Shown piece by piece: positions 1 to 64,000 of a stretch of DNA of 64,000 nucleotides (position 1 is the first letter of the stretch; the number at the start of each line of letters is the position of its first letter). Position numbers and translations under genes: made by a program. This DNA is from Dactylococcopsis salina PCC 8305 (GTDB lineage Bacteria > Cyanobacteriota > Cyanobacteriia > Cyanobacteriales > Rubidibacteraceae): contig NC_019780.1 of assembly GCF_000317615.1 (NCBI RefSeq), positions 1,571,840 to 1,635,839 on the forward strand. The letters run 5' to 3'. Under the pieces are notes generated by a model. That model was given only the letters and a program-made list of their open reading frames with translations, was not told where the DNA came from and did not search any database.

Positions 1-1247
1 TGATCTTGCTGTTTTATCGCTTCAGAAATCTTTTCAATCACGGATTTTACTCCGTCTTGTTGGAGTTGAGAAACCGCTTCCTCTTTAAATTCTATATCCG
101 TTTGGAAGAAGACTTTGGTTTGTTCTACCGCGTCCGTGAGACGAGTTAAACTAGGGGCAATTAAAGCGCTGACTTGTTCTAACCAAGGACGATTATTTTC
201 TAAATCAACCTTATATCCTGCTTCTTGCCAAAAGGGTGCTAACATTTCCACTAAGCGCTGGGGTTCAATTTTATGGATATACTGGCTGTTAATCCAATCC
301 AGTTTTGACCAGTCAAATTTGGCGGCGGATTTACTGACTCGATCGAGGCTGAAGTGTTTAGCCGCTTCTTCTAGGGTAAATAATTCTTCCGTAGAATCGG
401 GAGGAGTCCAACCAAGCAACGTCATATAATTTGCCATTGCTTCGGGAACAAATCCCATTTTATAGAAATCAGAAATGGCAGTAACGTTGTCGCGTTTGGA
501 AAGTTTTTGTCCTTGTTCGTTCAAAATCAAGGGCGTGTGTGCAAATTCTGGAATGCTACCACCGAGGGCTTCATAAAGTAAAATTTGCTTGGCAGTATTG
601 GCGATATGATCTTCACCGCGAATCACATGGCTAATCTTCATGTCCATATCATCTACTACCACCGCCAGATTGTATAACGGTTGTCCTAAATCTTCGCGAC
701 TACTCGCCCTTGCGATCACCATATCACCGCCGAGATCGCTTCCTTCCCAAGTTAGTGTTCCCCGAATCTGATCGTTCCAGATGATTTGGCGATTATCGTC
801 AATTTTAAAGCGAATGACGGGCTTTCTCCCTTCCGCTTCAAAGGCTTTTTCTTCTTCGGGAGTGAGATTACGATGGCGATTGTCGTAACGCGGTGCTTGA
901 TTACGTGCTTTTTGTGATTCTCGTAACTGGTTTAATTCGTCTTCGGTGGTGTAACACCGATAAGCATATCCTTGATCTAAAAGAGTTTGTACGGCTTGTT
1001 TGTAGAGATGTAGCCGTTCACTTTGAAAATAGGGGCCCTCATCCCATTGCATTCCCAGCCAAGCTAGACCATCTTTGATATTCTGGGTATATTCGGGGCG
1101 CGATCGAGCTTGGTCGGTATCCTCCACTCGAATGATAAATGTCCCCCCTTCATGGCGCGCAAATAGCCAATTAAAGACCGCCGTGCGGGCGGTTCCAATA
1201 TGTAGATTTCCGGTTGGACTCGGTGCAATTCGCACTCTTACTGTCAC
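1..1247 (-). CDS. gltX: Glutamyl-tRNA synthetase, 3' end cut by window edge
   Basis: This gene charges tRNA-Glu with glutamate (class I aminoacyl-tRNA synthetase, cytosolic). Reading leftward from a GTG at 1245-1247 gives [20 protein letters not shown], with the class I signature [13 protein letters not shown] near the N-terminus and a KLSKRDN (KMSKS-type) loop further on. About 415 codons are inside the window, against a usual length near 480, so the C-terminal anticodon-binding part runs off the left edge and the stop is not visible. The GTG start is chosen because it opens the canonical N-terminus. GluRS carries a membrane-anchoring CAAD domain in some cyanobacteria; none is seen in the visible part, and the missing end cannot be judged. 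The gene is divergent from the J-domain gene. Confidence 0.95.
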
Positions 1248-1347
1248 AGCGTTTCCCTCGCGATCGTTTTTCCAATTATTCTATCATTATTTTGGGTTGG
1301 GAATGCGCGATCGAAATCTCCAACGCTAAAGTAGAAAACGTGGGCAA

Positions 1348-2058
1348 TTGTCCATCAAACCTGATCAACTCAAAGCAATGCTTCACCGCGACCACTACCA
1401 AATTCTTGGTTTAACCCCAGACGCAACGCAAAAAGAAATTAAAGAAGCCTATCGTCGTTTAGCAAAGGAATTTCATCCCGATCGAAGCGAGGATCAGGAA
1501 GCCCACGAGAAAATTATATCAATCAATGCTGCTTACGAAGTGCTAGGGAATCCCACCCTAAAAGCCTCTTATGATCGGGCTTTTTGCCAAAAACGAACCC
1601 AACGCAACGCCAAGGCACAACGACAATATCAACGCCAACGACAAAAGCAACGCCACAGCGAAGATCAAATTACTCACTGGTTAAAATACGTTTATCAACC
1701 GATTATCAAACAAGTCGAGGAAATTGTTTTTCCCCTTGATACTCAAATTGATTTCCTCGCGGGTGATCCCTTTGATGACGAGTTACTCCAAACCTTTCAA
1801 AGTTATCTCGAAAACTGTCGTCACTTAGTCCAACAAGCGAAACAGTCGCTTCGATCGCAACCGAACCCTTCTAGTTTAGCTGGAACCGCAGCGAATCTAT
1901 ACTATTGTCTCAATCAACTGGATGACGGAATCGAAGAATTAGCTTATTTCCCCTTCAATTTTGATGAAAGCCATCTTCACACAGGAAAAGAATTATTCCG
2001 CATCGCCACAGGATTACAAGAGGAAGCAGAAGCAACAGTTAACTATAATCACCTGTAA
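1348..2058 (+). CDS. J-domain (DnaJ-like) protein
   Basis: This is a putative Hsp70 co-chaperone. A J domain spans roughly residues 16-80, with the invariant HPD at residues 43-45 (KEFHPDR) between helices II and III. The glycine/phenylalanine region, zinc fingers and C-terminal peptide-binding domain of a full DnaJ are absent. Instead a basic Q/R-rich linker (about residues 88-107) leads into a C-terminal helical region I do not recognise. The protein is therefore a type III J protein, and its client is unknown. The start is uncertain: TTG at 1348 gives 236 residues, while ATG at 1378 (MLHRDHYQIL) would begin right at the J domain; neither has a clear ribosome binding site. It is divergent from gltX. 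Confidence 0.85.
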   Translation: MSIKPDQLKAMLHRDHYQILGLTPDATQKEIKEAYRRLAKEFHPDRSEDQEAHEKIISINAAYEVLGNPTLKASYDRAFCQKRTQRNAKAQRQYQRQRQKQRHSEDQITHWLKYVYQPIIKQVEEIVFPLDTQIDFLAGDPFDDELLQTFQSYLENCRHLVQQAKQSLRSQPNPSSLAGTAANLYYCLNQLDDGIEELAYFPFNFDESHLHTGKELFRIATGLQEEAEATVNYNHL

Positions 2059-2060
2059 TC

Positions 2061-2268
2061 AGTGACCAGTGACCAGTGACCAGTGACCAGTAACAAATAA
2101 CAAATAACAAATAACAAATAACAAATATTGATACGACCTGCATTTCTGTTCGCGATCGATAAATTTCCAAATGTTGAAACTCGCCTATACCTTACTAAGG
2201 CAACTTGCATGCAAGCCTTTTGCCTCTTGCCTCTTGCCTTTTGCCTTTTGCCTCTTGCCTTTTGCCTA
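2061..2268. repeat. Two runs of heptamer tandem repeats
   Basis: The space between the J-domain gene and the next gene holds a run of CAGTGAC-type 7-mers turning into ATAACAA 7-mers (about 2061-2125). A second run of TTGCCTC/TTGCCTT 7-mers lies at about 2218-2268. Such short tandemly repeated heptamers (STRR) are a known feature of cyanobacterial intergenic DNA. There are no spacers, so this is not a CRISPR array. Confidence 0.85.
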
Positions 2269-2322
2269 GCGCTATATCATTGATAATGTTCCTTACTGTG
2301 ACAAGAACGAGAAACCTTTAAT

Positions 2323-3357
2323 ATGGCTGAAATTTCCGAAACCACCGCCGAAATCACTGCGGCTTTAGAAACCCCCACTGATCTAGAGTTTACACTTCCC
2401 GATCCTGAAGATGAAGAAATCGAAGAAAACGAGTTTCAACAGCGTTTAGATGAAGCGTGGTTAGTGTGTGAACGGTTCGACTTGCAAACCGACATCTGGC
2501 GCGGGAGAATTTTAAGAGCAGTGCGCGATCGAGAAAAACAAGGTGGCGAAGGAAGAGGAAAAGGTTTTCTGAACTGGCTAAAAGAACGAGAAATTAGTAA
2601 AAGCCAAGCCTACTCAATGATTCAATTGGCTAACAGCGCCGATACCTTACTCGCAGAAGGACAACTACAAGTCAGTTCAATTAATAATTTTAGTAAACGA
2701 GCCTTTGTCGAAACCGCCAATTCCGATCCCGAAGTGCAAAAATTAGTTTCAGAAGCGGCGGAAGGGGGCGATCGAATTACGCGACGAGAAGTTAAAGAAC
2801 TTTCCGATCAATGGACAGCCATGAGTTCCGAATTAGTGCCGCCAAACGTGAAAGAACAAGCGGAAAATGGTTCACTTTCTCCCCGTTATCTTGCGCCTTT
2901 AGTAAAAGAAATGGAGAAACTTCCCTCCTCACATCTGAAACAAATTCAAGAAGAAGTAGAAGAGAATCCCGATGTGGATACCGTTAAACAATTAACCTCA
3001 GAAGCGAAAAATTTATCAAAATATTTAGATGCGGCGGCGCAAGTACAAGCGATTTATAATGCCGATCTTGATCTAGAAATGGCATTAGAAGAAGCGCTAC
3101 GTCTCGATTGTTTGAATACAGCGGCGGATTTAGTGAAACAAGCAACCAGCCTCGAACAAATCATGGCGAAACTTTATACAACTTGGAAACGAGTAGGAAG
3201 TCTCGCGGATCGGCTTTATGTGGAAACTGGTGCGAGTAATCCCCATTTACGATCGATGTTGAGTGCGTTAGAAAAGCTCAGTAATGATACGATCGAAGTG
3301 CCTTTAGATGATAGCAGCGATCGAGTGGTACGCTTAAAAATCATTCACAATGAATAA
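2323..3357 (+). CDS. Conserved hypothetical protein, acidic, helix-rich
   Basis: The protein has 344 residues and I cannot name its function. The first 45 residues are strongly acidic. Residues about 45-160 look like a helical DNA-binding region: the stretch around KEREISKSQAYSMIQLANSA and the following SINNFSKRAF recall helix-turn-helix segments of ParB/KorB-like proteins, which is a resemblance only. The remainder is charged and helical, without membrane segments or a signal peptide. It starts with ATG after a repeat-rich spacer and ends 9 bp before the phosphatase gene, so the two are probably co-transcribed. A nucleoid-associated or regulatory role is possible but not shown. Confidence 0.8.
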   Translation: MAEISETTAEITAALETPTDLEFTLPDPEDEEIEENEFQQRLDEAWLVCERFDLQTDIWRGRILRAVRDREKQGGEGRGKGFLNWLKEREISKSQAYSMIQLANSADTLLAEGQLQVSSINNFSKRAFVETANSDPEVQKLVSEAAEGGDRITRREVKELSDQWTAMSSELVPPNVKEQAENGSLSPRYLAPLVKEMEKLPSSHLKQIQEEVEENPDVDTVKQLTSEAKNLSKYLDAAAQVQAIYNADLDLEMALEEALRLDCLNTAADLVKQATSLEQIMAKLYTTWKRVGSLADRLYVETGASNPHLRSMLSALEKLSNDTIEVPLDDSSDRVVRLKIIHNE

Positions 3358-3366
3358 CGAATTAAA

Positions 3367-3834
3367 ATGTATAAATTGCTTTTTGTCTGTTTAGGAAATA
3401 TCTGTCGTTCTCCTTCTGCAGAAAATATCATGCGTTATTTGATTGAAAAAGAAGGATTAAGTGATCAAATTGTTTGTGATTCAGCAGGAACCGCCAGTTA
3501 TCATTTAGGTGAACCGCCCGATCAACGAATGAAAGCCGCAGCGGAAAAAAGAGGAATCAAATTAGAAGGAAAAGCCCGTCAATTTCAGCCCAGTGACTTT
3601 GAGAAATACGACTTAATTTTAGCAATGGATCGAGATAATTATTGGTCATTAGTTTCCCTTGATCCTGAAAAAAAATATCGGGAAAAAATCAAAATGATGT
3701 GCAATTACGCGAAATCCTATCCCGATCAAGAAGTTCCTGATCCCTACTATGGCGGTACAGAAGGCTTTAATCATGTTATCGATCTCCTTCTCGATGCTTG
3801 TAGCGAATTATTAGAAAGCATCAAAAAAGACTAA
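3367..3834 (+). CDS. Low-molecular-weight protein tyrosine phosphatase
   Basis: This cytosolic enzyme should remove phosphate from phosphotyrosine. The P-loop CLGNICRS lies at residues 8-15, giving the CX5R(S) signature with nucleophile Cys8 and Arg14. The general-acid loop appears as VPDPYYGG near residue 123. The length of 155 residues is normal for the family (about 150-160). Members act on tyrosine kinases of exopolysaccharide export or on free phosphotyrosine substrates, and arsenate reductases share the fold. No kinase or polysaccharide gene is adjacent, so the substrate is open. It follows the conserved hypothetical gene by 9 bp. Confidence 0.93.
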   Translation: MYKLLFVCLGNICRSPSAENIMRYLIEKEGLSDQIVCDSAGTASYHLGEPPDQRMKAAAEKRGIKLEGKARQFQPSDFEKYDLILAMDRDNYWSLVSLDPEKKYREKIKMMCNYAKSYPDQEVPDPYYGGTEGFNHVIDLLLDACSELLESIKKD

Positions 3835-4130
3835 AGTAGGCCCTAGTGGAGTTTACGAAACCCAACATCAATCAGTGACCAGTTACCAGTTACCAGTTAC
3901 CAGTTACCAGTTGTGCTTGATCTAATCAGTTACTTAGTAGCTTACAATCTGTTACGAATTAATTGCTTATTATTCACTATTCACGGCTTACTGATCACTG
4001 ATCACTGGTCACTGCAATGGGTGGACTTTACGAAACCCAACACCCATCAGTGACTAATTACTGTAAAGGGAAACCCAACAAAATTGTAAAGATTTCTTGG
4101 TTTCGCAACAGCGTCAAAGTTGAGTTTAAC
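3835..4130. repeat. Intergenic repeats: GTTACCA heptamers and AAACCCAAC units
   Basis: The 390-bp gap between the phosphatase and DUF2808 genes holds no gene I can support. It contains two copies of a unit with GTGGA(G/C)TTTACGAAACCCAAC (about 3846-3868 and 4020-4043). Between them are GTTACCA heptamers (about 3876-3912) and TCACTGATCACTG palindromic runs (about 3990-4015). The part from about 4130 to the next start probably carries that gene's promoter, but I see no clear -35/-10 pair. Confidence 0.7.
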
Positions 4131-4226
4131 GGTGGGAGTGTCAATTCTGTCACATGGGGAGCAACGATCGCAGAAAAGAGTCTGATAAATTAAGAGGGGA
4201 ATCTATTTTTAAGGTGTGATTCGATT

Positions 4227-4748
4227 ATGAAGAAATTATTATCATCAATTATGTTAGCAGGAGGATTATTAACAGTCGTTCCTGCTTTAGAAGTTTTCGC
4301 TCAATCTGGGGGAAATTCTGGTATAACAATTTTTAGTGGAGTCGAACAGGAAAATCTCCTTGATTATCGTTTAGACTTTGGCGGCGAATCAGGGCGTTGG
4401 GATCGCTATCGTCTTCGCATTCCTAGCAAGAAACTTCCCTTTGGCGCTTCTCAGTTTTACGTGACTTATCCCGATTATTACAAGGGGCGATTTGATACCG
4501 ATCGAATCGAAGTCAGAATTGATGGTGAACCTCAGCCTTTAAGTGATGTGACTTGGAATCAGGAAGAAGGCTTGATTTCGATGGATTTAGAAGAACCGAT
4601 CGAGCCTGATACTAAGGTAGAATTAGTGTTTTCTAATGTCAAAAATCCTCGCCCAGGTGGAACATTTTATTTTAATGCTCAAGTGGATGTTCCCAATGAT
4701 GTAGCGATTCGACGATATGTCGGAACTTGGATTATTGATATTGATTAA
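4227..4748 (+). CDS. Exported DUF2808 protein
   Basis: This is a 173-residue protein of the cyanobacterial DUF2808 family, function unknown. An N-terminal signal peptide (MKKLLSSIMLAGGLLTVVPA, cleavage likely after the following alanines near residue 25) indicates periplasmic or outer-envelope location. The mature part has the family's pattern: a YRLRIP segment, a QFYVTYPDYYKGRFD stretch and a beta-rich C-terminal half. It stands alone between repeat-rich spacers, so its neighbours give no functional hint. The start is the only ATG that gives a complete signal peptide. Confidence 0.85.
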   Translation: MKKLLSSIMLAGGLLTVVPALEVFAQSGGNSGITIFSGVEQENLLDYRLDFGGESGRWDRYRLRIPSKKLPFGASQFYVTYPDYYKGRFDTDRIEVRIDGEPQPLSDVTWNQEEGLISMDLEEPIEPDTKVELVFSNVKNPRPGGTFYFNAQVDVPNDVAIRRYVGTWIIDID

Positions 4749-4945
4749 TAATTCGTAAACTAATCCCTCTCACCTCACTTGCAATGGCATAGTAATCCTT
4801 GATCTTCTTTCCCAAAAAATTGAACGAACACTCTCATTATTAAGAGAATACCCCCCTTCTTCAGGGGGAATCAAGGGATTTTAGAGGAAGTTGATGTTAA
4901 AATCAATTTAAAACTTTACACTTTGAATTGGGAGTATATCTTAAG
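4749..4945. other. Intergenic spacer with CCCCCCTTCTTCAGGGGG hairpin
   Basis: This 197-bp gap has one evident structure: an inverted repeat with C-rich and G-rich arms at about 4849-4868. It resembles the hairpin cores found in several other gaps of this window and may terminate the DUF2808 transcript. No coding sequence is supported here. Confidence 0.5.
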
Positions 4946-5605
4946 ATGACAACCCAAAGATGGACGGATCAAATGGTTGATCAGTTAGCGGCTTCTGTCA
5001 CTGAACTAAGACAATCTATTAGTGAACAAAGGCAATCAGATCAAGAAACTAGAGATTTAGTTAACTCTAACGCTCGTGCAATTGAATCACTAGGACAATC
5101 GATCGCAGAAGTGAGACAATCAGATCAAGAAACTAGAGATTTAGTTAACTCTAACGCTCGTGCAATTGAATCACTAGGACAATCGATCGCAGAAGTGAGA
5201 CAATCAGATCAAGAAACTAGAGATTTAGTTAACTCTAACGCTCGTGCGATTGAATCACTAGGACAATCGATCGCAGAAGTGAGACAATCAGATCAAGAAA
5301 CTAGAGATTTAGTTAACTCTAACGCTCGTGCGATTGAATCACTAGGACAATCGATCGCAGAAGTGAGACAATCAGATCAAGAAACTAGAGATTTAGTTAA
5401 CTCTAATGCTCGTGTTATTCAAGCCCTAGCCACTGCTACTGCTGAAGCCCAAGAAGAAAGAGACGCAGCAACAAGAGAACGTCAAGCCATTTTAGAAAGA
5501 ATCGATGAGATGACAACGGACATTCGGGGGTTACAGATTGAAAATCAACGGATGTTAGATTTGCTCTTTGAACATATTCGTCGCAACAATGAAGAGAATG
5601 AATAA
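4946..5605 (+). CDS. Coiled-coil protein made of 28-residue tandem repeats
   Basis: The protein has 219 residues from ATG 4946, preceded by GGGAG; an upstream in-frame TTG at 4928 would add 6 residues. After a short lead-in, a 28-residue unit (E-x-RQSDQETRDLVNSN-x-RAIESLGQSIA) is repeated four times plus a partial copy. Twenty-eight is exactly four heptads, with hydrophobic residues spaced as in a parallel coiled coil. The C-terminal 60 residues are non-repetitive but also helical (ERQAILERIDEMTTDIRGLQ). There is no signal peptide or membrane segment. Cyanobacterial relatives with this tail are annotated only as hypothetical. A scaffold or filament role is plausible but unproven. Confidence 0.85.
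   Translation: MTTQRWTDQMVDQLAASVTELRQSISEQRQSDQETRDLVNSNARAIESLGQSIAEVRQSDQETRDLVNSNARAIESLGQSIAEVRQSDQETRDLVNSNARAIESLGQSIAEVRQSDQETRDLVNSNARAIESLGQSIAEVRQSDQETRDLVNSNARVIQALATATAEAQEERDAATRERQAILERIDEMTTDIRGLQIENQRMLDLLFEHIRRNNEENE
5029..5428 (+). repeat. 84-bp near-perfect tandem repeat inside a gene
   Basis: The phrase TCAAGAAACTAGAG begins at 5041, 5125, 5209, 5293 and 5377, a strict 84-bp period. Units differ by only a base or two (for example GTGCAATTG versus GTGCGATTG). The period is a multiple of 3, so copy-number change keeps the frame. Confidence 0.97.
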
Positions 5606-5693
5606 GATCGGATTCAGAAAATATCACCAATAATCAATAAAAAACAATGGGAAAATCAGCATTAACGTCTCGTTTAGTCAACGGTGTGTTAAG

Positions 5694-5839
5694 TAGGGCT
5701 TGCTGAAAAAGTCCATTGGTTGGTTTAGTAAGGCAAAAGGCAAGTTGCCTTAGGCAAGAGGCTTGCATTTTTACCTGAACTTAATCGCCTCAAATCCTTA
5801 TTTGGTAAAACTTTCAGTTTCCCAACAGCAAACCCCAAT
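5694..5839. mobile_element. Internally deleted IS remnant with terminal inverted repeats
   Basis: The left end reads TAGGGCTTGCTGAAAAAG and the right end is ...CAACAGCAAACCCCAA, whose complement begins TTGGGGTTTGCTG; the two form an imperfect terminal inverted repeat around 146 bp. The right 54 bp (from about 5788) recur almost exactly at 62807-62860. The interior contains GCAAAAGGCAAG/GGCAAGAGGCTTGC heptamer-like repeats and no transposase. A 5' ORF stub (ATG at 5647, MGKSALTSRLVNGVLS) runs into the left end, suggesting another gene was cut here. Confidence 0.6.
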
Positions 5840-5853
5840 TAAAGGTTAAAACA

Positions 5854-6015
5854 ATGGTTTCTGGTTCGGAATTGGCACGTTGGCGAGAAAAAAGTCGGAA
5901 AAGCGCGATTGAATTTTCGATTCCTCCTCAAGAAGTGGATTGGTTGCTAGAAAGTCTAACTGATTTAACGCCTCTGAGTTGGCGCTTAGAAACCTATAAT
6001 ATCAAGTTCGGGTAA
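5854..6015 (+). pseudogene. prmC: prmC N-terminal fragment, cut by a short element
   Basis: The ATG at 5854 opens 53 codons whose product (ELARWREKSRKSAIEF...PPQEVDWLLESLTDLTPLSWRL) matches the N-terminal helical domain of cyanobacterial PrmC/HemK, the glutamine N5-methyltransferase of release factors. Real PrmC is about 290-300 residues and carries an NPPY motif in its methyltransferase domain; neither follows here. The frame enters the 6000-6091 element and stops at TAA 6013-6015. Nothing after the element continues the gene. This is a dead fragment; an intact prmC would be expected elsewhere in the genome. Confidence 0.75.
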
Positions 6016-6091
6016 TTGCTTATAATGTGTGTTGGGTTTCGCTTCGCTTCACTAGGGCCTACTCTTTATCATCGATCGAGCGAACCTGATA
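6000..6091. mobile_element. MITE-like element, family B, with TAA target duplication
   Basis: This 92-bp element has imperfect terminal inverted repeats, TATCAAGTTCG at the left and CGAACCTGATA at the right. It is flanked on both sides by TAA (5997-5999 and 6092-6094). The interior carries a GTTGGGTTTCGCTTCGC segment. A second full copy is at 19207-19297 and a decayed one at about 9528. It has no coding capacity. Confidence 0.75.
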
Positions 6092-6137
6092 TAACCCTCC
6101 ATACATTCCCAGGGAGACAAGGGAGACAATTTTTCTC

Positions 6138-6184
6138 CCCCATCTTCCCCATCTCCCCCATCTCCCCCATCTCCCCCATCTTCT
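6138..6184. repeat. CCCCCATCT tandem repeat
   Basis: This is a run of 9-bp units of the type CCCCATCTC between the family B element and the glnA promoter. A similar run occurs at about 11510-11550. It follows GGGAGACAA repeats at about 6113-6130, which are partly complementary and could form a hairpin. Confidence 0.8.
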
Positions 6185-6236
6185 ATGTTCCTGTGTTTTG
6201 AAAAAAGTTACATTCCCTTAAAATTGTTAGGGTTTT

Positions 6237-6279
6237 GTAACATTAAATACAAACAAGTGTCTAACTCAGTCTCTAGGAT
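6237..6279 (+). promoter_or_regulatory. Class II NtcA-activated promoter of glnA
   Basis: GTAACATTAAATAC at 6237-6250 is a perfect GTA-N8-TAC palindrome, the binding signature of the CRP-family nitrogen regulator NtcA. After 23 bp comes TAGGAT at 6274-6279, fitting the -10 form TAN3T. This layout, with the NtcA site replacing the -35 box, is the established arrangement at cyanobacterial glnA promoters. The same 14-mer recurs at the cyanate operon. Confidence 0.88.
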
Positions 6280-6323
6280 GAGGCGGTATAGTATGCTTAA
6301 AAATCAAGTTAAAGGAGTAACCC

Positions 6324-7748
6324 ATGCCCGAAACTGGTGCTGAAGTCCTGCGGATGATTCAGGATGAAGATATTAAAATCATCGATCTCAAATTTATTGA
6401 CTTGCCTGGGATTTGGCAACACCTTTCCATTTATCGCAGCGAACTCGACGAAGATTCTTTTACCGATGGTGTTCCCTTCGACGGTTCAAGTATTCGAGGC
6501 TGGAAATCAATTAACGAGTCAGACATGATGATGGTTCCCGATCCGACGACCGCTTGGATCGACCCATTTATGAAGGAAAAAACCCTCAGTATGGTCTGCT
6601 CTATTAAAGAACCCCGTACTGGTGAATTTTACGATCGCGATCCGCGCACGATCGCCCAGAAAGCGATTGATTATCTGATTTCCACTGGTATTGGTGACAC
6701 CGCATTCTTCGGACCAGAAGCTGAGTTTTTCGTCTTTGATGATGTTCGCTTTGATCAAACCTATAACGAAGGATATTACCACGTTGATAGCGTCGAAGGA
6801 CGTTGGAACTCAGGAAGAGAAGAAGCTGGCGGCAACCTCGGTTATAAACCCCGTTATAAAGAGGGTTATTTCCCCGTTCCTCCCACCGATACGTTACAAG
6901 ATATGCGGACGGAAATGCTCTTAACCATGGCAGACTGTGGCGTTCCCATTGAAAAACATCACCACGAGGTCGCAAGTGGTGGACAAGGAGAATTAGGCTT
7001 CCGCTTTGGGACATTAGTGAAAGCGGCGGATGATTTGATGACCTATAAGTATGTGATTAAAAACGTGGCGAAGAAATATGGGCGTACTGTCACCTTTATG
7101 CCGAAGCCCATTTTTAACGATAATGGTTCTGGAATGCACGTTCACCAATCAATCTGGAAAGATGGACAGCCGACTTTCTGGGGAGAAGATGGTTATGCTA
7201 ATTTAAGTGAAACCGCTCGTCATTATATCGGTGGTATCTTGCGACACGCTCCCGCTTTACTGGCGTTTACAAACCCTTCTACTAATTCCTACAAGCGTTT
7301 AGTGCCCGGTTTTGAAGCCCCAGTTAACTTGGTCTATTCCCAAGGGAATCGATCGGCCTCGGTGCGGATTCCTCTGACGGGTACGAACCCGAAAGCGAAA
7401 CGTTTAGAGTTCCGTTGTCCTGATGCCACTTGCAATCCTTATCTGGCTTTTGCGGCGATGTTATGTGCTGGGATTGATGGGATTAAAAACAAAATTGAAC
7501 CAGGTGAACCTTTGGATGTGGATATCTATGATCTCTCTCCTGAAGAGTTGAGCAAAATTCCTTCCACTCCAGGTTCTTTAGAGGCCGCGTTAGAGTGTTT
7601 GGAAAATGACCATCAATTCTTAATTGATGGCGGTGTGTTCACGCAAGGGTTTATTTACAACTGGATTGAGTACAAGTTAGACAATGAGGTGAATCCTCTG
7701 CGTTTACGTCCTCATCCCTACGAGTTTGCGCTTTACTATGATGCTTAA
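6324..7748 (+). CDS. glnA: Glutamine synthetase type I
   Basis: This enzyme condenses glutamate and ammonium with ATP to give glutamine, the entry step of the GS-GOGAT route, and works as a cytosolic dodecamer. The product has 474 residues, the standard GSI length. Visible family marks are the FDGSSIRGW substrate segment, the ATP-binding [17 protein letters not shown] block, the [17 protein letters not shown] loop, and DIYDLSPEE with the tyrosine adenylylated in enteric enzymes (cyanobacterial GS is instead controlled by inactivating factors). The start is an ATG with AAAGGAG 9 bp upstream. NtcA control is indicated by the site at 6237. It faces chrA, with a hairpin between them. Confidence 0.98.
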
Positions 7749-7775
7749 ATTCCCTTAAACCTGATCTTTTTTTCG

Positions 7776-7800
7776 GTAAGGTGGGCAATGCCCACCCTAC
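7776..7800. terminator. Hairpin between convergent glnA and chrA
   Basis: GTAAGGTGGGC is followed by GCCCACCCTAC, an almost perfect stem with a tight loop, lying 27 bp after the glnA stop and just before the chrA stop. A T-run precedes rather than follows it on the + strand. The same GGGTGGGCAA..TTGCCCACCC palindrome type is dispersed in cyanobacterial genomes (another at about 27932), so it may be a repeat that doubles as a bidirectional terminator. Confidence 0.55.
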
Positions 7801-7803
7801 GAT

Positions 7804-8973
7804 TTAAAGTAAGTTGAGTAAGTTAAAAATTAGTCCTAAAATTGCACCGCCAAAAACTAGCCACAAAGGACTGAGTTTAAATCGAAAAAGCGCGATCGCG
7901 CCGAGAATAAAAATTAAAATGGCAATGTAATCTAATGGCTGTAAAAATAGGCTATAAGCAAGTTGTAAGGTGAGAACTGCCATTAAGCCCACAGCACTAA
8001 CATTCACCGCATCTAAAAACGCACTTGTCCAAGCAGAATTTCGCAATTTAGGAATTAACGGATTTAAGATTAAAACAAAGATAAAAGAGGGAAAAAAGAT
8101 GCCCAATGTTGCTACAATTGCCCCAGGAATCCCTGCGACCACATAACCGATAAATGTAGAAGTTGATAAAACTGGACCTGGGGTAAATTGTCCGATCGCG
8201 ATCGCATCTAATAACTGCTGTTGGGTTAACCAGCCATTTTGATTGACTAATTCTCCTTCAATAAAAGCGATTAATACATAACCGCTACCAAAGAGGATCG
8301 AACCCACTTTTAAGAAAAATAATCCTAACTTCCATAAAGGAGGAATAGTTTTAGCAGTTGTTGCGGCTACGGCTTTTAATATTGTCCCGAAACTCAACAC
8401 TCCAATTAACCCTTCTGCTGTCTCTTTCGGAAGCACTTTTTGTAATAAAAGCATTCCCACAAAACCGCCAATTAATAACGCAATAACTTCGTTAATACCA
8501 AGTAATAATAAGACTGCAACCCCGAAGCCAATAAGAACAAATTGATAACCCTTAATTGCTTTTTTGCCCAGTTTCCATAAAGCACCCAAAATAACCGCTA
8601 AAACCGCTGGCTTAATGCCATAAAATAACGGTGCAATTTGTGGTAAATCTCCATAAGAAACGTAAATCCAAGCAAAAATTCCTGTGATTAAAACAGCAGG
8701 AAATAAGAAACAAACACCAGCGATAATTAAACCAAAGAAACCGCCCTGAATATAACCTAAATGAATCGCCATTTCTGTCGAATTAGGACCGGGAATGAGG
8801 TTAGTTGCGCCAATTAAATCTAAAAAGCGCGATCGATCGATCCATTCCCTACGAGTAACGACTTCCTCTTCCATCATGGCAATATGGGCTGCTGGGCCAC
8901 CAAAACCAATTACTCCTAGTTTGAAGAAAACTTGAGCAATTTCTAATAACCGTTGCGAGGATGTTCCACTCAT
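7804..8973 (-). CDS. chrA: Chromate transporter family (ChrA), two-domain form
   Basis: This 389-residue inner-membrane protein of the CHR family has two homologous halves. Each half starts with a conserved block: FGGPAAHIAMMEEE near residue 20 and FGSGYVLIAFIEGELV near residue 230. Proline-rich segments PGPNSTE and TPGPVLST also match the family. About ten or more hydrophobic spans are visible. Characterised members export chromate using the proton gradient; many cyanobacterial homologues have untested substrates, so chromate (or sulfate-like oxyanion) export is inferred. It starts at ATG 8973 with AAGAGAAG upstream. It faces glnA and is probably monocistronic. Confidence 0.9.
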   Translation of the reverse strand: MSGTSSQRLLEIAQVFFKLGVIGFGGPAAHIAMMEEEVVTRREWIDRSRFLDLIGATNLIPGPNSTEMAIHLGYIQGGFFGLIIAGVCFLFPAVLITGIFAWIYVSYGDLPQIAPLFYGIKPAVLAVILGALWKLGKKAIKGYQFVLIGFGVAVLLLLGINEVIALLIGGFVGMLLLQKVLPKETAEGLIGVLSFGTILKAVAATTAKTIPPLWKLGLFFLKVGSILFGSGYVLIAFIEGELVNQNGWLTQQQLLDAIAIGQFTPGPVLSTSTFIGYVVAGIPGAIVATLGIFFPSFIFVLILNPLIPKLRNSAWTSAFLDAVNVSAVGLMAVLTLQLAYSLFLQPLDYIAILIFILGAIALFRFKLSPLWLVFGGAILGLIFNLLNLL

Positions 8974-9067
8974 TTTTTTAACTTCTCTTAACCTTAAAAA
9001 GCCAACTTTGTAGCAATCAATTTAGTCTGATTTTATCTTGGTTCGGCAGAAAATGGGAACAATCCTT

Positions 9068-9508
9068 TTATTTTTTCGGTTGGGGTAAAAACTGTTTTAA
9101 GATGGCTTTCGGTGCGCGATCCCAGCTATCCCGATGATCAGAGATTAATCCTTCTGAATTTAAGGTGTAAGTAGAATCGCCATTAAAGAAAATATTGGCT
9201 TCCCAGGGAACTCGTAATTTTCCGCGCACTGTCCACCAAACTTTGATAATATTTGTTTCTATTTGTTGGATATCATGGACATCAAAATAGATTTCGGTGA
9301 AGAATAAACGCGCATGAAATCGAAGCGTCCAGAAAATAATTCTATAGTTAAATTTACTCTGAAACAGATTAACTGGGTCTTTAAAAAAGATGTCAGAACT
9401 ATAGATTTTGTAGGAAATATCTTTTTGGAATAAATTAGGAAGATCGTGGGAAAGTTGCTCGATCGCGCTTTCGACTTTAGTTTGATAATCCGACTGAGTT
9501 AGAGACAT
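9068..9508 (-). CDS. DUF2358 family protein
   Basis: This 146-residue soluble protein has the DUF2358 pattern shared by cyanobacteria and plastids: an N-terminal DLPNLFQKDISYKIYSSDI segment, a FFTEIYFDVHDI strand, and the C-terminal EGLISDHRDSWDR block. The fold is probably SnoaL/NTF2-like. There is no known enzymatic activity and no signal peptide or membrane span. It reads leftward after chrA in the same direction with a 94-bp gap, so it could have its own promoter. The start is an ATG and the length is typical. Confidence 0.82.
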   Translation of the reverse strand: MSLTQSDYQTKVESAIEQLSHDLPNLFQKDISYKIYSSDIFFKDPVNLFQSKFNYRIIFWTLRFHARLFFTEIYFDVHDIQQIETNIIKVWWTVRGKLRVPWEANIFFNGDSTYTLNSEGLISDHRDSWDRAPKAILKQFLPQPKK

Positions 9509-9527
9509 AATCGTTTTGGTTATTAGT

Positions 9528-9635
9528 TCAGGTAATTGCTTATAATTGGTGTTGGGTTTCGCTTCGCTCCACCCAACCTACGTTTTATCTGATTACTGGT
9601 AACTGGTAACTGGTAACTGGTCACTGATCAGGTTC
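9528..9635. repeat. Decayed family B element plus GGTAACT heptamers
   Basis: AGTTCAGGTAATTGCTTATA followed by TTGGTGTTGGGTTTCGC (from about 9528) matches the left part of the elements at 6000 and 19207, but the terminal TATCA is missing. The right part is replaced by ACTGGTAACTGGTAACTGG heptamers and a TGATCAGGTTCT tail. It is an incomplete copy with no clean target duplication. Confidence 0.6.
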
Positions 9636-9683
9636 TCCCTTGCTAAACTAGCAATAAATCATAAACTTACTTGTGTTTAAACC

Positions 9684-11354
9684 GTGTTATCTATCATTAT
9701 TCAATCAACTCAACAAGTCCGTCAAACTCTATTCAATTATTGGACAATTGGCGTTTTCTTGGTGGCGCTTTTAATTGCTATTCCCATTTTATTTATTGTT
9801 GCCAGTGTTTTCGCTGATACAGGAGAAATTTGGCAACATTTAGCGACAACTGTGCTTCCAGAATATCTTAAAAACTCTTTTACCTTGATGGTTGGTGTCG
9901 GTTTCGGGGTTTCAATTATTGGTGTGGGAACAGCGTGGTTAGTGACCATGTGTCGCTTTCCTGGGAGTAGAATTTTAGAATGGGCGTTATTACTTCCCTT
10001 AGCTGCGCCGGCGTATCTTCTCGCTTATACTTATACCCATCTGTTAGACTTTTTTGGTCCGGTACAAACGGGGTTAAGATCGCTGTTTGGTTGGGTGAGT
10101 GTGAATGATTACTGGTTTCCAGAAGTTCGCAATATCTGGGGCGCGATCGCGATGCTGATTTTGGTATTATATCCTTACGTCTATTTGCTGGTGCGAGTTG
10201 CCTTTTTAGAGCAAGCAACAGGGACATTAGAAGCGAGTCGCTGTTTAGGGTGTAATCCCTGGAAAAGTTTCTTTACGGTGGCGCTTCCGTTGGCTCGTCC
10301 TGCGATCGCGTCTGGGGTAGCATTAGTATTAATGGAGACGTTGGGAGATTTTGGAACAGTTCAATATTTCGGTGTCACTACCTTTACCACTGGAATTTAT
10401 CGCACTTGGTTTGGGATGGGAGAACGTCTCGCGGCGGCGCAATTGGCAGCAGTTTTAATGTTCTTTGTTGCGATTTTAATTTTACTCGAACGATTATCTC
10501 GATCGCAAGCCCGTTATTATCAAGCAGGTAGCACTTATCAATCTCCGCCGAAACATCAATTATCTGGAATGCGAGCTATTTTTTCCCTGCTCGTTTGCAT
10601 TATACCGTTAACGTTTGGTTTCATTGTTCCTGCGGTTTATTTAAGTTATTTAACCGTTGCTAATGCTGAATATACTCTCAATAAAAGTTTCTGGGAGATT
10701 GCCCAAAACAGTTTGATTTTAGCAAGTATTACGGCTTTTTTAGGAAGCGCGATCGCGCTCTTTTTAGCCTATGGAAAACGTCAAGGAAAATCAGGATTAT
10801 TAAACTTTGGAGTGCGGATGTCGGCGATGGGTTATGCCATTCCTGGAACGGTAATTGCAGTGGGAATTTTAATTCCGGTTACGCGATTAGATAAAATAAT
10901 CGACAACTGGATGCGATCGACCTTTGATGTGTCTGTGGGATTAATTCTCAGTGGTACGATTACGGCGTTAATTTTTGCCTACTTAGTGCGTTTTCTTGCA
11001 GTTTCTTTTAATGCGGTTGAATCCAGTTTAGAGAAAATTAAACCTAGTTTAGACGAAGCCTCTCGAAGTTTAGGACATACTGTTAGCAGTACCTTATTAC
11101 GAGTTCATACCCCGTTGATGTGGGGAGGAATTTTAACCGCCGTGATGTTAGTTTTTGTGGACGTAATGAAAGAACTTCCCGCAACACTTCTCATTCGTCC
11201 TTTTAATTTTGATACTCTCGCCGTTCAAGTCTATCAATATGCCTCTGATGAACGCCTAATTGAAGCCGCCGCCCCAGCGTTAACGATTATTTTGGTAGGA
11301 ATTATCCCCGTCATTTTTTTGAGTTTTAGAATTGCCCAATCTCGAAATTATTAA
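9684..11354 (+). CDS. futB: Fe(III) ABC transporter permease (FutB/SfuB-like)
   Basis: This 556-residue inner-membrane permease has two fused BPD_transp_1 halves with about twelve membrane spans. Each half has an EAA loop for docking the ATPase: EASRCLGCNPWKSFFTVALP near residue 185 and EASRSLGHTVSSTLLRVHTP near residue 465. This duplicated form is typical of ferric iron uptake systems (FutB, SfuB). The binding protein (FutA) and ATPase (FutC) genes are not adjacent, as is common in cyanobacteria, where fut genes are scattered. The start is GTG 9684. I see no clear Fur box in the short repeat-containing upstream region. Confidence 0.85.
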   Translation: MLSIIIQSTQQVRQTLFNYWTIGVFLVALLIAIPILFIVASVFADTGEIWQHLATTVLPEYLKNSFTLMVGVGFGVSIIGVGTAWLVTMCRFPGSRILEWALLLPLAAPAYLLAYTYTHLLDFFGPVQTGLRSLFGWVSVNDYWFPEVRNIWGAIAMLILVLYPYVYLLVRVAFLEQATGTLEASRCLGCNPWKSFFTVALPLARPAIASGVALVLMETLGDFGTVQYFGVTTFTTGIYRTWFGMGERLAAAQLAAVLMFFVAILILLERLSRSQARYYQAGSTYQSPPKHQLSGMRAIFSLLVCIIPLTFGFIVPAVYLSYLTVANAEYTLNKSFWEIAQNSLILASITAFLGSAIALFLAYGKRQGKSGLLNFGVRMSAMGYAIPGTVIAVGILIPVTRLDKIIDNWMRSTFDVSVGLILSGTITALIFAYLVRFLAVSFNAVESSLEKIKPSLDEASRSLGHTVSSTLLRVHTPLMWGGILTAVMLVFVDVMKELPATLLIRPFNFDTLAVQVYQYASDERLIEAAAPALTIILVGIIPVIFLSFRIAQSRNY

Positions 11355-11390
11355 TTGAAATATTTATCTAAAGCCCCCCTTTCAAAGGCA

Positions 11391-11585
11391 GGGCTGTTTC
11401 ATTCTCGGTGTTAAAATCGAAAGCGATCACCTGAACCCCTTCTGGTACGTTCGATCGAGACGTTTTTCCTACTTTTTGGCTTTTTCATAAGAAAAAAGAG
11501 TCCTGAAATCTCCCCCATCTCCCTTGTCTCCCTTGTCTCCCCCATCTCCCTACCTCCCTTAATTTTAAAAGAATGAAACAGCCCC
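11391..11585. mobile_element. Possible 195-bp non-autonomous element
   Basis: GGGCTGTTTCATTCT at 11391-11405 is matched by AGAATGAAACAGCCC at about 11570-11585 as a perfect inverted repeat. The interior is non-coding and includes CTCCCTTGT/CTCCCCCAT tandem repeats. The pair sits inside a CCCCCCTTTCAAAGG...CGGGGGG hairpin unit, as if inserted into it. No target duplication is obvious. Confidence 0.5.
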
Positions 11586-11612
11586 CCAATCATCGGGGGG
11601 TTTGGGGGGATA

Positions 11613-12152
11613 TCAATTAGAAATATAACCCAATTCTTCCAGTTTTCCTAACACTTTTCCCACACTTTCATCTAAGGATTCTAAATCGGTGCGACATTCG
11701 ACAGTGGGATTCGTTGGCGGTTCATAAGGATCATCAATTCCCGTGAATTTTTCGATTTCTCCGGCTCTCGCTCTTTTGTATAATCCTTTTACATCTCGTT
11801 CTTCACAAACGTTTAAGGGCGCATTGACGAAAACTTCAACAAAGTTCCCAATTTGTCGTCCCACTTCTTCTCTCACTTCTCGATAAGGAGAAATAGCAGA
11901 AACCAGAACCATAACCCCATTACGAGTTAGTAGGTTAGCGACAAAGCCAATGCGACGAATGTTTGTGTCTCTGTCTTCTTTGCTAAAGCCTAACCCTTTC
12001 GTGAGGTTTTGACGGACGATATCCCCATCTAATACCTCTAGTTTCTCACAGTTGCGCGATCGAAGCTCTTGTTCTAAAGCCTTAGTAATCGTTGTTTTTC
12101 CCGCGCCACTCAAACCCGTTAACCAAACGGTAACACCACGATGTTCCATCAA
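11613..12152 (-). CDS. cysC: Adenylylsulfate kinase
   Basis: This 179-residue enzyme phosphorylates adenylylsulfate (APS) to PAPS in sulfate assimilation. The P-loop GLSGAGKTT is at residues 13-21, and the family blocks [20 protein letters not shown] and [22 protein letters not shown] follow, with the [12 protein letters not shown] motif. This is the normal length for a stand-alone CysC without a CysN fusion. The start is ATG 12152, giving [13 protein letters not shown]; the second methionine could equally be used. It is divergent from the tRNA-Ser gene and no other sulfate gene is adjacent. Confidence 0.95.
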
Positions 12153-12323
12153 TAATTTCCTTACTGTTTATTAAAGGTTCACTCTTATTCAAAGCAACCT
12201 GATCATACAGCGAATCTTCAATCTCGTTAAGGAGACAAAACCCAGCGAGTGAGAAATTAGGTTCAAATGTGTAGGAGGCGCTCTTGAACTCTATCACTTA
12301 AACAGTTACAATATTTCAAGTCT

Positions 12324-12410
12324 GGAGAGGTGGCAGAGTGGTTGATTGCGGCGGTCTCGAAAACCGCTAGGGGTGCAAGCTCCTCGGGGGTTCGAATCCC
12401 CCCCTCTCCG
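12324..12410 (+). tRNA. tRNA-Ser (anticodon CGA)
   Basis: The 7-bp acceptor stem GGAGAGG pairs with CCTCTCC, followed by discriminator G. The anticodon stem-loop is GCGGT-CTCGAAA-ACCGC with anticodon CGA at 12358-12360. The long variable arm (GGGTGCAAGCTCC) and the TTCGAATCC T-loop are those of a class II serine tRNA. CCA is not encoded. Confidence 0.97.
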
Positions 12411-12475
12411 TTTCCAAATTCGGGAGAAAAACGTAAGATAGGGTTAATCTAGTTAATACCCCTTAGTTTTCAATC

Positions 12476-13150
12476 ATGGTGGCTCGAATTTTAATTGTGG
12501 AAGATGAAGCCAAACTCGCCCAATTTATTGAGTTAGAACTTCAATATGAAGGGTATGAGGTGACGATCGCCACTGATGGCTTCACTGGATTAACCCAAGC
12601 GCGAGAACTCAATCCCGATTTACTGATCCTCGATTGGATGTTACCTGGCATTTCTGGGTTAGAAATTTGTCGGCGGTTACGTCAAACCAATAACACCATT
12701 CCTGTGATTCTATTAACGGCAAAGGATGAGATTAGCGATCGAGTGGAAGGGTTAGACGCGGGGGCTGATGATTATGTGGTGAAACCCTTTAGCATTGAAG
12801 AATTATTTGCCCGTGTTCGCGCCCATCTTCGCCGCAACCACGAGGAAGAAACGGACACTTTCCAGTTTAGCGATCTTAAACTCAATACTAGCACCAGAGA
12901 AGTTTGTCGGCGCGATCGCGCGATCGAATTAACCGCAAAAGAGTTTGAATTACTGCGTTATCTTCTCCTCCATCCCCGTCAAGTGTTAACCCGTGACCAA
13001 ATTTTAGAACGAGTTTGGGGATATGATTTTATGGGAGATTCCAACATTATTGAAGTTTATATTCGTTATTTAAGATTAAAATTAGAAGAAAAAGGAGAAC
13101 CTCGCATCATTCAAACCGTGCGCGGTGTCGGTTATGTTTTACGAGAGTAA
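12476..13150 (+). CDS. OmpR/PhoB-family response regulator
   Basis: This 224-residue regulator has a receiver domain (1-120) with acidic D10/E11, phospho-acceptor Asp53 (LLILDWMLPG), Thr81 and Lys103 (VVKPF). It is joined to a winged-helix DNA-binding domain (about 125-222) with the LTAKEFELLRYLLLHP recognition region and the C-terminal TVRGVGYVLRE wing. No histidine kinase is adjacent, so its partner and target genes are unknown. It lies 66 bp downstream of the tRNA-Ser gene with its own ATG. The Uma2-type gene begins 6 bp after its stop, suggesting co-transcription. Confidence 0.93.
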   Translation: MVARILIVEDEAKLAQFIELELQYEGYEVTIATDGFTGLTQARELNPDLLILDWMLPGISGLEICRRLRQTNNTIPVILLTAKDEISDRVEGLDAGADDYVVKPFSIEELFARVRAHLRRNHEEETDTFQFSDLKLNTSTREVCRRDRAIELTAKEFELLRYLLLHPRQVLTRDQILERVWGYDFMGDSNIIEVYIRYLRLKLEEKGEPRIIQTVRGVGYVLRE

Positions 13151-13156
13151 ATAATC

Positions 13157-13732
13157 ATGATGAATGCAATTACAATCAATCTCCAATCTGTTGAATTAAC
13201 CGAAGAACAATTCTTTCAACTTTGTGCGAATAATCGGGATTTACGCTTAGAAAGAAATGCCCAAGGAGAACTCATAATTATGCCACCAACAGGAGGAGAA
13301 ACAGGAAATAGAAATGCTAGACTCACGCAGCAACTGATGAATTGGACGGATCAAGATGGCACAGGAATTGCGTTTGATTCTTCCACAGGATTTAAACTGC
13401 CTAATGGCGCAAATCGTTCGCCTGATGGGGCTTGGATTCCTCTATCTCGTTGGCAAGAATTAACGCAAAAACAAAAGGAAAAATTTATTCCCCTTTGTCC
13501 GAATTTTGTGATTGAACTGCGTTCTCCAACCGATAAACTAATTGATGTACAGAATAAAATGCAGGAATATCTTGATAATGGAACTGAGTTAGGATGGTTG
13601 ATTAATCCTCAAGATCAACAGGTGGAAATTTATCGTCAAAATCAAGGGATAGAAGTTTTAGATCAGCCTGATTTTTTGTCTGGAGAAGAGGTTTTACCTA
13701 ACTTTCAGTTAGATTTGCGTGCCATTTGGTAA
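13157..13732 (+). CDS. Uma2-family (DUF820) putative endonuclease
   Basis: This 191-residue protein has the PD-(D/E)XK-like fold shared by the large cyanobacterial Uma2/DUF820 family. Visible marks are LIIMPPTGGETG, the SPDGAWIP aspartate, FVIELRSPTDKL (the E-x-K/R-like core) and GWLINPQDQQVEIYR. Members are multi-copy in cyanobacteria and often associated with mobile DNA; the biological substrate is not established. It starts 6 bp after the response regulator. Its stop is only 1 bp from the stop of the convergent second regulator. A second family member is at 34108-34683. Confidence 0.87.
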   Translation: MMNAITINLQSVELTEEQFFQLCANNRDLRLERNAQGELIIMPPTGGETGNRNARLTQQLMNWTDQDGTGIAFDSSTGFKLPNGANRSPDGAWIPLSRWQELTQKQKEKFIPLCPNFVIELRSPTDKLIDVQNKMQEYLDNGTELGWLINPQDQQVEIYRQNQGIEVLDQPDFLSGEEVLPNFQLDLRAIW

Positions 13733-13733
13733 A

Positions 13734-14423
13734 TTATTCATCATTCATCAAACGATAACCTTTTCCATAAACAGTATGAATTAGGGTTGTTTCTCCAGGG
13801 GCTTCAATTTTACGGCGTAATAAACGCACTAAAGCGGCTAAAACGTTACTACTAGGAGTGCTATCTTCTCCCCAAAGATGTTGATAAATTTGTTGATGGG
13901 TTAACAGTTGTTCGGGAAATTGCATTAAATAGCTTAATAACTGGGTTTCCTTTTCTGAAAGTTCGATCGTCCTCCCATTGCGATAGGCGAGTTGATTGTC
14001 TCGATCGAGTTCTAATTCTCCAAATTGCAAGCGAGAAGTTGCCGAAATTTCGCAAGCCGATCGTCTTAATAACGCTCTCACTCTGGCTAAAAATTCTCGC
14101 AATTCAAACGGTTTAACAATATAATCATCCGCACCAACATCTAATCCTTCTACTCGATCGTCCACTGTATCTTTTGCGGTTAAAAATAAAACGGGTGTTT
14201 GATCACCGCTCGATCGAAGATTTCGACATAATTCAATTCCCGATTTTTCTGGCATTAACCAATCTAAAATTAACAGATGATAATTATTTTTTCCTGCTAA
14301 TTCTTCTCCCAGCACCCCATTATTTGCCACATCAACCTGATATCCTTCCTCAGTTAAAACACGAGAAAGCGGTGTTGTCAATTCTCGTTCATCATCCACT
14401 AACAAAATGTGCATCAGTTCCAC
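13734..14423 (-). CDS. OmpR/PhoB-family response regulator (second)
   Basis: This 229-residue regulator has a receiver with D10/D11, phospho-acceptor Asp54 (LLILDWLMPE), Thr83 and Lys104 (IVKPF). Its winged-helix output domain ends TVYGKGYRLMNDE. It is clearly distinct from the regulator at 12476, so this is not a recent duplication. No cognate kinase gene adjoins it. Start MELM is at 14423; the second methionine (MHILLVDDE) is an alternative and closer to the family's usual start. It converges with the Uma2 gene. Confidence 0.9.
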   Translation of the reverse strand: MELMHILLVDDERELTTPLSRVLTEEGYQVDVANNGVLGEELAGKNNYHLLILDWLMPEKSGIELCRNLRSSGDQTPVLFLTAKDTVDDRVEGLDVGADDYIVKPFELREFLARVRALLRRSACEISATSRLQFGELELDRDNQLAYRNGRTIELSEKETQLLSYLMQFPEQLLTHQQIYQHLWGEDSTPSSNVLAALVRLLRRKIEAPGETTLIHTVYGKGYRLMNDE

Positions 14424-14444
14424 CTTATAGGAAATACTCTAATA

Positions 14445-14497
14445 GTTGCGACAAATAAAGTTCATCAAGTTCCCCCAAACTTGGGGGTTAGGGGGCT
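14445..14497. repeat. 50-bp repeat, copy 1, with CCCCCAA hairpin
   Basis: GTTGCGACAAATAAAGTTC is followed by a CCCCCAAACTTGGGGG hairpin and TTAGGGGGCT. A copy in the same orientation with about five differences is at 15763-15814, so the pair flanks the PfkB-type gene. The hairpin core is the one seen also at 29558, 34745 and inside the elements at 19055 and 29643. Confidence 0.75.
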
Positions 14498-14631
14498 GGG
14501 CGTTTTCATTTAAACCGAGCGTGATTGCTCTTTCTTTCCCCCACCCTTACCGATTGATCCAAGAACAAAGCACAAACTTAATGATAAGATAGCAAGGTTG
14601 AAAATGATAAGGGCAGAAGAAGAAAAAGTGT

Positions 14632-15621
14632 ATGGCTAAATATAACGTCTATGGTATCGGAAACGCACTGTTGGACATTGAATTTAAAGTCACTCCCGAT
14701 GTCTTAACCAATTTAGGGATTGATAAAGGCGTAATGACTCTCATTGAAGCCGATCGTCAACAACAGTTGATTAATGATTTAGGCGACTATATGGGGAAAA
14801 AAAGCGGCGGCGGATCAGCTGCAAATACCATGTTTGCCATTAGTCAGTTTGGTGGAAAGTGTTTCTATTCCTGTAAAGTGGCTAATGATGCAATGGGAGA
14901 GTCTTATCTACAAGACTTAGTGGATTCTGGCATTGAAACCAATTTACAATATCAAGAGCGTGAACCTGGCATTACTGGACAATGTTTAGTCTTTGTCACC
15001 CCAGATGCCGATCGCACGATGAATACGCATTTAGGGATTTCTGCTCAGTTTTCCGAGAAAGAGTTAGTAGAAAGCGCGATCGAAGATGCAGAATACCTCT
15101 ATATGGAAGGATATCTCGTCACAGACCCCACCAGCAAGGCAGCAGCGATCAAAGCGCGAGAAATTGCCCAAAAAGCAGGAAATAAAGTCGCTCTTTCCCT
15201 GTCTGACTTAAATATGGCAAAATTCTTCAAGCAAGGATTCCTAGAAATGATCGGGGAAGGAATTGATTTAATTTTCGCCAACGAAACCGAAGCACTGACT
15301 ATGGGGGAAACCGAAGACTTGGCTCAAGCCTGTGACTACCTAAAAACCCTCAGTAAAGGCTTTGTGATTACTCGTGGTGCGAAGGGAGCATTGGCTTATG
15401 ATGGGGAAAATCTCATCGAAATTGCTCCCAATTCGGTGAAAGCAGTGGATACAGTCGGCGCTGGGGATATGTTCGCTGGTGCATTCCTTTACGGTGTGAC
15501 TCATGGCATGAGTTATGCTGATGCTGGAAAACTGGCTTCTGCTGCTTCTGCGCGTTTGGTGACAAGCTATGGTCCCCGTTTAGAGCCACAAGAAGCGAAA
15601 GAAATTCTGGCTCAAGTTTAA
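14632..15621 (+). CDS. PfkB-family sugar/nucleoside kinase, adenosine kinase-like
   Basis: This 329-residue ribokinase-fold enzyme transfers phosphate from ATP to a sugar or nucleoside hydroxyl. Marks are the N-terminal GIGNALLDIE, the KKSGGGSAANTMFAISQFGG substrate lid region, and the C-terminal PfkB signature DTVGAGDMFAGAF with the catalytic aspartate and anion hole. The overall sequence is closest to the adenosine kinase-like branch common in cyanobacteria; substrate assignment is by resemblance only. The start ATG lies after a spacer with AGGGCAGAAGAAG. It stands alone between two direct repeats. Confidence 0.88.
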   Translation: MAKYNVYGIGNALLDIEFKVTPDVLTNLGIDKGVMTLIEADRQQQLINDLGDYMGKKSGGGSAANTMFAISQFGGKCFYSCKVANDAMGESYLQDLVDSGIETNLQYQEREPGITGQCLVFVTPDADRTMNTHLGISAQFSEKELVESAIEDAEYLYMEGYLVTDPTSKAAAIKAREIAQKAGNKVALSLSDLNMAKFFKQGFLEMIGEGIDLIFANETEALTMGETEDLAQACDYLKTLSKGFVITRGAKGALAYDGENLIEIAPNSVKAVDTVGAGDMFAGAFLYGVTHGMSYADAGKLASAASARLVTSYGPRLEPQEAKEILAQV

Positions 15622-15760
15622 CCTGTAGGTTGGGTGGAAAGAAATGAAACCCAACACCGTAGGTTGGGTGGAAGGCAATGAAACCCAACATCAATCAGTG
15701 ACCAGTTAAGCAGTGACCAGTGACCAGTAGTTCTCAAACTTGATTACTGATCACTGTAAT
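15622..15760. repeat. Double GTAGGTTGGGTGGAA unit and CCAGTGA heptamers
   Basis: Two tandem copies of a 32-36 bp unit, GTAGGTTGGGTGGAA...GAAACCCAACA, lie at about 15625-15691. They are followed by CAGTGACCAGT heptamers and a TGATTACTGATCACTG palindrome. The unit is self-complementary (TTGGGT..ACCCAA) and could terminate the kinase transcript. Confidence 0.8.
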
Positions 15761-15762
15761 CG

Positions 15763-15814
15763 GTTGTTGCAAATAAAGCTCATCAAATCCCCCAATCTTG
15801 GGGGTTAGGGGGCT
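15763..15814. repeat. 50-bp repeat, copy 2
   Basis: GTTGTTGCAAATAAAGCTC plus the CCCCCAATCTTGGGGG hairpin and TTAGGGGGCT match the unit at 14445-14497 in the same direction. It ends just before the stop codon of the sphX-like gene. Confidence 0.75.
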
Positions 15815-15825
15815 AACCTTATCAG

Positions 15826-16893
15826 TTATTGATTCATTTCAAAATCAGTGGTGGATTTTGCTTCTTTCCGAAACAAATCTTCAATTTTGAAGCTAATGGG
15901 AGTTTTCCCTTCAAATACTGTTCCTACTTGTTTATTGTCCATTCGTTTCACGGCTAAGTTATAAATCTCATCTGGAAGCGGAATCGATCCCACTACGTTA
16001 ACAAAAGGTCTTCCCTGTGTGAGATAGTATTCCATAAACGCTTCTAGTGCTGGTTTATTTTCAAGAGCGTTAGCATTGACATAAACTAATAATGGGCGAG
16101 ATAACGGTTGATATTCGCCACTTCTGACCGTTTCTCGTGAAGGTATCACCCCCCCATCCCCATGATCAATGGCAAGTGCTTTTAAATCTCCCCGATTTTC
16201 CTCAAAATAAGAATAACCAAAATAGCCTAGGCTATAAAGGTCTTCACGAACACCACGCACGATTAGAGTATCGTCTTCGCTATCAATATAATCTTGGCGG
16301 CTGGCTTCTGCTTCACCGACGATCGCTTCTGTAAAATAGTCATAAGTCCCTGAGTCACTTCCAGCCCCATATAAGTTTAAGGGACGACGGGGCCAATCTG
16401 AACGCACCTGACTCCATTCCGTAATGTTATTCTCAGCGCTGGGTTGCCAGATTTCTTTTAATTCTTCAGTGGTAATGGTACTCACCCAATCGTTTTTCGG
16501 ATGAACTACAACTGTTAACGCATCATAAGCAACGGGTAATTCCAGATACTTCACTCCATTTTCTTCGCAAGTTTTCATTTCGGAAGCTGTAATTGGACGT
16601 GAGGCATTATTAATGTCCGTTTCTCCCGCACAAAAGCGACGAAATCCTCCTCCTGTTCCTGATATGTTGACTCTAATTTCTGGTTGATTAGAGGAAAGTA
16701 GTTGATATTCTTGGGCAATTTCATTAGTAATAGGATAGACGGTGCTTGATCCATCAACTTCAATCACCGTTTGAGAGGCATTACTTTGAGATTCATTACT
16801 GGGAGAACCACAGCTACTGGCAAATGTTACTACTCCTAGAAAAATAAATGCAGATTTGGTCATTTTTAAGGCTTTTCCTTGCTGGGTAATCAT
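15826..16893 (-). CDS. sphX: Phosphate-binding lipoprotein (PstS/SphX type)
   Basis: This periplasmic solute-binding protein should capture phosphate for an ABC importer. It begins at ATG 16893, 355 residues, because AAGGAG lies 8 bp upstream; a longer frame from 16914 would place that ribosome binding site inside the gene. A lipoprotein signal ends in the lipobox FASSC. The mature part has the phosphate-binding pattern: VDGSSTVYPIT near the start, ISGTGGGFRRFCAGETDINNASRPI, and YGAGSDSGTYDYF. pstABC are not adjacent, as for stand-alone sphX of Synechocystis. It is divergent from the kinase fusion, and the intergenic region contains a Pho box. Confidence 0.88.
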   Translation of the reverse strand: MITQQGKALKMTKSAFIFLGVVTFASSCGSPSNESQSNASQTVIEVDGSSTVYPITNEIAQEYQLLSSNQPEIRVNISGTGGGFRRFCAGETDINNASRPITASEMKTCEENGVKYLELPVAYDALTVVVHPKNDWVSTITTEELKEIWQPSAENNITEWSQVRSDWPRRPLNLYGAGSDSGTYDYFTEAIVGEAEASRQDYIDSEDDTLIVRGVREDLYSLGYFGYSYFEENRGDLKALAIDHGDGGVIPSRETVRSGEYQPLSRPLLVYVNANALENKPALEAFMEYYLTQGRPFVNVVGSIPLPDEIYNLAVKRMDNKQVGTVFEGKTPISFKIEDLFRKEAKSTTDFEMNQ

Positions 16894-17018
16894 TGCTTTA
16901 CTCCTTGAGTTCAAGATCGGGGGATTGTTTTGAGTTCAATATATCAAAAAAAATTGATACAATTGCGCTCGATCGAGTTTAGATAATTAAATTTTACAAA
17001 TAATCGCCAGTAAAATGA

Positions 17019-17057
17019 CTTAACTTTTTCATAATTAAATCTTAATTCTGTTATAAT
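17019..17057 (+). promoter_or_regulatory. Pho box (SphR site) with TATAAT -10
   Basis: Three 8-bp units spaced by 3 bp, CTTAACTT (17019), CATAATTA (17030) and CTTAATTC (17041), match the CTTAACCT-type repeats bound by the phosphate regulator SphR in cyanobacteria. TATAAT follows at 17052-17057, 3 bp after the last unit. The orientation serves the rightward gene at 17086. The divergent phosphate-binding gene begins 126 bp away and may share the site. Confidence 0.7.
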
Positions 17058-17085
17058 AGAAGCAGAGAAAATAACAGGATAGAGC

Positions 17086-18609
17086 ATGATGATTAATCAT
17101 AAAACACTCATCCAAGACATGAGTAAAACTGACTTTTATCCCCATTCAATTCAAGGTTCAATACAAGTTTTACAAACTCACATTTCCTATATCTTTCTAA
17201 CAGGAGAATATGCTTATAAGCTGAAGAAGCCTGTTGATATGGGTTTTTTAGATTTTTCAACGTTAGAAAAACGACGGTATTATTGTCAGCAAGAATTGGC
17301 ATTAAATCGCCCGATCGCGCCTGAGATTTATTTAGATGTTTTACCGATTACTCAAGAAGAAGAAACCCTAGAACTTGACGGGAAAGGGGAAATTGTGGAT
17401 TATGTTGTCAAGATGCGCCAGTTTCCACAAGCCGCCCTTTTTAGCGAAATGGAAAAAGGGGGAAAATTAACTGAATCTTTGTTAGCGCAATTAGGAAAAC
17501 GGGTGGCGAAGTTTCATCAGGAAACAAAAACCAATGATTATATTGGTGAGTTTGGACAACCAGAGAAGATTGAAAGGGCGATCGAAAATAACTACAAGCA
17601 AACTGAGAAATATGTGGGAAGTGTTCAAGATCAGAAACAGTTTCTGGAAACGAAAGCATTTACCGATCGATTCTTCCAAGACTATAATGCTCTCCTGAAA
17701 AAACGAGTTAATGATCATTTTATTCGAGAATGTCACGGTGATTTACACTTAAAAAATATCTGTTACTGGCGAGATAAAATCCAGTTATTCGATCGCATCG
17801 AATTTAACGAGCCATTTCGGTTTGTTGATGTCATGTATGATGTGGCGTTTACGATTATGGATTTAGAATTTAGAAAACGTCAGGAATTAGCAACGGTTTT
17901 TCTGAATAATTATTTAGAGCAAACTGGCGACTGGGAAGGGGTGCAACTTTTACCTTTATATCTAACCCGACAAGCCTATGTGCGCGGAAAAGTCAACTCT
18001 TTAATGTTAGATGATCCGAATATCGCGCAAGAAGAAAAACAGAAAGCACAGGAAAAAGCAAAGCAATATTATCATTTAGCTTGGCAATATACGCAACCGC
18101 AACAGGGAGAATTATGGATGATGTCAGGATTATCGGGATCAGGAAAAACCACTGTAGCGCGAGAAATTGCGAAACAAAAAAGAGCAATTCATTTAAGATC
18201 AGATGCGGTGCGAAAACATTTAGCAGGAATTGATCCTGAAGCTGTAGGGAATGAGGACATTTATCGTCCTGAAATGACGGAAAAAACTTATGAGAGATTG
18301 TTAGAAATTGGCAGTTTATTAGCCTCTAAGGGTTGGAATGTAATTTTAGATGCGAAGTACGATCGACAACTTATGAGAGAAGCGGTGATTACTGAGGCGA
18401 AACGTCATCACCTTTCCCTACAGATTATTTATTGTACAGCCCCGATGGAAATATTGCTCGATCGAGTGGCGAAACGTCAAGGAGATATTTCCGACGCAAC
18501 ACCGAATTTGTTGGCGCAACAACAAGCCAATGCTGAACCTTTTACAGAAACAGAAGAGGCTTATGTTACCACCATTGACACAAGGAAGAGTATTGAAGCT
18601 CAGTTTTGA
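17086..18609 (+). CDS. APH-like kinase domain fused to an AAA/P-loop kinase domain
   Basis: The protein has 507 residues in two parts. Residues about 20-320 form an aminoglycoside-phosphotransferase/protein-kinase-like domain with the lysine-containing YAYKLKKPVDMGFLDF segment and the catalytic ECHGDLHLKN loop near residue 217. Residues about 340-505 form a gluconate-kinase-like P-loop domain with GLSGSGKTT near residue 348 and LRSDAVRKHLAG after it. This fusion occurs in many bacteria with no known substrate, and antibiotic resistance should not be assumed. It has an unusually clear Pho box and -10 upstream, so phosphate starvation should induce it. The 3' end overlaps the convergent small gene by 10 bp. 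Confidence 0.87.
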   Translation: MMINHKTLIQDMSKTDFYPHSIQGSIQVLQTHISYIFLTGEYAYKLKKPVDMGFLDFSTLEKRRYYCQQELALNRPIAPEIYLDVLPITQEEETLELDGKGEIVDYVVKMRQFPQAALFSEMEKGGKLTESLLAQLGKRVAKFHQETKTNDYIGEFGQPEKIERAIENNYKQTEKYVGSVQDQKQFLETKAFTDRFFQDYNALLKKRVNDHFIRECHGDLHLKNICYWRDKIQLFDRIEFNEPFRFVDVMYDVAFTIMDLEFRKRQELATVFLNNYLEQTGDWEGVQLLPLYLTRQAYVRGKVNSLMLDDPNIAQEEKQKAQEKAKQYYHLAWQYTQPQQGELWMMSGLSGSGKTTVAREIAKQKRAIHLRSDAVRKHLAGIDPEAVGNEDIYRPEMTEKTYERLLEIGSLLASKGWNVILDAKYDRQLMREAVITEAKRHHLSLQIIYCTAPMEILLDRVAKRQGDISDATPNLLAQQQANAEPFTETEEAYVTTIDTRKSIEAQF

Positions 18610-18824
18610 ACTCCTAATTGATGATATGAGTTTTTTAAACCTTCCCAAAGCTCACTAATGTCTTGGTGTGCTTTTTGAGGGGAAATTTTTTCCGCCGTCT
18701 CTAGGTTGGCGATATAACCAACGCGCTGGGCGAACTCTTGTAAATTGGCGTTAAAGACCAAATTTTCGGGTTTAACCGCGCCATAATAGCGACTTTGGGG
18801 GTATAAAAATTTATTCAGTTTCAT
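18600..18824 (-). CDS. Small conserved cyanobacterial protein (DUF7219-like)
   Basis: This 74-residue soluble protein has the block FLYPQSRYYGAVKPENLVFN, then QEFAQRVGYIANLETAEKIS and a helical ELWEGLKNSYHQLG tail. I recognise it as a short family widespread in cyanobacteria with no assigned function; the DUF7219 name is from memory. There is no signal peptide or membrane span. Its stop lies inside the end of the convergent kinase fusion. The start ATG 18824 has GGGAGG about 9 bp upstream. Confidence 0.78.
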   Translation of the reverse strand: MKLNKFLYPQSRYYGAVKPENLVFNANLQEFAQRVGYIANLETAEKISPQKAHQDISELWEGLKNSYHQLGVQN

Positions 18825-19054
18825 AGTGGGCTTAACCTCCCTTTAACCTTATTTAAGCTCATTTTAACGCAAAAATAGCAAAAGCAATTAGTGAACCGAT
18901 CTTAACAAAACCGAATATAGAATTATTCGCCCTGATGGGAAAATCCGTTGGCTGCGCGATCGAGCGTTTCCGATTAAAAATCATAAAGGTGAGATTTATC
19001 GTGTTGCGGGAATTGCTCAAGATATCACCCATAGGTGGTGAAAACATTTATTTA

Positions 19055-19154
19055 TACCATTTTGGAAAAGTCAAGTTACATTTAAGCCCCCCAAACTTGG
19101 GGGGTTGGGGGGCTTAAGTAGTCGATACTGTAGCGCCAATTATTAAAAATGGTA
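19055..19154. mobile_element. MITE-like element, family A, copy 1, TTA target duplication
   Basis: This 100-bp element has termini TACCATTTTGG and AAAATGGTA as an inverted repeat, and is flanked directly by TTA (19052-19054 and 19155-19157). The interior has the CCCCCCAAACTTGGGGGG hairpin. The reverse complement of the copy at 29643-29741 matches it nearly base for base. It has no ORF. Confidence 0.82.
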
Positions 19155-19206
19155 TTAGTTAGAATTACTGATATTAGTGAGCGTAAAGCCTTTGAAAGTG
19201 AACTAA

Positions 19207-19297
19207 TATCAAGTTCGGGTATTTGTTTATAATTGGTGCTGGGTTTCGCTTCTCTCCACCCAACCTACTGTTTATCATTGATTGAGTGAACCTCATA
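19207..19297. mobile_element. MITE-like element, family B, TAA target duplication
   Basis: This 91-bp element begins TATCAAGTTCGGGTA and ends TGAACCTCATA, flanked by TAA at 19204-19206 and 19298-19300. It matches the copy at 6000-6091 through most of its length, including the GGGTTTCGCTTC core. It interrupts the decayed histidine kinase between its PAS linker and the H-box. Confidence 0.78.
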
Positions 19298-19352
19298 TAA
19301 AAACTCCTCTCAATGCAATTCTAGGAATATCAGATCCGTTTACGCCATTTAA

Positions 19353-20444
19353 TTAATGAGATTCAGCGCTGGTTTTCCGAGGAAATTCCACAATAAAAAC
19401 TGCTCCCTGTGGTTGATTATCTTCAACATAAATACTTCCACCATGAGCCTCAATTGCCATTTGACAAAAGGCTAATCCTAAACCAGTTTGATTAACATCA
19501 GTATGGTTAACACCGATTTCATATTTTTGAAATATTTTTTCTTTCAAACTATCGCTTACACCTTTACCTTCATCACAGACTTTTAGTAATACTCGATCGG
19601 GCGTTTCTTGCAATTTTACTTCTATTGTTTTTCCTCTTGGCGAATATTTTAAGGCATTCGATAAAAGATTATTAACAATTCGTGAAAATAAATGAGAATC
19701 AAGACAAACCCAGTCATTTTCTATCTCTAAATTAGAAACAATTTTGATCTCTTTCGCGATCGAAATGATGCTAAACTCTTGAATGAGTTTCTCTAGCAGT
19801 GGCTTTAAGCGTAAATAAACTGGCTCTAAAACTAAGTGCCTTGTTTCTAATTTTGCCATAGTGAGCAAGGTTTGAATTTGCTCCTCTAAACGTTTTCCAG
19901 CAACAGTGATTTGTTCCAGTTTATTACGTTGCTTACTGTCTAATTCAGTTGACTTAAGCATTTCACAAGAGAAAACAATACTGGTGACAGGATTTTGCAG
20001 ATCATGAACAATAATTTCTGCCATTTCTTCACGGCGCCTTAAAAGCAATTGAAGATCATCATATTGTTGCTTAATTCGTAACATAGAATGAAGACGCGAT
20101 CGAAGCTCAATCCAACTTAAAGGCTTACTAATAAAATCATCCGCACCAGCTTCTAAACAGCGCCCTAAATCCTCTTTTCCTGTCAAAGCTGTCACCATAA
20201 TAATCGGAATATATTGATAATCTGGATTCTCTTTCAAATAAGAACAAAGTGTAATTCCGTCTATTTCTGGCATCATTACATCTAAGAGGATGACATCTAC
20301 AGGATTTTTTTCTAATAACTTCAAAGCGCCAGTGGCGTTAGCAGCATAATAAAGCTGATAATTTTCATCCTCTAATAGAGCTTCAATAACATCAAAATTA
20401 CTCGGCTCATCGTCAACAATAAGGAGAGAAGGAGACTTATTCAT
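19353..20444 (-). CDS. Response regulator-histidine kinase hybrid
   Basis: This 363-residue cytosolic two-component protein has the order REC-HisKA-HATPase. The receiver has D11/D12, phospho-acceptor Asp55 (VILLDVMMPE) and Lys107 (SKPLS). The H-box is at His147 (EIIVHDLQNPVTS), a form frequent in cyanobacterial kinases. The ATPase domain shows an N-box (NNLLSNALKYS), DEGKGV and GLGLAF. With the receiver first and no sensor or membrane segment, it probably relays a signal from another kinase. Its output regulator is not next to it. The start ATG 20444 gives a complete receiver. Its stop is close to the kinase remnant on the other strand. Confidence 0.92.
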   Translation of the reverse strand: MNKSPSLLIVDDEPSNFDVIEALLEDENYQLYYAANATGALKLLEKNPVDVILLDVMMPEIDGITLCSYLKENPDYQYIPIIMVTALTGKEDLGRCLEAGADDFISKPLSWIELRSRLHSMLRIKQQYDDLQLLLRRREEMAEIIVHDLQNPVTSIVFSCEMLKSTELDSKQRNKLEQITVAGKRLEEQIQTLLTMAKLETRHLVLEPVYLRLKPLLEKLIQEFSIISIAKEIKIVSNLEIENDWVCLDSHLFSRIVNNLLSNALKYSPRGKTIEVKLQETPDRVLLKVCDEGKGVSDSLKEKIFQKYEIGVNHTDVNQTGLGLAFCQMAIEAHGGSIYVEDNQPQGAVFIVEFPRKTSAESH

Positions 20445-20484
20445 AGTTCCAAATAATTAGTATTTTTTACTAATTTTACCAAAT

Positions 20485-21942
20485 CTATTGTGACTTTTGA
20501 AGTTTTTCATTGGCTTTAATCGACTTCATAAAATCGACCACAGGGCGAGGATAATCTACACCTAAAATCACACCATATTCTTTTTGTTGCACTTGGGATA
20601 ACTTTTCAGGTTGATGAATTAAATCCCCTGGAATTTTCCGTAACTCAGGAAGCCAATGTCTCAAATAATCCCCTTTCGGATCATAATTTCGTGACTGTTT
20701 AGGGATATTAAAATAACGAAAATCTCTCGCATCATTTCCCACACCCGCCGTATAATTCCAATTTCCCCAATTACTACAAACATCATAATCAATTAATAAC
20801 GACTCAAACCATTCTGCACCCATTCGCCAATCAATTCCTAAATTTTTAGTGAGAAAACTTGCCACATTTTGGCGACCCCGATTCGACATAAAACCCGTTT
20901 TTGCAATTTCGCGCATATTCGCATCAACTAAAGGATATCCCGTTTTTCCTTCTTGCCAAAGTTTAAAGCGTTCCCAGTCTTCTTTCCATTGAATTTGTAC
21001 TCCCTGTAAACCTGTTTGATAAAATACAGAATTACCATATTTTAGGCAAACAAAACGAAAATAATCGCGCCACATTAACTCAAAAATTAGCCAATAAGTT
21101 GAGTTATTTTTAACTCTTTCTTCCTCGTAGGTTTGTACTTGATCATAAATATAACGAGGGGATAAACATCCTCTTGCTAACCAAGGCGAAAACTTAGAAG
21201 AATAATTTGCGCCTAACATTCCATTGCGCGTTTCTTTATAGACTTTGAGACAATCTTCTTCCCAAATATACTCACTTAATCTTTTAATTCCAGCGCTTTC
21301 TCCCCCGATAAAATTAAGCACACCTCGCTCATCTTTAAGCGGCGTTTTTACCCCTAATTCCTCTAAAGTTGGGAGATCACCACAATTAATTTCTGAAGAA
21401 AGAGAAGGTAATCTATCAGGAGAAGGAAAACTTGCGCGAATTTGAGAAGACTTTTCTACTCGCTTACGATATTGAGTGAAAACATCAGGAAGCTCATCAA
21501 TTGTCATCGGTAAATCATCTAAATGATCGAGAGTTGCTCCCCAAAATGAAGTTAATTTTACACCATAATTGGTTAATTTTTTTTCCAATTCCTTTTCGAC
21601 ATGAGTTTCTTCCGCCGTTACTTCTGAATGAAAGAAAACATCAGTAATTTGTAAATCTTTGACTAAATCAGAAATAATGGTTTCGGGTTGACCACAACGT
21701 ATAATTAAATTACTTCCTTTATCTTGTAAATTTTCCCGTAAATTGGCAACACTTTCTCTGAGAAACTGAGCGCGAAAGCCTCCAGTTTTAGGAAAGCCAA
21801 ACGCGGTTTTTCCAAATTCACGATTATCGAAACAATAAAAAGGAATAATTTGTCCTTGAGTTTGAAGAGCGCGAAATAATGGCTCGTGATCATGTACCCT
21901 TAAATCATTGCGATACCAAATTAAAATTACTTGTTGACTCAT
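20485..21942 (-). CDS. DASH-type cryptochrome
   Basis: This 485-residue flavoprotein belongs to the photolyase/cryptochrome family, DASH branch. The N-terminal alpha/beta domain starts with ILIWYRNDLRVHDHEPL, which would bind an antenna cofactor. The C-terminal FAD domain has ELMWRDYFRFVCLKYG, TGYPLVDANMREIAKTGFMSNRGRQNVASF and DYDVCSNWGNWNYTAGVGND. Known DASH proteins repair pyrimidine dimers in single-stranded DNA and may act in blue-light signalling. The length is normal. It lies 40 bp upstream of the REC-kinase in the same direction, so co-transcription with a signalling protein is possible. The start is divergent from the lipid kinase. Confidence 0.95.
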   Translation of the reverse strand: MSQQVILIWYRNDLRVHDHEPLFRALQTQGQIIPFYCFDNREFGKTAFGFPKTGGFRAQFLRESVANLRENLQDKGSNLIIRCGQPETIISDLVKDLQITDVFFHSEVTAEETHVEKELEKKLTNYGVKLTSFWGATLDHLDDLPMTIDELPDVFTQYRKRVEKSSQIRASFPSPDRLPSLSSEINCGDLPTLEELGVKTPLKDERGVLNFIGGESAGIKRLSEYIWEEDCLKVYKETRNGMLGANYSSKFSPWLARGCLSPRYIYDQVQTYEEERVKNNSTYWLIFELMWRDYFRFVCLKYGNSVFYQTGLQGVQIQWKEDWERFKLWQEGKTGYPLVDANMREIAKTGFMSNRGRQNVASFLTKNLGIDWRMGAEWFESLLIDYDVCSNWGNWNYTAGVGNDARDFRYFNIPKQSRNYDPKGDYLRHWLPELRKIPGDLIHQPEKLSQVQQKEYGVILGVDYPRPVVDFMKSIKANEKLQKSQ

Positions 21943-21971
21943 TATTCTTTAAAAAAATAGCTAATTGTCTT

Positions 21972-22847
21972 ATGCTTTCTGCGTTATTACTGGTTAATCC
22001 TCATTCTCGCATGGGAAAAGAAAACCTCCCTCTCCTTAAGTCTCACTTACAAAATTTGGGTTTCCAATTACTAGAAAGAAGTAGTGAAAATCCCCATGAT
22101 ATACCACAACTGATCATTGATCATCAACATGATGTTGATTTAGTCATCATTGGTGGTGGTGATGGTACGCTTAACGCTGCGATCGCAGGCATGATTAGCA
22201 CAAAACTCCCTCTAGGTATTCTACCATTAGGGACTGCGAATGACTTAGCTCGCACTTTAGGAATTCCCCAGACGTTACCGCAAGCGTGCGAAGTGATTGC
22301 TAAGGGAAAACACCAATTGATCGATTTAGGAAAAGTTAATGATCAGTATTTCTTCAATGTGGCGAGTTTAGGATTAAGTGTTGATATTACAAACCAACTC
22401 ACGAAATCAGCGAAACGGCGCTGGGGAGTCTTGGCTTATGCGATTACTGCGGTTAAAGTGTTATTAAAATCTCGCCCCTTTTCCGCAAAAATCCATCATC
22501 AGGGGGAAATTATAAAAGTGAAAACGGTTCAAATTGCGATCGGGAATGGTCGCCATTACGGCGGCGGAATGACCATTGTCCATGATGCCGCAATTCACGA
22601 CCAACGGTTGGATTTATACAGTTTGGAAATTAGACATTGGTGGGAAATGATTAAATTATTACCGAGTTTTCGATCGGGGCGCTATCCGAAAAGAAAGGTG
22701 CGTTTATTAGAAGGAACAGAATTTTTTATTGAAACTAAAAAGCCTCGATCGATCAACACCGATGGCGAAATAACCACCAAAACACCAGCAAAATTTGAAG
22801 TGATCCCACAAGCCTTAAAAGTAATTGTTCCTTGTGAATTAAGTTGA
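21972..22847 (+). CDS. Diacylglycerol/lipid kinase family protein (YegS-like)
   Basis: This 291-residue enzyme is likely to phosphorylate a lipid such as diacylglycerol, at the cytosolic membrane face. The DAGK catalytic motif GGGDGT is at residues 61-66, followed by PLGTANDLARTLGIP, which is diagnostic. The C-terminal half is beta-rich, with GNGRHYGGGM and SINTDGE. I place the start at ATG 21972 (MLSALLLVNPHSRMG), because the longer in-frame extension from 21879 would overlap the divergent cryptochrome gene and lies outside the family fold. Only 29 bp separate the two start codons, so they share a very compact divergent promoter. Confidence 0.88.
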   Translation: MLSALLLVNPHSRMGKENLPLLKSHLQNLGFQLLERSSENPHDIPQLIIDHQHDVDLVIIGGGDGTLNAAIAGMISTKLPLGILPLGTANDLARTLGIPQTLPQACEVIAKGKHQLIDLGKVNDQYFFNVASLGLSVDITNQLTKSAKRRWGVLAYAITAVKVLLKSRPFSAKIHHQGEIIKVKTVQIAIGNGRHYGGGMTIVHDAAIHDQRLDLYSLEIRHWWEMIKLLPSFRSGRYPKRKVRLLEGTEFFIETKKPRSINTDGEITTKTPAKFEVIPQALKVIVPCELS

Positions 22848-22952
22848 TTATATTAGTCAGCGAGATTTAGAGGCTTGATGGCGTAGCTTCGAGAAAAACT
22901 AAGACAAAATCAGGGATAATATTAAAATTCGAGTAGATTTCCCTTTTTCTAG

Positions 22953-23780
22953 ATGTCCTTTGATAATCTCTGTAAACTCTTATCGGAAAAATATCCCACC
23001 AATTTTGCCAGTTGGGTACTGAATGCACCACAAACCGATGTGGAAGTTCTCAAAACCGAACTCAGCATTGAACCGATTCGCGCTGATTCCGTCACCTTCT
23101 TACAACTCCAAGGACGGATTCTGCATTTAGAATTTCAAACCCAACTGCAATCAACGCCACCGCTTCCTTTACGAATGCTAGATTATTGGGTGCGCCTCTA
23201 TCGCTTGTATCGCTTACCGATTACCCAAGTGGTGGTTTTGTTACTCCCACCTCCTGAAACTCAGGTGATTGAAACCCGTTTTACCCTCGAAAATACTCAG
23301 CATCAATATCGAGTGATTCGACTGTGGGAAGAAAATCCAGAGTTATTTCTCCATGATCCCGCCTTGTTACCCTTAGCACCCTTAACAGCAACCAATGAAC
23401 CACAAGCATTGTTGCAACAAGTGGTGGAACAAGTCAATGAATTGGAAGGAAATCGAAGAGTAGAAATTTCAGCTTACACGCAAATTGTAGCAGGGTTAAA
23501 ATATGAGAAAGATTTGGTGAAACGATTATTTCGGGAGGGGATGATGCGAGAGTCAGTAATTTATCAGGACATTATTCGAGAGGGAGAAGAAAAAGGAAGA
23601 CAAGAAGGAGAACGATCGCTCATTCTACGTCTTTTAACCCGACGAGTGGGAGAGTTACCACAAATGTGGCGCGATCGTGTCAATAGTCTCTCTCTGGAAC
23701 AATTAGAAAACTTGGGAGAAGCGTTACTCGATTTTCAGGGAATTGGAGATTTAGAAGACTGGTGGGATCAATCGAAGTAA
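22953..23780 (+). CDS. Rpn/PD-(D/E)XK-type nuclease-like protein with DUF4351 tail
   Basis: This 275-residue protein belongs to a multi-copy cyanobacterial family. The N-terminal part (LLSEKYPTNFASWVLNA, then LQGRILHLEFQTQ with the E-x-Q core) resembles the recombination-promoting nuclease/transposase-like group with a PD-(D/E)XK fold. The C-terminal 60 residues (LILRLLTRRVGELPQMWRDRV, LSLEQLENLGEALLDF) form the DUF4351 helical hairpin. The region between is charged (REGEEKGRQEGERS). Function is unproven. It has its own ATG 106 bp after the lipid kinase and reads the same way. Confidence 0.83.
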   Translation: MSFDNLCKLLSEKYPTNFASWVLNAPQTDVEVLKTELSIEPIRADSVTFLQLQGRILHLEFQTQLQSTPPLPLRMLDYWVRLYRLYRLPITQVVVLLLPPPETQVIETRFTLENTQHQYRVIRLWEENPELFLHDPALLPLAPLTATNEPQALLQQVVEQVNELEGNRRVEISAYTQIVAGLKYEKDLVKRLFREGMMRESVIYQDIIREGEEKGRQEGERSLILRLLTRRVGELPQMWRDRVNSLSLEQLENLGEALLDFQGIGDLEDWWDQSK

Positions 23781-23885
23781 AATCTCTCTGATATTCTGTA
23801 GCAATTTTCTCGATCGAAGCTGCGAGTATTGGTCAAATTTTCCGCGCTATAATAGTCCTTTTGACTGACTAGAACGCAAATTTAT

Positions 23886-24809
23886 ATGAAAATTGCAATT
23901 ACTGGCGGCACTGGCTTTGTTGGTACACGCTTAATCCAGAAACTCTCTAACAGCGAACACAATCTGGTTGTCTTCACTCGCGACAAACAGCGAGGAGAAC
24001 GCACCTTCCCTAAAAAAGCCTTTCCCAACGTGGAGATCGTCGAATACAATCCACTTCAAGCGGGATCATGGCAAAATGAAATTGCTAATTCAGACGCGAT
24101 CGTAAACCTTGCGGGTGCGGGGATTGCGGATCAACCTTGGACACCAGAACGAAAACAAGAAATCCTCGACTCTCGTCTTGAAACCACTAAATACATTGTC
24201 GAAGCCATTAAACAAGCCGACACCAAACCGCAAGTTTTAGTCAACGCTTCTGCTGTTGGTTATTATGGCACAAGCGAAACCGCAACTTTTGATGAAACCA
24301 GTGGCGTTGGAAACGACTTTCTCGCTTCCGTCTGTCAAAAATGGGAAGCAACCGCCAAGGAAATCGAAAATACCGAGACACGCTTAGTGATTCTGCGATT
24401 CGGAATTGTTTTAGGGGAAGGAGGGGCATTAGGAAAAATGTTAACCCCTTTTCGTTTATTTGCTGGCGGCCCTTTGGGAACTGGTGAACAGTGGTTTTCA
24501 TGGATTCATCTTGATGATTTAGTGAATTTAATTCAAGAAACTATTAATTCTGCTGCCTATCAAGGAGTTTATAATGCTACTGCACCGAACCCAGTGCGAA
24601 TGTCGGAATTATGCGAAACTTTGGGGGAAGTCATGCAGCGCCCCTCTTGGCTTCCTGTGCCAGAATTTGCCCTAAAATTACTCTTAGGAGAAGCCGCCCA
24701 AGCGGTTTTAGAAGGTCAGAACGTGATTCCGAAACGCACTCAAGAACAGGGGTTTACTTATCAGTATCCCACTCTTAAACCTGCCCTTGCTAATATCGTC
24801 AAACAGTGA
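23886..24809 (+). CDS. TIGR01777-family NAD-dependent epimerase-like protein
   Basis: This 307-residue protein has a Rossmann fold of the extended short-chain dehydrogenase group. The nucleotide-binding loop is [12 protein letters not shown] at residues 4-15, followed by [12 protein letters not shown] and [10 protein letters not shown] with the tyrosine of the active site. [16 protein letters not shown] and the C-terminal DUF1731-type segment ([18 protein letters not shown]) identify the YfcH/SULA-like family. Plant and cyanobacterial members have been linked to cell or plastid division, though activity is not settled. The valS start is 25 bp downstream, so the two genes may share a transcript. 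Confidence 0.9.
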
Positions 24810-24834
24810 TCAATCAATAAAGAGGAGAAAACCG

Positions 24835-27800
24835 ATGACCGAAACCACCTTACCCAGTCAATATGATCCCAAAGCAACTGAGGCGAAATGGCAAGCGTTT
24901 TGGGACAATCAACAGGTATTTCAGGCGCATCCCGAACAGGGAGGAAAACCGTTTTGTATTGTGATTCCTCCTCCCAATGTAACGGGAAGTTTGCACATGG
25001 GACACGCTTTTAACACTGCTTTGATTGATGTTTTGGTGCGGTATCATCGGATGCGTGGCGATAATACCCTTTGTCTCCCTGGAACGGATCACGCCAGTAT
25101 TGCAGTACAGGCGATTATTGACAAACAATTAAGGGAAGAGGGGTTAACTCGGTTTGATATTGGACGGGAGAAGTTTTTAGAACGGGCTTTAGCGTGGAAA
25201 CAACAGTCTGGTGGCAGTATTGTTAATCAGTTGAAACGGTTGGGGTTGTCGGCGGATTGGTCACGGGAACGCTTTACGATGGATGAAGGGTTATCCCAAG
25301 CGGTTCGATCGGCGTTTGTAAAGTTATATGAAGAGGGGCTGATTTATCGCGGGAAATATATGGTCAACTGGTGTCCTGCTTCTCGTTCCGCAATTTCTGA
25401 CCTTGAGGTAGAGAATAAAGAAGTCAATGGTCACTTGTGGCATTTTCGTTACCCGTTGAGTGATGGTAGTCGCGCGATCGAGGTTGCCACTACCCGACCG
25501 GAAACGATGTTAGGAGATACCGCCGTCGCTGTCAATCCCAACGATGAACGCTATCAGGACATGATTGGGAAAACAGTAACCTTACCGTTAATGAAACGAG
25601 AAATTCCCATTATCGCAGACGAATATGTTGACTCCTCTTTTGGCACGGGCTGCGTTAAAATCACCCCTGCCCATGATCCCAATGACTTCGCCATGGGAGA
25701 ACGCCACAACCTCCCGTTTATCACCGTAATGAACGAAGATGGGACAATCAATGAGAATGGAGGAGAATTTGTCGGACAAGATCGGTTTGAAGCGCGGCAA
25801 AATGTGGTGAAACGGTTGGAAGAAGAAGGCTGTTTAGTCAAAGTGGAAGATTATGTTTCTACTTTACCTTATAGCGATCGAGGCAAAGTTCCCATTGAAC
25901 CGCTGATTTCCACCCAGTGGTTTGTGAAAATTGACCCCTTAGCGAAAACTGCACTGAACCGTCTCGATCAGGAAAACTCTCCCTATTTTGTGCCGCAACG
26001 TTGGAGAAAAGTTTATCGTGACTGGTTAGTCAAATTAAAAGACTGGTGTATCTCCCGACAACTGTGGTGGGGTCATCAAATTCCAGCATGGTATGTTATC
26101 AGCGAAACCAATGGCGAAATTACCGACGAAACTCCCTATTTTGTCGCCCAGAATGAAGACGAAGCCAGAGAGAAAGCCGTTCAAGAATATGGCGAGAATA
26201 TCCAACTCCAACAAGATGGGGATGCGTTAGATACTTGGTTCTCCTCTGGGTTATGGCCCTTTTCAACGATGGGATGGCCGGAAAACACGGCTGACTTAGA
26301 GACTTATTTCCCCAATACCACCCTTGTTACTGGGTTTGATATTATCTTCTTTTGGGTGGCAAGAATGACCATGATGTCGGGACATTTCATGGGAGAGATG
26401 CCTTTCCGTGATGTGTATATTCATGGTTTAGTGCGAGATGAAAACGGCAAAAAGATGTCAAAATCCGCAGGGAATGGCATTGATCCTCTATTGCTGATTC
26501 AAAAATATGGCGCGGATGCCCTTCGTTATACTTTAGTTCGAGAAGTAACGGGTGCGGGACAAGATATTAGCTTACAATACGATCGAGAAAAAGACGAATC
26601 GAGTTCTGTGGAGGCTTCCCGTAATTTTGCCAATAAACTCTGGAATGCGTCGCGGTTTGTCTTTATGAATCTCGACGGGAAAACTCCGCAAGCATTGGGA
26701 ACACCTGATTTAGAAAAGTTAGAAGAAAGCGATCGTTGGATTCTATCTCGCTTCAATCAAACCATCAAAACCACTCGTGAACAAATCGAAAACTATGGTT
26801 TAGGAGAAGCGGCGCAAGGATTATATGATTTTGTTTGGGGTGATTTTTGCGATCGATATATTGAGTTAGTTAAATCCCGTTTGAATGATAAAAATCAGGA
26901 AGAATCCCGTTTAGTTGCCCAACAAACTCTTGCTTATATTTTAGAAGGGATTTTAAAGTTACTTCATCCTTTTATGCCTTATGTTACCGAAGAAATTTGG
27001 CATACTCTAACCGAACTTCCTGACCAAAGTTTAGCGTTACAACCTTATCCCGAAGTGGATGAGATATTCCCAAAAATCAAGACAACTGGGGAACAAGAAA
27101 CGCTCTGGAAACAACTTCAAAAACAGATTGATGCCTTTCCTCAACAACTGAATTTATCTGCTGTAACTTGGTTAGGAGTTGCTGTTTTTGGTTTCTTTCT
27201 GATTAACATTCTCTTTGCTTTTGTTCTTACTTTAGAACAGTTCCCCTTGCTACCGAGTTTCTTAAAACTGATTGGCGTGAGTTACACAGGTTGGTTTATT
27301 TATCGGTATCTCCTGACGCAAGAAAAACGGCAGAATTTACGCGAAATTATTAATAACACTAAAGCAGAATTAGTGGGAGATACTTCTATTTCTCAAGCAT
27401 CGATCGAGCAACAAAAAACATTAATTAATCCCGAATTAGAACAGGAATTCGAGTTAATTTTCGGTGCAATTTATACGATTCGGAATCTTCGCGCTGAAGC
27501 TGGAATTAAACCAGGGATGAAAGTAGATGTAATTTTGCAAAGTGAGAACTCGCAAGAACGGGAAATTTTAAGTAAGGGAAAAACCTACATTCAAGACTTA
27601 GGAAAAGTCGAGAATTTAACCGTAACTGCTGCAGTTGAGGAAGACAAACAGCAACAAGTCATCGCTGGTGTTGTGGGAACAGTACAAGTTTTAATTCCCC
27701 TTGCTGGTTTAGTTGATGTGGAAGTTTTACGGAATAAATTAGAGAAGAATCTGGATAAAATTGAAGGAGAAATCAAATCCTTACAAGGTCGTTTAAGTAA

Positions 27801-27912
27801 CGAAAAATTCATCAGTAAAGCACCAGAAGAAGTGGTACAAGGAGCAAAAGATGCGTTAGCAGAAGCAGAAAAACAACAGTCCATTTTGAAAGATAGACTG
27901 GAGAAACTTTAA
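24835..27912 (+). CDS. valS: Valyl-tRNA synthetase with inserted CAAD membrane domain
   Basis: This enzyme charges tRNA-Val; 1025 residues from ATG 24835, with GAGGAG 8 bp upstream. The class I signatures are [15 protein letters not shown] near residue 45 and [13 protein letters not shown] near residue 540. The editing domain lies between, and a C-terminal coiled coil ends the protein. The unusual part is residues about 750-862: after the anticodon-binding region a segment with two hydrophobic spans (about 773-799 and 809-827) is inserted before the [19 protein letters not shown] block. This matches the CAAD domain reported in cyanobacterial synthetases, which anchors them to thylakoid membranes. 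Most bacterial ValRS proteins are 880-950 residues. Confidence 0.96.
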
Positions 27913-27923
27913 ACCCATTCTGT

Positions 27924-28120
27924 AGTTATCGTAGGGTTTGCCTTGCCCACCCTACAATCATTTGTGGTCTGTGATCACCGCTCAATTAGACTTCCCAGAA
28001 TCCCATGTAGGTTGGGTGAAATCAAATGTAACCCAACATCGAATCAGTTATCGTCGGGTTTGCCTTGCCCACCCGACCATCATTTGTGGTCTGTGATCAC
28101 CGCTCAATTAGACTTCCCAG
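27924..28120. repeat. 75-bp direct duplication (27924-27998 and 28046-28120)
   Basis: The two blocks match except for three bases. Each contains a GGGTTTGCCTTGCCCACCC hairpin, then ATTTGTGGTCTGTGATCACC and CTCAATTAGACTTCCCAG. The second block includes the last codons of the leftward gene at 28097-28522, so the first is a duplicated gene end. A GTAGGTTGGGTGAAATC...AACCCAACA unit lies between them. Confidence 0.85.
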
Positions 28121-28522
28121 CGATTCGCTAACGATTCCCATTTCTTCCATTGTTTCCTTTAAAGAAGACTGAAAACCCTTCACATCGGAACCATAACCGC
28201 AAAGCTGCGCGACGTTACTTAATCCTTGATTGACGTTGGGTTTGGCACAATTAATTAATTCTTCACCTGTGAGGGGATATTCTCCCGACAGTAATTTCGC
28301 TTTGGACTCTCCCCAAAAAGCGCTGAGTGTACAAAATTGCTGTTCTCCTTCCGTTTTGATTGACCAACGATAGAGAATCTCTGGAGATTGGGGATTCACT
28401 CCTACTTCTAGTAATTTTGCTCCCATGTAGTAATTCATTTTTTTTAACTCTTGTTGTCTTACTGACAAGGGCTGGTCTTTTTGAATGGTACGTTCTAGAT
28501 GTGCTTGCGTTGATTTACCCAT
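28097..28522 (-). CDS. Hypothetical cyanobacterial protein
   Basis: This 141-residue soluble protein has no function I can assign. It has a basic N-terminus, then LKKMNYYMGAKLLEVGVNPQ, WSIKTEGEQQFCTLSAFWGE and a C-terminal half rich in N and Q (PNVNQGLSNVAQLCGYGSDV). No signal peptide or membrane segment is present, and two cysteines occur (C78, C107 approximately). The last eight codons lie inside a duplicated 75-bp block. It is transcribed leftward, toward valS, and the tRNA-Ser gene follows behind its start on the same strand. Confidence 0.7.
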   Translation of the reverse strand: MGKSTQAHLERTIQKDQPLSVRQQELKKMNYYMGAKLLEVGVNPQSPEILYRWSIKTEGEQQFCTLSAFWGESKAKLLSGEYPLTGEELINCAKPNVNQGLSNVAQLCGYGSDVKGFQSSLKETMEEMGIVSESLGSLIER

Positions 28523-28586
28523 TTATCAATGATTCTAGATTGCGAGAAAACTCTCCAACTAATCTCCAGTTGGGAGTGAATCGAAA

Positions 28587-28675
28587 CGGAGAGGGAGGGA
28601 TTCGAACCCTCGAGGAGGCGTAAACCCCCTAACGCCTTAGCAGGGCGCCGCTTTCAACCACTCAGCCACCTCTCC
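28587..28675 (-). tRNA. tRNA-Ser (anticodon GCU)
   Basis: Read leftward, GGAGAGG pairs with CCTCTCC, followed by discriminator G. The anticodon stem-loop is GCGCC-CTGCTAA-GGCGT with anticodon GCT. A long variable arm and the GTTCGAATCC T-loop identify a class II serine tRNA. CCA is not encoded. Confidence 0.96.
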
Positions 28676-28733
28676 AAGATTGCGTTATGAGACGATTACT
28701 TATTGTAGCGGATTAATTGTTGAGTGTCAAAGC

Positions 28734-29507
28734 CTAATGGGAATTAATTTTTCCCGCCGTCCGCAGAATTTGTGCGGCGAGAATGGCAGCCCCAAACCCA
28801 TTATCAATGTTAACTACACCAATTCCAGCAGCACAAGAGTTCAGCATTGCTAAAAGTGGGGCAACTCCTTCAAAACTAGCCCCGTAGCCAATGCTCGTGG
28901 GAACGGCAATCACTGGACAATCCACCATTCCAGCCACCACGCTCGGAAGTGCGCCTTCCATACCAGCGACGACAACTAAGACGTTGACTTGGTTTAAAAG
29001 TTCCCGATGACTCAATAAACGGTGAATCCCTGCGACACCGACATCCCAGAGCCGATCGACCCGAAAACCGCACAGTTGAGCAGTGAGGGCGGCTTCTTCA
29101 GCGACGGGAATATCGGCAGTTCCTGCGGTGACAACGCCAATTTTTCCCAGTTGGGGAGGGGGAGGCGTGGTTTCTAAAACACAGATGCGAGGGATCGGAT
29201 GATATTTTAATTCTCGAATTTGAGTTTTAATTTGTTGATAAACTGGGCGATCGATGCGAGTTGCCATAATAATATTTGCTCGATCGTCGCGCATTTTCAG
29301 CATGATTTTTGCAATCTGATCGGGGGTTTTCCCTGGTCCCCAAATCACTTCGGGAAAACCGGTTCTTATAGCGCGATGATGATCAACTTTAGCAAACTCA
29401 TCAATGGATTCAAAGTCCAAATTTTTGAGTTTTTCGGCTGCGATTTCTGGAGAAATTTCACCAGTAGCAACGGCGTTTAGTAGTGCTTTTAATGTTTGTG
29501 ATTCCAT
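28734..29507 (-). CDS. larB: Nickel-pincer cofactor biosynthesis protein LarB
   Basis: The protein has 257 residues. LarB carboxylates and hydrolyses nicotinic acid adenine dinucleotide to the dithio-acid precursor backbone of the nickel-pincer nucleotide used by lactate racemase. The N-terminal segment has the family's DHHRAIRTGFPEVIWGPGKT block. The C-terminal half is a PurE/AIR-carboxylase-like domain with VVTAGTADIPVAEEA, VVVAGMEGALPSVVAG and PTSIGYGASFEG. larC and larE are not in the window. In cyanobacteria larB is frequent even where lactate racemase is not, so another client enzyme is possible. The start is ATG 29507. Confidence 0.92.
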   Translation of the reverse strand: MESQTLKALLNAVATGEISPEIAAEKLKNLDFESIDEFAKVDHHRAIRTGFPEVIWGPGKTPDQIAKIMLKMRDDRANIIMATRIDRPVYQQIKTQIRELKYHPIPRICVLETTPPPPQLGKIGVVTAGTADIPVAEEAALTAQLCGFRVDRLWDVGVAGIHRLLSHRELLNQVNVLVVVAGMEGALPSVVAGMVDCPVIAVPTSIGYGASFEGVAPLLAMLNSCAAGIGVVNIDNGFGAAILAAQILRTAGKINSH

Positions 29508-29554
29508 TTAGTTATTATCTAAAATACTCCAGTTATTGCTACTCTCCTTTTAAT

Positions 29555-29634
29555 TCCCCCAAGATTGGGGGTTAGGGGGCTGAACCAGATTGGGGGTTAG
29601 GGGGCTGAACCAGATTGGGGTTAGGGGGGCTGGA
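29555..29634. repeat. Three tandem copies of AGATTGGGGGTTAGGGGGCTGAACC
   Basis: About 25-bp units repeat three times (from about 29560, 29585 and 29610). The first is preceded by CCCCCA to complete the hairpin seen at 14445 and 15763. The third has a shifted G-run. There is no gene in the 29508-29741 gap. Confidence 0.85.
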
Positions 29635-29642
29635 TGATCTTA

Positions 29643-29741
29643 TACCATTTTGAAGAGTTGGTGCTACGGTATCGACTACTTAAGCCCCCAACCCCCCAAG
29701 TTTGGGGGGCTTAAATGTAACTTTACTTTTCCAAAATGGTA
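29643..29741. mobile_element. MITE-like element, family A, copy 2, TTA target duplication
   Basis: This 99-bp element has termini TACCATTTTG and CCAAAATGGTA, flanked directly by TTA at 29640-29642 and 29742-29744. It is inverted relative to the copy at 19055. The right-hand TTA is also the complement of the TAA stop of the gene at 29742-31499, so the element sits exactly at that gene's end. Confidence 0.82.
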
Positions 29742-31499
29742 TTAATTCTGAATTTTCAACTCTTCAATGTTCCAAAATGTTCCTCCTAACGCCGAGTATT
29801 CTATTCCTTGAATGCGATCGCGCGCTGCTGCTAAAGCGAGAGGATTAACTAAATAAATATAGGGTAAATGTTCTTGAACAATGTCTTGTGCTTCTGCGTA
29901 AAGTGCTTTCCGTTTACTTTCATCTAACTCTCTTGACGCTTGAATATAAAGAGATTCAATTTCCTTTTCCCACTCTCTCACTTTTCTCCCTTCTAGGGAT
30001 TGATTTCTAGGACGCGCCGTTTGATTAAAAGTGTGTAAATTGCCATCAGTGCGCCATAAATTAATCCCAAAATGAGGTTCATTACCACCTGTAAATCCTA
30101 ATAAATGACATTCCCAATCTAAAGAATTAGAAAGTTTATCTACCAAAACATTAAACTGAATCGGAGTAAAATCAACAGTAATTCCTAATTTTGCTAAATC
30201 TTGTTTAATTTGCGCTCCCATTGCTTCTCTTGTCTTATTTCCCGCGTTGGTAATTAACGTAAAGCGCACTCGATTTCCTTCTGAGTCTAATAATTGTTCT
30301 TCTTCATTATATTGAAAACCAGCACTTAATAATAACTCTTTCGCTTTTTCTAAATCATAACCATAGCTTGTTACCTCTTGATTGTAGTAAGGAGATTGCA
30401 CCGAAATCGGTGAGTTTTGTTTCTCTCCTAAACCTCGAAAAATGTTATTAATCATTTGTTCGCGATTAATTCCATAAGCCACCGCTTTTCTAAATTCAAG
30501 GGTATTAAACCAACGAGATTTTATGGGATCAACAAGCGGTTTTCCGTCTCGACTTCCTGTATTTAAGTTAAATCCGATAAAATTAGTTCCGTATTGAGGC
30601 CCCCCATTATAAATGGTAAAATTCCCCCGATCTTCTTCTCTTTTTAACAATGAGAAATATTCGGGAGTTACGCTAATTGAGTCTAAGCCACCAGAACGAA
30701 ATTGTAATAACGCTGTGTCTTGATTTTCGACAATTTGCCAAACTACTCGATCGATGTAGGGGAGTTGATTTCCTAGTTCATCTTTTTCCCAGTAATAAGG
30801 ATTTTTTTCAAAGATAACTCGCTCACTGGTGGAATAACTTGCTAACCGATAACGACCATTCACAATAATATTTTCAGGAGGAGTATCCACGCCCCATTTT
30901 GATAAGAAAACGGGTGTTCCTTCCGAGTCAGTTTGTTCCACTGATTCCTTTAAAGCGTGTTTTGGCAGAATTGAAATCCCTGTACTTTGTAAAAACGGCG
31001 CAAAGGGTTCGGGAACGGTAAATTTTACCCTTTTCCCATCCACTTTTTCCACCGTAGGAAACGCCCCACTTTCTCCAATTCTTAAGCTATCTCTCGTATT
31101 ATTGGGAATCTTAGGATTGAGAATTAAATCATTATAAGTAAATACCACATCATCCGCCGTTAACGGTTCACCGTCTGACCATTTTAAGTTGTCACGGAGG
31201 GTAAAGGTAATTTCTTTTTTATTGTCAGAAATTTCCCAAGATTTTGCTAAAGCGGGTTCAATTTCTCCAGTTAAAGGATTTTGATCTACTAATCCTTCAT
31301 AAGTGAAACCAAAGACATTGGGAGATTCTTGGGAGAGGATTGCGTTAAAGGTTTTCGGGTCACTTAAAATTGCCTGTACCACTTGCGGCACATCGGACGC
31401 AGTGCTTTCAATAATTGCAGGATTACAAGCGGTAAGAAAACTTATTAGAACGGAAAAAAGAAGAGAAACTAGGAAGTTATTACGACGTTGAGATAACAT
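29742..31499 (-). CDS. Extracellular solute-binding lipoprotein, peptide/nickel family 5
   Basis: This 585-residue periplasmic lipoprotein is of the SBP_bac_5 family, which binds oligopeptides, nickel or related ligands for ABC import. The signal peptide ends in the lipobox FLTAC near residue 25. The conserved family block LTADDVVFTYNDL and the preceding LRDNLKWSDGEP lie near residue 110, and FRKAVAYGINREQMI is near residue 335. The final part (EAQDIVQEHLPYIYL) matches the family C-terminus. No permease or ATPase gene is adjacent, so the ligand is open. The stop codon coincides with a TTA target duplication. Confidence 0.9.
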   Translation of the reverse strand: MLSQRRNNFLVSLLFSVLISFLTACNPAIIESTASDVPQVVQAILSDPKTFNAILSQESPNVFGFTYEGLVDQNPLTGEIEPALAKSWEISDNKKEITFTLRDNLKWSDGEPLTADDVVFTYNDLILNPKIPNNTRDSLRIGESGAFPTVEKVDGKRVKFTVPEPFAPFLQSTGISILPKHALKESVEQTDSEGTPVFLSKWGVDTPPENIIVNGRYRLASYSTSERVIFEKNPYYWEKDELGNQLPYIDRVVWQIVENQDTALLQFRSGGLDSISVTPEYFSLLKREEDRGNFTIYNGGPQYGTNFIGFNLNTGSRDGKPLVDPIKSRWFNTLEFRKAVAYGINREQMINNIFRGLGEKQNSPISVQSPYYNQEVTSYGYDLEKAKELLLSAGFQYNEEEQLLDSEGNRVRFTLITNAGNKTREAMGAQIKQDLAKLGITVDFTPIQFNVLVDKLSNSLDWECHLLGFTGGNEPHFGINLWRTDGNLHTFNQTARPRNQSLEGRKVREWEKEIESLYIQASRELDESKRKALYAEAQDIVQEHLPYIYLVNPLALAAARDRIQGIEYSALGGTFWNIEELKIQN

Positions 31500-31517
31500 T
31501 TTTTGTAGTTGTTTGAT

Positions 31518-32408
31518 TTAAGTAGTACGGGAAATTAAAGCTCGATCGATGATCTTGCCATCTTGATTAATCCCTCGAATTGCCATTTGATCCGCATAGA
31601 GATCATAAGCAACAAAACTCAATTGACTGGTGGCGTAATCTGTCCAATCTGATTGTCCCACAGGACGTAATTTTGCTCCAGCCCCACAAGTTAAATAAGT
31701 AGTTCCGTTAATGGGTTGAGTGCGTTCATAATGATGTTCATGTCCATTAATATAAAGTTGAACTTGATGGTGTTTAAATAAAGGAGTGAGTTGGGAAACT
31801 AAACGTTGATTCACCCCATAAACACCAGAGGAATAAATGTTATGATGTCCAAAGACAATTTTCCAGGGGGCGCTAGACTGGCTCAATTGTTCATCTAACC
31901 ATTCGAGTTGATGATCCCAGTCAGCATTGCGGTTGGTATCGAGGGCAAAAAATTGGACAATTGAGCGCGTAAAGGTGTAGTATCTTCCCTGCATATTAAA
32001 TAAGGGATATTTGACTTCTTCTGTCCCGTTTTTGATGCGAAGATCATGGTTTCCTAAACAGGCGTAAAATTTAACGTTTTCTTGCAATAAAGGCTGATAA
32101 GGACGTTCAAAAACGGCTTCGATTTTCTCGATTTCGCCGTTATTATAAATGTTATCTCCAGCTAAAAGCGCGATCGGAAAAGGAGATTGACGATAAAATT
32201 TTGTCATTGCTTTTGCTACTGCATATTGTCCGCTGTTTCCCGTTCCTGTGTCCGCAAGGGAAACAAAACGTAATCTGGGTTCATAGTTGGGCAGATCAAG
32301 ATCAGAGATTTCTTGAGCGTTAGCAAGATTAAAATTAGGCAGTTGAGTGGTAATAATACCGCCAATACCTGTAATACCAAGCAGGGTTAAAAGTTCGCGT
32401 CGGTTCAT
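31518..32408 (-). CDS. Exported calcineurin-like metallophosphoesterase
   Basis: This 296-residue phosphoesterase resembles purple acid phosphatases. The N-terminus MNRRELLTLLGITGIGG has a twin-arginine-like signal. Metal-binding motifs are in order: LADTGTGNSGQ, LAGDNIYNNGE, LGNHDLR, VFGHHNIYSSG and NGHEHHYERT. It is expected to be periplasmic and to hydrolyse phosphomonoesters or nucleotides. It lies 18 bp upstream of the solute-binding protein gene and reads the same way, so they are likely one operon; phosphate release followed by ligand uptake is a possible link. No Pho box is evident upstream. Confidence 0.9.
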   Translation of the reverse strand: MNRRELLTLLGITGIGGIITTQLPNFNLANAQEISDLDLPNYEPRLRFVSLADTGTGNSGQYAVAKAMTKFYRQSPFPIALLAGDNIYNNGEIEKIEAVFERPYQPLLQENVKFYACLGNHDLRIKNGTEEVKYPLFNMQGRYYTFTRSIVQFFALDTNRNADWDHQLEWLDEQLSQSSAPWKIVFGHHNIYSSGVYGVNQRLVSQLTPLFKHHQVQLYINGHEHHYERTQPINGTTYLTCGAGAKLRPVGQSDWTDYATSQLSFVAYDLYADQMAIRGINQDGKIIDRALISRTT

Positions 32409-32499
32409 AGTACAATGATTTTGATTTGAATTTAATATTAATTGCAGACAGTAGAGATGTTTTAGAGAACGTCTCTACAAAATAACAAAAATAACAATT

Positions 32500-33273
32500 A
32501 TGGATATTATTCCAGCGATCGATATTTTAGGGGGAAAATGTGTGCGTCTCTACCAAGGGGATTATAATCAGGTAGAGGTGTTTAACGATCGAGCGGTGGC
32601 AACGGCTAAACATTGGGTGGAACAAGGGGCGACCCGATTACATCTAGTAGATTTAGATGGGGCAAAAGCGGGAAAACCCATGAATCAACGCACGATCGCC
32701 GAAATTGTGGAAACGGTTGTTATTCCTGTACAAGTCGGGGGCGGCTTGCGCGATCGAAGCAGCATTGCGGAACTGATCTCTCTCGGGGTGAATAATGTGA
32801 TCGTCGGGACGATCGCGGTAGAAGAACCAGAATTAGTGAAAGCCCTCTGTCAAGAATTTCCGCAACAGATCACGATCGGGATTGATGCTCGTAACGGAAA
32901 AGTTGCAACCAGAGGCTGGTTAGAAACCTCGGAAGTAATGGCGAAAGACTTAGCGCAACAAATGGCAAATCAAGGCGCAGCAGCGATTATTTACACCGAC
33001 ATTCACCGTGATGGCACATTAACCGGCCCCAACCTAGACGCATTACGAGACTTAGCGGAAAACGTCTCCATTCCCATCATTGCATCGGGTGGCATTAGTT
33101 CTGTCACCGATTTACTCAGTTTACTCTCTCTTGAACCTTTAGGGGTGACTGGCGCAATTTTAGGTCGATCGCTTTACGCCAATAAAATAGACTTAAAAGA
33201 AGCCGTCGAAGCGGTGGGAAATGGACGTTTACAAGATGTTCCCTTTGGTGATGACTTCTCCACCTTTGCTTAA
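32500..33273 (+). CDS. hisA: HisA isomerase of histidine biosynthesis
   Basis: This is 1-(5-phosphoribosyl)-5-[(5-phosphoribosylamino)methylideneamino]imidazole-4-carboxamide isomerase, fourth step of histidine synthesis. The 257-residue TIM barrel starts [20 protein letters not shown], with catalytic Asp8, and has [13 protein letters not shown] with the second catalytic aspartate and [12 protein letters not shown] for phosphate binding. No other his gene is nearby, as usual in cyanobacteria. A GTAGAGA..TCTCTAC inverted repeat lies just upstream of the start (about 32451-32477). Confidence 0.96.
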
Positions 33274-33383
33274 CTAATGTTCAACAAAAGGCGTAGCGTG
33301 GGTGAAATAAAATGTAACCCAACATTTACAGTGATCAGTTACCAAATAACCAATAACGAATAACGAGTAACTAATAACAAAAT
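33274..33383. repeat. TTGGGT-type unit and AATAACA heptamers
   Basis: The short gap between hisA and the DUF554 gene has a GTGGGTGAAATAAAATGTAACCC unit at about 33298-33320 and ATAACCAATAACGAATAACG-type 7-mers at about 33343-33378. No gene is seen. Confidence 0.65.
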
Positions 33384-34118
33384 ATGATAACTGATTTTTG
33401 GGTTAAAACCAGTGGGACATGGATTAATGTTTTAACTGTGCTTATCGGAACAATTATTGGGTTATTACTTAAGCAACGACTTCCGCCAAAAATTAAGGAA
33501 ATTATACCTCAAGGAATTGGATTATTAACGCTTTGGCTCGGTTTTTCTATGGCGGAAGAATTATCGAATGTAGAAGTTAGAAATATGCCAGGGGCAATTT
33601 TAGGGTTAATTTCAATGATTATCGGGGGTGGGTTAGGAGAATGGTGGAAAATTGAGGAAAGATTAAACGGAATTGGTGATTTTTTAAAAAAACGTTTCCG
33701 TCATTCTGGACAATTTACAGAAGGATTTGTTGCTACCAGTATTTTGTTTTGTGTGGGTCCTGTTGCGTTAGTAGGAAGCATTAATAATGGACTTTTAGGA
33801 GACAATACTTTACTGGTTTTGAAAGCAACTATGGACGGAATTTCTTCCATCCCTTTTGCGAGTCGTTATGGAATTGGCGTTGGTTTTTCTGTGTTAGTAA
33901 TTATCCTTTATCAAGGAGGGATTTCTTTACTTGCTGGACTTTTTGTTTCTAACCTAAATGATCCGACAAATCATCCTCTGATTTTATTAATTACAGGAAT
34001 TGGAGGGTTAATGATTTTAGGAATTGGCTTAAATTTATTAGAAGTGGCAAAAATCAGGGTAGCTGCTTTTCTTCCAGCTTTATTAATTCCCCCAATTTTA
34101 TTATTATTTATTGGTTAA
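33384..34118 (+). CDS. DUF554 membrane protein
   Basis: This 244-residue inner-membrane protein of the DUF554 (YdfK/YqgA) family has about seven hydrophobic spans. Family marks are the N-terminal GTWINVLTVLIGTIIG, the GGGLGEWWKIEERLN loop after the third span, and SILFCVGPVALVGSINNGL with DGISSIPFASRYGIG. Transport is suspected but no substrate is established. It is an unlinked gene whose end overlaps the convergent Uma2 gene by 11 bp. Confidence 0.87.
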   Translation: MITDFWVKTSGTWINVLTVLIGTIIGLLLKQRLPPKIKEIIPQGIGLLTLWLGFSMAEELSNVEVRNMPGAILGLISMIIGGGLGEWWKIEERLNGIGDFLKKRFRHSGQFTEGFVATSILFCVGPVALVGSINNGLLGDNTLLVLKATMDGISSIPFASRYGIGVGFSVLVIILYQGGISLLAGLFVSNLNDPTNHPLILLITGIGGLMILGIGLNLLEVAKIRVAAFLPALLIPPILLLFIG

Positions 34119-34683
34119 AAACACCATCATAAATGTCTGGTAAAGCAACTTCTACAGCTACTGATTTTAATCGTATAACTTCGCTAAACTCTTCTAAAAT
34201 ATGCAAATTCCATTCCTTCGCATTTTCTCGCTGATAAACCATTACCGAACATCTTTCTTGATCTACTAAAACATATTCTTGTAGCGTTTCTAAACTGCGA
34301 TAAAAACGGAATTTTTGTCCTTGATCATAATCTCTGGTTGAGTTAGATAAAACTTCAAAAATCACAACGGGATTCGTAATTGTAGTCTGACTCTCTTCAT
34401 AATAAATGGGTTCACCTGCTAAAATCATTACATCGGGATAGGTAAACACATTAACAATGGGTATCCATAACCGCACGTTTTCAGAGTAAAATCGTTTTCC
34501 TTGTTTTCGTAAAGTGGGTTTCAGTAAAACAGATAAATTTGTTATTAATTCATTATATTTTGTTGTTCCTCCAGCCATCTGTCTAATTTCTCCATTAATA
34601 AACTCATGGCGATTTTCTGCTTCTAATTCCAACGCTAGATATTCTTTCGGTGTATAAACTTTTGGTGCTAATTGTGTAACCAT
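34108..34683 (-). CDS. Uma2-family (DUF820) putative endonuclease
   Basis: This is the second Uma2/DUF820 protein of the window, 191 residues. Marks are YLALELEAENRHEFINGEI, the TYPDVMI aspartate, PVVIFEVLSNSTRDYDQGQKF with the E-x-S/K core, and YRSLETLQEYVLVDQE. It belongs to a different subgroup from the copy at 13157 (here the HEFINGEI form). Function is not established. Its stop is inside the end of the DUF554 gene. The upstream gap has a CCCCCAATCTTGGGGG hairpin at about 34753. Confidence 0.87.
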   Translation of the reverse strand: MVTQLAPKVYTPKEYLALELEAENRHEFINGEIRQMAGGTTKYNELITNLSVLLKPTLRKQGKRFYSENVRLWIPIVNVFTYPDVMILAGEPIYYEESQTTITNPVVIFEVLSNSTRDYDQGQKFRFYRSLETLQEYVLVDQERCSVMVYQRENAKEWNLHILEEFSEVIRLKSVAVEVALPDIYDGVFNQ

Positions 34684-34816
34684 AACAAATTAGTAATCAA
34701 TTATTTTTTATTTCATATTAACGATTATAACCTTCGTTTTATCTTCAGCCCCCTAACCCCCAATCTTGGGGGAATTTCAATAACTGGTAACTCTGGAAAA
34801 CTGGAATTTTTCATCA

Positions 34817-36421
34817 TTAGCTATTCGTCATTGCTTCAGCTAAATGTTTTTCTAATGTCGTTTGGGGAAGGGGTCCTTTTAAGTGTGACCAAGGCAAAAT
34901 TTGTGTGGTTTCCCAGTTTTGATGAACATAGTATTCTAGGGGGGGAAGTTGTCCTTTTAATTCTTTGAATGCTCGTTTATAACTTCCTACAGAATCCCCA
35001 TAATGACGGGTTAATTCTAATAAGGGGGTTAAGCGTCGATCGCCCCTTGAAATGAGGGTTTGGATCACTGACCAATTATAGCTTTCGGGCCGAAAATCGA
35101 TGCCGCGCGATCGAAGTTTTTTTTGTAAATAATTCAAGCGTTTTTTACTGTCTTTATTCACGCCAAACCATTGAAACGGTGTATGGGATTTCGGAACAAA
35201 TGTGGAACAACCGAGGGTTAATTTTAAGCTGGGTGCGGCTTTTCTAAGGTTTGCCATCATTTCGATCGTTGCGTCGATATCGGCTTCTTTTTCCCCAGGA
35301 ATCCCCACCATTCCATATAATTTTAGCGCTTTTAATCCCCCTGCTTCTGCGTTAATTGCCGCTTGGATAATTTCCTCGTTGGTGAGTTTTTTGTTGATGA
35401 TATTACGGACGTTTTCTGAACCACTTTCTACAGCAATGGTAATCGATCGAGCGTCTCTCGATGCTAAAATTCTCGCCAATTTTTCGGTAACGGTATTGGT
35501 TCGCACGGAAGAAACACTCAACCGAATATCGTCATAATCGGGACGGGATAAATAGTCTAATAAGTCATTAAATTCAGGATGTTGGGTTACTGACGCACCC
35601 AATAAACCGAGACGATTAGTTACTTTTAATCCCGCTTCGATCGAGGGAATTAATGACCCTTCTAAACTTGCTTTTCGGAAGGGTAAAGTGAGATAACTTG
35701 CCAAACAAAAGCGACACATTTCTGGACAACTTCGCACCACTTCCACCATATAAATATTTTCCCAAGCTGCATTTTCCGTGACAACAGTAGAAGCAGAAAG
35801 TGTATTGCCGCGATAGGTTTGTTTTTGCACTTCTGAGGGAATATCAGCATCAATGGAAGTAATATTTGTAATCATTCCCTCTGGCGAATCATAAGTGATC
35901 TCATAGAAACTCGGAACATAAATGCCAGGAATTTGAGCTAATTTTTTTAGTTTCGTTTTGCGATCGTCGCCTCGCACCTGTTTACAAGTTTCAATTAAAT
36001 TGGGAAGTAACTCTTCTCCATCTCCCAATAAAATTAAATCAAAAAAAGTGGCAAATGGTTCAGGATTTGCTGTTAAAACTGGTCCGCCACCAAAAATTAA
36101 AGGATGTTCTTCTCCTCTTTCCTCACTATGAAGGGGAATCGCAAATGATTCTAATAAATTTAAGATATTAATATAATCTAACTCCCAAGAAACAGAAAAC
36201 CCAAATAATTCAGGATGACGGGGTAAAGATTCTTGGATATCAGTAAAAACCCGACTCACCGCAACATCTTCACGAGTGGCTAAGGTCGCCCAAATTACTT
36301 GATAACCTAAACTGGTAATGCCAATATTGTAAGTATTGGGAAAGGCAAAAATAACAGGAAGTGCGTTGTTTTCTGGTGAAGCTGGGGTAAATAAAAGACG
36401 TTCTTGAGAAAAGACACTCAC
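34817..36421 (-). CDS. B12-binding-domain radical SAM protein
   Basis: This 534-residue radical SAM protein has a cobalamin-binding-like N-terminal domain (about 25-150). The 4Fe-4S cluster motif is CPEMCRFC (CX3CX2C) near residue 230, preceded by VEVVRS. A GGGPVLTANPEPFATFFD segment precedes it, and GLKALKLYGMVGIPGE and GCSTFVPKSHTPFQW follow. This matches the family related to TIGR03960-type proteins that are sometimes fused to a DUF2344 domain; here the DUF2344 part is absent. The modified substrate is unknown. The start is GTG 36421 with no strong ribosome binding site, so it is less certain than the frame. Confidence 0.9.
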   Translation of the reverse strand: MSVFSQERLLFTPASPENNALPVIFAFPNTYNIGITSLGYQVIWATLATREDVAVSRVFTDIQESLPRHPELFGFSVSWELDYINILNLLESFAIPLHSEERGEEHPLIFGGGPVLTANPEPFATFFDLILLGDGEELLPNLIETCKQVRGDDRKTKLKKLAQIPGIYVPSFYEITYDSPEGMITNITSIDADIPSEVQKQTYRGNTLSASTVVTENAAWENIYMVEVVRSCPEMCRFCLASYLTLPFRKASLEGSLIPSIEAGLKVTNRLGLLGASVTQHPEFNDLLDYLSRPDYDDIRLSVSSVRTNTVTEKLARILASRDARSITIAVESGSENVRNIINKKLTNEEIIQAAINAEAGGLKALKLYGMVGIPGEKEADIDATIEMMANLRKAAPSLKLTLGCSTFVPKSHTPFQWFGVNKDSKKRLNYLQKKLRSRGIDFRPESYNWSVIQTLISRGDRRLTPLLELTRHYGDSVGSYKRAFKELKGQLPPLEYYVHQNWETTQILPWSHLKGPLPQTTLEKHLAEAMTNS

Positions 36422-36485
36422 AGTAAAATAATTGTTAGTTTATTGTCCAATTTCGATCTTAACTAAATTCTATAGCAGTTTTATC

Positions 36486-36776
36486 AAAGCGTAAGTTGGG
36501 TTGAGGTAATGAAAATCAACAGCAACAATAAGGGTGTTGTTGGGTTTCACCCAACCTACAATTCTAAAGCCCCCCTTTCAAAGGGCCGGAGCGAAGTGAG
36601 GATTGGGGGGATAAACTGTAACCTAACTTCTTAGAAATGGTATAAGTTGGGTTTCACCCAACCTACAAGTCAGGTTTAGATAGGGGTGTTGGGTTTCACC
36701 CAACCTACAATTCTAAGTTGGGTTTCACCCAACCTACAATTCTGATCTAAGTTGGGTTTCACCCAACCTACAAGTC
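36486..36776. repeat. Cluster of GTTGGGTTTCACCCAAC hairpins
   Basis: At least five copies of the perfect palindrome GTTGGGT-TTC-ACCCAAC, most followed by CTACAA, lie at about 36538, 36648, 36687, 36715 and 36749. They fill most of the 418-bp gap before the hydrolase gene. No coding sequence is supported in the gap. Confidence 0.9.
36565..36642. mobile_element. Truncated family A element
   Basis: The right end TAACCTAACTTCTTAGAAATGGTA and the interior hairpin AAAGCCCCCCTTTCAAAGG match the copy at 42044-42144, and TAA follows. The left terminus is missing, replaced by GTTGGGTTTCACCCAAC repeats. Confidence 0.6.
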
Positions 36777-36839
36777 ATGGAACGTCTTTGTGTTGTGTAA
36801 TGTCTTTATAATTAGTAATTAAGTGATGAGGGGTGAGTC

Positions 36840-38627
36840 GTGAAAAGCAATCGAGAGAGAGGACGGTTTTTAAAGCATATCATCTCATCCGCGATCGGTG
36901 TTTTTTCGGTGTTGATTATGGAAAATGCGATCGCAGCGGAACGGATTAATATTCGCATTGGACCTCTAGAACGTCAAATTTTAGTCAGAGATTTAGAAAC
37001 CTATGGGAGAACTGGAAATGTTCCCCCTTCGCTACGTTTATTAAAACCATTACTAAACTCAGATGTGCAAAAGTTATTAACTCGGAAATTAGAATTTGAT
37101 CAAGAAGTGGTCGATCGATTTGTTTTTGGGACGCTGAGATCACAACAAATTGAACCCCTTATGGAACAATTACAAACTGCTTTTCCCGAAGCTGATCTCG
37201 AAGAACTCATGGTGGGATTATATCTCGCGTTTCAACGGGGAAATGGTTTAAGTCTCCTTGATTTTATTGTGGCGTATCCCGAAGAAACGTTAACCATTGA
37301 TGGGACAGCTGTGATCGCTTTGGGGGTACAATTAAATTTATCTTATCTGCAAAGTCAACTCTTAGCCCCGATTTTAGCCCAAGAATTAAAAGTAGAATAT
37401 AACACTGGCTTCTCTCCTACTTTTGACCCCACTGCGTCGGGAAATGTTGCTTTCAATGAACGAACTTTTATCTTTCGAGATCGTCAGCGCGATCGAAAAA
37501 TTTTGGCGGATTTCTACCTACCAGAAGGTCAAAATGGGTCTTTAGTGGTGTTATCCCATGGTTATGCTGCTAACCGCCGTTTTTTAATCTATTTAGCGCG
37601 ACATTTAGCCTCCTATGGCTTTACTGTCGTTTCCTTAGAACATCCTGGGAGTAATATCGATCTTCTCACAGACCAAGAATTTACCATTGATCCAGGAGAG
37701 TTATTGTCACCGCAAGAATTAATCGATCGTCCTCAAGATATCAGTTTCTTACTGGATCAACTGGATCGATTCAATCGTTATTATGGTAGCCTACGCAATC
37801 AATTTAACACCGAAAATGTTACTGTGATCGGTCATTCGTTGGGAGGTTATACGGCTTTAGCCTTAGCGGGAGGAGAGTTAGACTTAAAGGCGGTGCGTCG
37901 TTTTTGTCGGGATGTTACTCCCCTTGGACGATCTCCTGCAGACTGGTTACAATGTGCTGGGGCGAGATTACCTGATAGTACCCTAAATTTGCGCGATCGG
38001 CGCGTTAAAAGTGCGATCGCCCTTAATCCCATGATTAGCCATCTTTTCGGCGAGAAAGGACTAAAAAAGGTGACAATTCCCACAATGATTCTCAGTAGCA
38101 GTGAAGACGCGATTACGCCCACTCTCACTAATCAGTTAAAACCCTTTACTCAACTTTCTGGTGATAAGTATTTGCTAACCGCCCTCGGTGCAACTCACAT
38201 GAGTGTTACGGATCGCAGTAACTTAAACAGTGTGATGGGGAAAAATACCTTAGTGCCAGAATTAATGGGAAAAAGCGCTGAACCTCTCCGCAGTTGGATT
38301 CGTGGGGTTAGTCTGGCTTTCCTCAAACAGGATAGTACAGAAGCGAAGCAATATCAACCCTTTTTAACCCCAGAATACGCACAGTTTATTTCCACTCCCG
38401 AGTTGTCGTTTCGTTTCACCAGAGAAGTTCCGGCGCGATTAACGCCTTGGTTACAAGGAATTGACTGGACTCGTCAACGATTGCTAGTTAGACAGTCTGC
38501 GCCCGATCGCGCCCCGAAATCACAGTTTAATCTCAACTTTTCACGGAAAAGAGAAATTGATCAATACTGTCGAGGAGAGTTAGAGGAAATTTTGACCATC
38601 AATGTCGATCGAATGTTTCCCTCTTAA
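36840..38627 (+). CDS. Exported alpha/beta hydrolase with DUF1400 domain
   Basis: The protein has 595 residues. A signal-like hydrophobic N-terminus (HIISSAIGVFSVLIMENAIA) precedes a DUF1400 domain (about residues 30-160, RINIRIGPLERQILVRDLE). A dienelactone-hydrolase/lipase-like alpha/beta domain follows, with VVLSHGYAANRRF and the nucleophile elbow VIGHSLGGYTALAL near residue 335. ATHMSVTD late in the protein probably supplies the catalytic histidine. The DUF1400 plus hydrolase order is characteristic of cyanobacteria. The substrate is unknown. The start is GTG 36840. The end overlaps the convergent PHP gene by 4 bp. Confidence 0.87.
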   Translation: MKSNRERGRFLKHIISSAIGVFSVLIMENAIAAERINIRIGPLERQILVRDLETYGRTGNVPPSLRLLKPLLNSDVQKLLTRKLEFDQEVVDRFVFGTLRSQQIEPLMEQLQTAFPEADLEELMVGLYLAFQRGNGLSLLDFIVAYPEETLTIDGTAVIALGVQLNLSYLQSQLLAPILAQELKVEYNTGFSPTFDPTASGNVAFNERTFIFRDRQRDRKILADFYLPEGQNGSLVVLSHGYAANRRFLIYLARHLASYGFTVVSLEHPGSNIDLLTDQEFTIDPGELLSPQELIDRPQDISFLLDQLDRFNRYYGSLRNQFNTENVTVIGHSLGGYTALALAGGELDLKAVRRFCRDVTPLGRSPADWLQCAGARLPDSTLNLRDRRVKSAIALNPMISHLFGEKGLKKVTIPTMILSSSEDAITPTLTNQLKPFTQLSGDKYLLTALGATHMSVTDRSNLNSVMGKNTLVPELMGKSAEPLRSWIRGVSLAFLKQDSTEAKQYQPFLTPEYAQFISTPELSFRFTREVPARLTPWLQGIDWTRQRLLVRQSAPDRAPKSQFNLNFSRKREIDQYCRGELEEILTINVDRMFPS

Positions 38628-39325
38628 ACTCGTTTTAATAGGTTTAATCCGTGTGTATCCGTTCCACAAGTGTTAAACAAATTATACTGTTCGCTAAGTG
38701 CTTTCACCGTTGCGGTTTTGTGGGGAGTCGGTGTCCAAGGGGAAACATTTTTATAAGCATAGTAGGTTTCTACTCCATCAATTCCCAGCGCCACTGCTTC
38801 TGGAATTAACTCTGTTGCGGGTTTTTGATATCTTTCGGGATGGGCTAATACCACTAAACCACCCGCTTGATGAATCGCAGCAATCACGCGATCGGCGCCT
38901 GCATTCAGTTTAACAGGGGCATCTCCTTGTAAGTAGGGAACGATCGCGCCATGATGAGGATTAAACCCATAGCCCAAAATGTGAACCTCTGTGTTTAACA
39001 AAAGTGAGGTGATTTCCACCCCTGTCCACAGTTGGGGGAGAGATTGACCACTGGTTTGATGACTTTGTAAATAATTGTGGGCGATTTCATAGCCTTTTAC
39101 GGTATGGTGGTCAGTAATCGCCAGTCCTCTTAATTTTAATGCTAAAGCCTGATCAATCACGGATTCGGGTTGCAATTGTCCATCAGAATGAACCGTGTGT
39201 AAATGGAAATTGTAAATATGAGGACAACTATCAGCATCGATCGTGCGCCAAATTGCTTTCAGGGTTTCTACATTCTGTGTCGGTAAATTGGAAGTGGTTT
39301 GGGGGAAAAAGTAAGTTGTCGGCAT
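38624..39325 (-). CDS. PHP-domain metal-dependent phosphoesterase
   Basis: This cytosolic protein of 233 residues starts at ATG 39325 (MPTTYFFPQ); an in-frame TTG at 39337 would add four. The PHP metal ligands are visible in order: YNFHLHTVHSDGQ, LAITDHHTVKGYE, GVEITS, VLAHPERY and CGTDTHG. The domain cleaves phosphoester bonds, as in histidinol phosphatase and DNA polymerase X proofreading domains. Stand-alone cyanobacterial members lack an assigned substrate. It is convergent with the hydrolase gene and divergent from the saccharopine dehydrogenase-like gene. Confidence 0.88.
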   Translation of the reverse strand: MPTTYFFPQTTSNLPTQNVETLKAIWRTIDADSCPHIYNFHLHTVHSDGQLQPESVIDQALALKLRGLAITDHHTVKGYEIAHNYLQSHQTSGQSLPQLWTGVEITSLLLNTEVHILGYGFNPHHGAIVPYLQGDAPVKLNAGADRVIAAIHQAGGLVVLAHPERYQKPATELIPEAVALGIDGVETYYAYKNVSPWTPTPHKTATVKALSEQYNLFNTCGTDTHGLNLLKRV

Positions 39326-39444
39326 GATAATTTTCAATAATGGCGTTAATTGCTAGTGAGTGAGCCGATAATTGTTGAGCAATATTACAAATTCTTCCCT
39401 TTAACCTTAGCAAATCTTTTTAATTTTGTTCTCTATAGGAGGAA

Positions 39445-40536
39445 ATGGTGACTCAGAATATCTTAATTATTGGCGGTAACGGGAAAATTGGTCGCTGTGT
39501 GGCGCGAGATATAAGTCAGCAAACTGAAGCAAAAGTAACCATTACGGGGCGTAAATCTTCTCCTTACCGTGATTTCCCTTTTTTATCCCTCGATTTGAAT
39601 GATTTAGCAACGATTCAAAAGACAATTTATAATTATGATTTAGTGGTTCATGTGGCTGGACCCTTTCATCATCGGGATGGTCGGGTTTTAAACTGCTGCC
39701 TTGAAGCTGGGGTGAATTATATTGATGTTAGTGACCATCGATCGTTCCATCAACAAGCAGTTAACTATCATCAACTCGCATCAAAAGCGGGAATAACGGC
39801 GATTTTACATACAGGCGTTTTTCCTGGCATTTCTAACTTAATGGCGCGAAAAGGTGTAGAAATGCTTGATACCGCCGACTCTATTCATTTATATTATTTA
39901 GTTGCGGGTTCTGGTGGTGCTGGGTTAACGGTTATGCGAACGACTTTTTTAGGATTAAAATCCCCTTTTTCCGTCTGGATTAACGGCAAATGGGAAGAAA
40001 AATCTCCCTACACCGATCAAGAAATTGTCAACTTTCCTCACTATGGAAACGCAGGAGTTTATTGGTTTGATGTTGCTGAAACTTACACACTTCCTCAGTC
40101 GTTTCCCGTGAATACAGTGGTTACTAAATTTGGTTCGCTTCCTGATTTTTATAACCATTTAACTTGGATTAGCGCCCATCGTTTCCCCTCATGGATTTTA
40201 CAAAACTCGATCGCCTTAGAAGGGCTTTCTCGCTTGAGTTTAGCCATGGCAAAAGTTACTGATTTTTGGAGTGGGATCGGAATTGCGATCTGTGCAGAAG
40301 TGAAGGGATGGAAAGACGGGAAAAAACAAACCTGTAACTTAGAATTTTACCATGAAAACACCTCGATCGCAGTGGGAATAGGAGTAGGAAGTATCGCCCA
40401 ATTATTATTAAAGCAAGAGATTAAACAACCTGGAGTTTGGTCAGTTGAACAAATTGTCAACAGCGATTTATTTGATAAAATAATGACCGAAAGAGGACTT
40501 AAAATTAAGGCTTCAATTGCGCCTGATTCTGAATAA
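39445..40536 (+). CDS. Saccharopine dehydrogenase-like NAD(P)-binding protein
   Basis: This 363-residue Rossmann-fold oxidoreductase begins NILIIGGNGKIGRCVARDIS, the nucleotide-binding loop. DLVVHVAGPFHHRDGRVLNCCLEAGVNYID is the region characteristic of saccharopine dehydrogenase-like proteins. FPGISNLMARKGVE follows. Whether it acts on saccharopine is doubtful; bacterial homologues have varied or unknown roles. It starts at ATG 39445 with TAGGAGGAA 6 bp upstream, a strong ribosome binding site. Its 3' end overlaps the convergent M41-like gene by 32 bp. Confidence 0.85.
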   Translation: MVTQNILIIGGNGKIGRCVARDISQQTEAKVTITGRKSSPYRDFPFLSLDLNDLATIQKTIYNYDLVVHVAGPFHHRDGRVLNCCLEAGVNYIDVSDHRSFHQQAVNYHQLASKAGITAILHTGVFPGISNLMARKGVEMLDTADSIHLYYLVAGSGGAGLTVMRTTFLGLKSPFSVWINGKWEEKSPYTDQEIVNFPHYGNAGVYWFDVAETYTLPQSFPVNTVVTKFGSLPDFYNHLTWISAHRFPSWILQNSIALEGLSRLSLAMAKVTDFWSGIGIAICAEVKGWKDGKKQTCNLEFYHENTSIAVGIGVGSIAQLLLKQEIKQPGVWSVEQIVNSDLFDKIMTERGLKIKASIAPDSE

Positions 40537-41188
40537 TTTGTTCACAACTTTCCACAGAAGCGCCTTGTCTCATCACCTTAATTAATGTCTGGTAAGCCTC
40601 CTGATTGCGTTCAATTAAGGATTTCGCCTGTAACGTCGACCATTCTTGTTTCTGTTTCCGTTGACTTGGAGGATAGCCTAATTCCTTCAAAATTGCTTGC
40701 AGCTGCGATCGATCGTCTTCTCCTCCTTCCGCGTTACCATAAGATAAAATCTCCGCCGCCATTCCAGCACACCAAACCGTACAAAATCGGTCTAACATTA
40801 AATTAATTTGATTTGGTTTTTGTCCTCCCTTTTCTAAAGCCGTCGTATCAAATTGTACACCTCCTTTTCCTGGTTGTTTTTGACGAAAAGCCTCCCAAGC
40901 GGTGAGACTATAACCTGTAATTGGAATCCCTAAAAAATAAGCAGCAAGAAAATGTCCAGCCTCATGGTGTAACACTCTTTCCCGTTGTTCCGCCGTAGAA
41001 AATAAATCAAGAAAAAGCGTAACCCCGCGATTATTCCAAGTTAACGTATCAAAAGTAAGTAACCCCATAATGATAAACGTAATTCCTGCGGGAAAAACCA
41101 CTGGAATATTCAAAATTGGGGCAAATAAAGCAAACATCGTCATGGCAAAAATGCCAATTGCGATTAAATTAAGACTGATAGACTGCAT
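40505..41188 (-). CDS. Membrane-anchored M41 (FtsH-like) peptidase without AAA domain
   Basis: This 227-residue protein has two hydrophobic spans at the N-terminus (ISLNLIAIGIFAMTMFALFA and FPAGITFIIMGLLTF). A peptidase domain with the zinc motif HEAGH follows, with LAAYFLGIPITGY and the acidic GGEDDRSQ that would supply a third ligand. FtsH proteases carry an AAA ATPase before this domain; here it is absent. Such stand-alone domains are known in cyanobacteria and plants. I start at ATG 41188 because the longer frame to 41248 is encoded by an intergenic repeat unit. Its role may be limited proteolysis of membrane proteins, but this is inferred. Confidence 0.82.
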   Translation of the reverse strand: MQSISLNLIAIGIFAMTMFALFAPILNIPVVFPAGITFIIMGLLTFDTLTWNNRGVTLFLDLFSTAEQRERVLHHEAGHFLAAYFLGIPITGYSLTAWEAFRQKQPGKGGVQFDTTALEKGGQKPNQINLMLDRFCTVWCAGMAAEILSYGNAEGGEDDRSQLQAILKELGYPPSQRKQKQEWSTLQAKSLIERNQEAYQTLIKVMRQGASVESCEQIIQNQAQLKP

Positions 41189-41192
41189 AATA

Positions 41193-41411
41193 ACTAAGTG
41201 TAACCCAACACCATCAATTCTACTACTGTGGGGTGTTGGGTTTCGCAAACTTCACCCAACCTACTACTTATGAAAAATGTTGGGTTTCGCAAACTTCACC
41301 CAACCTACTAATTCCCCTAACCGTAGGTTGGGTGAAACGAAGTGTAACCCAACATCATCAATTCTACTACTGTGGGGTGTTGGGTTTCGTCTTCTCCACC
41401 CAACCTACATT
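41193..41411. repeat. GTGTAACCCAACA / TTGGGTTTCG repeat units
   Basis: Two copies of a ~75-bp unit (GTGTAACCCAACA, CATCAATTCTACTACTGTGG, GGTGTTGGGTTTCG) begin at about 41198 and 41346. Between them lies GTTGGGTTTCGCAAACTTCACCCAACCTACT twice. A third copy of the unit is at about 41971-42040. The gap before the antitoxin gene holds nothing else. Confidence 0.85.
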
Positions 41412-41456
41412 TGCTAAGATTATTATAATTATGACAAGTAAAAACAGGATCAGAAA

Positions 41457-41666
41457 ATGAACTCATTTCAACAAATTGTTGAATCCGTCGAAAGTTTACC
41501 TTTAGAAGATCAGGAAATTTTGCTTGAATTTCTGCAAAAAAAGATACAAGAAAAACGAAATGATCAAGTTAAACAGGAGATTTCAGAAGTTCGCGAAGAA
41601 TTTGCTAAGGGGAACGTTAAATGGGGATCAGTTGATGACTTTTTAGGAGAGTTAGAACAACCATGA
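41457..41666 (+). CDS. Putative antitoxin of a type II toxin-antitoxin pair
   Basis: This 69-residue, acidic, helix-rich protein (ESLPLEDQEILLEFLQKKIQ, then QEISEVREEFAKGNVKWGSV, DDFLGELE) resembles small antitoxins paired with RelE/ParE-fold toxins in cyanobacteria. The C-terminal half would wrap the toxin. Its stop overlaps the toxin start by 4 bp (ATGA), showing translational coupling. Autoregulation by the complex is usual for such pairs, but no clear operator is visible in the repeat-filled upstream region. Confidence 0.8.
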   Translation: MNSFQQIVESVESLPLEDQEILLEFLQKKIQEKRNDQVKQEISEVREEFAKGNVKWGSVDDFLGELEQP

Positions 41667-41941
41667 AAATTGGCTGGACTCCCAAATCATTGCGTTCTTT
41701 TAAGCGTTTAATTCGCAAAAATCCTCATCTCATACCTCTTCTTGAAAAAACTTTAAAGCAACTATCCGAGAACCCTTTTCACCCTACCTTACGCACTCAT
41801 AAACTCAAAGGTGAGTTAGAAGAAATTTGGTCTTGTTCAATTAACTATCAGTATCGCATTCTATTTGAATTCGTTAGGAATACCCAAGAGGAAGATGCGA
41901 TTTTATTACTGAATTTAGGAACACATGATGAAGTATATTAA
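41663..41941 (+). CDS. RelE/ParE-superfamily toxin (mRNA interferase-like)
   Basis: This 92-residue basic protein is of the RelE/YafQ-like fold: KIGWTPKSLRSFKRLIRKNP, FHPTLRTHKLKGELEEIWSC, YQYRILFEF and LLLNLGTHDEVY. The pattern KLKG..WSCSI.YQYRI and the GTHDEVY end are those of mRNA-cleaving YafQ/RelE-type toxins. It follows the antitoxin with a 4-bp overlap. A repeat unit and a family A element lie directly downstream. Activity is inferred from family only. Confidence 0.85.
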   Translation: MKIGWTPKSLRSFKRLIRKNPHLIPLLEKTLKQLSENPFHPTLRTHKLKGELEEIWSCSINYQYRILFEFVRNTQEEDAILLLNLGTHDEVY

Positions 41942-41967
41942 AAGATAAATAGTAGATTAGGCAAAAC

Positions 41968-42043
41968 CAAGTGTAACCCAACATCATCAATTCTACTACT
42001 GTGGGGTGTTGGGTTTCGTAAACTCCACCCAACCTACTACTTA
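41968..42043. repeat. Third copy of the GTGTAACCCAACA unit
   Basis: This is the same ~75-bp unit as at 41198 and 41346, ending in ACCCAACCTACTACTTAT. The family A element that follows begins right at its end; the final TTA serves as target duplication. Confidence 0.85.
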
Positions 42044-42144
42044 TACCATTTCGATCAACTGGCGCTACACACCGATCCACTAAAGCCCCCCTTTCAAAGG
42101 GGGGTTGGGGGGATAAACTGTAACCTAACTTTTTAGAAATGGTA
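42044..42144. mobile_element. MITE-like element, family A, copy 3, TTA target duplication
   Basis: This 101-bp element has termini TACCATTTCG and AGAAATGGTA, with flanks TTA at 42041-42043 and 42145-42147. The interior hairpin is CCCCCCTTTCAAAGGGGGG. It is more diverged from copies 1 and 2 than they are from each other, so it is probably an older insertion. Confidence 0.8.
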
Positions 42145-42239
42145 TTATGGAAAATGTTGGGTTTCGCAAACTTCACCCCATCTACTACTAAAAAATTCCC
42201 CTCCACTAGGAAGGGGAAAATTAATCTTTCAAACTTGAA

Positions 42240-43424
42240 TCATCGATCGACCGATCCCATAATCACATCAATGCTTCCTAAAATTGCCATAATATCAGCA
42301 ACTTTCATGCCCTTTAAAAGGTGAGGAAGAATCTGTAAATTATTAAAATCAGGGGCGCGAATTTTCCAACGCCAGGGGAAAACATTATCATTTCCCACTA
42401 AAAAGATGCCCAATTCTCCTTTTCCACTTTCCAAGCGAACATAATGTTCTCCTTCAGGAATTTTGAATGTAGGCGCCATTTTCTTGGCAATATATTGATA
42501 GTCAAAATCGTTCCATTGCGATTTTTTCCCTTCTGCCATCCGTCGCGCTTCTAGGTTCTCATAGGGGCCGCCTGGAATGCCAGCACAAGCCTGACGAATA
42601 ATTTTAAGAGATTCTCGCATTTCTCGCACGCGCACGAGGTAACGCGCAAAACAATCACCTGCGGTTTCCCAGTGAATCTCCCAATCAAAATCGTCGTAAC
42701 ATTCGTAATGGTCAACTTTCCGTAAGTCCCATTTTACCCCAGACCCGCGTAACATCGGACCGGATAATCCCCAGTTAATCGCTTCTTCACGGGTAATAAC
42801 ACCAATTCCTTCTAAACGACGACGGAAAATCGGGTTATTGGTGATTAGCTTTTCGTATTCATCTACTTTCTCAGCGAAATAATCGCAGAAGTCGATACAT
42901 TTATCTAACCATCCATAAGGTAAATCAACCGCAACTCCTCCCACACGGAAGTAGTTATTATTGATTAATCGGGACCCACTGGCAGCTTCCCAAAGGTCGT
43001 AAATCAGTTCCCGTTCGCGGAAAATGTAGAAAAATGGCGTTTGTGCGCCCACATCCGCTAAAAAGGGTCCTAACCACAGTAAATGGTTGGCAATGCGGTT
43101 TAATTCGAGCATGATCACACGGATATATTGAGCGCGTTTGGGAACTTCAATATCCGCGAGTTTTTCTGGTGCATTAACGGTAATCGCTTCGTTGAACATT
43201 CCCGCCGCATAATCCCAACGACTCACGTATGGAACGTACATCACGTTTGTCCGATTTTCCGCTATTTTTTCCATTCCTCGATGGAGATAACCAATGACGG
43301 GTTCACAATCTACCACGTCTTCCCCATCTAGGGTGACGATGAGGCGGAGAACACCGTGCATTGAGGGATGGTGAGGTCCCATGTTTAACACCATGGGTTC
43401 GGTTCTAGTTTCGATCTTTGCCAT
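42240..43424 (-). CDS. ndhH: NAD(P)H-quinone oxidoreductase subunit H (NDH-1)
   Basis: This is the 49-kDa/NuoD-type subunit of the thylakoid NDH-1 complex, used in respiration, cyclic electron flow and CO2 uptake. The 394-residue length is standard for cyanobacteria. It starts [20 protein letters not shown], followed by [20 protein letters not shown]. Further marks are [32 protein letters not shown] and the C-terminal [13 protein letters not shown]. It lies alone, as is usual for cyanobacterial ndhH. It reads leftward. Confidence 0.98.
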
Positions 43425-43525
43425 GATTATGAGGTTTTTCCTTGTGGTTTCACGTCTGCGCGGTGACGATCTTAAAAATGTTTCATTCTCTTAACCATTA
43501 TAGGGAGCAATGTTGCTCCTAACTG

Positions 43526-45229
43526 CTACCGTCGAGAGGTAAGTTGTAAAAAGACGGTGGCTTTTCTGACTCCAGTTTCTGTTCCTTCGCTGGCAAGGGT
43601 TAAAATTTGAAGATGATCAAATAGGGGTTTTCCCGCCAGTTCAATGATCCGAATGAGAGGGAATTGTTGTTCGAGGAGAGGTTGGCTTTTTTCCCAGTCG
43701 AGATAGAGATAGCCGTCGTTTTCTGGGGGTAACTGTGCGATCGCGCTTTGGAAGGCTTCACGATTGATCAATGAGTCTTCATCTTTAGTGATACCTTGGG
43801 AAATGGCTTCTATAGATGTTCCAAACACTTGGTAATTCTCCATTTTCCCATGAATTCCTTTTACTTCTGCATTCAAACGGACGGGATTTTTTTTCGGGTT
43901 AAAGTTAACATGATTCGCATTGGGTTTAATCACTGTCCAAGCGGTGACTTGTTGTTCTCCTAACTTCAAATTACCGACGCTATAGCCCTCTTGTTTCGCT
44001 TTTTCGTCTAATTGCTCGATCGCGCGTTTTGTCGCTTCTGGGGCGACAGTTTCCGCCACAAATACCCAATTTCCTTCTTTTTCCGCTTCTGTGGGGAGTA
44101 ACGCCACCGCATACTCTCCTTTTACCCAGGGAAAAATCTGATCAGGGATTGAAATCCCTAATCGTTCCTGTAAACTGGCTTCTAATTGTTGACTCACCGC
44201 AGTCGTTGACTCATCCACAGCTAACTGTTGCCAACTGTTCCACAATTGATTTAAATCCACACCAGCGGCGGTGAAAACGCTATCACTGGGAATATAGTTT
44301 AAGGCGTTTATCGGTTGAGTCAAAGCGGGATCGCGGTTTTCTTCTCCTCCTATTCCTAACAATGCGGTTTGGGTTTTTAAGCCATCGGGAGTGAGAGAAA
44401 CCCCAGCTGTGAGGGTGGGTTGATTGTCTTGTAGGGGAAGCGCTGGTTGTTGGGTAATCCAAGCCGCAACGGCGGGTAAGTTTAAGTAAAGTTGACCAAT
44501 GCGAGGATTGGTGATGGTTTTTTGTGCTTTTTGGTAGGGAAGCGCCTGTTCTAAACTTAAACTGGGAACTTGAATGTTGTTAATGGCTTCTCGTAAAACT
44601 TTCGGATGGTTGGCAAATAAGACATGATCACCGACAACAGCGCTGGCTAACGCTCCCGCATTGGGATCAGGGTTGGTTTGTAACGGACGACGATAGGTAA
44701 TGTTGATCCCTTTGTAGCGTTCAAAAACTAAATCGGTGTTGGGAGAAACCGCTTGACGGGAATAATAGGCTTGTAGAAATTCTCTCGCTAATTCTTGATC
44801 GTCGGTGGTGGTGACAAGAAGATAGCCTGGTTGAACGCCGTTGGTGCGATCGCGATCGAAGTCTAAAGCGGTAACAGCGAGGGTGATTTCTTCTCCTAAC
44901 CAGGGTTTAATGTCTCGATCGTAATCTAGTTGACGACTGGCGAGAAATTGTGATTTAATGCGGTCTAATTCTTGACGGGAGCGCGATCGAATCTGTAATG
45001 GCGCTCTTAACTGCCGATAGGCTTCTAATCGATCGACATCCACCACCAAAGAAGCCATAATCGGTGCTTGTTTCGACACAAATTGAGCCGCAGTGGGGGA
45101 TTGAACTACGCCGCCTTTTTCATAAATTAAGGGACTTTTTTGTAATAACCAGTTGAGACTTACGGCAAAAAGTGCCAAGAAAATAAGAGATGCTGTGATT
45201 AAAGTAAGTAAAAAAGAACGAAACTTCAT
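43526..45229 (-). CDS. DUF3352 protein with N-terminal membrane anchor
   Basis: The protein has 567 residues from ATG 45229; an in-frame TTG at 45241 is less likely. One hydrophobic span (FLLTLITASLIFLALFAVSL) anchors a large extracytoplasmic domain. The DUF3352 region covers most of it: MASLVVDVDRLEAYRQLRAP, WLGEEITLAVTALDFD and GYLYLDWEKSQPLLEQQFP. Cyanobacterial members are conserved but uncharacterised. It follows ndhH's start by 101 bp in the same direction, so a shared transcript is possible but not required. Confidence 0.85.
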   Translation of the reverse strand: MKFRSFLLTLITASLIFLALFAVSLNWLLQKSPLIYEKGGVVQSPTAAQFVSKQAPIMASLVVDVDRLEAYRQLRAPLQIRSRSRQELDRIKSQFLASRQLDYDRDIKPWLGEEITLAVTALDFDRDRTNGVQPGYLLVTTTDDQELAREFLQAYYSRQAVSPNTDLVFERYKGINITYRRPLQTNPDPNAGALASAVVGDHVLFANHPKVLREAINNIQVPSLSLEQALPYQKAQKTITNPRIGQLYLNLPAVAAWITQQPALPLQDNQPTLTAGVSLTPDGLKTQTALLGIGGEENRDPALTQPINALNYIPSDSVFTAAGVDLNQLWNSWQQLAVDESTTAVSQQLEASLQERLGISIPDQIFPWVKGEYAVALLPTEAEKEGNWVFVAETVAPEATKRAIEQLDEKAKQEGYSVGNLKLGEQQVTAWTVIKPNANHVNFNPKKNPVRLNAEVKGIHGKMENYQVFGTSIEAISQGITKDEDSLINREAFQSAIAQLPPENDGYLYLDWEKSQPLLEQQFPLIRIIELAGKPLFDHLQILTLASEGTETGVRKATVFLQLTSRR

Positions 45230-45378
45230 ATTTAAAGTCAATAATGATTATTTTTTCTAGCATCTACCATTATTTCAGGAATAGGACGTTCCTCTTCCCC
45301 TGACGTTAAGAAAAATGCGATCGCCAGACGATCTCAGTATTTCACCAGTTATAGTGATTCCAAATAAAAAACAGCAGA

Positions 45379-45436
45379 TCAAAGGTAGTGGGAGCATCTT
45401 GCTCCCTAGTAGCAGCCAAGATGGCTGCACTACGGA
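45379..45436. repeat. Palindromic unit replacing the 5' part of terD
   Basis: GGGAGCATCTTGCTCCC is followed by GTAGCAGCCAAGATGGCTGCACTAC, two adjacent hairpins. They abut directly the point where TerD homology begins (about 45440). A related GGGAGCAATGTTGCTCC lies at 43502. Confidence 0.7.
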
Positions 45437-45439
45437 TCT

Positions 45440-45802
45440 GAACACTCAGTAGAACACATGGGAGACAATCTCACGGGTGCTGGAGAAGGAGACGATGAAG
45501 TTGTCATTGTAAACTTAAAAAAAGTCCCCGATGAGGTGGCGAAATTAGTCTTTGTTGTTACGATTTATGATGCGGATCAACGTCAACAAAACTTTGGACA
45601 AGTAGAAAATGCTTTTGTGCGCGTGGTTGATGTAAAAAGTAAAGAAGAAGTGTTACGGTACGACTTAACCGAAGACTACTCGATCGAAACGGCGCTAATT
45701 ATGGCTGAACTTTATAAAAAAGATGGACAGTGGCGTATGAGTGCGGTTGGCGCTGGTTACGAAGGTGGTTTACAAGCAATTTTAAATCGTTATTATAACT
45801 AG
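45440..45802 (+). pseudogene. terD paralogue lacking its first third
   Basis: The frame reads EHSVEHMGDNLTGAGEGDDE and continues to the normal TerD end (QAILNRYYN). Homology begins about 60-70 residues into the family, so the N-terminal part with the first acidic calcium-binding loop is missing, replaced by a palindromic repeat. An ATG at 45458 could still yield 114 residues. TerD proteins bind calcium and are linked to tellurite, stress and phage resistance. The intact paralogue follows 6 bp downstream, so this was probably a tandem pair. Function is doubtful. Confidence 0.72.
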
Positions 45803-45808
45803 AAAAAA

Positions 45809-46402
45809 ATGGGAATTAATCTACAAAAGGGACAACGGATTTCACTGAAAAAAGAAGCACCTAGCTTAAAAAAATTGATGTGTGGTTTAGGTTGGGATGT
45901 GGTCGATCGATCTAGCGGTTTGACTTCAATGTTTAAGGCCGATTATGATCTAGATGCTTCGGTTTTATGTCTAGATCAAAATGATAAGCTCAAAGGCAAT
46001 TCTAACGTCGTTTATTTTGGTAATCTCAGCCATCAATCAGGCGCAATTACCCATCTTGGGGATAATCTCACAGGAGAAGGAGAAGGGGATGATGAACAAA
46101 TTATTGTTGATTTACCGAATGTTCCCGCAGAAATTTCTAAATTAGTATTTGTAGTTAATATCTATGATGCAGTGAAGCGCAAACATGATTTTGCTCAAGT
46201 AGAAAATGCTTTTGTGCGTTTAGTTGATGTGTCTAATAATCAAGAAATTGCTCGTTATACCCTTTCTGGAAATGATTATCAAGGAAAAACCAGCATGATT
46301 TTAGGGGAAGTTTATCGCCAAGATGACGAATGGAAAATGGCAGCAATTGGCAATGGTTTAGAACTGAACGGGTTACAAGAAGTCGTTAATCATTATTTGT
46401 AG
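45809..46402 (+). CDS. terD: TerD-family stress protein
   Basis: The 197-residue product has the normal TerD length of about 190. It starts MGINLQKGQRISLKKEAPSL, with the conserved GLGWD near residue 29, YDLDASVLCLD near residue 47, and the acidic GDNLTGEGEGDDEQI block that coordinates calcium. QVENAFVRLVDV and ILGEVYRQDDEWKMAAIG finish the fold. TerD proteins are cytosolic and occur in ter operons for tellurite and stress resistance; other ter genes are not in this window. It follows the truncated paralogue closely and is likely transcribed with it. Confidence 0.9.
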   Translation: MGINLQKGQRISLKKEAPSLKKLMCGLGWDVVDRSSGLTSMFKADYDLDASVLCLDQNDKLKGNSNVVYFGNLSHQSGAITHLGDNLTGEGEGDDEQIIVDLPNVPAEISKLVFVVNIYDAVKRKHDFAQVENAFVRLVDVSNNQEIARYTLSGNDYQGKTSMILGEVYRQDDEWKMAAIGNGLELNGLQEVVNHYL

Positions 46403-46438
46403 CGTTAGTTACACCGAAGTCGTCCAAGCAAAGCGCGA

Positions 46439-46600
46439 TTGGACAGCGTTTTCAACGTAACAACTCGTGATCAGCCCGATCGCGTTGAAATGGCTAACTT
46501 AAACCGAATGCCAGGGGCGACTCCCAAAATGGCAGATCAGCAATGGTATAAAGTTGATTATCTTAAACATTTAATCAGTCGATACCACTCGCGCCGCGAT
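46439..46600 (+). pseudogene. Unrecognised gene fragment
   Basis: The frame FNVTTRDQPDRVEMANLNRM, then PGATPKMADQQWYKVDYLKH and LISRYH looks like real coding sequence, with natural composition and no rare stops. It has no proper start, and it runs into the folP fragment in a different frame. I do not recognise the family. It is probably the tail of a gene deleted together with the 5' part of folP. Confidence 0.45.
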
Positions 46601-46605
46601 CGCGC

Positions 46606-46812
46606 CTTATCATTGACCCCGGCATTGGCTTCGGGAAAACCGCCGAATAAAACTTAGAATTATTACGCCAGTTGCATCAGTTTCAAACCTTAGGTGTCCC
46701 GATCTTAATTGGAACCTCTCGCAAAAGTTTTATTGGCAAACTTCTCAATGCAAGCGATCCTAAAAAACGAGTCTGGGGAACCGCTAGCACCTGTTGTGGC
46801 GCGATCGCGCCT
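46606..46812 (+). pseudogene. folP: folP (dihydropteroate synthase) C-terminal fragment
   Basis: The frame gives LIIDPGIGFGKTAE, a TAA stop where the family has Q, then NLELLRQLHQF and GVPILIGTSRKSFIGKLL, DPKKRVWGTASTCC. These are diagnostic of dihydropteroate synthase in folate synthesis, including the sulfonamide-region GTSRKSF. The N-terminal half and the C-terminus are absent. The fragment ends at the IS-end-like repeat at 46801. An intact folP is expected elsewhere. Confidence 0.8.
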
Positions 46813-46832
46813 TTTTCAGCAAACCCTAATTA
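46801..46832. repeat. IS-end-like repeat next to ureF
   Basis: GCGATCGCGCC plus TTTTTCAGCAAACCCTAATTA, identical to the sequence at 62554-62585. Its complement, TTAGGGTTTGCTGAAAAAG, resembles the left end of the remnant at 5694. It joins the folP fragment to the 3' end of ureF and covers the ureF stop codon. Confidence 0.65.
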
Positions 46833-47512
46833 GCAAAGGAACGTTGAGAGAGATGCCCTTGTTCAATTTGGGCAATGTCTAAACTTGGGGCAAACGACCC
46901 CATTTGGGCTAATTGTTTTTGCGCCGCCTCTTCTGAGACTTGTTCCATAGTAGAAGCTAATTCTAACCGCAACTGTTGAGCTTGTATATGTCCTAAAATC
47001 CCTAACCGAATAGCAGCTCCCATTATTCCAGTCACAAAGCCATGAAGATAGGCTAAAGTAGCATCATTTTCCTCTAACCTTGCAGCTCGACTAACCACTG
47101 CAAAAATAATGGGATGTAAGCCATAGCAGGGACTTTCTCTTGATGAGAGGGCTTCTAACTGGGAATCTGACCAGACAGGAGTGGCAACGCTTAACAAAGC
47201 CCGACCACTGCGAAGGAGACTGTCTCGGGTGGTTGCGACCAAAGTTTGTGACCAAAGGTGTTGTTCAATTTGTGCGATCGCGCTGATGTTTCCCTGTTGA
47301 CTCGCGCGATGGGTATGAATTAGGGCAACCAGTTCACTTGCTCCCACCTTTTGCCATAACGCCAGTTCTATCATGTCTCTTAATTCTTGGCTAGAGGTGA
47401 TTTCACCTGTTTGGACAAACGTTTCTAGTCCATGGGAAAGGGTATAAGTTCCCGAAGGAAAAAAAGAATCCGCTAATTGCAGTAAAGCTAACTGTTGAGA
47501 AGATTGCACCAT
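46826..47512 (-). CDS. ureF: Urease accessory protein UreF
   Basis: This 228-residue helical protein acts with UreD and UreG to load nickel into apo-urease and gates UreG GTPase activity. The N-terminus has LLQLADSFFPSGTYTLSHGLE, the UreF signature in the FFPSG variant rather than the common LPVGSFSYSHGLE form. LHGFVTGIMGAAIRLG matches the C-terminal part. It is separated from ureE by a 1.2-kb IS605-type remnant, so it may have lost cotranscription with the rest of the cluster. The stop lies within an IS-end-like repeat and the last residues may therefore not be native. Confidence 0.92.
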   Translation of the reverse strand: MVQSSQQLALLQLADSFFPSGTYTLSHGLETFVQTGEITSSQELRDMIELALWQKVGASELVALIHTHRASQQGNISAIAQIEQHLWSQTLVATTRDSLLRSGRALLSVATPVWSDSQLEALSSRESPCYGLHPIIFAVVSRAARLEENDATLAYLHGFVTGIMGAAIRLGILGHIQAQQLRLELASTMEQVSEEAAQKQLAQMGSFAPSLDIAQIEQGHLSQRSFAN

Positions 47513-47566
47513 GATTTAATGGCTATGATGAGTTTGACTTCTCCTCGCTCTAAAGAGACGAGGATT

Positions 47567-48490
47567 CTAAGAGGTGGCTTCGCAACGGGTTAAAAACCTC
47601 GTTGCTCCGCTCTTTCTCTTAGAGTTCCAGATGTACAGTCTGGATGGCAGAGTCAAAGCTGCCCTACTGACCTTGACTAGACTTATGCCTAGTTGTATCT
47701 CTACTTTTCTTAAGATATTAGCTGCTGCGTTTGCATCAGCATTTACAATTCTTCCCGTTGAATCCTTATAGCAACCTCTCGTTACTCGTTTTCCTGACGG
47801 TTGCCACCTTTCGGGTTTTTCGCCGAATGTCGGGGGCAAATCACGGTCTAGAAAGCTCGACTTAGAAGTATAAGATTCTTCAGTTTCTACAAACTCAATT
47901 CCATTTTCCTCTGCTAATTGTTGAATCCGATTCTTTAACTTAGCTGTGGGAATCTGGACAAAGTTTTGATTATTTTGGTGTCCTATATTGATCCCTTGAC
48001 GCTGACCTTTATTCCAACCGAAAACGATGATTCCTATATCCTTAATAAGGCAATAATTAACTACCATCTTCGCCGCTTTATTGTTTTTCCTAGCGGGATT
48101 CTAATTTGACCATCTTTGAGTTTTAGGGCTTGTTTTGGGTAGGAAGCAACCGCCATTCCTCCCTTATCTCTATAACTTGGAAGTTTGGGATGCTTATCAA
48201 TTGTTCCTTCAAAAAAGGCTTCTCTTAATCCTTGATAGGACTTAAAAGATTCAGCAACACTTCTTAGAATCTGTTGAGAACACGCTCGAGTGAAGAGCTT
48301 TGAAGTTGACCTGTTGTTTTAACTCTTTCTCTAAATCATACTTCCCAATGATTCTTTTCTCATTAAAGAAAGTTTGACGAGCCAGATATATCCCACAATT
48401 AGTGAGATTATTAGCCGTATAGCAAATATGTTCTAATATAGGAATTAAGTCAGAGCTTGGTTTAATTCGATTTGGCTGACATCCATACAT
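47567..48490 (-). pseudogene. tnpB: tnpB (IS605 OrfB) with internal deletion and frameshift
   Basis: The start ATG 48490 gives MYGCQPNRIKPSSDLIPILE, the N-terminus of cyanobacterial TnpB. A frameshift near 48292 moves to SQQILRSVAESFKSYQGLRE and ALKLKDGQIRIPLG. Then about 100 residues including the first RuvC aspartate region are missing. The frame resumes at VVNYCLIKDIGIIVFGWNKG and NNQNFVQIPTAKL, ESYTSKSSFLDRD and the final NADANAAANILRKV. The zinc-finger cysteines before that are partly absent. TnpB is an RNA-guided nuclease ancestral to Cas12; this copy cannot be active. The element's guide RNA would start near its 3' end (about 47520-47600). Confidence 0.85.
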
Positions 48491-48547
48491 AGGCGTTCTA
48501 AAATAATGCTAAAATTATTATAACATAACTCAAGTCATTGACAAGAT

Positions 48548-48700
48548 ATGAAAAAAGAACAATTTTCCATTCGGATAGAAGTAGGGAGACTTGAAAAGTT
48601 GAGACTATATGCAAGACATAAAAGAAAAACAATGACTCAGCTAGTAGAGGACTGGATTGATACTTTAGAAATGCCGAATTACAAGGACACAGAAGGCTAA
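48548..48700 (+). CDS. Small ribbon-helix-helix-like protein next to tnpB
   Basis: The ORF has 50 codons: MKKEQFSIRIEVGRLEKLRL, then YARHKRKTMTQLVEDWIDTLE. A short beta strand (FSIRIE) followed by two helices is the pattern of ribbon-helix-helix DNA-binding proteins such as CopG/Arc/MobC-like regulators. It is divergent from tnpB with 57 bp between starts, inside the element. It may repress tnpB or be a passenger regulator. No toxin gene is next to it. No strong ribosome binding site is seen. Confidence 0.6.
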   Translation: MKKEQFSIRIEVGRLEKLRLYARHKRKTMTQLVEDWIDTLEMPNYKDTEG

Positions 48701-48729
48701 AGCCTTTAAGTGTCATTCATCCCTCGATT

Positions 48730-49236
48730 TCAAATCGAGGGCTTTCTGGCTGAGTTACTGTAAAAAGTCAATGTATCGGCTTGGTATTCCTCATAACGAA
48801 TTTCTAAGCCCGGAATCCCCAAGGAGTGAATTAGGGCTTCCATCATTTTTGGTTCTGTCACCAGTTTGATATAAAGGCAGTTTTCTTGAACCTGAATGGG
48901 ATAATGATGATTCCCTAAAACGTGACCAAAATTAATAAAATCCTGAAGTTGATAAGGTCTCTGAGAATCCCATTGCACAACCATCACCGTTTCCCGTTGT
49001 AACGAAATCAGCAACCAATGTCCTTGATCCGTTTGAAAAATATCACCCTCTCGTAAAGACTGAAATCGCTCTTTAATAATGCCTATGGGGTTTCCTTGTC
49101 GGGTTTGGGTATAAATGCGCCCTTTACGGTTCTCTTCTGGGGTAATTTCTACCTCTAAATAAGTTTTTTGCTGAATTTGATGCTTTAACTCAGGATGATC
49201 TTGAATATTGCCGAAATAATGACGGGCTGTCCACAT
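48730..49236 (-). CDS. ureE: Urease accessory protein UreE (nickel metallochaperone)
   Basis: UreE delivers nickel to the urease activation complex. The 168-residue protein has a short N-terminal peptide-binding domain and a metal-binding domain with FGHVLGNHHYPIQVQENCLY, in which the conserved GNHH histidine would bind nickel. The histidine-rich tail of some UreE proteins is absent. The last codons (ARKPSI) are read through the hairpin of the adjacent IS605-type element, so the native C-terminus was probably replaced. It shares one base with the ureD stop region (49236). Confidence 0.88.
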   Translation of the reverse strand: MWTARHYFGNIQDHPELKHQIQQKTYLEVEITPEENRKGRIYTQTRQGNPIGIIKERFQSLREGDIFQTDQGHWLLISLQRETVMVVQWDSQRPYQLQDFINFGHVLGNHHYPIQVQENCLYIKLVTEPKMMEALIHSLGIPGLEIRYEEYQADTLTFYSNSARKPSI

Positions 49237-50075
49237 TACTTGGGTATCTCCGGTAACGTTGGTAATCCTAAAAAATGGCGAAAGAGACTGACCGCTTCCT
49301 TGATATAGTAGAGACTATCACTAGCATGACTGGCTAGTAAACGAATCAGTAATCCTTCACAGTTGGGTAGGGTTGAAACCCCTACTTTCAAATCCTTGCT
49401 GTAGTCTTTTAGCAATATTTGTAATTTCTCTTGTAAGACAGATAGTGTAATTGCCTTCGGGGGGACTAAATAAAGCGTTCCCATAATCGGCAATGCTGCT
49501 AAAAGATGACTCTTTCTCAAGGGATTTTTCTTGCCCAATAGTTGACCTGAATCTTGAAAAAGACATTTCCCCTGTTGATTCTTCACAATGAATTGATTAC
49601 TGTAATGGCGAAATTGATAAGATTCTCCTCGCGCAAGCCGTCCGGGGATAAGAATTTCACTGATGGCAAATCCTGAGTTGTCAGCAATGGTAATTTCCGA
49701 TTTTTGCTGAAAACAAGCATCTTGATAAAGGATAATGGGCTCTGGTAGCCATTCTAGAAAAGCCCCCTCAGCAAGAGTAACGCAATGGGTTAATTGTGCT
49801 GATTGTTCAAGGTTAGGCATGGTATGAACTTTAGTCGCCGCTTGATCTGTAAGAAATAAATGGCTATTTTTGGCAAGGGTGATTTCACCAAAACAGCGAT
49901 CGCCTGCTAGCCAGCCCGGCGCAGTATTCATCAGATAGAGATAAAGACAGTGTCGATCCTTAGAAGATAGCATCAGAGGGGGAGACAGACGAAACGGATA
50001 GGTTGCATAAGTCCGCATGGCTTGGGAATAACCTTGAACATCTTCACCCACTTTTAACTGTAAATGTAGAGTCAT
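49236..50075 (-). CDS. ureD: Urease accessory protein UreD (UreH)
   Basis: The 279-residue UreD bridges urease and UreF-UreG and channels nickel. Marks are [14 protein letters not shown] near residue 53, [15 protein letters not shown] near residue 76, and [20 protein letters not shown], the most conserved UreD block. The [11 protein letters not shown] form differs from the more usual TTQAxxKxY and goes with the variant UreF and UreC motifs here. It starts at ATG 50075, overlapping the end of ureG by 4 bp, so translation is probably coupled. Confidence 0.9.
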
Positions 50076-50704
50076 AGCGAAACCGAATCAACAAATAATA
50101 AGGTTTGGAAAATAAATTCCATCACAGAAGATAAGCCCTCCCCAGTTTTACAGTTGGTGTAAATAACAGGTTTTCCTTGCCGATTGGCAGTTGCTTCTTC
50201 TCGAATTATCTTGAGATCTGCCCCTACGTATGGCGCTAAATCAATTTTATTAATCACCACTAAATCAGCTTGCGTAAAGCCAGGGCCGCGCTTAGAAGGA
50301 ATATCATCTCCTGCCCCCACATCAAGGACAAAAATATAGGCATCTACCAAATCATAGCTAAACGTTGAGGCTAAATTATCGCCACCACTTTCCACTAAAA
50401 TTAAATCTAGGTCTGGAAAGCGTTTTTCTAAATCAGCGATCGCGAGTAAATTCATAGAAGGATCTTCACGAATCGCCGTATGAGGGCAACTTCCTGTTTC
50501 TACCCCCCAAATGCGGTCTGGCGGCAACAAACTCCCCCGTTTCAATCGATCCGCGTCTTGCTGAGTGAGTAAATCATTGGTGACAATTGCCAACTCAATC
50601 TCCTTTTCTCGGAGTCGTGGGACTAAGTTTTCAATTAACGCTGTTTTCCCACTCCCCACGGGGCCACCAATCCCTAAGCGAGCAACAGAAGGGCTTTCCA
50701 TCAT
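50072..50704 (-). CDS. ureG: Urease accessory GTPase UreG
   Basis: UreG hydrolyses GTP to drive nickel insertion into urease. The product has 210 residues with P-loop [13 protein letters not shown] at about residues 11-23, the metal-binding [10 protein letters not shown] motif (Cys-Pro-His) near residue 73, [13 protein letters not shown], and [13 protein letters not shown] for guanine recognition. The usual GCPH is SCPH here, with the nickel-binding Cys-Pro-His kept. It starts 8 bp after ureC and overlaps ureD by 4 bp. Confidence 0.95.
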
Positions 50705-50712
50705 TTTTTACC

Positions 50713-52419
50713 TCAACGGAACATATAAAGTCGTCCTAAAGAAACGCGATCAACGGGATCACAGGTTGCAATTTCCCCATCCACTCGCACTTGGAAGGTA
50801 TCAGGATCTACCTCAATTTCGGGACAAGCGGTATTATGCTTTAAGTCTGCTTTACTCAGTTGACGAGTATTCTGCACAGGTAAGAAGGCTTTTTGTAAGC
50901 CCAAGCGGTCAGCAATCCCATAATCAAGTGCTGATTGCGTCACAAAACAGGCAGAAGTGGCAGCGGCTGCTGTGCCATGGCTTCCCCATTGCGATCGATA
51001 TAAAATTGGCTCACAAGTCATCAGTGAGGCATTCGATTCTCCCATCGCAGACCATGCAATAAAGCCTCCTTTAATAATCACTTCTGGCTTAATCCCAAAA
51101 AATCCCGGTTGCCAAAGCACAATGTCTGCCATTTTCCCTGTTTCTAATGAACCGACATGATCAGCAATCCCATAGGTAATCGCAGGATTAATCGTATATT
51201 TGGCTAGGTAGCGCAGAATCCGTTGGTTATCATTGCGGTCATTATCTTCGGGAAGGGGGCCCCGTTGATCCTTCATTTTGGAAGCAAGTTGCCATGTGCG
51301 ACAAATAACCTCGCCAATGCGTCCCATCCCTTGGCTATCGGATCCCATCATTGTGATACTGCCAAGATCATGAAGAATATCCTCAGCAGCAATGGTTTCT
51401 GCACGAATCCGAGATTCTGCAAAGGCAACATCTTCAGGAATACGACGGTTGAGATGATGACACACCATCACCATATCTAAATGTTCATCAAACGTATTAA
51501 CTGTATAGGGATTTGTGGGATTAGTCGAAGAAGGAAGACAGTTAGCAATTCCAGCAACTTTAATAATATCAGGAGCATGACCTCCTCCTGCCCCTTCTGC
51601 ATGATACATATGAATGGTACGTCCCGCGATCGCGCTTAAGGTATCTTCCACATACCCTGATTCATTAAGGGTATCTGTATGCAGTTGCACCTGAAAATCA
51701 TAAGTATCGGCTACCTGCAAGCATTGATCAATGGTAGCTGGCATTGCCCCCCAGTCTTCATGGATTTTTAGCCCGATCGCGCCTCCTAATATCTGTTCTA
51801 CTAAACTTGACGGCAAACTGGAACTGCCTTTGCCAATAAAGCCAAAATTAATGGGAAAGTCTTCAGACGCTCGCAACATCATCTCTAAATTGCGTCTGCC
51901 ACTAGAACAAATTCCCACAGTGACTGGTCCTAATCCCCCTCCTATCATCGTCGTAATGCCACTGGATAAGGCTTCTGGACATAATCCAGCACTATCAAAA
52001 TGAACATGACCATCTAACCCCCCAGCCGTGGCAATTAATCCTTCTCCTGCACGGACATCTGTATTGGCACTAACAATTAAGTTGGGATCTACTCCATCCA
52101 TAATGCCAGGATTCCCAGCTTTGCCAATGCCAGCAATTTTGCCATTTTTGATCCCAATATCCCCTTTAATAACGCCCAGTACAGGATCCATTACCGTTAC
52201 ATTCGTAATTACAAAGTCTAGCGCCCCTTCGGCAGCCGTTACCCCAGCAGCTAACCCCAAACCATCTCTGAGGGTTTTACCGCCACCAAAAACACATTCA
52301 TCCCCATAAGTGGTAAAATCCTGTTCTACTTCAGCAACTAATGAGGTATCGGCTAACCGAATCCGATCCCCTGTGGTGGGACCAAATAATTCGGCATATC
52401 GTTCACGACTAATTCGCAT
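50713..52419 (-). CDS. ureC: Urease alpha subunit (catalytic)
   Basis: This subunit hydrolyses urea to ammonia and carbamate at a dinuclear nickel centre. The 568-residue length is standard. Nickel ligands are placed as expected: His138 and His140 (GGLDGHVHF), carbamylated Lys218 ([10 protein letters not shown]), His247 ([11 protein letters not shown]), His273 ([10 protein letters not shown]) and the late aspartate in [11 protein letters not shown]. The flap [20 protein letters not shown] carries the catalytic histidine. The segment after His140 reads [20 protein letters not shown] instead of the usual ICPQQ-x-EAL, placing it in a divergent urease branch. It follows ureB by 18 bp. Confidence 0.97.
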
Positions 52420-52437
52420 CCTTTCTGTTCCTTCAAG

Positions 52438-52824
52438 CTAGTTAAATCCGTTTTCCTCAGCCTTTTTTAGGGCTTGTTTTCGCGCCATTTCTTCTTGGCA
52501 ATTCCCATTCACTAAATTATTTAATCCGATAACTGTTTTGTCGCCCCCCAAAGCCACTAAGGTAACTTCTTTCGTGTCGCCAGGTTCAAATCTCACTGCC
52601 GTTCCAGCAGGGATATCAAGGCGAAATCCTAGAGCTTTTTTTCGGTCAAATTTTAAGGCGCGATTAACTTCAAAAAAGTGATAATGTGACCCAACTTGAA
52701 TCGGTCGATCTCCTTCATTAGCCACTCTGATTTGACAACTTTCGCGATTTTTATTGAGTTCAATCTCTCCTTCAACACAATCAATTTGACCGGGAAATTC
52801 AAAGGGAAATGAGCTTTCTGTCAT
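52438..52824 (-). CDS. ureB: Urease beta subunit
   Basis: This structural subunit of urease has 128 residues (typical 101-130). Marks are [57 protein letters not shown] and the [10 protein letters not shown] end of the core. A C-terminal 20-residue helical extension ([18 protein letters not shown]) goes beyond the minimal family. It lies 5 bp after ureA and is clearly in the same operon. No fusion with ureA is present. Confidence 0.96.
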
Positions 52825-52829
52825 TAATA

Positions 52830-53147
52830 TTACTCCTCAAAAATAGGACGAATCGGATTATCAATACTGACTAATTTAGTTCCATCGGCAAAATGAGCTT
52901 CCACTTGAATAATAGGAATTAATTGAGCAACGCCGGGCAAAACATCCTCTGTTGTCAATAAAGTAGCCCCTTCTGACATTAACTGAGCCACTGATTTATC
53001 TTCTCTTGCCCCTTCAATAATGACATCCGTAATAAAAGCAATCGCCTCTGGAACATTCAATTTAATCCCTTTTTCTTTTCGTCGTCGTGCAATTTCAGCT
53101 GCGGTAAAAATGGTTAATCGCTCTTGCTCTTTGGGCGTGAGATACAT
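52830..53147 (-). CDS. ureA: Urease gamma subunit
   Basis: This is the smallest urease subunit, 105 residues (typical 100). It starts [20 protein letters not shown], then [19 protein letters not shown] and [18 protein letters not shown], all strongly conserved. [17 protein letters not shown] ends the domain and a 9-residue tail follows. It is the first gene of the cluster, 75 bp downstream of an NtcA site, so the order is ureA-B-C-G-D-E and, beyond the IS remnant, F. Confidence 0.96.
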
Positions 53148-53194
53148 AAATTCATAAAGATAGCTTGAAACTATTTAATCTCCAAGTATTTTTT

Positions 53195-53236
53195 AATTTA
53201 TCATTAGCAAGAACAATCATTTGTAGCTCTCGATAC
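53195..53236 (-). promoter_or_regulatory. Class II NtcA-type promoter of the urease cluster
   Basis: On the leftward strand GTATCGAGAGCTAC (53236-53223) is GTA-N8-TAC. Exactly 22 bp later comes TAAATT (53200-53195), a TAN3T -10. ureA starts about 48 bp further on. The spacing fits NtcA class II promoters, and the site lies just after the stop of the glutamine synthetase remnant. I found it by eye; binding is inferred. Confidence 0.78.
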
Positions 53237-53241
53237 CATTG

Positions 53242-53545
53242 CTAACAATCCAAGGTCTGACTTAACTCCCAAGGCGTAATTTCTTGATGGTAATGTTGCC
53301 ATTCTTGTTGTTTTAATTTCAGATAAGACGCAACCCCCCATGGGAAGTTCAAAGCGATCGCGATCGGGAATCTGAATGGCATGAGTGCGATTGTTCCCGC
53401 CATAACTCGCGGTATTGGGTGACCAAGTTGCCCCAGAGGCAGTGGCAGCCGCATTAATGCGTTTATAGGAATTAACAGTGGGATTACTGAAAGCACATAA
53501 GGCTTGAGAAGAATGAAGAATACCTGCAATTTGATGTAAGAAGCG
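53242..53545 (-). pseudogene. Remnant of a GlnT-like glutamine synthetase
   Basis: Leftward, the frame gives HQIAGILHSSQALCAFSNPT and VNSYKRINA, then TWSPNTASYGGNNRTHAIQI and DRFELPMGG. These match the active-site region of GlnT-type glutamine synthetase-like proteins. After that a frameshift and a large deletion lead into YLKLKQQEWQHYHQ and TPWELSQTLDC, which matches the C-terminal end, stop at 53242-53244. The N-terminal half and about 130 residues between the two blocks are missing. It lies upstream of ureA in the same direction and may once have been part of the same nitrogen-assimilation unit. Confidence 0.75.
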
Positions 53546-53555
53546 CGATCGCGCC

Positions 53556-53669
53556 TCAACGCAGTCCAAGTGTTAGTCCGATATACTGCTCGATCGGGTA
53601 ATCATCAGGTAATTCTGGTGGCAATTCTGGGGCATTGGGAACTAAGGTTTTAAACTCTGATACTTTCAT
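53556..53669 (-). CDS. Possible short ORF of unknown kind
   Basis: The ORF is 37 codons: MKVSEFKTLVPNAPELPPEL, then PDDYPIEQYIGLTLGLR. The composition looks protein-like, but the end is abrupt and lies next to a HIP1 run at the edge of the glutamine synthetase remnant. It is more likely the N-terminal stub of a gene broken there than a true small protein. Confidence 0.3.
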   Translation of the reverse strand: MKVSEFKTLVPNAPELPPELPDDYPIEQYIGLTLGLR

Positions 53670-55004
53670 TTTCGTTCGATCGGGTGATCATCGGCTTGAA
53701 CACTGCATTATTTTCTAGATTATCTATTTCCTCAGCGACGATTCAACTCCGATTTGTGCCATTACCCATCAAGAACTTAACAAACCTTTGAAAACCCTTG
53801 TCCCCAATGATCCTAGTTTAGTCAGCGCGATCGTCTCTTGGCTAGAAGCAAGGGGAGAAGAGAAGGTTTTGTAAAGCGCGATCGGAATTTCTCCGAAAGG
53901 GAGTAACAGGACAAGCCGTGTTCCCTCAAACATAAAACTTGCCATAAATTTACGATCGCTGTAAGGCACTTGGGGACAACCAAGCACTTCATCTGGCCAG
54001 CGATCGCGCTTCCTGCTTCTAGCGACAGCAGCGATAAAAAGGACTGCCCCGCAAGCCCAAGCCAGTGATGATCTGTTTGAGTTCTTCTGCTTTTTGCGCG
54101 ATCGATGTCGTTTCATGAAAAATCTTCATTTCGTCAATCACACCATCATCGTTTTTACCCTCAATGGGAGAGAAACTGAGATTGAACACTTGAGCGCGAT
54201 CGCGTTCCCCTGTCGCCATCTCTTTGATTGATGGCACGATAATAATTAACTGTGCTTTCCCAACTTATTCCCCCAGAAGACCGATGACACGAATTTGTCA
54301 TCACGTCATTTAATTTGTCGCTGTACATCGGTGGAAGAACATCGTTGATGGCGAACATAGGAAAATAGAACATTATGATAGCGATCGAGCAATCCCTAAA
54401 CAGCTAATGAATGAACGACCGATGCTCGTAGAGCGGTGGCTTTGCCACATCGAGCAAACAATCAAACAAACAACAAGGGATCAATCACGCAACTGGAAAT
54501 AACCAACGAACGATCGAGCGACTGAAAACAGAATATGATCATTGATGGCGATCGATGCTTCACATCGGTGCGCGGAGCGCAATCGCGCGACTGAACTGCA
54601 AACCATAGACCAACGAACGATCGAGCAACTAAACGCTTAACCTATCTCATCACCAAGCGAACTCGCGCTCACAGGCTGGAGGGCTGAACCTAGAATCTCC
54701 CATCATGATCTTTGATTTGATGGGAGAGCGTCAACCAATGTACCGCCTACGCGATTGCGCTCCGCGCACGCCCATCGAAGATTCATACAGAACCTTCTAT
54801 CCGTCGAAAGATCGCTCTCGTTAGTTTCGGCAGAGTATTTATGGAAACGCCAAAATCCTAAATATAAGTGGGATAAAACGCTACAGTACCGAGTCAATAA
54901 GCGTCAAAATTGAAGCTGATCTGAACGCGATCGGATACTCTCTAAGCACCGTCATGGGGAAAGGAACTAGAAGAAGCGGTTAATTGCGCTCTGTTCGAGT
55001 GTAA
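53670..55004. other. Gene-poor, decayed region
   Basis: No intact gene is supported in about 1.3 kb. It is dense in GCGATCGC-type octamers. One short frame on the + strand (about 53740-53873) ends SLVSAIVSWLEARGEEKVL, a probable gene tail. On the - strand the stretch 54019-54237 has FNLSFSPIEGKNDDGVIDEM followed by IFHETTSIAQKAEEL, weakly PAS-like. The phrase CCAACGAACGATCGAGC occurs twice (about 54503 and 54610), and GCGCGGAGCGCAATCGCG appears inverted at about 54571 and 54756. Together this looks like remains of several genes. Confidence 0.6.
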
Positions 55005-55106
55005 TACCATTTTTGAAAAGCCAAGTTACAGTAATAAAATCTGAATTGACTGTAGGGTTTGCAAGGCAAACCCTACGAAATGTAACATCTACTTTTTAAA
55101 TTGGTA
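55005..55106. mobile_element. MITE-like element, family A, copy 4, TAA target duplication
   Basis: This 102-bp element has termini TACCATTTTTGAAAAG and CTTTTTAAATTGGTA, and internal AAGTTACA / TGTAACAT also paired. Flanks are TAA at 55002-55004 and 55107-55109. Its central hairpin differs from the other copies (GTAGGGTTTGCAAGGCAAACCCTAC). It separates the decayed region from the glycosyltransferase tail. Confidence 0.78.
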
Positions 55107-55113
55107 TAAGTTC

Positions 55114-55377
55114 ATGCCCACTGGGAGAGAATTGATTGAATTAGTGAAGGGAAAAAGTAGCGCGATCGCGCTGGAGTTAATCTTTAAATTTGGCTTTGGT
55201 CAAGATATCGGCGATCGGCTTTTGTTAATTTTAGTGGTGGTATTGCTCTTAGCTGCGGTGCAATTATTTTCTTTCGGCTTATTAGGAGAACTGTTGATTC
55301 GGACTTACCATGAGTCGCAAGGAAGACCGATTTATCGGGTTCGAGAGATTTTTTCTTTAAAGCGCGATCGAGATTAA
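55114..55377 (+). pseudogene. C-terminal tail of a family 2 glycosyltransferase
   Basis: The frame of 87 residues has a hydrophobic span (LLLILVVVLLLAAVQLFSFG) followed by LLGELLIRTYHESQGRPIYR and VREIF. This is the typical last membrane span and IGEYLGRTY-x-E-x-K-x-RP-x-Y-x-V motif of DPM1/GtrB-like polyprenyl-phosphate glycosyltransferases (about 310 residues). The catalytic domain is missing and the ATG at 55114 is fortuitous. The 5' side is occupied by a family A element. Confidence 0.7.
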
Positions 55378-55470
55378 TAGTGATAACGTCCTGATAGAAA
55401 ATGAATTTTTTGCTTATGAACTTGATTTTCCTAATCAATTCCCCTTAACCCAACTCTAGAAAAATCTGGA

Positions 55471-55551
55471 GCTTGCAATCAACTGTTTTTGGCAATTGCA
55501 AGCAAACGGTAACATTAAATACAGATTACTTCTCTTAACATTTGCTTCAAT
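55471..55551 (+). promoter_or_regulatory. NtcA-type promoter and inverted repeat of the cyanate operon
   Basis: GTAACATTAAATAC at 55509-55522 is GTA-N8-TAC, identical over 14 bp to the glnA site. A possible -10, TTCAAT, follows after 23 bp (55546-55551); it is a poor TAN3T match, so the exact start is uncertain. Just upstream, GCTTGCAAT (55471-55479) and ATTGCAAGC (55495-55503) form an inverted repeat with 15 bp between, suitable for a second, dimeric regulator of LysR type. Confidence 0.72.
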
Positions 55552-55584
55552 GCCATAAAAGCATAATATTAGGTCAAGTAGCTT

Positions 55585-57210
55585 ATGGCAATTGCCTCCA
55601 ACCGGTCTCAGTCTCAAAAATGGAATAATTTATCGACCCAGAGGGGACATCTGGGTGACTTAGAGATGATGTGTTTGATCTGTGGCGGTTTTCACATGAC
55701 CCAAGATCATTGGCAATTTCTTCAAACAATGCCCCAAGATCCTGTCGATTTGATTGATGACTTGGTTAACATGGGCATTTATAAAAGTGAATCCCTCAAT
55801 TTAGCCGATACTCTCAATCGCGCCGAACTCCGTAAAGCCCTATTCTTAAAAGCGGCGGGAAAAGGGAATCCCAAACGGGAAAAACTCTGCAACGAACTCA
55901 GTAAAGCTGCGGGAGGATTCGATCAAGCCTTTGCGGCTGCTTTTGGTCCCAAATCAGCCGAATTTTTCGGTGACGCAGCAAAAATTAGTGCCAGCACACG
56001 ACGACAATTTCTGCGTAATGTTGCCATTGGCGCTGCGCTAGTCACCTTGTCAAATTGTGGACGTAATGGGAATCAGCAAGCCACTTCCGACCAAGAAACT
56101 GAAGAATCCGTTGATGTCAGCAATTTAGAAAAAACAAATTTAAAAATTGGTTTTATTCCCATTACTTGCGCCACCCCCATTATTATGTCCAAACCCCTAG
56201 GCTTTTATGAGCGATATGGGTTTAGTGCTGAAGTCGTAAAAATGCCCAGTTGGGCAGCGGTAAGAGACTCAGCGATCGCTGGTGAGCTAGATGCTTATCA
56301 TATGTTAGCTCCTATGCCGATCGCGATGACGTTGGGACTAGGCTCATCCTCTTTTCCCGTAAAATTAGCCAGTATCGAAAACATTAATGGTCAAGCAATT
56401 ACCGTTGCTTCCAAGTACCAAGGACAAATTAATGGACCGGAAGATTTCCGAGGCTTTAGTATTGGCGTTCCCTTTGAATTTTCCATGCACAATCTTCTGT
56501 TGCGCTATTACCTAGCAACAGGGGGCATTGATCCCGATAAAGATGTCCAAATTCAGGTGGTTCCTCCTCCGGATAGTGTTGCCCGTTTAGCGGTGGAAGA
56601 TATCGATGCGTATTTAATGCCTGATCCCTTCAATCAACGGGCAGTTGCCGAAGGAGCCGGATTCATCCATATGCTAACCAAAGACTTGTGGCCTGGTCAT
56701 CCTTGCTGTGCCTTTGCTGCGAGCGATGAATGGATTGATAGCAATCCCAACACGTTCCGAGCCTTAAATAAAGCCATTATCGATGGGGCAGGATATGCCA
56801 GCAACCCCGAAAACCGTCGTGAAATTGCAGAAGCGATTTCGGCACGGCGATACCTCAATCAACCAGTGGAGGTTGTAGAAGCTGTGTTAACCGGTCAATT
56901 TGACGATGGAAGAGGAAATCAACGGGATGTTCCGGATCGTATTGATTTTGATCCCTATCCTTGGAAGAGTTTTTCCCACTGGATCAGCAGCCAATTAGTG
57001 CGTTGGGATTTCCTCCCTGAAGAAAAAGCAAATTATGGGGAAATTGCTGACGACATTTTCTTAACTGATCTCGCCCGAGAACTAGCCCAAGAAGTGGGAC
57101 AAGATGCACCCGAGGAGATTTTCCGTACTGAAAACTTAATGTTTGACGAATTTAATCCAGATGAGGCTTCCAATTACGTCAAACGGCAGATTGATGAATA
57201 TGGGGTTTAA
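55585..57210 (+). CDS. cynA: Cyanate/nitrate-type ABC transporter substrate-binding protein with N-terminal extension
   Basis: The protein has 541 residues. Residues 160-541 are an NrtA/CynA/TauA-like periplasmic binding protein (KIGFIPITCATPIIMSKPLG, DVQIQVVPPPDSVARL, DPYPWKSFSHWI). A twin-arginine signal STRRQFLRNVAIG lies at residues 138-150 and a lipobox LSNC at 155-158. These come after a 136-residue extension with a CLIC motif (C30, C33), GGFH and QDHW, which I do not recognise. No ATG, GTG or TTG codon lies in frame near the Tat signal, so the extension appears to be translated. The gene heads an operon with permease, ATPase and cyanase, hence cyanate as likely substrate. Confidence 0.82.
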   Translation: MAIASNRSQSQKWNNLSTQRGHLGDLEMMCLICGGFHMTQDHWQFLQTMPQDPVDLIDDLVNMGIYKSESLNLADTLNRAELRKALFLKAAGKGNPKREKLCNELSKAAGGFDQAFAAAFGPKSAEFFGDAAKISASTRRQFLRNVAIGAALVTLSNCGRNGNQQATSDQETEESVDVSNLEKTNLKIGFIPITCATPIIMSKPLGFYERYGFSAEVVKMPSWAAVRDSAIAGELDAYHMLAPMPIAMTLGLGSSSFPVKLASIENINGQAITVASKYQGQINGPEDFRGFSIGVPFEFSMHNLLLRYYLATGGIDPDKDVQIQVVPPPDSVARLAVEDIDAYLMPDPFNQRAVAEGAGFIHMLTKDLWPGHPCCAFAASDEWIDSNPNTFRALNKAIIDGAGYASNPENRREIAEAISARRYLNQPVEVVEAVLTGQFDDGRGNQRDVPDRIDFDPYPWKSFSHWISSQLVRWDFLPEEKANYGEIADDIFLTDLARELAQEVGQDAPEEIFRTENLMFDEFNPDEASNYVKRQIDEYGV

Positions 57211-57213
57211 ATC

Positions 57214-58059
57214 ATGAGCAAACAGCAAGTTCTTTCTAATCCTCCTCAGTCTTTACCGAATCCCAGTTGGCTCCAAAATAAAAATTTGCAAGCCTTACTG
57301 GCGTTTTTAGCTTCTTTAGCCGTCTTTCTCCTGCTGTGGGAACTTGGCACTCGCCTAGGACTTTTTGCCAAGCTAATGCCTCCTGCTAGCCAAACCATGG
57401 TTGATTTGTGGGGCTGGATTAGTGATCCATTTTACGACTTCGGCCCCAACGATAAGGGCATCGGCTGGCAGCTATTATTCAGTTTGCGTCGAGTGAGTCT
57501 TGGCTTTATCCTAGGTTCCCTCATTGCGATTCCTGTGGGGATTGCTGTGGGATTATCGGAAGTCGCCTCGAAAGCAATTGATCCCTATGTGCAGCTTTTT
57601 AAGCCTGTCTCTCCTTTAGCTTGGTTACCGTTAGGATTGGGCATTCTCCAAAATTCGGAGTTAACCGCTGTTTTTGTAATTGCAGTTAGTAGTATTTGGC
57701 CGACCTTAATTAATACTAAATTTGGCATTAGCAATGTCAGTGAAGATTATTTGGATGTGGCAAAAACCCTTGGCGCGTCTCCACGGCGTACCCTGTTTAA
57801 GGTGATTCTTCCGGCTGCTGCCCCCAATATTGTCTCCGGGTTACGCATTAGTATGGGCATTTCTTGGCTGGTGATTGTGGCTGCGGAAATGTTAGTCGGC
57901 GGCACCGGTTTAGGTTACTTCGTTTGGAATGAATGGAATAACCTCAGCATTACCAGTATTATCACCGCCATTATTGTCATTGGCATTGTTGGCATTATTC
58001 TTGACCAACTTTTTGGCATTTTGCAGACATTTGTTTCATTTGGAAAACAATCATCATGA
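57214..58059 (+). CDS. cynB: Cyanate ABC transporter permease
   Basis: This 281-residue inner-membrane permease of the NrtB/CynB/SsuC family has about six spans. Marks are the N-terminal [18 protein letters not shown], the EAA loop [20 protein letters not shown] with [19 protein letters not shown], and [20 protein letters not shown] near the end. It starts 3 bp after cynA and overlaps cynD by 4 bp (ATGA). It forms the channel with two CynD ATPases. Confidence 0.88.
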
Positions 58060-58940
58060 GTAGTCTTTCTTATAACGACAATTCTGTCTCTGCAGTAGCG
58101 GAGGTAGGAGACGAGATTCAACTTTCTCTCCAAGGGATTACCAAAGTCTTTCCGGGGAAAAAAGATTGGATGAGTAAATTATTGCGTCGCACTTCCCCAG
58201 ACTTTATGGCGCTAGATGAAATTAGTCTAGATATTAAACACAATAAATTTGTGTCTATTATTGGCCCTTCGGGCTGCGGGAAATCGACGCTCTTAAATAT
58301 CATTGCTGGGTTGGCTTCCCCTAGCAGTGGAACGCTGTTAATGAATGGCTATTCCCTTGAAGGACCCGGGCCCGATCGCGGCCTGGTTTTTCAAAACTAC
58401 GCCCTCATGCCTTGGATGAGTGTCGAAGGAAATATTGCCTTTGCCCTAGAAACAGTGGCTCCAACCATGCCCAAGGTTCAGCAAAAGCGCGCGGTGAAAG
58501 AAAATATCGAGCTTGTGGGGTTAACCGGAGCCGAAAAAAAGCATCCTCATGAGTTATCAGGGGGAATGCAACAACGGGTAGGCATTGCTCGGGCTTTAGC
58601 CATTAACCCGCAAGTGTTGTTAATGGATGAACCCTTTGGCGCGTTAGATGCCCTGACCCGTGGTTTTCTCCAAGAGGAAATTGAACGGATTTGGGATCAA
58701 CAACGCAAAACCGTGATTATGGTAACTCACAGTATTGAGGAAGCACTACTGCTCTCAGATGAGATCATTATGATGACTCGTGGGCCAGGGGCGCAGGTGG
58801 ATGAAATTTTAGAGGTTCCCTTTCCTCGTCCCCGCAAACGGGAAGAAGTGGAAACGCATCCTGAATACAACAATCTCAAACTGGAGATGGAACAACATCT
58901 CTATCGCGAAACCCGTGCTGTAGAAAAATCTCGTTTGTAA
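58056..58940 (+). CDS. cynD: Cyanate ABC transporter ATP-binding protein
   Basis: This 294-residue ABC ATPase of the NrtD/CynD type has Walker [11 protein letters not shown]-loop [13 protein letters not shown], signature [15 protein letters not shown], Walker [15 protein letters not shown] and the switch histidine [10 protein letters not shown]. It is the D type (single ATPase domain), not the NrtC type fused to a binding domain. A 35-residue N-terminal lead precedes the domain. It overlaps cynB by 4 bp and is followed by cynS after 34 bp. Confidence 0.9.
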
Positions 58941-58974
58941 ACCACTATTACTTGAAATTGGAGGAGTTTTAAAA

Positions 58975-59418
58975 ATGCCGGTCGCTGAAATTACCGAAAA
59001 ACTATTAGCTGCGAAGAAAGAAAAAGGGATCACCTTTGAGGATTTAGAAAAGCAAGTTGGTCGCGATGAAGTGTGGATTGCCTCAGTGATCTATCGCCAA
59101 GCTAGTGCGGATATGGAAGAGGCGAAAAAAATTGTTTCTGCGTTGGGATTGCCCGAAAGTATGGCAGAACCGTTAACAGTTCCCCCGATGAAGGGAGGTT
59201 TAGAGCCGCAAGTTCCCACCGATCCGCTAGTTTATCGCTTCTATGAAATTATGCAGGTTTATGGGATGCCTGTCAAAGATGTGATTCATGAAAAATTTGG
59301 CGATGGGATTATGAGTGCTATTGATTTTTCCATTGAAGTTGATCGCGTCGAAGATCCCAAAGGCGATCGCGTTCAAATTACCATGTGCGGCAAATTCTTA
59401 CCCTACAAAAAATGGTAA
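58975..59418 (+). CDS. cynS: Cyanase (cyanate hydratase)
   Basis: Cyanase converts cyanate plus bicarbonate to carbamate, which yields ammonium and CO2. The 147 residues are near the family norm (156). The catalytic triad of the E. coli enzyme (Arg96, Glu99, Ser122) is present as Arg88, Glu91 ([10 protein letters not shown]) and Ser114 (GIMSAIDFS), all with the same 8-residue offset. The C-terminal [18 protein letters not shown] is diagnostic. A good ribosome binding site GGAGG precedes the ATG. It should act as a decamer in the cytosol, fed by the CynABD importer. Confidence 0.97.
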
Positions 59419-59447
59419 ATCTGTAATCTCTAGTTGGTCTTAACTTT

Positions 59448-60098
59448 ATGCAATTAACTCAAATGACTAAACCGCAAAAGCGCATCCTTTTCCTCAGCTT
59501 GGCACTGGCTATTCCCTTTTTGTTTGCTCCGGCGGCTTGGGCGCATCACCCCCAAGGCGGAGAAACTCCCGATAACTTGATTCAAGGCTTCTTATCAGGC
59601 TTAGGACACCCCGTTGTCGATTTAGATCATTTAGCGTTTGTCATTGCTACTGGGCTGGTTGCCATTGGCTTGCAATGGGGCATTATTGTCCCGATCGCGT
59701 TTTTAGCCACTGCCCTATTTGGCACCAGTGTTCACCTGAGGGCAATTGAGATGCCCTCGTTAGAACTTGCCATTGCCAGTTCTGTCATGCTGTTTGGCGT
59801 GATGTTAGTCATGCGTTATCGCAACGCGTTTCCAGCATTTGAAAATACGGCAATCGTGGCTGGCTTAAGCGCGATCGCGGGAATTTTTCATGGCTACGCC
59901 TACGGAGAAGCCATTATTGGTGCGGAAATGACTCCCCTAGTTTCCTATTTGGTTGGGTTTACCGTCATTCAAGGAGGGATTGCCCTTGCTAGCTATGGGT
60001 TAGGAAAACAGTTGTTTCAATCTTGGCGCTTATCTCGGCTTTATTCAGGATTAATGGTTAGCGCGATCGGTGTTGTTTTCTTTTCTCAAGCCCTTTAG
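59448..60098 (+). CDS. hupE: HupE/UreJ-family membrane protein
   Basis: This 216-residue protein has a signal peptide ending in PAAWA, mature N-terminus HHPQGG, then about six hydrophobic spans. The family signature is LGHPVVDLDHLAFVIATG (HP-x-D-x-DH) in the first span, and GIFHGYAYGEAIIGAE carries the second conserved histidine. Family members import nickel or cobalt for hydrogenases (HupE) or urease (UreJ). It follows cynS by 29 bp. With urease encoded nearby it is a candidate nickel supplier, but placement in the cyanate operon makes this inference indirect. Confidence 0.88.
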   Translation: MQLTQMTKPQKRILFLSLALAIPFLFAPAAWAHHPQGGETPDNLIQGFLSGLGHPVVDLDHLAFVIATGLVAIGLQWGIIVPIAFLATALFGTSVHLRAIEMPSLELAIASSVMLFGVMLVMRYRNAFPAFENTAIVAGLSAIAGIFHGYAYGEAIIGAEMTPLVSYLVGFTVIQGGIALASYGLGKQLFQSWRLSRLYSGLMVSAIGVVFFSQAL

Positions 60099-60136
60099 TC
60101 AACTCAATTATTCCCCCTTTTTGGGGGAAGATAGGT

Positions 60137-60382
60137 ATGAACTTGTTTTCTCGTCAAAAAGCAGATCCCCAGAAAATTCAAACCATTAAAACTTGGATTG
60201 GCGAAACTTTCCATCTTCCCAGTGACATCCCGATATCAATCAGCCAATTAACTTGTACCGAACCGGGATGTCCCCCCATTGAAACCGTCATCTCCATTAT
60301 GAAAACTTCTACTGAAACCTATAAAATTCATAAGGCAGTTGAAGAAATTCAATATCATGATATCTCTCAATTAAAGAATTAA
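60137..60382 (+). CDS. Small protein associated with CobW-type GTPase
   Basis: This 81-residue soluble protein has the conserved core ISISQLTCTEPGCPPIETVI with two cysteines, followed by TSTETYKIHKAVEEIQYHDI. I recall short proteins with the CTEPGCPP motif being encoded next to COG0523 GTPases in cyanobacteria and proteobacteria, with no established function. The two cysteines could bind a metal. It lies 16 bp before the GTPase gene and 38 bp after hupE, so it is part of this operon. Confidence 0.75.
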   Translation: MNLFSRQKADPQKIQTIKTWIGETFHLPSDIPISISQLTCTEPGCPPIETVISIMKTSTETYKIHKAVEEIQYHDISQLKN

Positions 60383-60397
60383 GTTAACATAAGAATT

Positions 60398-61372
60398 ATG
60401 ACCGCAGTTTCTACAGCAACAAAAACCGTTCCCGTTACGATTTTGACCGGTTACCTTGGGTCAGGTAAAACCACACTTCTCAACCGTATTTTGACTCATG
60501 AACATGGCAAAAAAGTGGCTGTTATTGTCAATGAATTTGGGGAAGTAGGAATTGACAATCAACTGGTTATTGATACCGATGAAGAAATTTTTGAAATGAA
60601 TAACGGTTGTATTTGTTGTACCGTTCGTGGGGATTTAATTCGGATTATCGGCAATCTCATGCAAAGACGGGACAAATTTGACCACTTAGTTATTGAAACC
60701 ACGGGATTAGCTGATCCTGCTCCTGTGATTCAAACCTTTTTTCTCGATGAAGAATTACAAGCCCAAATGAATCTTGATGCAATTGTTACTGTTGTTGATG
60801 CGAAACACATTTGGCAACACTGGGAAAGTGAAGAAGTACAAGAACAGGTAGCTTTTGCTGACGTTATTTTACTCAATAAAACCGATTTAGTTTCTCCTGA
60901 AGAGTTAGCGACTCTTGAGAAACGTATCCGTGGTATGAATACCATCGTCAAAATGTATAATACCCAATATGCGAATATCCCGATGGATCAAATTTTGGGA
61001 GTAGAAGCCTTTAAGTTAGAAAAGGCTTTAGATGTGGATCCAGAATTTCTCAATGAAGAAGATCACGAACACGATGATTCGATTTTCTCTTTTACCATTA
61101 CTGACTCACGGGAAATTAATTTAGAAAAACTTAACCAGTGGCTCGGAAATCTGTTACAAACTCAAGGTCCTAATATTTTTCGGATGAAAGGCATTCTCAA
61201 TGTTGCTGGGGAAAAGAATCGCTTTGTTTTTCAAGGCGTTCATATGATTTTTGAAGGGCAACCTGATCGAGCTTGGAAACCAGAAGAATCTCGAAAAAAT
61301 GAACTGGTATTTATTGGTCGCAATCTTGATCCTGAGCAGTTAAGAAAAGAATTTCAAACCTGTTTAGCGTGA
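60398..61372 (+). CDS. COG0523 (CobW-type) GTPase, putative metallochaperone
   Basis: The protein has 324 residues. The P-loop GYLGSGKT is at residues 18-25, the metal-binding CICC motif at 71-74, NEFGEVGIDNQL at about 45-56, and NKTDL for guanine binding near residue 165. A histidine/acid patch EEDHEHDDS near residue 225 may hold metal, and the CobW C-terminal domain ends the protein. Such GTPases insert or traffic zinc, cobalt or nickel. Association with hupE, cynS and the WD40 gene suggests delivery of a metal connected with nitrogen metabolism; which one is unknown. The stop overlaps the next start by 4 bp (GTGA). Confidence 0.9.
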   Translation: MTAVSTATKTVPVTILTGYLGSGKTTLLNRILTHEHGKKVAVIVNEFGEVGIDNQLVIDTDEEIFEMNNGCICCTVRGDLIRIIGNLMQRRDKFDHLVIETTGLADPAPVIQTFFLDEELQAQMNLDAIVTVVDAKHIWQHWESEEVQEQVAFADVILLNKTDLVSPEELATLEKRIRGMNTIVKMYNTQYANIPMDQILGVEAFKLEKALDVDPEFLNEEDHEHDDSIFSFTITDSREINLEKLNQWLGNLLQTQGPNIFRMKGILNVAGEKNRFVFQGVHMIFEGQPDRAWKPEESRKNELVFIGRNLDPEQLRKEFQTCLA

Positions 61373-62427
61373 ACTCTAAAATCCGTTTGATCCCCAAAAA
61401 GCGGGAGCAACTTTCTGACTATATCAGCGCGATCGCGTGGTCGCCACAAACCCACCTCCTCGCCAGTTGTTCCGCTGCCGGAGAACTCTGTCTCTCTTCT
61501 CTGGAGGGGAATTCGATTGCCCTTCATCAAGGGGGAGAAAGGGCACTTAGCTGTGTAGAGTTTTCTGTTCAAGGGGAGTTTCTTGCTACTGCCGGACAAG
61601 CCGGAACCTTACAAGTTTGGAATTTGCAAACCGACCCCCCAGTCTTAGTTTGGGAGAAAAAATATCCTCTCTCTTGGCTGGATACTCTCCAGTGGCATCC
61701 TCAAAAACCCATACTGGCTTATGCAGTGGGGCGAGAAGTTTATATTCTGGATTTAGAACAAAAAGTTATTATTGCCACTGTTCCGTTTGAAAACTCTTCT
61801 ATCTTTGACTTGTCATGGCATCCCCACCAAGATTACTTAGCCGTTAGTGGCAGTGGCGGAATTAAAGTTTGGCAGTTGCAACACCTTAACCAATCCCCCT
61901 ATGAATTAGAGGTGCCAGGGGCAAGTTTAACTGTTGCTTGGTCAAAAGAAGGAAATTATTTAGCCTCTGGGAATTTAGATCGTACCTTAAGCATCTTGGC
62001 ATGGGAAAATCCACCGCCTTGGTTAATGCAAGGATTCCCAGGTAAAGTCCGAAAACTTGCTTGGTCTAATTCTTCGCCAACTCATTCTCCTCAAATGGCT
62101 GCCGCTTGTATGGAAGGAATTATTCTCTGGCGACAAGACAAAAATGGGGATCAATGGCAAAATACCGTCTTAGAAACTCATCAAGGCTTTGTGAGAGATT
62201 TAAGTTTTCATCCCTCAAAACCTTTTTTAGCCTCAGCAGGAGATGATGGTCGAATTATCCTTTGGAACGATGAAAAACCCCTTAAAACCCTGAAAACCAA
62301 AATAGGCGGCTTTTCCAGTTTGCAATGGCACAATCAGGGAAATTATTTGGCAGCTGGCACCAGTCATGGGGAAGTTTTAATCTGGGAATGTATAAGTGAA
62401 GCCAATATTAAAAAAGGGTTTGGATGA
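61369..62427 (+). CDS. WD40-repeat protein linked to the CobW-type GTPase
   Basis: This 352-residue beta-propeller has about seven WD40 repeats (HLLASCSAAGELCLSS, FLATAGQAGTLQVWN, YLAVSGSGGIKVWQ, YLASGNLDRTLSILAW, FLASAGDDGRIILWN, YLAAGTSHGEVLIWE). There is no signal peptide. WD40 genes next to COG0523 GTPases are a recurrent pairing in bacteria, suggesting a protein-binding scaffold for the metallochaperone. The start is GTG 61369, overlapping the GTPase stop. It is the last gene of the operon headed by cynA. Confidence 0.9.
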   Translation: MNSKIRLIPKKREQLSDYISAIAWSPQTHLLASCSAAGELCLSSLEGNSIALHQGGERALSCVEFSVQGEFLATAGQAGTLQVWNLQTDPPVLVWEKKYPLSWLDTLQWHPQKPILAYAVGREVYILDLEQKVIIATVPFENSSIFDLSWHPHQDYLAVSGSGGIKVWQLQHLNQSPYELEVPGASLTVAWSKEGNYLASGNLDRTLSILAWENPPPWLMQGFPGKVRKLAWSNSSPTHSPQMAAACMEGIILWRQDKNGDQWQNTVLETHQGFVRDLSFHPSKPFLASAGDDGRIILWNDEKPLKTLKTKIGGFSSLQWHNQGNYLAAGTSHGEVLIWECISEANIKKGFG

Positions 62428-62553
62428 TGGGGAGCATTTTGGGTTTGCAAAACGTGCTCAAAAAGCTCAAAATAGAAGCAATCATTGGGTTGAAACTGAG
62501 TCACGATGATCTCTGACAAGCCAGCCCTCCCACTTTAGTCACTTTAACCAATT

Positions 62554-62585
62554 GCGATCGCGCCTTTTTCAGCAAACCCTAATTA
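62554..62585. repeat. IS-end-like repeat, copy 2
   Basis: GCGATCGCGCC plus TTTTTCAGCAAACCCTAATTA, identical to 46801-46832. It forms the left boundary of the binding-protein fragment that follows. Between the WD40 gene and this point (62428-62553) I see no gene. Confidence 0.7.
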
Positions 62586-62806
62586 CGCCAACAAGGCTGA
62601 AAATCGGAAAGAAATTGCTAGCGCGATCGTGCCAAGACGATACTTAAATCAGCCGGTGAAGACTCTAGAAGCGGTTTTGACAGGACAATTTGAGGATGGC
62701 TTGGGAAACTTCCGCGATGAACCCGATCGAATCTTTTTTGATCCCTACCCTTGAAGAAGTTTTGCCCAATGGATTACTACTCAACTTGCACGTTGGGACT
62801 ATATCA
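62586..62806 (+). pseudogene. cynA-like binding-protein fragment with a nonsense codon
   Basis: The frame reads NKAEN, RKEIASAIVPRRYLNQPV, EAVLTGQFEDGLGN and DPDRIFFDPYP-like sequence, then TGA where cynA has TGG (W), then RSFAQWITTQLARWDY. It matches residues about 400-475 of the CynA in this window at well over half the positions. Start and end of the gene are missing and both sides are occupied by IS-end-like repeats. It is a dead copy of a second nitrate/cyanate-type binding protein gene. Confidence 0.85.
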
Positions 62807-62860
62807 CCTCAAATCCTTATTTGGTAAAACTTTCAGTTTCCCAACAGCAAACCCTAGTTA
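62807..62860. repeat. IS-end-like repeat, right part as at 5788-5841
   Basis: CCTCAAATCCTTATTTGGTA followed by AAACTTTCAGTTTCCCAACA and GCAAACCCTAGTTAAA. It is nearly identical to the right end of the remnant at 5694-5839. It closes the pseudogene fragment. Confidence 0.75.
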
Positions 62861-62982
62861 AAAAATGCTATCTTAGTAAAGCCAAATTACCTGTACAAAA
62901 ATCGCACATCTAGAGCTTCGGGTGTTTTCCCAGAGAAAATTCCCTCTAGGTGGAGGATAAACCCGAAAAGGAGAACTAAACA
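62861..62982 (+). promoter_or_regulatory. Leader region of rpsB
   Basis: The 120 bp before rpsB contain CCAGAGAAAATTCCCTCTAGGTGGAGG. An inverted pair GGGTGTTTTCCC / GGGTTTATCCTCC-like arms could form a leader structure, as in S2 autoregulation, but I cannot show it. AAAAGGAG lies 8 bp before the ATG. No clear NtcA site is present. Confidence 0.35.
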
Positions 62983-63798
62983 ATGGCAGTCATTAGCCTC
63001 AGAGAATTATTAGAGTCTGGCGTTCACTTTGGACACCAAACCCGTCGCTGGCATCCCGCCATGCGTCCCTACATTTACACCGCACGGAATGGCGTGCATA
63101 TTATCGACTTAGTGCAAACCGCACAGTTGATGGAGGAGGCATACAGCTATCTCCAAGATGCCTCCGCAAATGGGCAAAAAGTCTTGTTTGTGGGAACAAA
63201 ACGACAAGCCGCCGGCATCATCGCCCAAGAAGCCAGTCGTTGCGGTGCGTTTTACGTTAACCAACGCTGGTTAGGGGGAATGTTAACCAACTGGGAAACC
63301 ATTAAAACCCGTGTGGAACGTCTGAAAGAATTAGAACGTCTCAAAGAAAGCGGTGCAATGGCACGCCGTCCGAAAAAAGAAGCGGCGGTATTGGGACGAG
63401 AATTAGAAAAACTGCAAAAATACCTCGGTGGCATCAAAATGATGCGTCGTCTTCCTGATATTGTGGTCATCGTTGACCAGCGTCGGGAACATAACGCAAT
63501 TATGGAATGTGAGAAATTAGGCATTCCGATTGTTTCCATGTTGGATACGAACTGTGATCCAGGGTTAGCGGATATTCCCATTCCAGCCAATGATGATGCG
63601 ATTCGATCGGTGAAACTAATTGTTGGTAAACTAGCTGATGCAATCTATGAAGGTCGTCATGGACAATTGGATCAAGAAACTGAAGCCGAGTATGATGAAC
63701 TAGAAGAAGGGATTGGAGAGTACCCAGAATACGAAGAAGAAGAAGAAACTCCTACCGATTCAGAAATGGCAACAGTTGGGGAAAGTGGAGAAGAATAA
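62983..63798 (+). CDS. rpsB: 30S ribosomal protein S2
   Basis: This 271-residue ribosomal protein binds the small subunit and S1. It starts [20 protein letters not shown] and continues [55 protein letters not shown] and [20 protein letters not shown] are all canonical. A C-terminal acidic tail of about 40 residues ([20 protein letters not shown]) is longer than in E. coli and frequent in cyanobacteria. It is followed by tsf after 99 bp, the classical rpsB-tsf operon. Confidence 0.98.
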
Positions 63799-63897
63799 TC
63801 TCCTCTCAATCCCACCAGAAAAGGCTCTCTCTTTTTGATGCAATAACGGTGTTACACTGCTCAAAGATATCCGTTTGTAGAATAAGGAAAAGGTTAG

Positions 63898-64000
63898 ATG
63901 GCGGAAATATCAGCAAAACTGGTTAAAGAGCTGCGCGAAAAAACTGGCGCTGGCATGATGGACTGTAAAAAAGCGCTTGGGGAAAGTGATGGTGATGTGA
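63898..64000 (+). CDS. tsf: Elongation factor Ts, 5' end only
   Basis: This is the nucleotide exchange factor for EF-Tu. The window ends 34 codons into the gene: [20 protein letters not shown], then [14 protein letters not shown], which is the conserved N-terminal UBA-like segment of EF-Ts. The ATG follows AAGGAAAAGG. The rest lies beyond the right edge. Confidence 0.95.

Follow-up and report, generated by a model that had tools for sequence, protein, structure and literature searches.

Why does the Tat export signal of a cyanobacterial transporter protein lie inside the chain, and is the sequence ahead of it protein at all? Tat signals are normally seen as N-terminal tags, which are cut off and discarded. 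In Dactylococcopsis salina PCC 8305 an open reading frame at 55585–57210 (coordinates refer to the window, the whole 64,000-nucleotide stretch of contig NC_019780.1 that was analysed; cynA, its parts and cynB, cynD and cynS are on the plus strand) begins with ATG and encodes a CynA precursor of 541 amino acids. A weakly conserved lead (residues 1–27, 55585–55665; median dN/dS 0.221 over 28 pairs, pLDDT <50) is followed by a candidate metal site, the Cys/His box C30-x2-C33-x3-H37-x4-H42 (55672–55710), placed by alignment and pattern counts. A conserved helical region (residues 49–134, 55729–55986; MPxDPVD...MG.Y ... AGG...AAFGP...FF) is defined by invariant columns and by helices in both AlphaFold2 models. 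The Tat signal and lipobox-like LSNC occupy residues 137–158 (55993–56058). The motif STRRQFLRN spans residues 137–145 with the arginine pair at 139–140, LSNC contains Cys158, and the NCBIfam model TIGR01409 (TAT_signal_seq) scores residues 138–157 at 18.2 bits against a cut-off of 16.7. The substrate-binding domain follows (residues 180–541, 56122–57207). The initial annotation, made from the letters of the DNA, had placed the Tat signal and lipobox inside CynA and set apart its first 136 residues, with CLIC (30–33), GGFH (34–37) and QDHW (40–43), as a separate segment. A buried Tat signal behind an upstream protein segment is confirmed, and the motifs fall within a conserved domain.

The gene is cynA of a cynABDS operon, which encodes a predicted cyanate ABC transporter. 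Pfam NMT1_2 matches residues 180–419 (E 2.4e-77, 260.6 bits against a cut-off of 24.7), and by this family assignment CynA is a CmpA/NrtA-like substrate-binding protein. Its relatives in the PDB, namely NrtA, CmpA and the regulatory domains of NrtC and CmpC, align only from about residue 160 onward. Downstream lie the permease gene cynB (57214–58059; Pfam BPD_transp_1), the ATPase gene cynD (58056–58940; 294 amino acids; Pfam ABC_tran) and the cyanase gene cynS (58975–59418; Pfam Cyanate_lyase), and then a HupE/UreJ gene. NrtA/CmpA-type proteins share with CynA both the NMT1_2 domain and a Tat export signal. They begin, however, a few residues before the arginine pair and have no box, whereas CynA has both the extension and the box; in 5/5 NrtA/CmpA-like paralogues taken as controls, an ATG lies 2–6 residues before the arginines with no box between.

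These paralogues lend some colour to a different reading of cynA, in which the ribosome initiates immediately ahead of the Tat signal, what precedes it being either non-protein or a separate, fused reading frame. One CynA, encoded beside cynS on an Acetobacter ascendens plasmid, is indeed annotated from its Tat signal, and there the open frame extends further upstream. In the D. salina gene, however, the first in-frame ATG, GTG or TTG met when reading back from the signal is an ATG at codon 63, which lies 76 codons before the arginine pair, with none in between; the initial annotation had rightly remarked that such codons are missing near the signal. They are also missing from aligned positions 100–139 in 13/51 rows of an alignment of 51 distinct cyanobacterial proteins. 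(These derive from loci L031–L075 plus eight further loci; L031–L075 are the 45 cyanobacterial members of 80 loci kept out of 211 in a scan of a genome collection.) Four tetramers resembling the Shine–Dalgarno motif were sought ahead of the candidate cynA starts, and none was found. Selection tells against the same reading. By the method of Nei and Gojobori, over 44 pairs that share sequences and hence are non-independent, median dN/dS is 0.057 for residues 28–136 (40 pairs), 0.083 for the binding domain (44 pairs), 0.041 for the Tat signal (39 pairs) and 0.194 for the linker (30 pairs). Fifteen columns of the extension are invariant over 43 rows, including C33, H42, P50, P53, D59, M63, G110, G111 and A118–G121. 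Purifying selection on residues 28–136 equals or exceeds that on the binding domain, and a start just before the signal is highly improbable. Judged by these patterns, the extension is a genuine protein segment, translated and under strong constraint. Translation of the extension had been proposed at the outset, and the conserved domain, its dN/dS and its co-occurrence with the binding domain all bear this out. The accompanying suggestion of an unusual start near residue 134, where codon 134 is ATT, does not hold: initiation there is ruled out by conservation, by the dN/dS of 0.057 and by co-occurrence, the two domains being fused in frame in relatives.

Co-occurrence is strict among 388 cyanobacterial genomes. 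The N-domain profile matches 142 of them and the binding domain (E ≤ 1e-90) 138. All 138 genomes with the CynA binding domain also hold the N-terminal domain, and in none of the 388 was the binding domain found without it. Because every binding-domain genome holds the N-domain, the association is far beyond chance. Orthologues beginning at the Tat signal, to which the initial annotation had given decisive weight, are absent from the 138 cyanobacterial genomes; the one annotated case, the A. ascendens protein, is a counter-example to the extension. That a conserved domain exists ahead of the CynA Tat signal is near certain. The N-domain alone is matched in G085, G101, G134 and G388. In the first three genomes it belongs to decayed remnants without a binding domain, two of which adjoin cynS (about 70% identity to CynS), while cynS was not found near the third; the match in G388 is marginal (E 9.3e-4) and accompanied by no CynA match. 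In G069, G129, G162 and G215 cynA is interrupted or frame-shifted. Three candidates for a free-standing N-domain (L143, L149 and L150) were shown to be decayed remnants. L149 and L150 represent two cyanobacteria that have apparently lost the transporter and retained cynS beside a decayed cynA N-terminus.

The most recognizable element of the domain is the Cys/His box. Like zinc knuckles of the CCHC type and C2H2 fingers, it packs four Cys/His ligands closely together, and CxCG..H.....C variants are present among relatives. Four patterns, picked after the data had been seen, match 69/73 distinct cyanobacterial and 70/73 other N-regions, against 0.06% and 0.2%, respectively, of composition-preserving shuffles. 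Of the cyanobacterial N-regions that fail to match, L053 lies at a contig edge and L157–L159 are frame-shifted; the other failures are L165, the same Alicyclobacillaceae protein as L078, with no such box, and L187 and L213, which break the patterns. With the patterns fixed, 33/35 held-out cyanobacterial N-regions match (shuffles, 0.16%), four of the 39 held-out loci duplicating earlier whole ORFs; the two misses, L222 and L246, have each lost one ligand. Boxes recognized by eye in loci that a filter excluded (L152, L155 and L164 from the first count, L218 and L240 from the held-out count) are additional to these figures.

Sequence ahead of the Tat arginines is present also in loci L076–L110 and in two further non-cyanobacterial sets, in which 17/369 and 24/289 genomes have matches at E ≤ 1e-80. 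Counted back from the arginine pair, the distance to the start of the box is 38 to 99 residues (median 56, 81 loci), and the ligand spacing shifts among relatives: CxCG..H....H or near it, HxxxCxCxxC, and CxC...H.....C. Among 249 genomes of further Bacillota the one match is the query's own. In a wider clade 315 plasmid records match at E ≤ 1e-40, of which seven were read. Methylobacterium and Caballeronia plasmids, which carry cynS, encode the standard box, and that of Variovorax is CxC...H.....C. Moraxella (CxC..H.....C), Bradyrhizobium and Bosea (read by eye) have variants outside the four patterns and no cynS in the fetched DNA. The box-bearing relatives with no cynS in the fetched DNA are L278–L281. 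L215, which is one of two binding-protein genes in an Ectothiorhodospiraceae genome and the second of them, has the box as well. The cyanase gene was found in the fetched DNA of 38/45 cyanobacterial and 32/35 other named loci. Since relatives without cynS in the fetched DNA have the box, it marks a transporter clade and is not specific to cyanate. When cyanobacterial and proteobacterial N-region profiles are compared, only the Tat part aligns, and the boxes are alike by pattern alone. With a profile built from 16 proteobacterial N-regions, strong matches occurred only at CynA loci (8/118 and 4/119 genomes), in a search where first-look candidates were scored in part in many genomes. Nine further matches are weak (E 1.7e-4 to 0.0099); one of them, L263, was classed by eye as a Tat protein of xanthine-dehydrogenase type. 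The proteobacterial relatives, which the initial annotation missed, share the box, and the feature therefore goes beyond one protein's peculiarity. The N-domain thus goes together with CynA and its operon, while the box is met repeatedly in different phyla.

Four Cys/His ligands that recur while their spacing changes are the reason for reading the box as a metal site. The pattern suggests a structural site, probably for zinc, and metal binding by the predicted site is likely; the motif thus resembles what had been suspected when the segment was first called possibly metal- or redox-active. Over 43 sequences every Pfam zinc family stays below its cut-off, the best scores being those of zf-ChsH2 (E 0.18, 2/43 members) and ADD_DNMT3 (E 0.098, 1/43). 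Searches of the N-domain against Pfam, NCBIfam, PHROGs and PDB sequences yielded no usable family; the best PHROG, phrog_3495, is of unknown function (E 8.3e-4, 5/43 members). AlphaFold2 models built from 43 and 81 sequences are weak and mostly helical (mean pLDDT 61 and 63; pTM 0.34), with short strands around the first two Cys residues; a helix starts near H42. Such strands and helix would suit a small zinc site, short of proof. For neither model was a matching solved fold found: at E ≤ 10 Foldseek listed 6 structures for one and 3 for the other, none of them at E ≤ 0.001, and VIA-align aligned only 3 chains, with a best Z of 2.4, so that the N-domain may yet have a known fold.

On which side of the membrane would this domain reside? 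The Tat pathway inserts its signal peptide with the N-terminus inside. No membrane-spanning stretch occurs in the extension: averaged over 19 residues, hydropathy rises above 1.6 in 0/51 sequences. The domain is therefore predicted to stay cytoplasmic. Predicted topology and hydropathy thus speak against export of the domain ahead of the signal, one of the routes first considered, and make it unlikely. The arginine pair is present in 51/51 aligned cyanobacterial rows and a cysteine at the cleavage column in 49/51. The usual lipobox residue just before the cysteine is [AGS]; CynA here has LSNC, and 25/51 cyanobacterial sequences have asparagine directly before the cysteine. This residue, with the two rows that lack the cysteine, might indicate a poorly cleaved signal, so that CynA would stay in the membrane with a single span, its box facing inward and its binding domain outward. 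Retention of the cysteine in 49/51 rows argues the other way, as do the proteobacterial signals, which by eye end in AxA-like sites, and we regard poor cleavage as improbable.

A joint model, to which we assign moderate probability, takes CynA as a precursor of three parts: a cytoplasmic Cys/His domain as a module, a Tat signal within the chain and a cyanate-binding domain for the periplasm. Its predicted steps are as follows. (i) Translation from the upstream ATG would yield a precursor with the four-ligand N-terminal domain, the internal Tat signal and the binding domain destined for the periplasm. (ii) The folded binding domain would cross the membrane while the N-domain remains in the cytoplasm, as Tat topology implies. 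(iii) Signal peptidase would separate the parts, probably releasing a lipoprotein in most cyanobacteria and cutting at an AxA-like site in proteobacteria. (iv) Cleavage would leave about 157 residues behind in the cytoplasm as a fragment bearing the signal helix. (v) The N-domain may act as a module before or during export, or later as a signal-anchored remnant at CynBD; its role is the weakest step. One gene thus seems to encode a part predicted to be retained in the cytoplasm and a part predicted to be exported.

The extension might instead be only a Tat escort, which, possibly together with a partner, holds the precursor or checks its folding; once cleaved off, it would be degraded and play no later role. 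Other Tat substrates have long n-regions bound by chaperones, and in cyanobacterial relatives the domain directly precedes the Tat signal and was never found free. Against this, the NrtA/CmpA-like paralogues export similar binding domains by Tat with no extension, and a constraint at least that of the binding domain exceeds the needs of a simple spacer. An escort alone is possible, though on balance doubtful. Within the three-part precursor model, a further proposal is that one precursor gives two working proteins, the anchored N-domain serving as a metal-containing subunit at the inner face that would regulate CynBD or link it to cyanase, PII or cyanate level, as the NrtC regulatory domain does in nitrate transport. 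This proposal is less probable still. According to the accessible text of one study, PII presumably acts on the Synechococcus elongatus cyanate transporter, and NrtC carries a regulatory domain on the C-terminus of the ATPase of a nitrogen transporter (PMC6603209). CynD matches only ATPase-type families by Pfam, with no NMT1_2-type regulatory domain. These precedents and the missing domain in CynD together make a regulatory role for the N-domain attractive. NrtC may be a functional parallel, a cytoplasmic domain controlling a nitrogen transporter (PMC6603209), but its extra domain is on the ATPase and that of CynA on the binding protein.

The nearest precedent is the Streptomyces Rieske protein, in which, according to the accessible text, an internal Tat signal directs the C-terminal domain across the membrane (PMC13186574). 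Like CynA, this protein has its Tat signal inside the chain; its upstream part, however, is membrane-spanning (PMC13186574), whereas the CynA extension has no membrane span and carries a Cys/His box. A word search of the accessible text of a Pseudomonas pseudoalcaligenes cyn study found neither signal peptide nor Tat (PMC6627978), and one of a review of picocyanobacterial binding proteins found no discussion of the CynA N-terminus (PMC8786288). The extension is undescribed in the literature searched, a coverage with few subscription journals, and may be described elsewhere. A conserved Cys/His domain before the Tat signal of a transporter binding protein is an apparently undescribed arrangement. 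In CynA a whole conserved domain stands ahead of the signal, and the box precedes the signal in most proteobacterial relatives. It becomes testable whether a signal peptide can bear a regulatory or metal-sensing function on the side that faces the cytoplasm, and CynA-like proteins could be mis-annotated by signal predictors and start-site correction.

Several further observations concern cynA copies and the surrounding DNA. In some cyanobacteria CynA-type genes number two or three, in certain cases arranged in tandem, and the N-terminal domain is on each; examples are L141 with L154 (G133:C2:2173495-2176062), L113/L152 and L119/L155. In L164, an extra CynA copy, RK replaces RR in the Tat motif. 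The window itself contains a cynA remnant at 62581–62805 (plus strand), with 67% identity to CynA residues 403–477 and one in-frame stop, between neighbours named by eye as a WD40-like and an rpsB-like ORF. At 60137–61372, near urease and cyn genes, an 81-residue ORF that contains the motif CTEPGC and matches nothing in Pfam lies directly before a CobW-type metal-chaperone GTPase; this ORF has relatives in L038 and L041.
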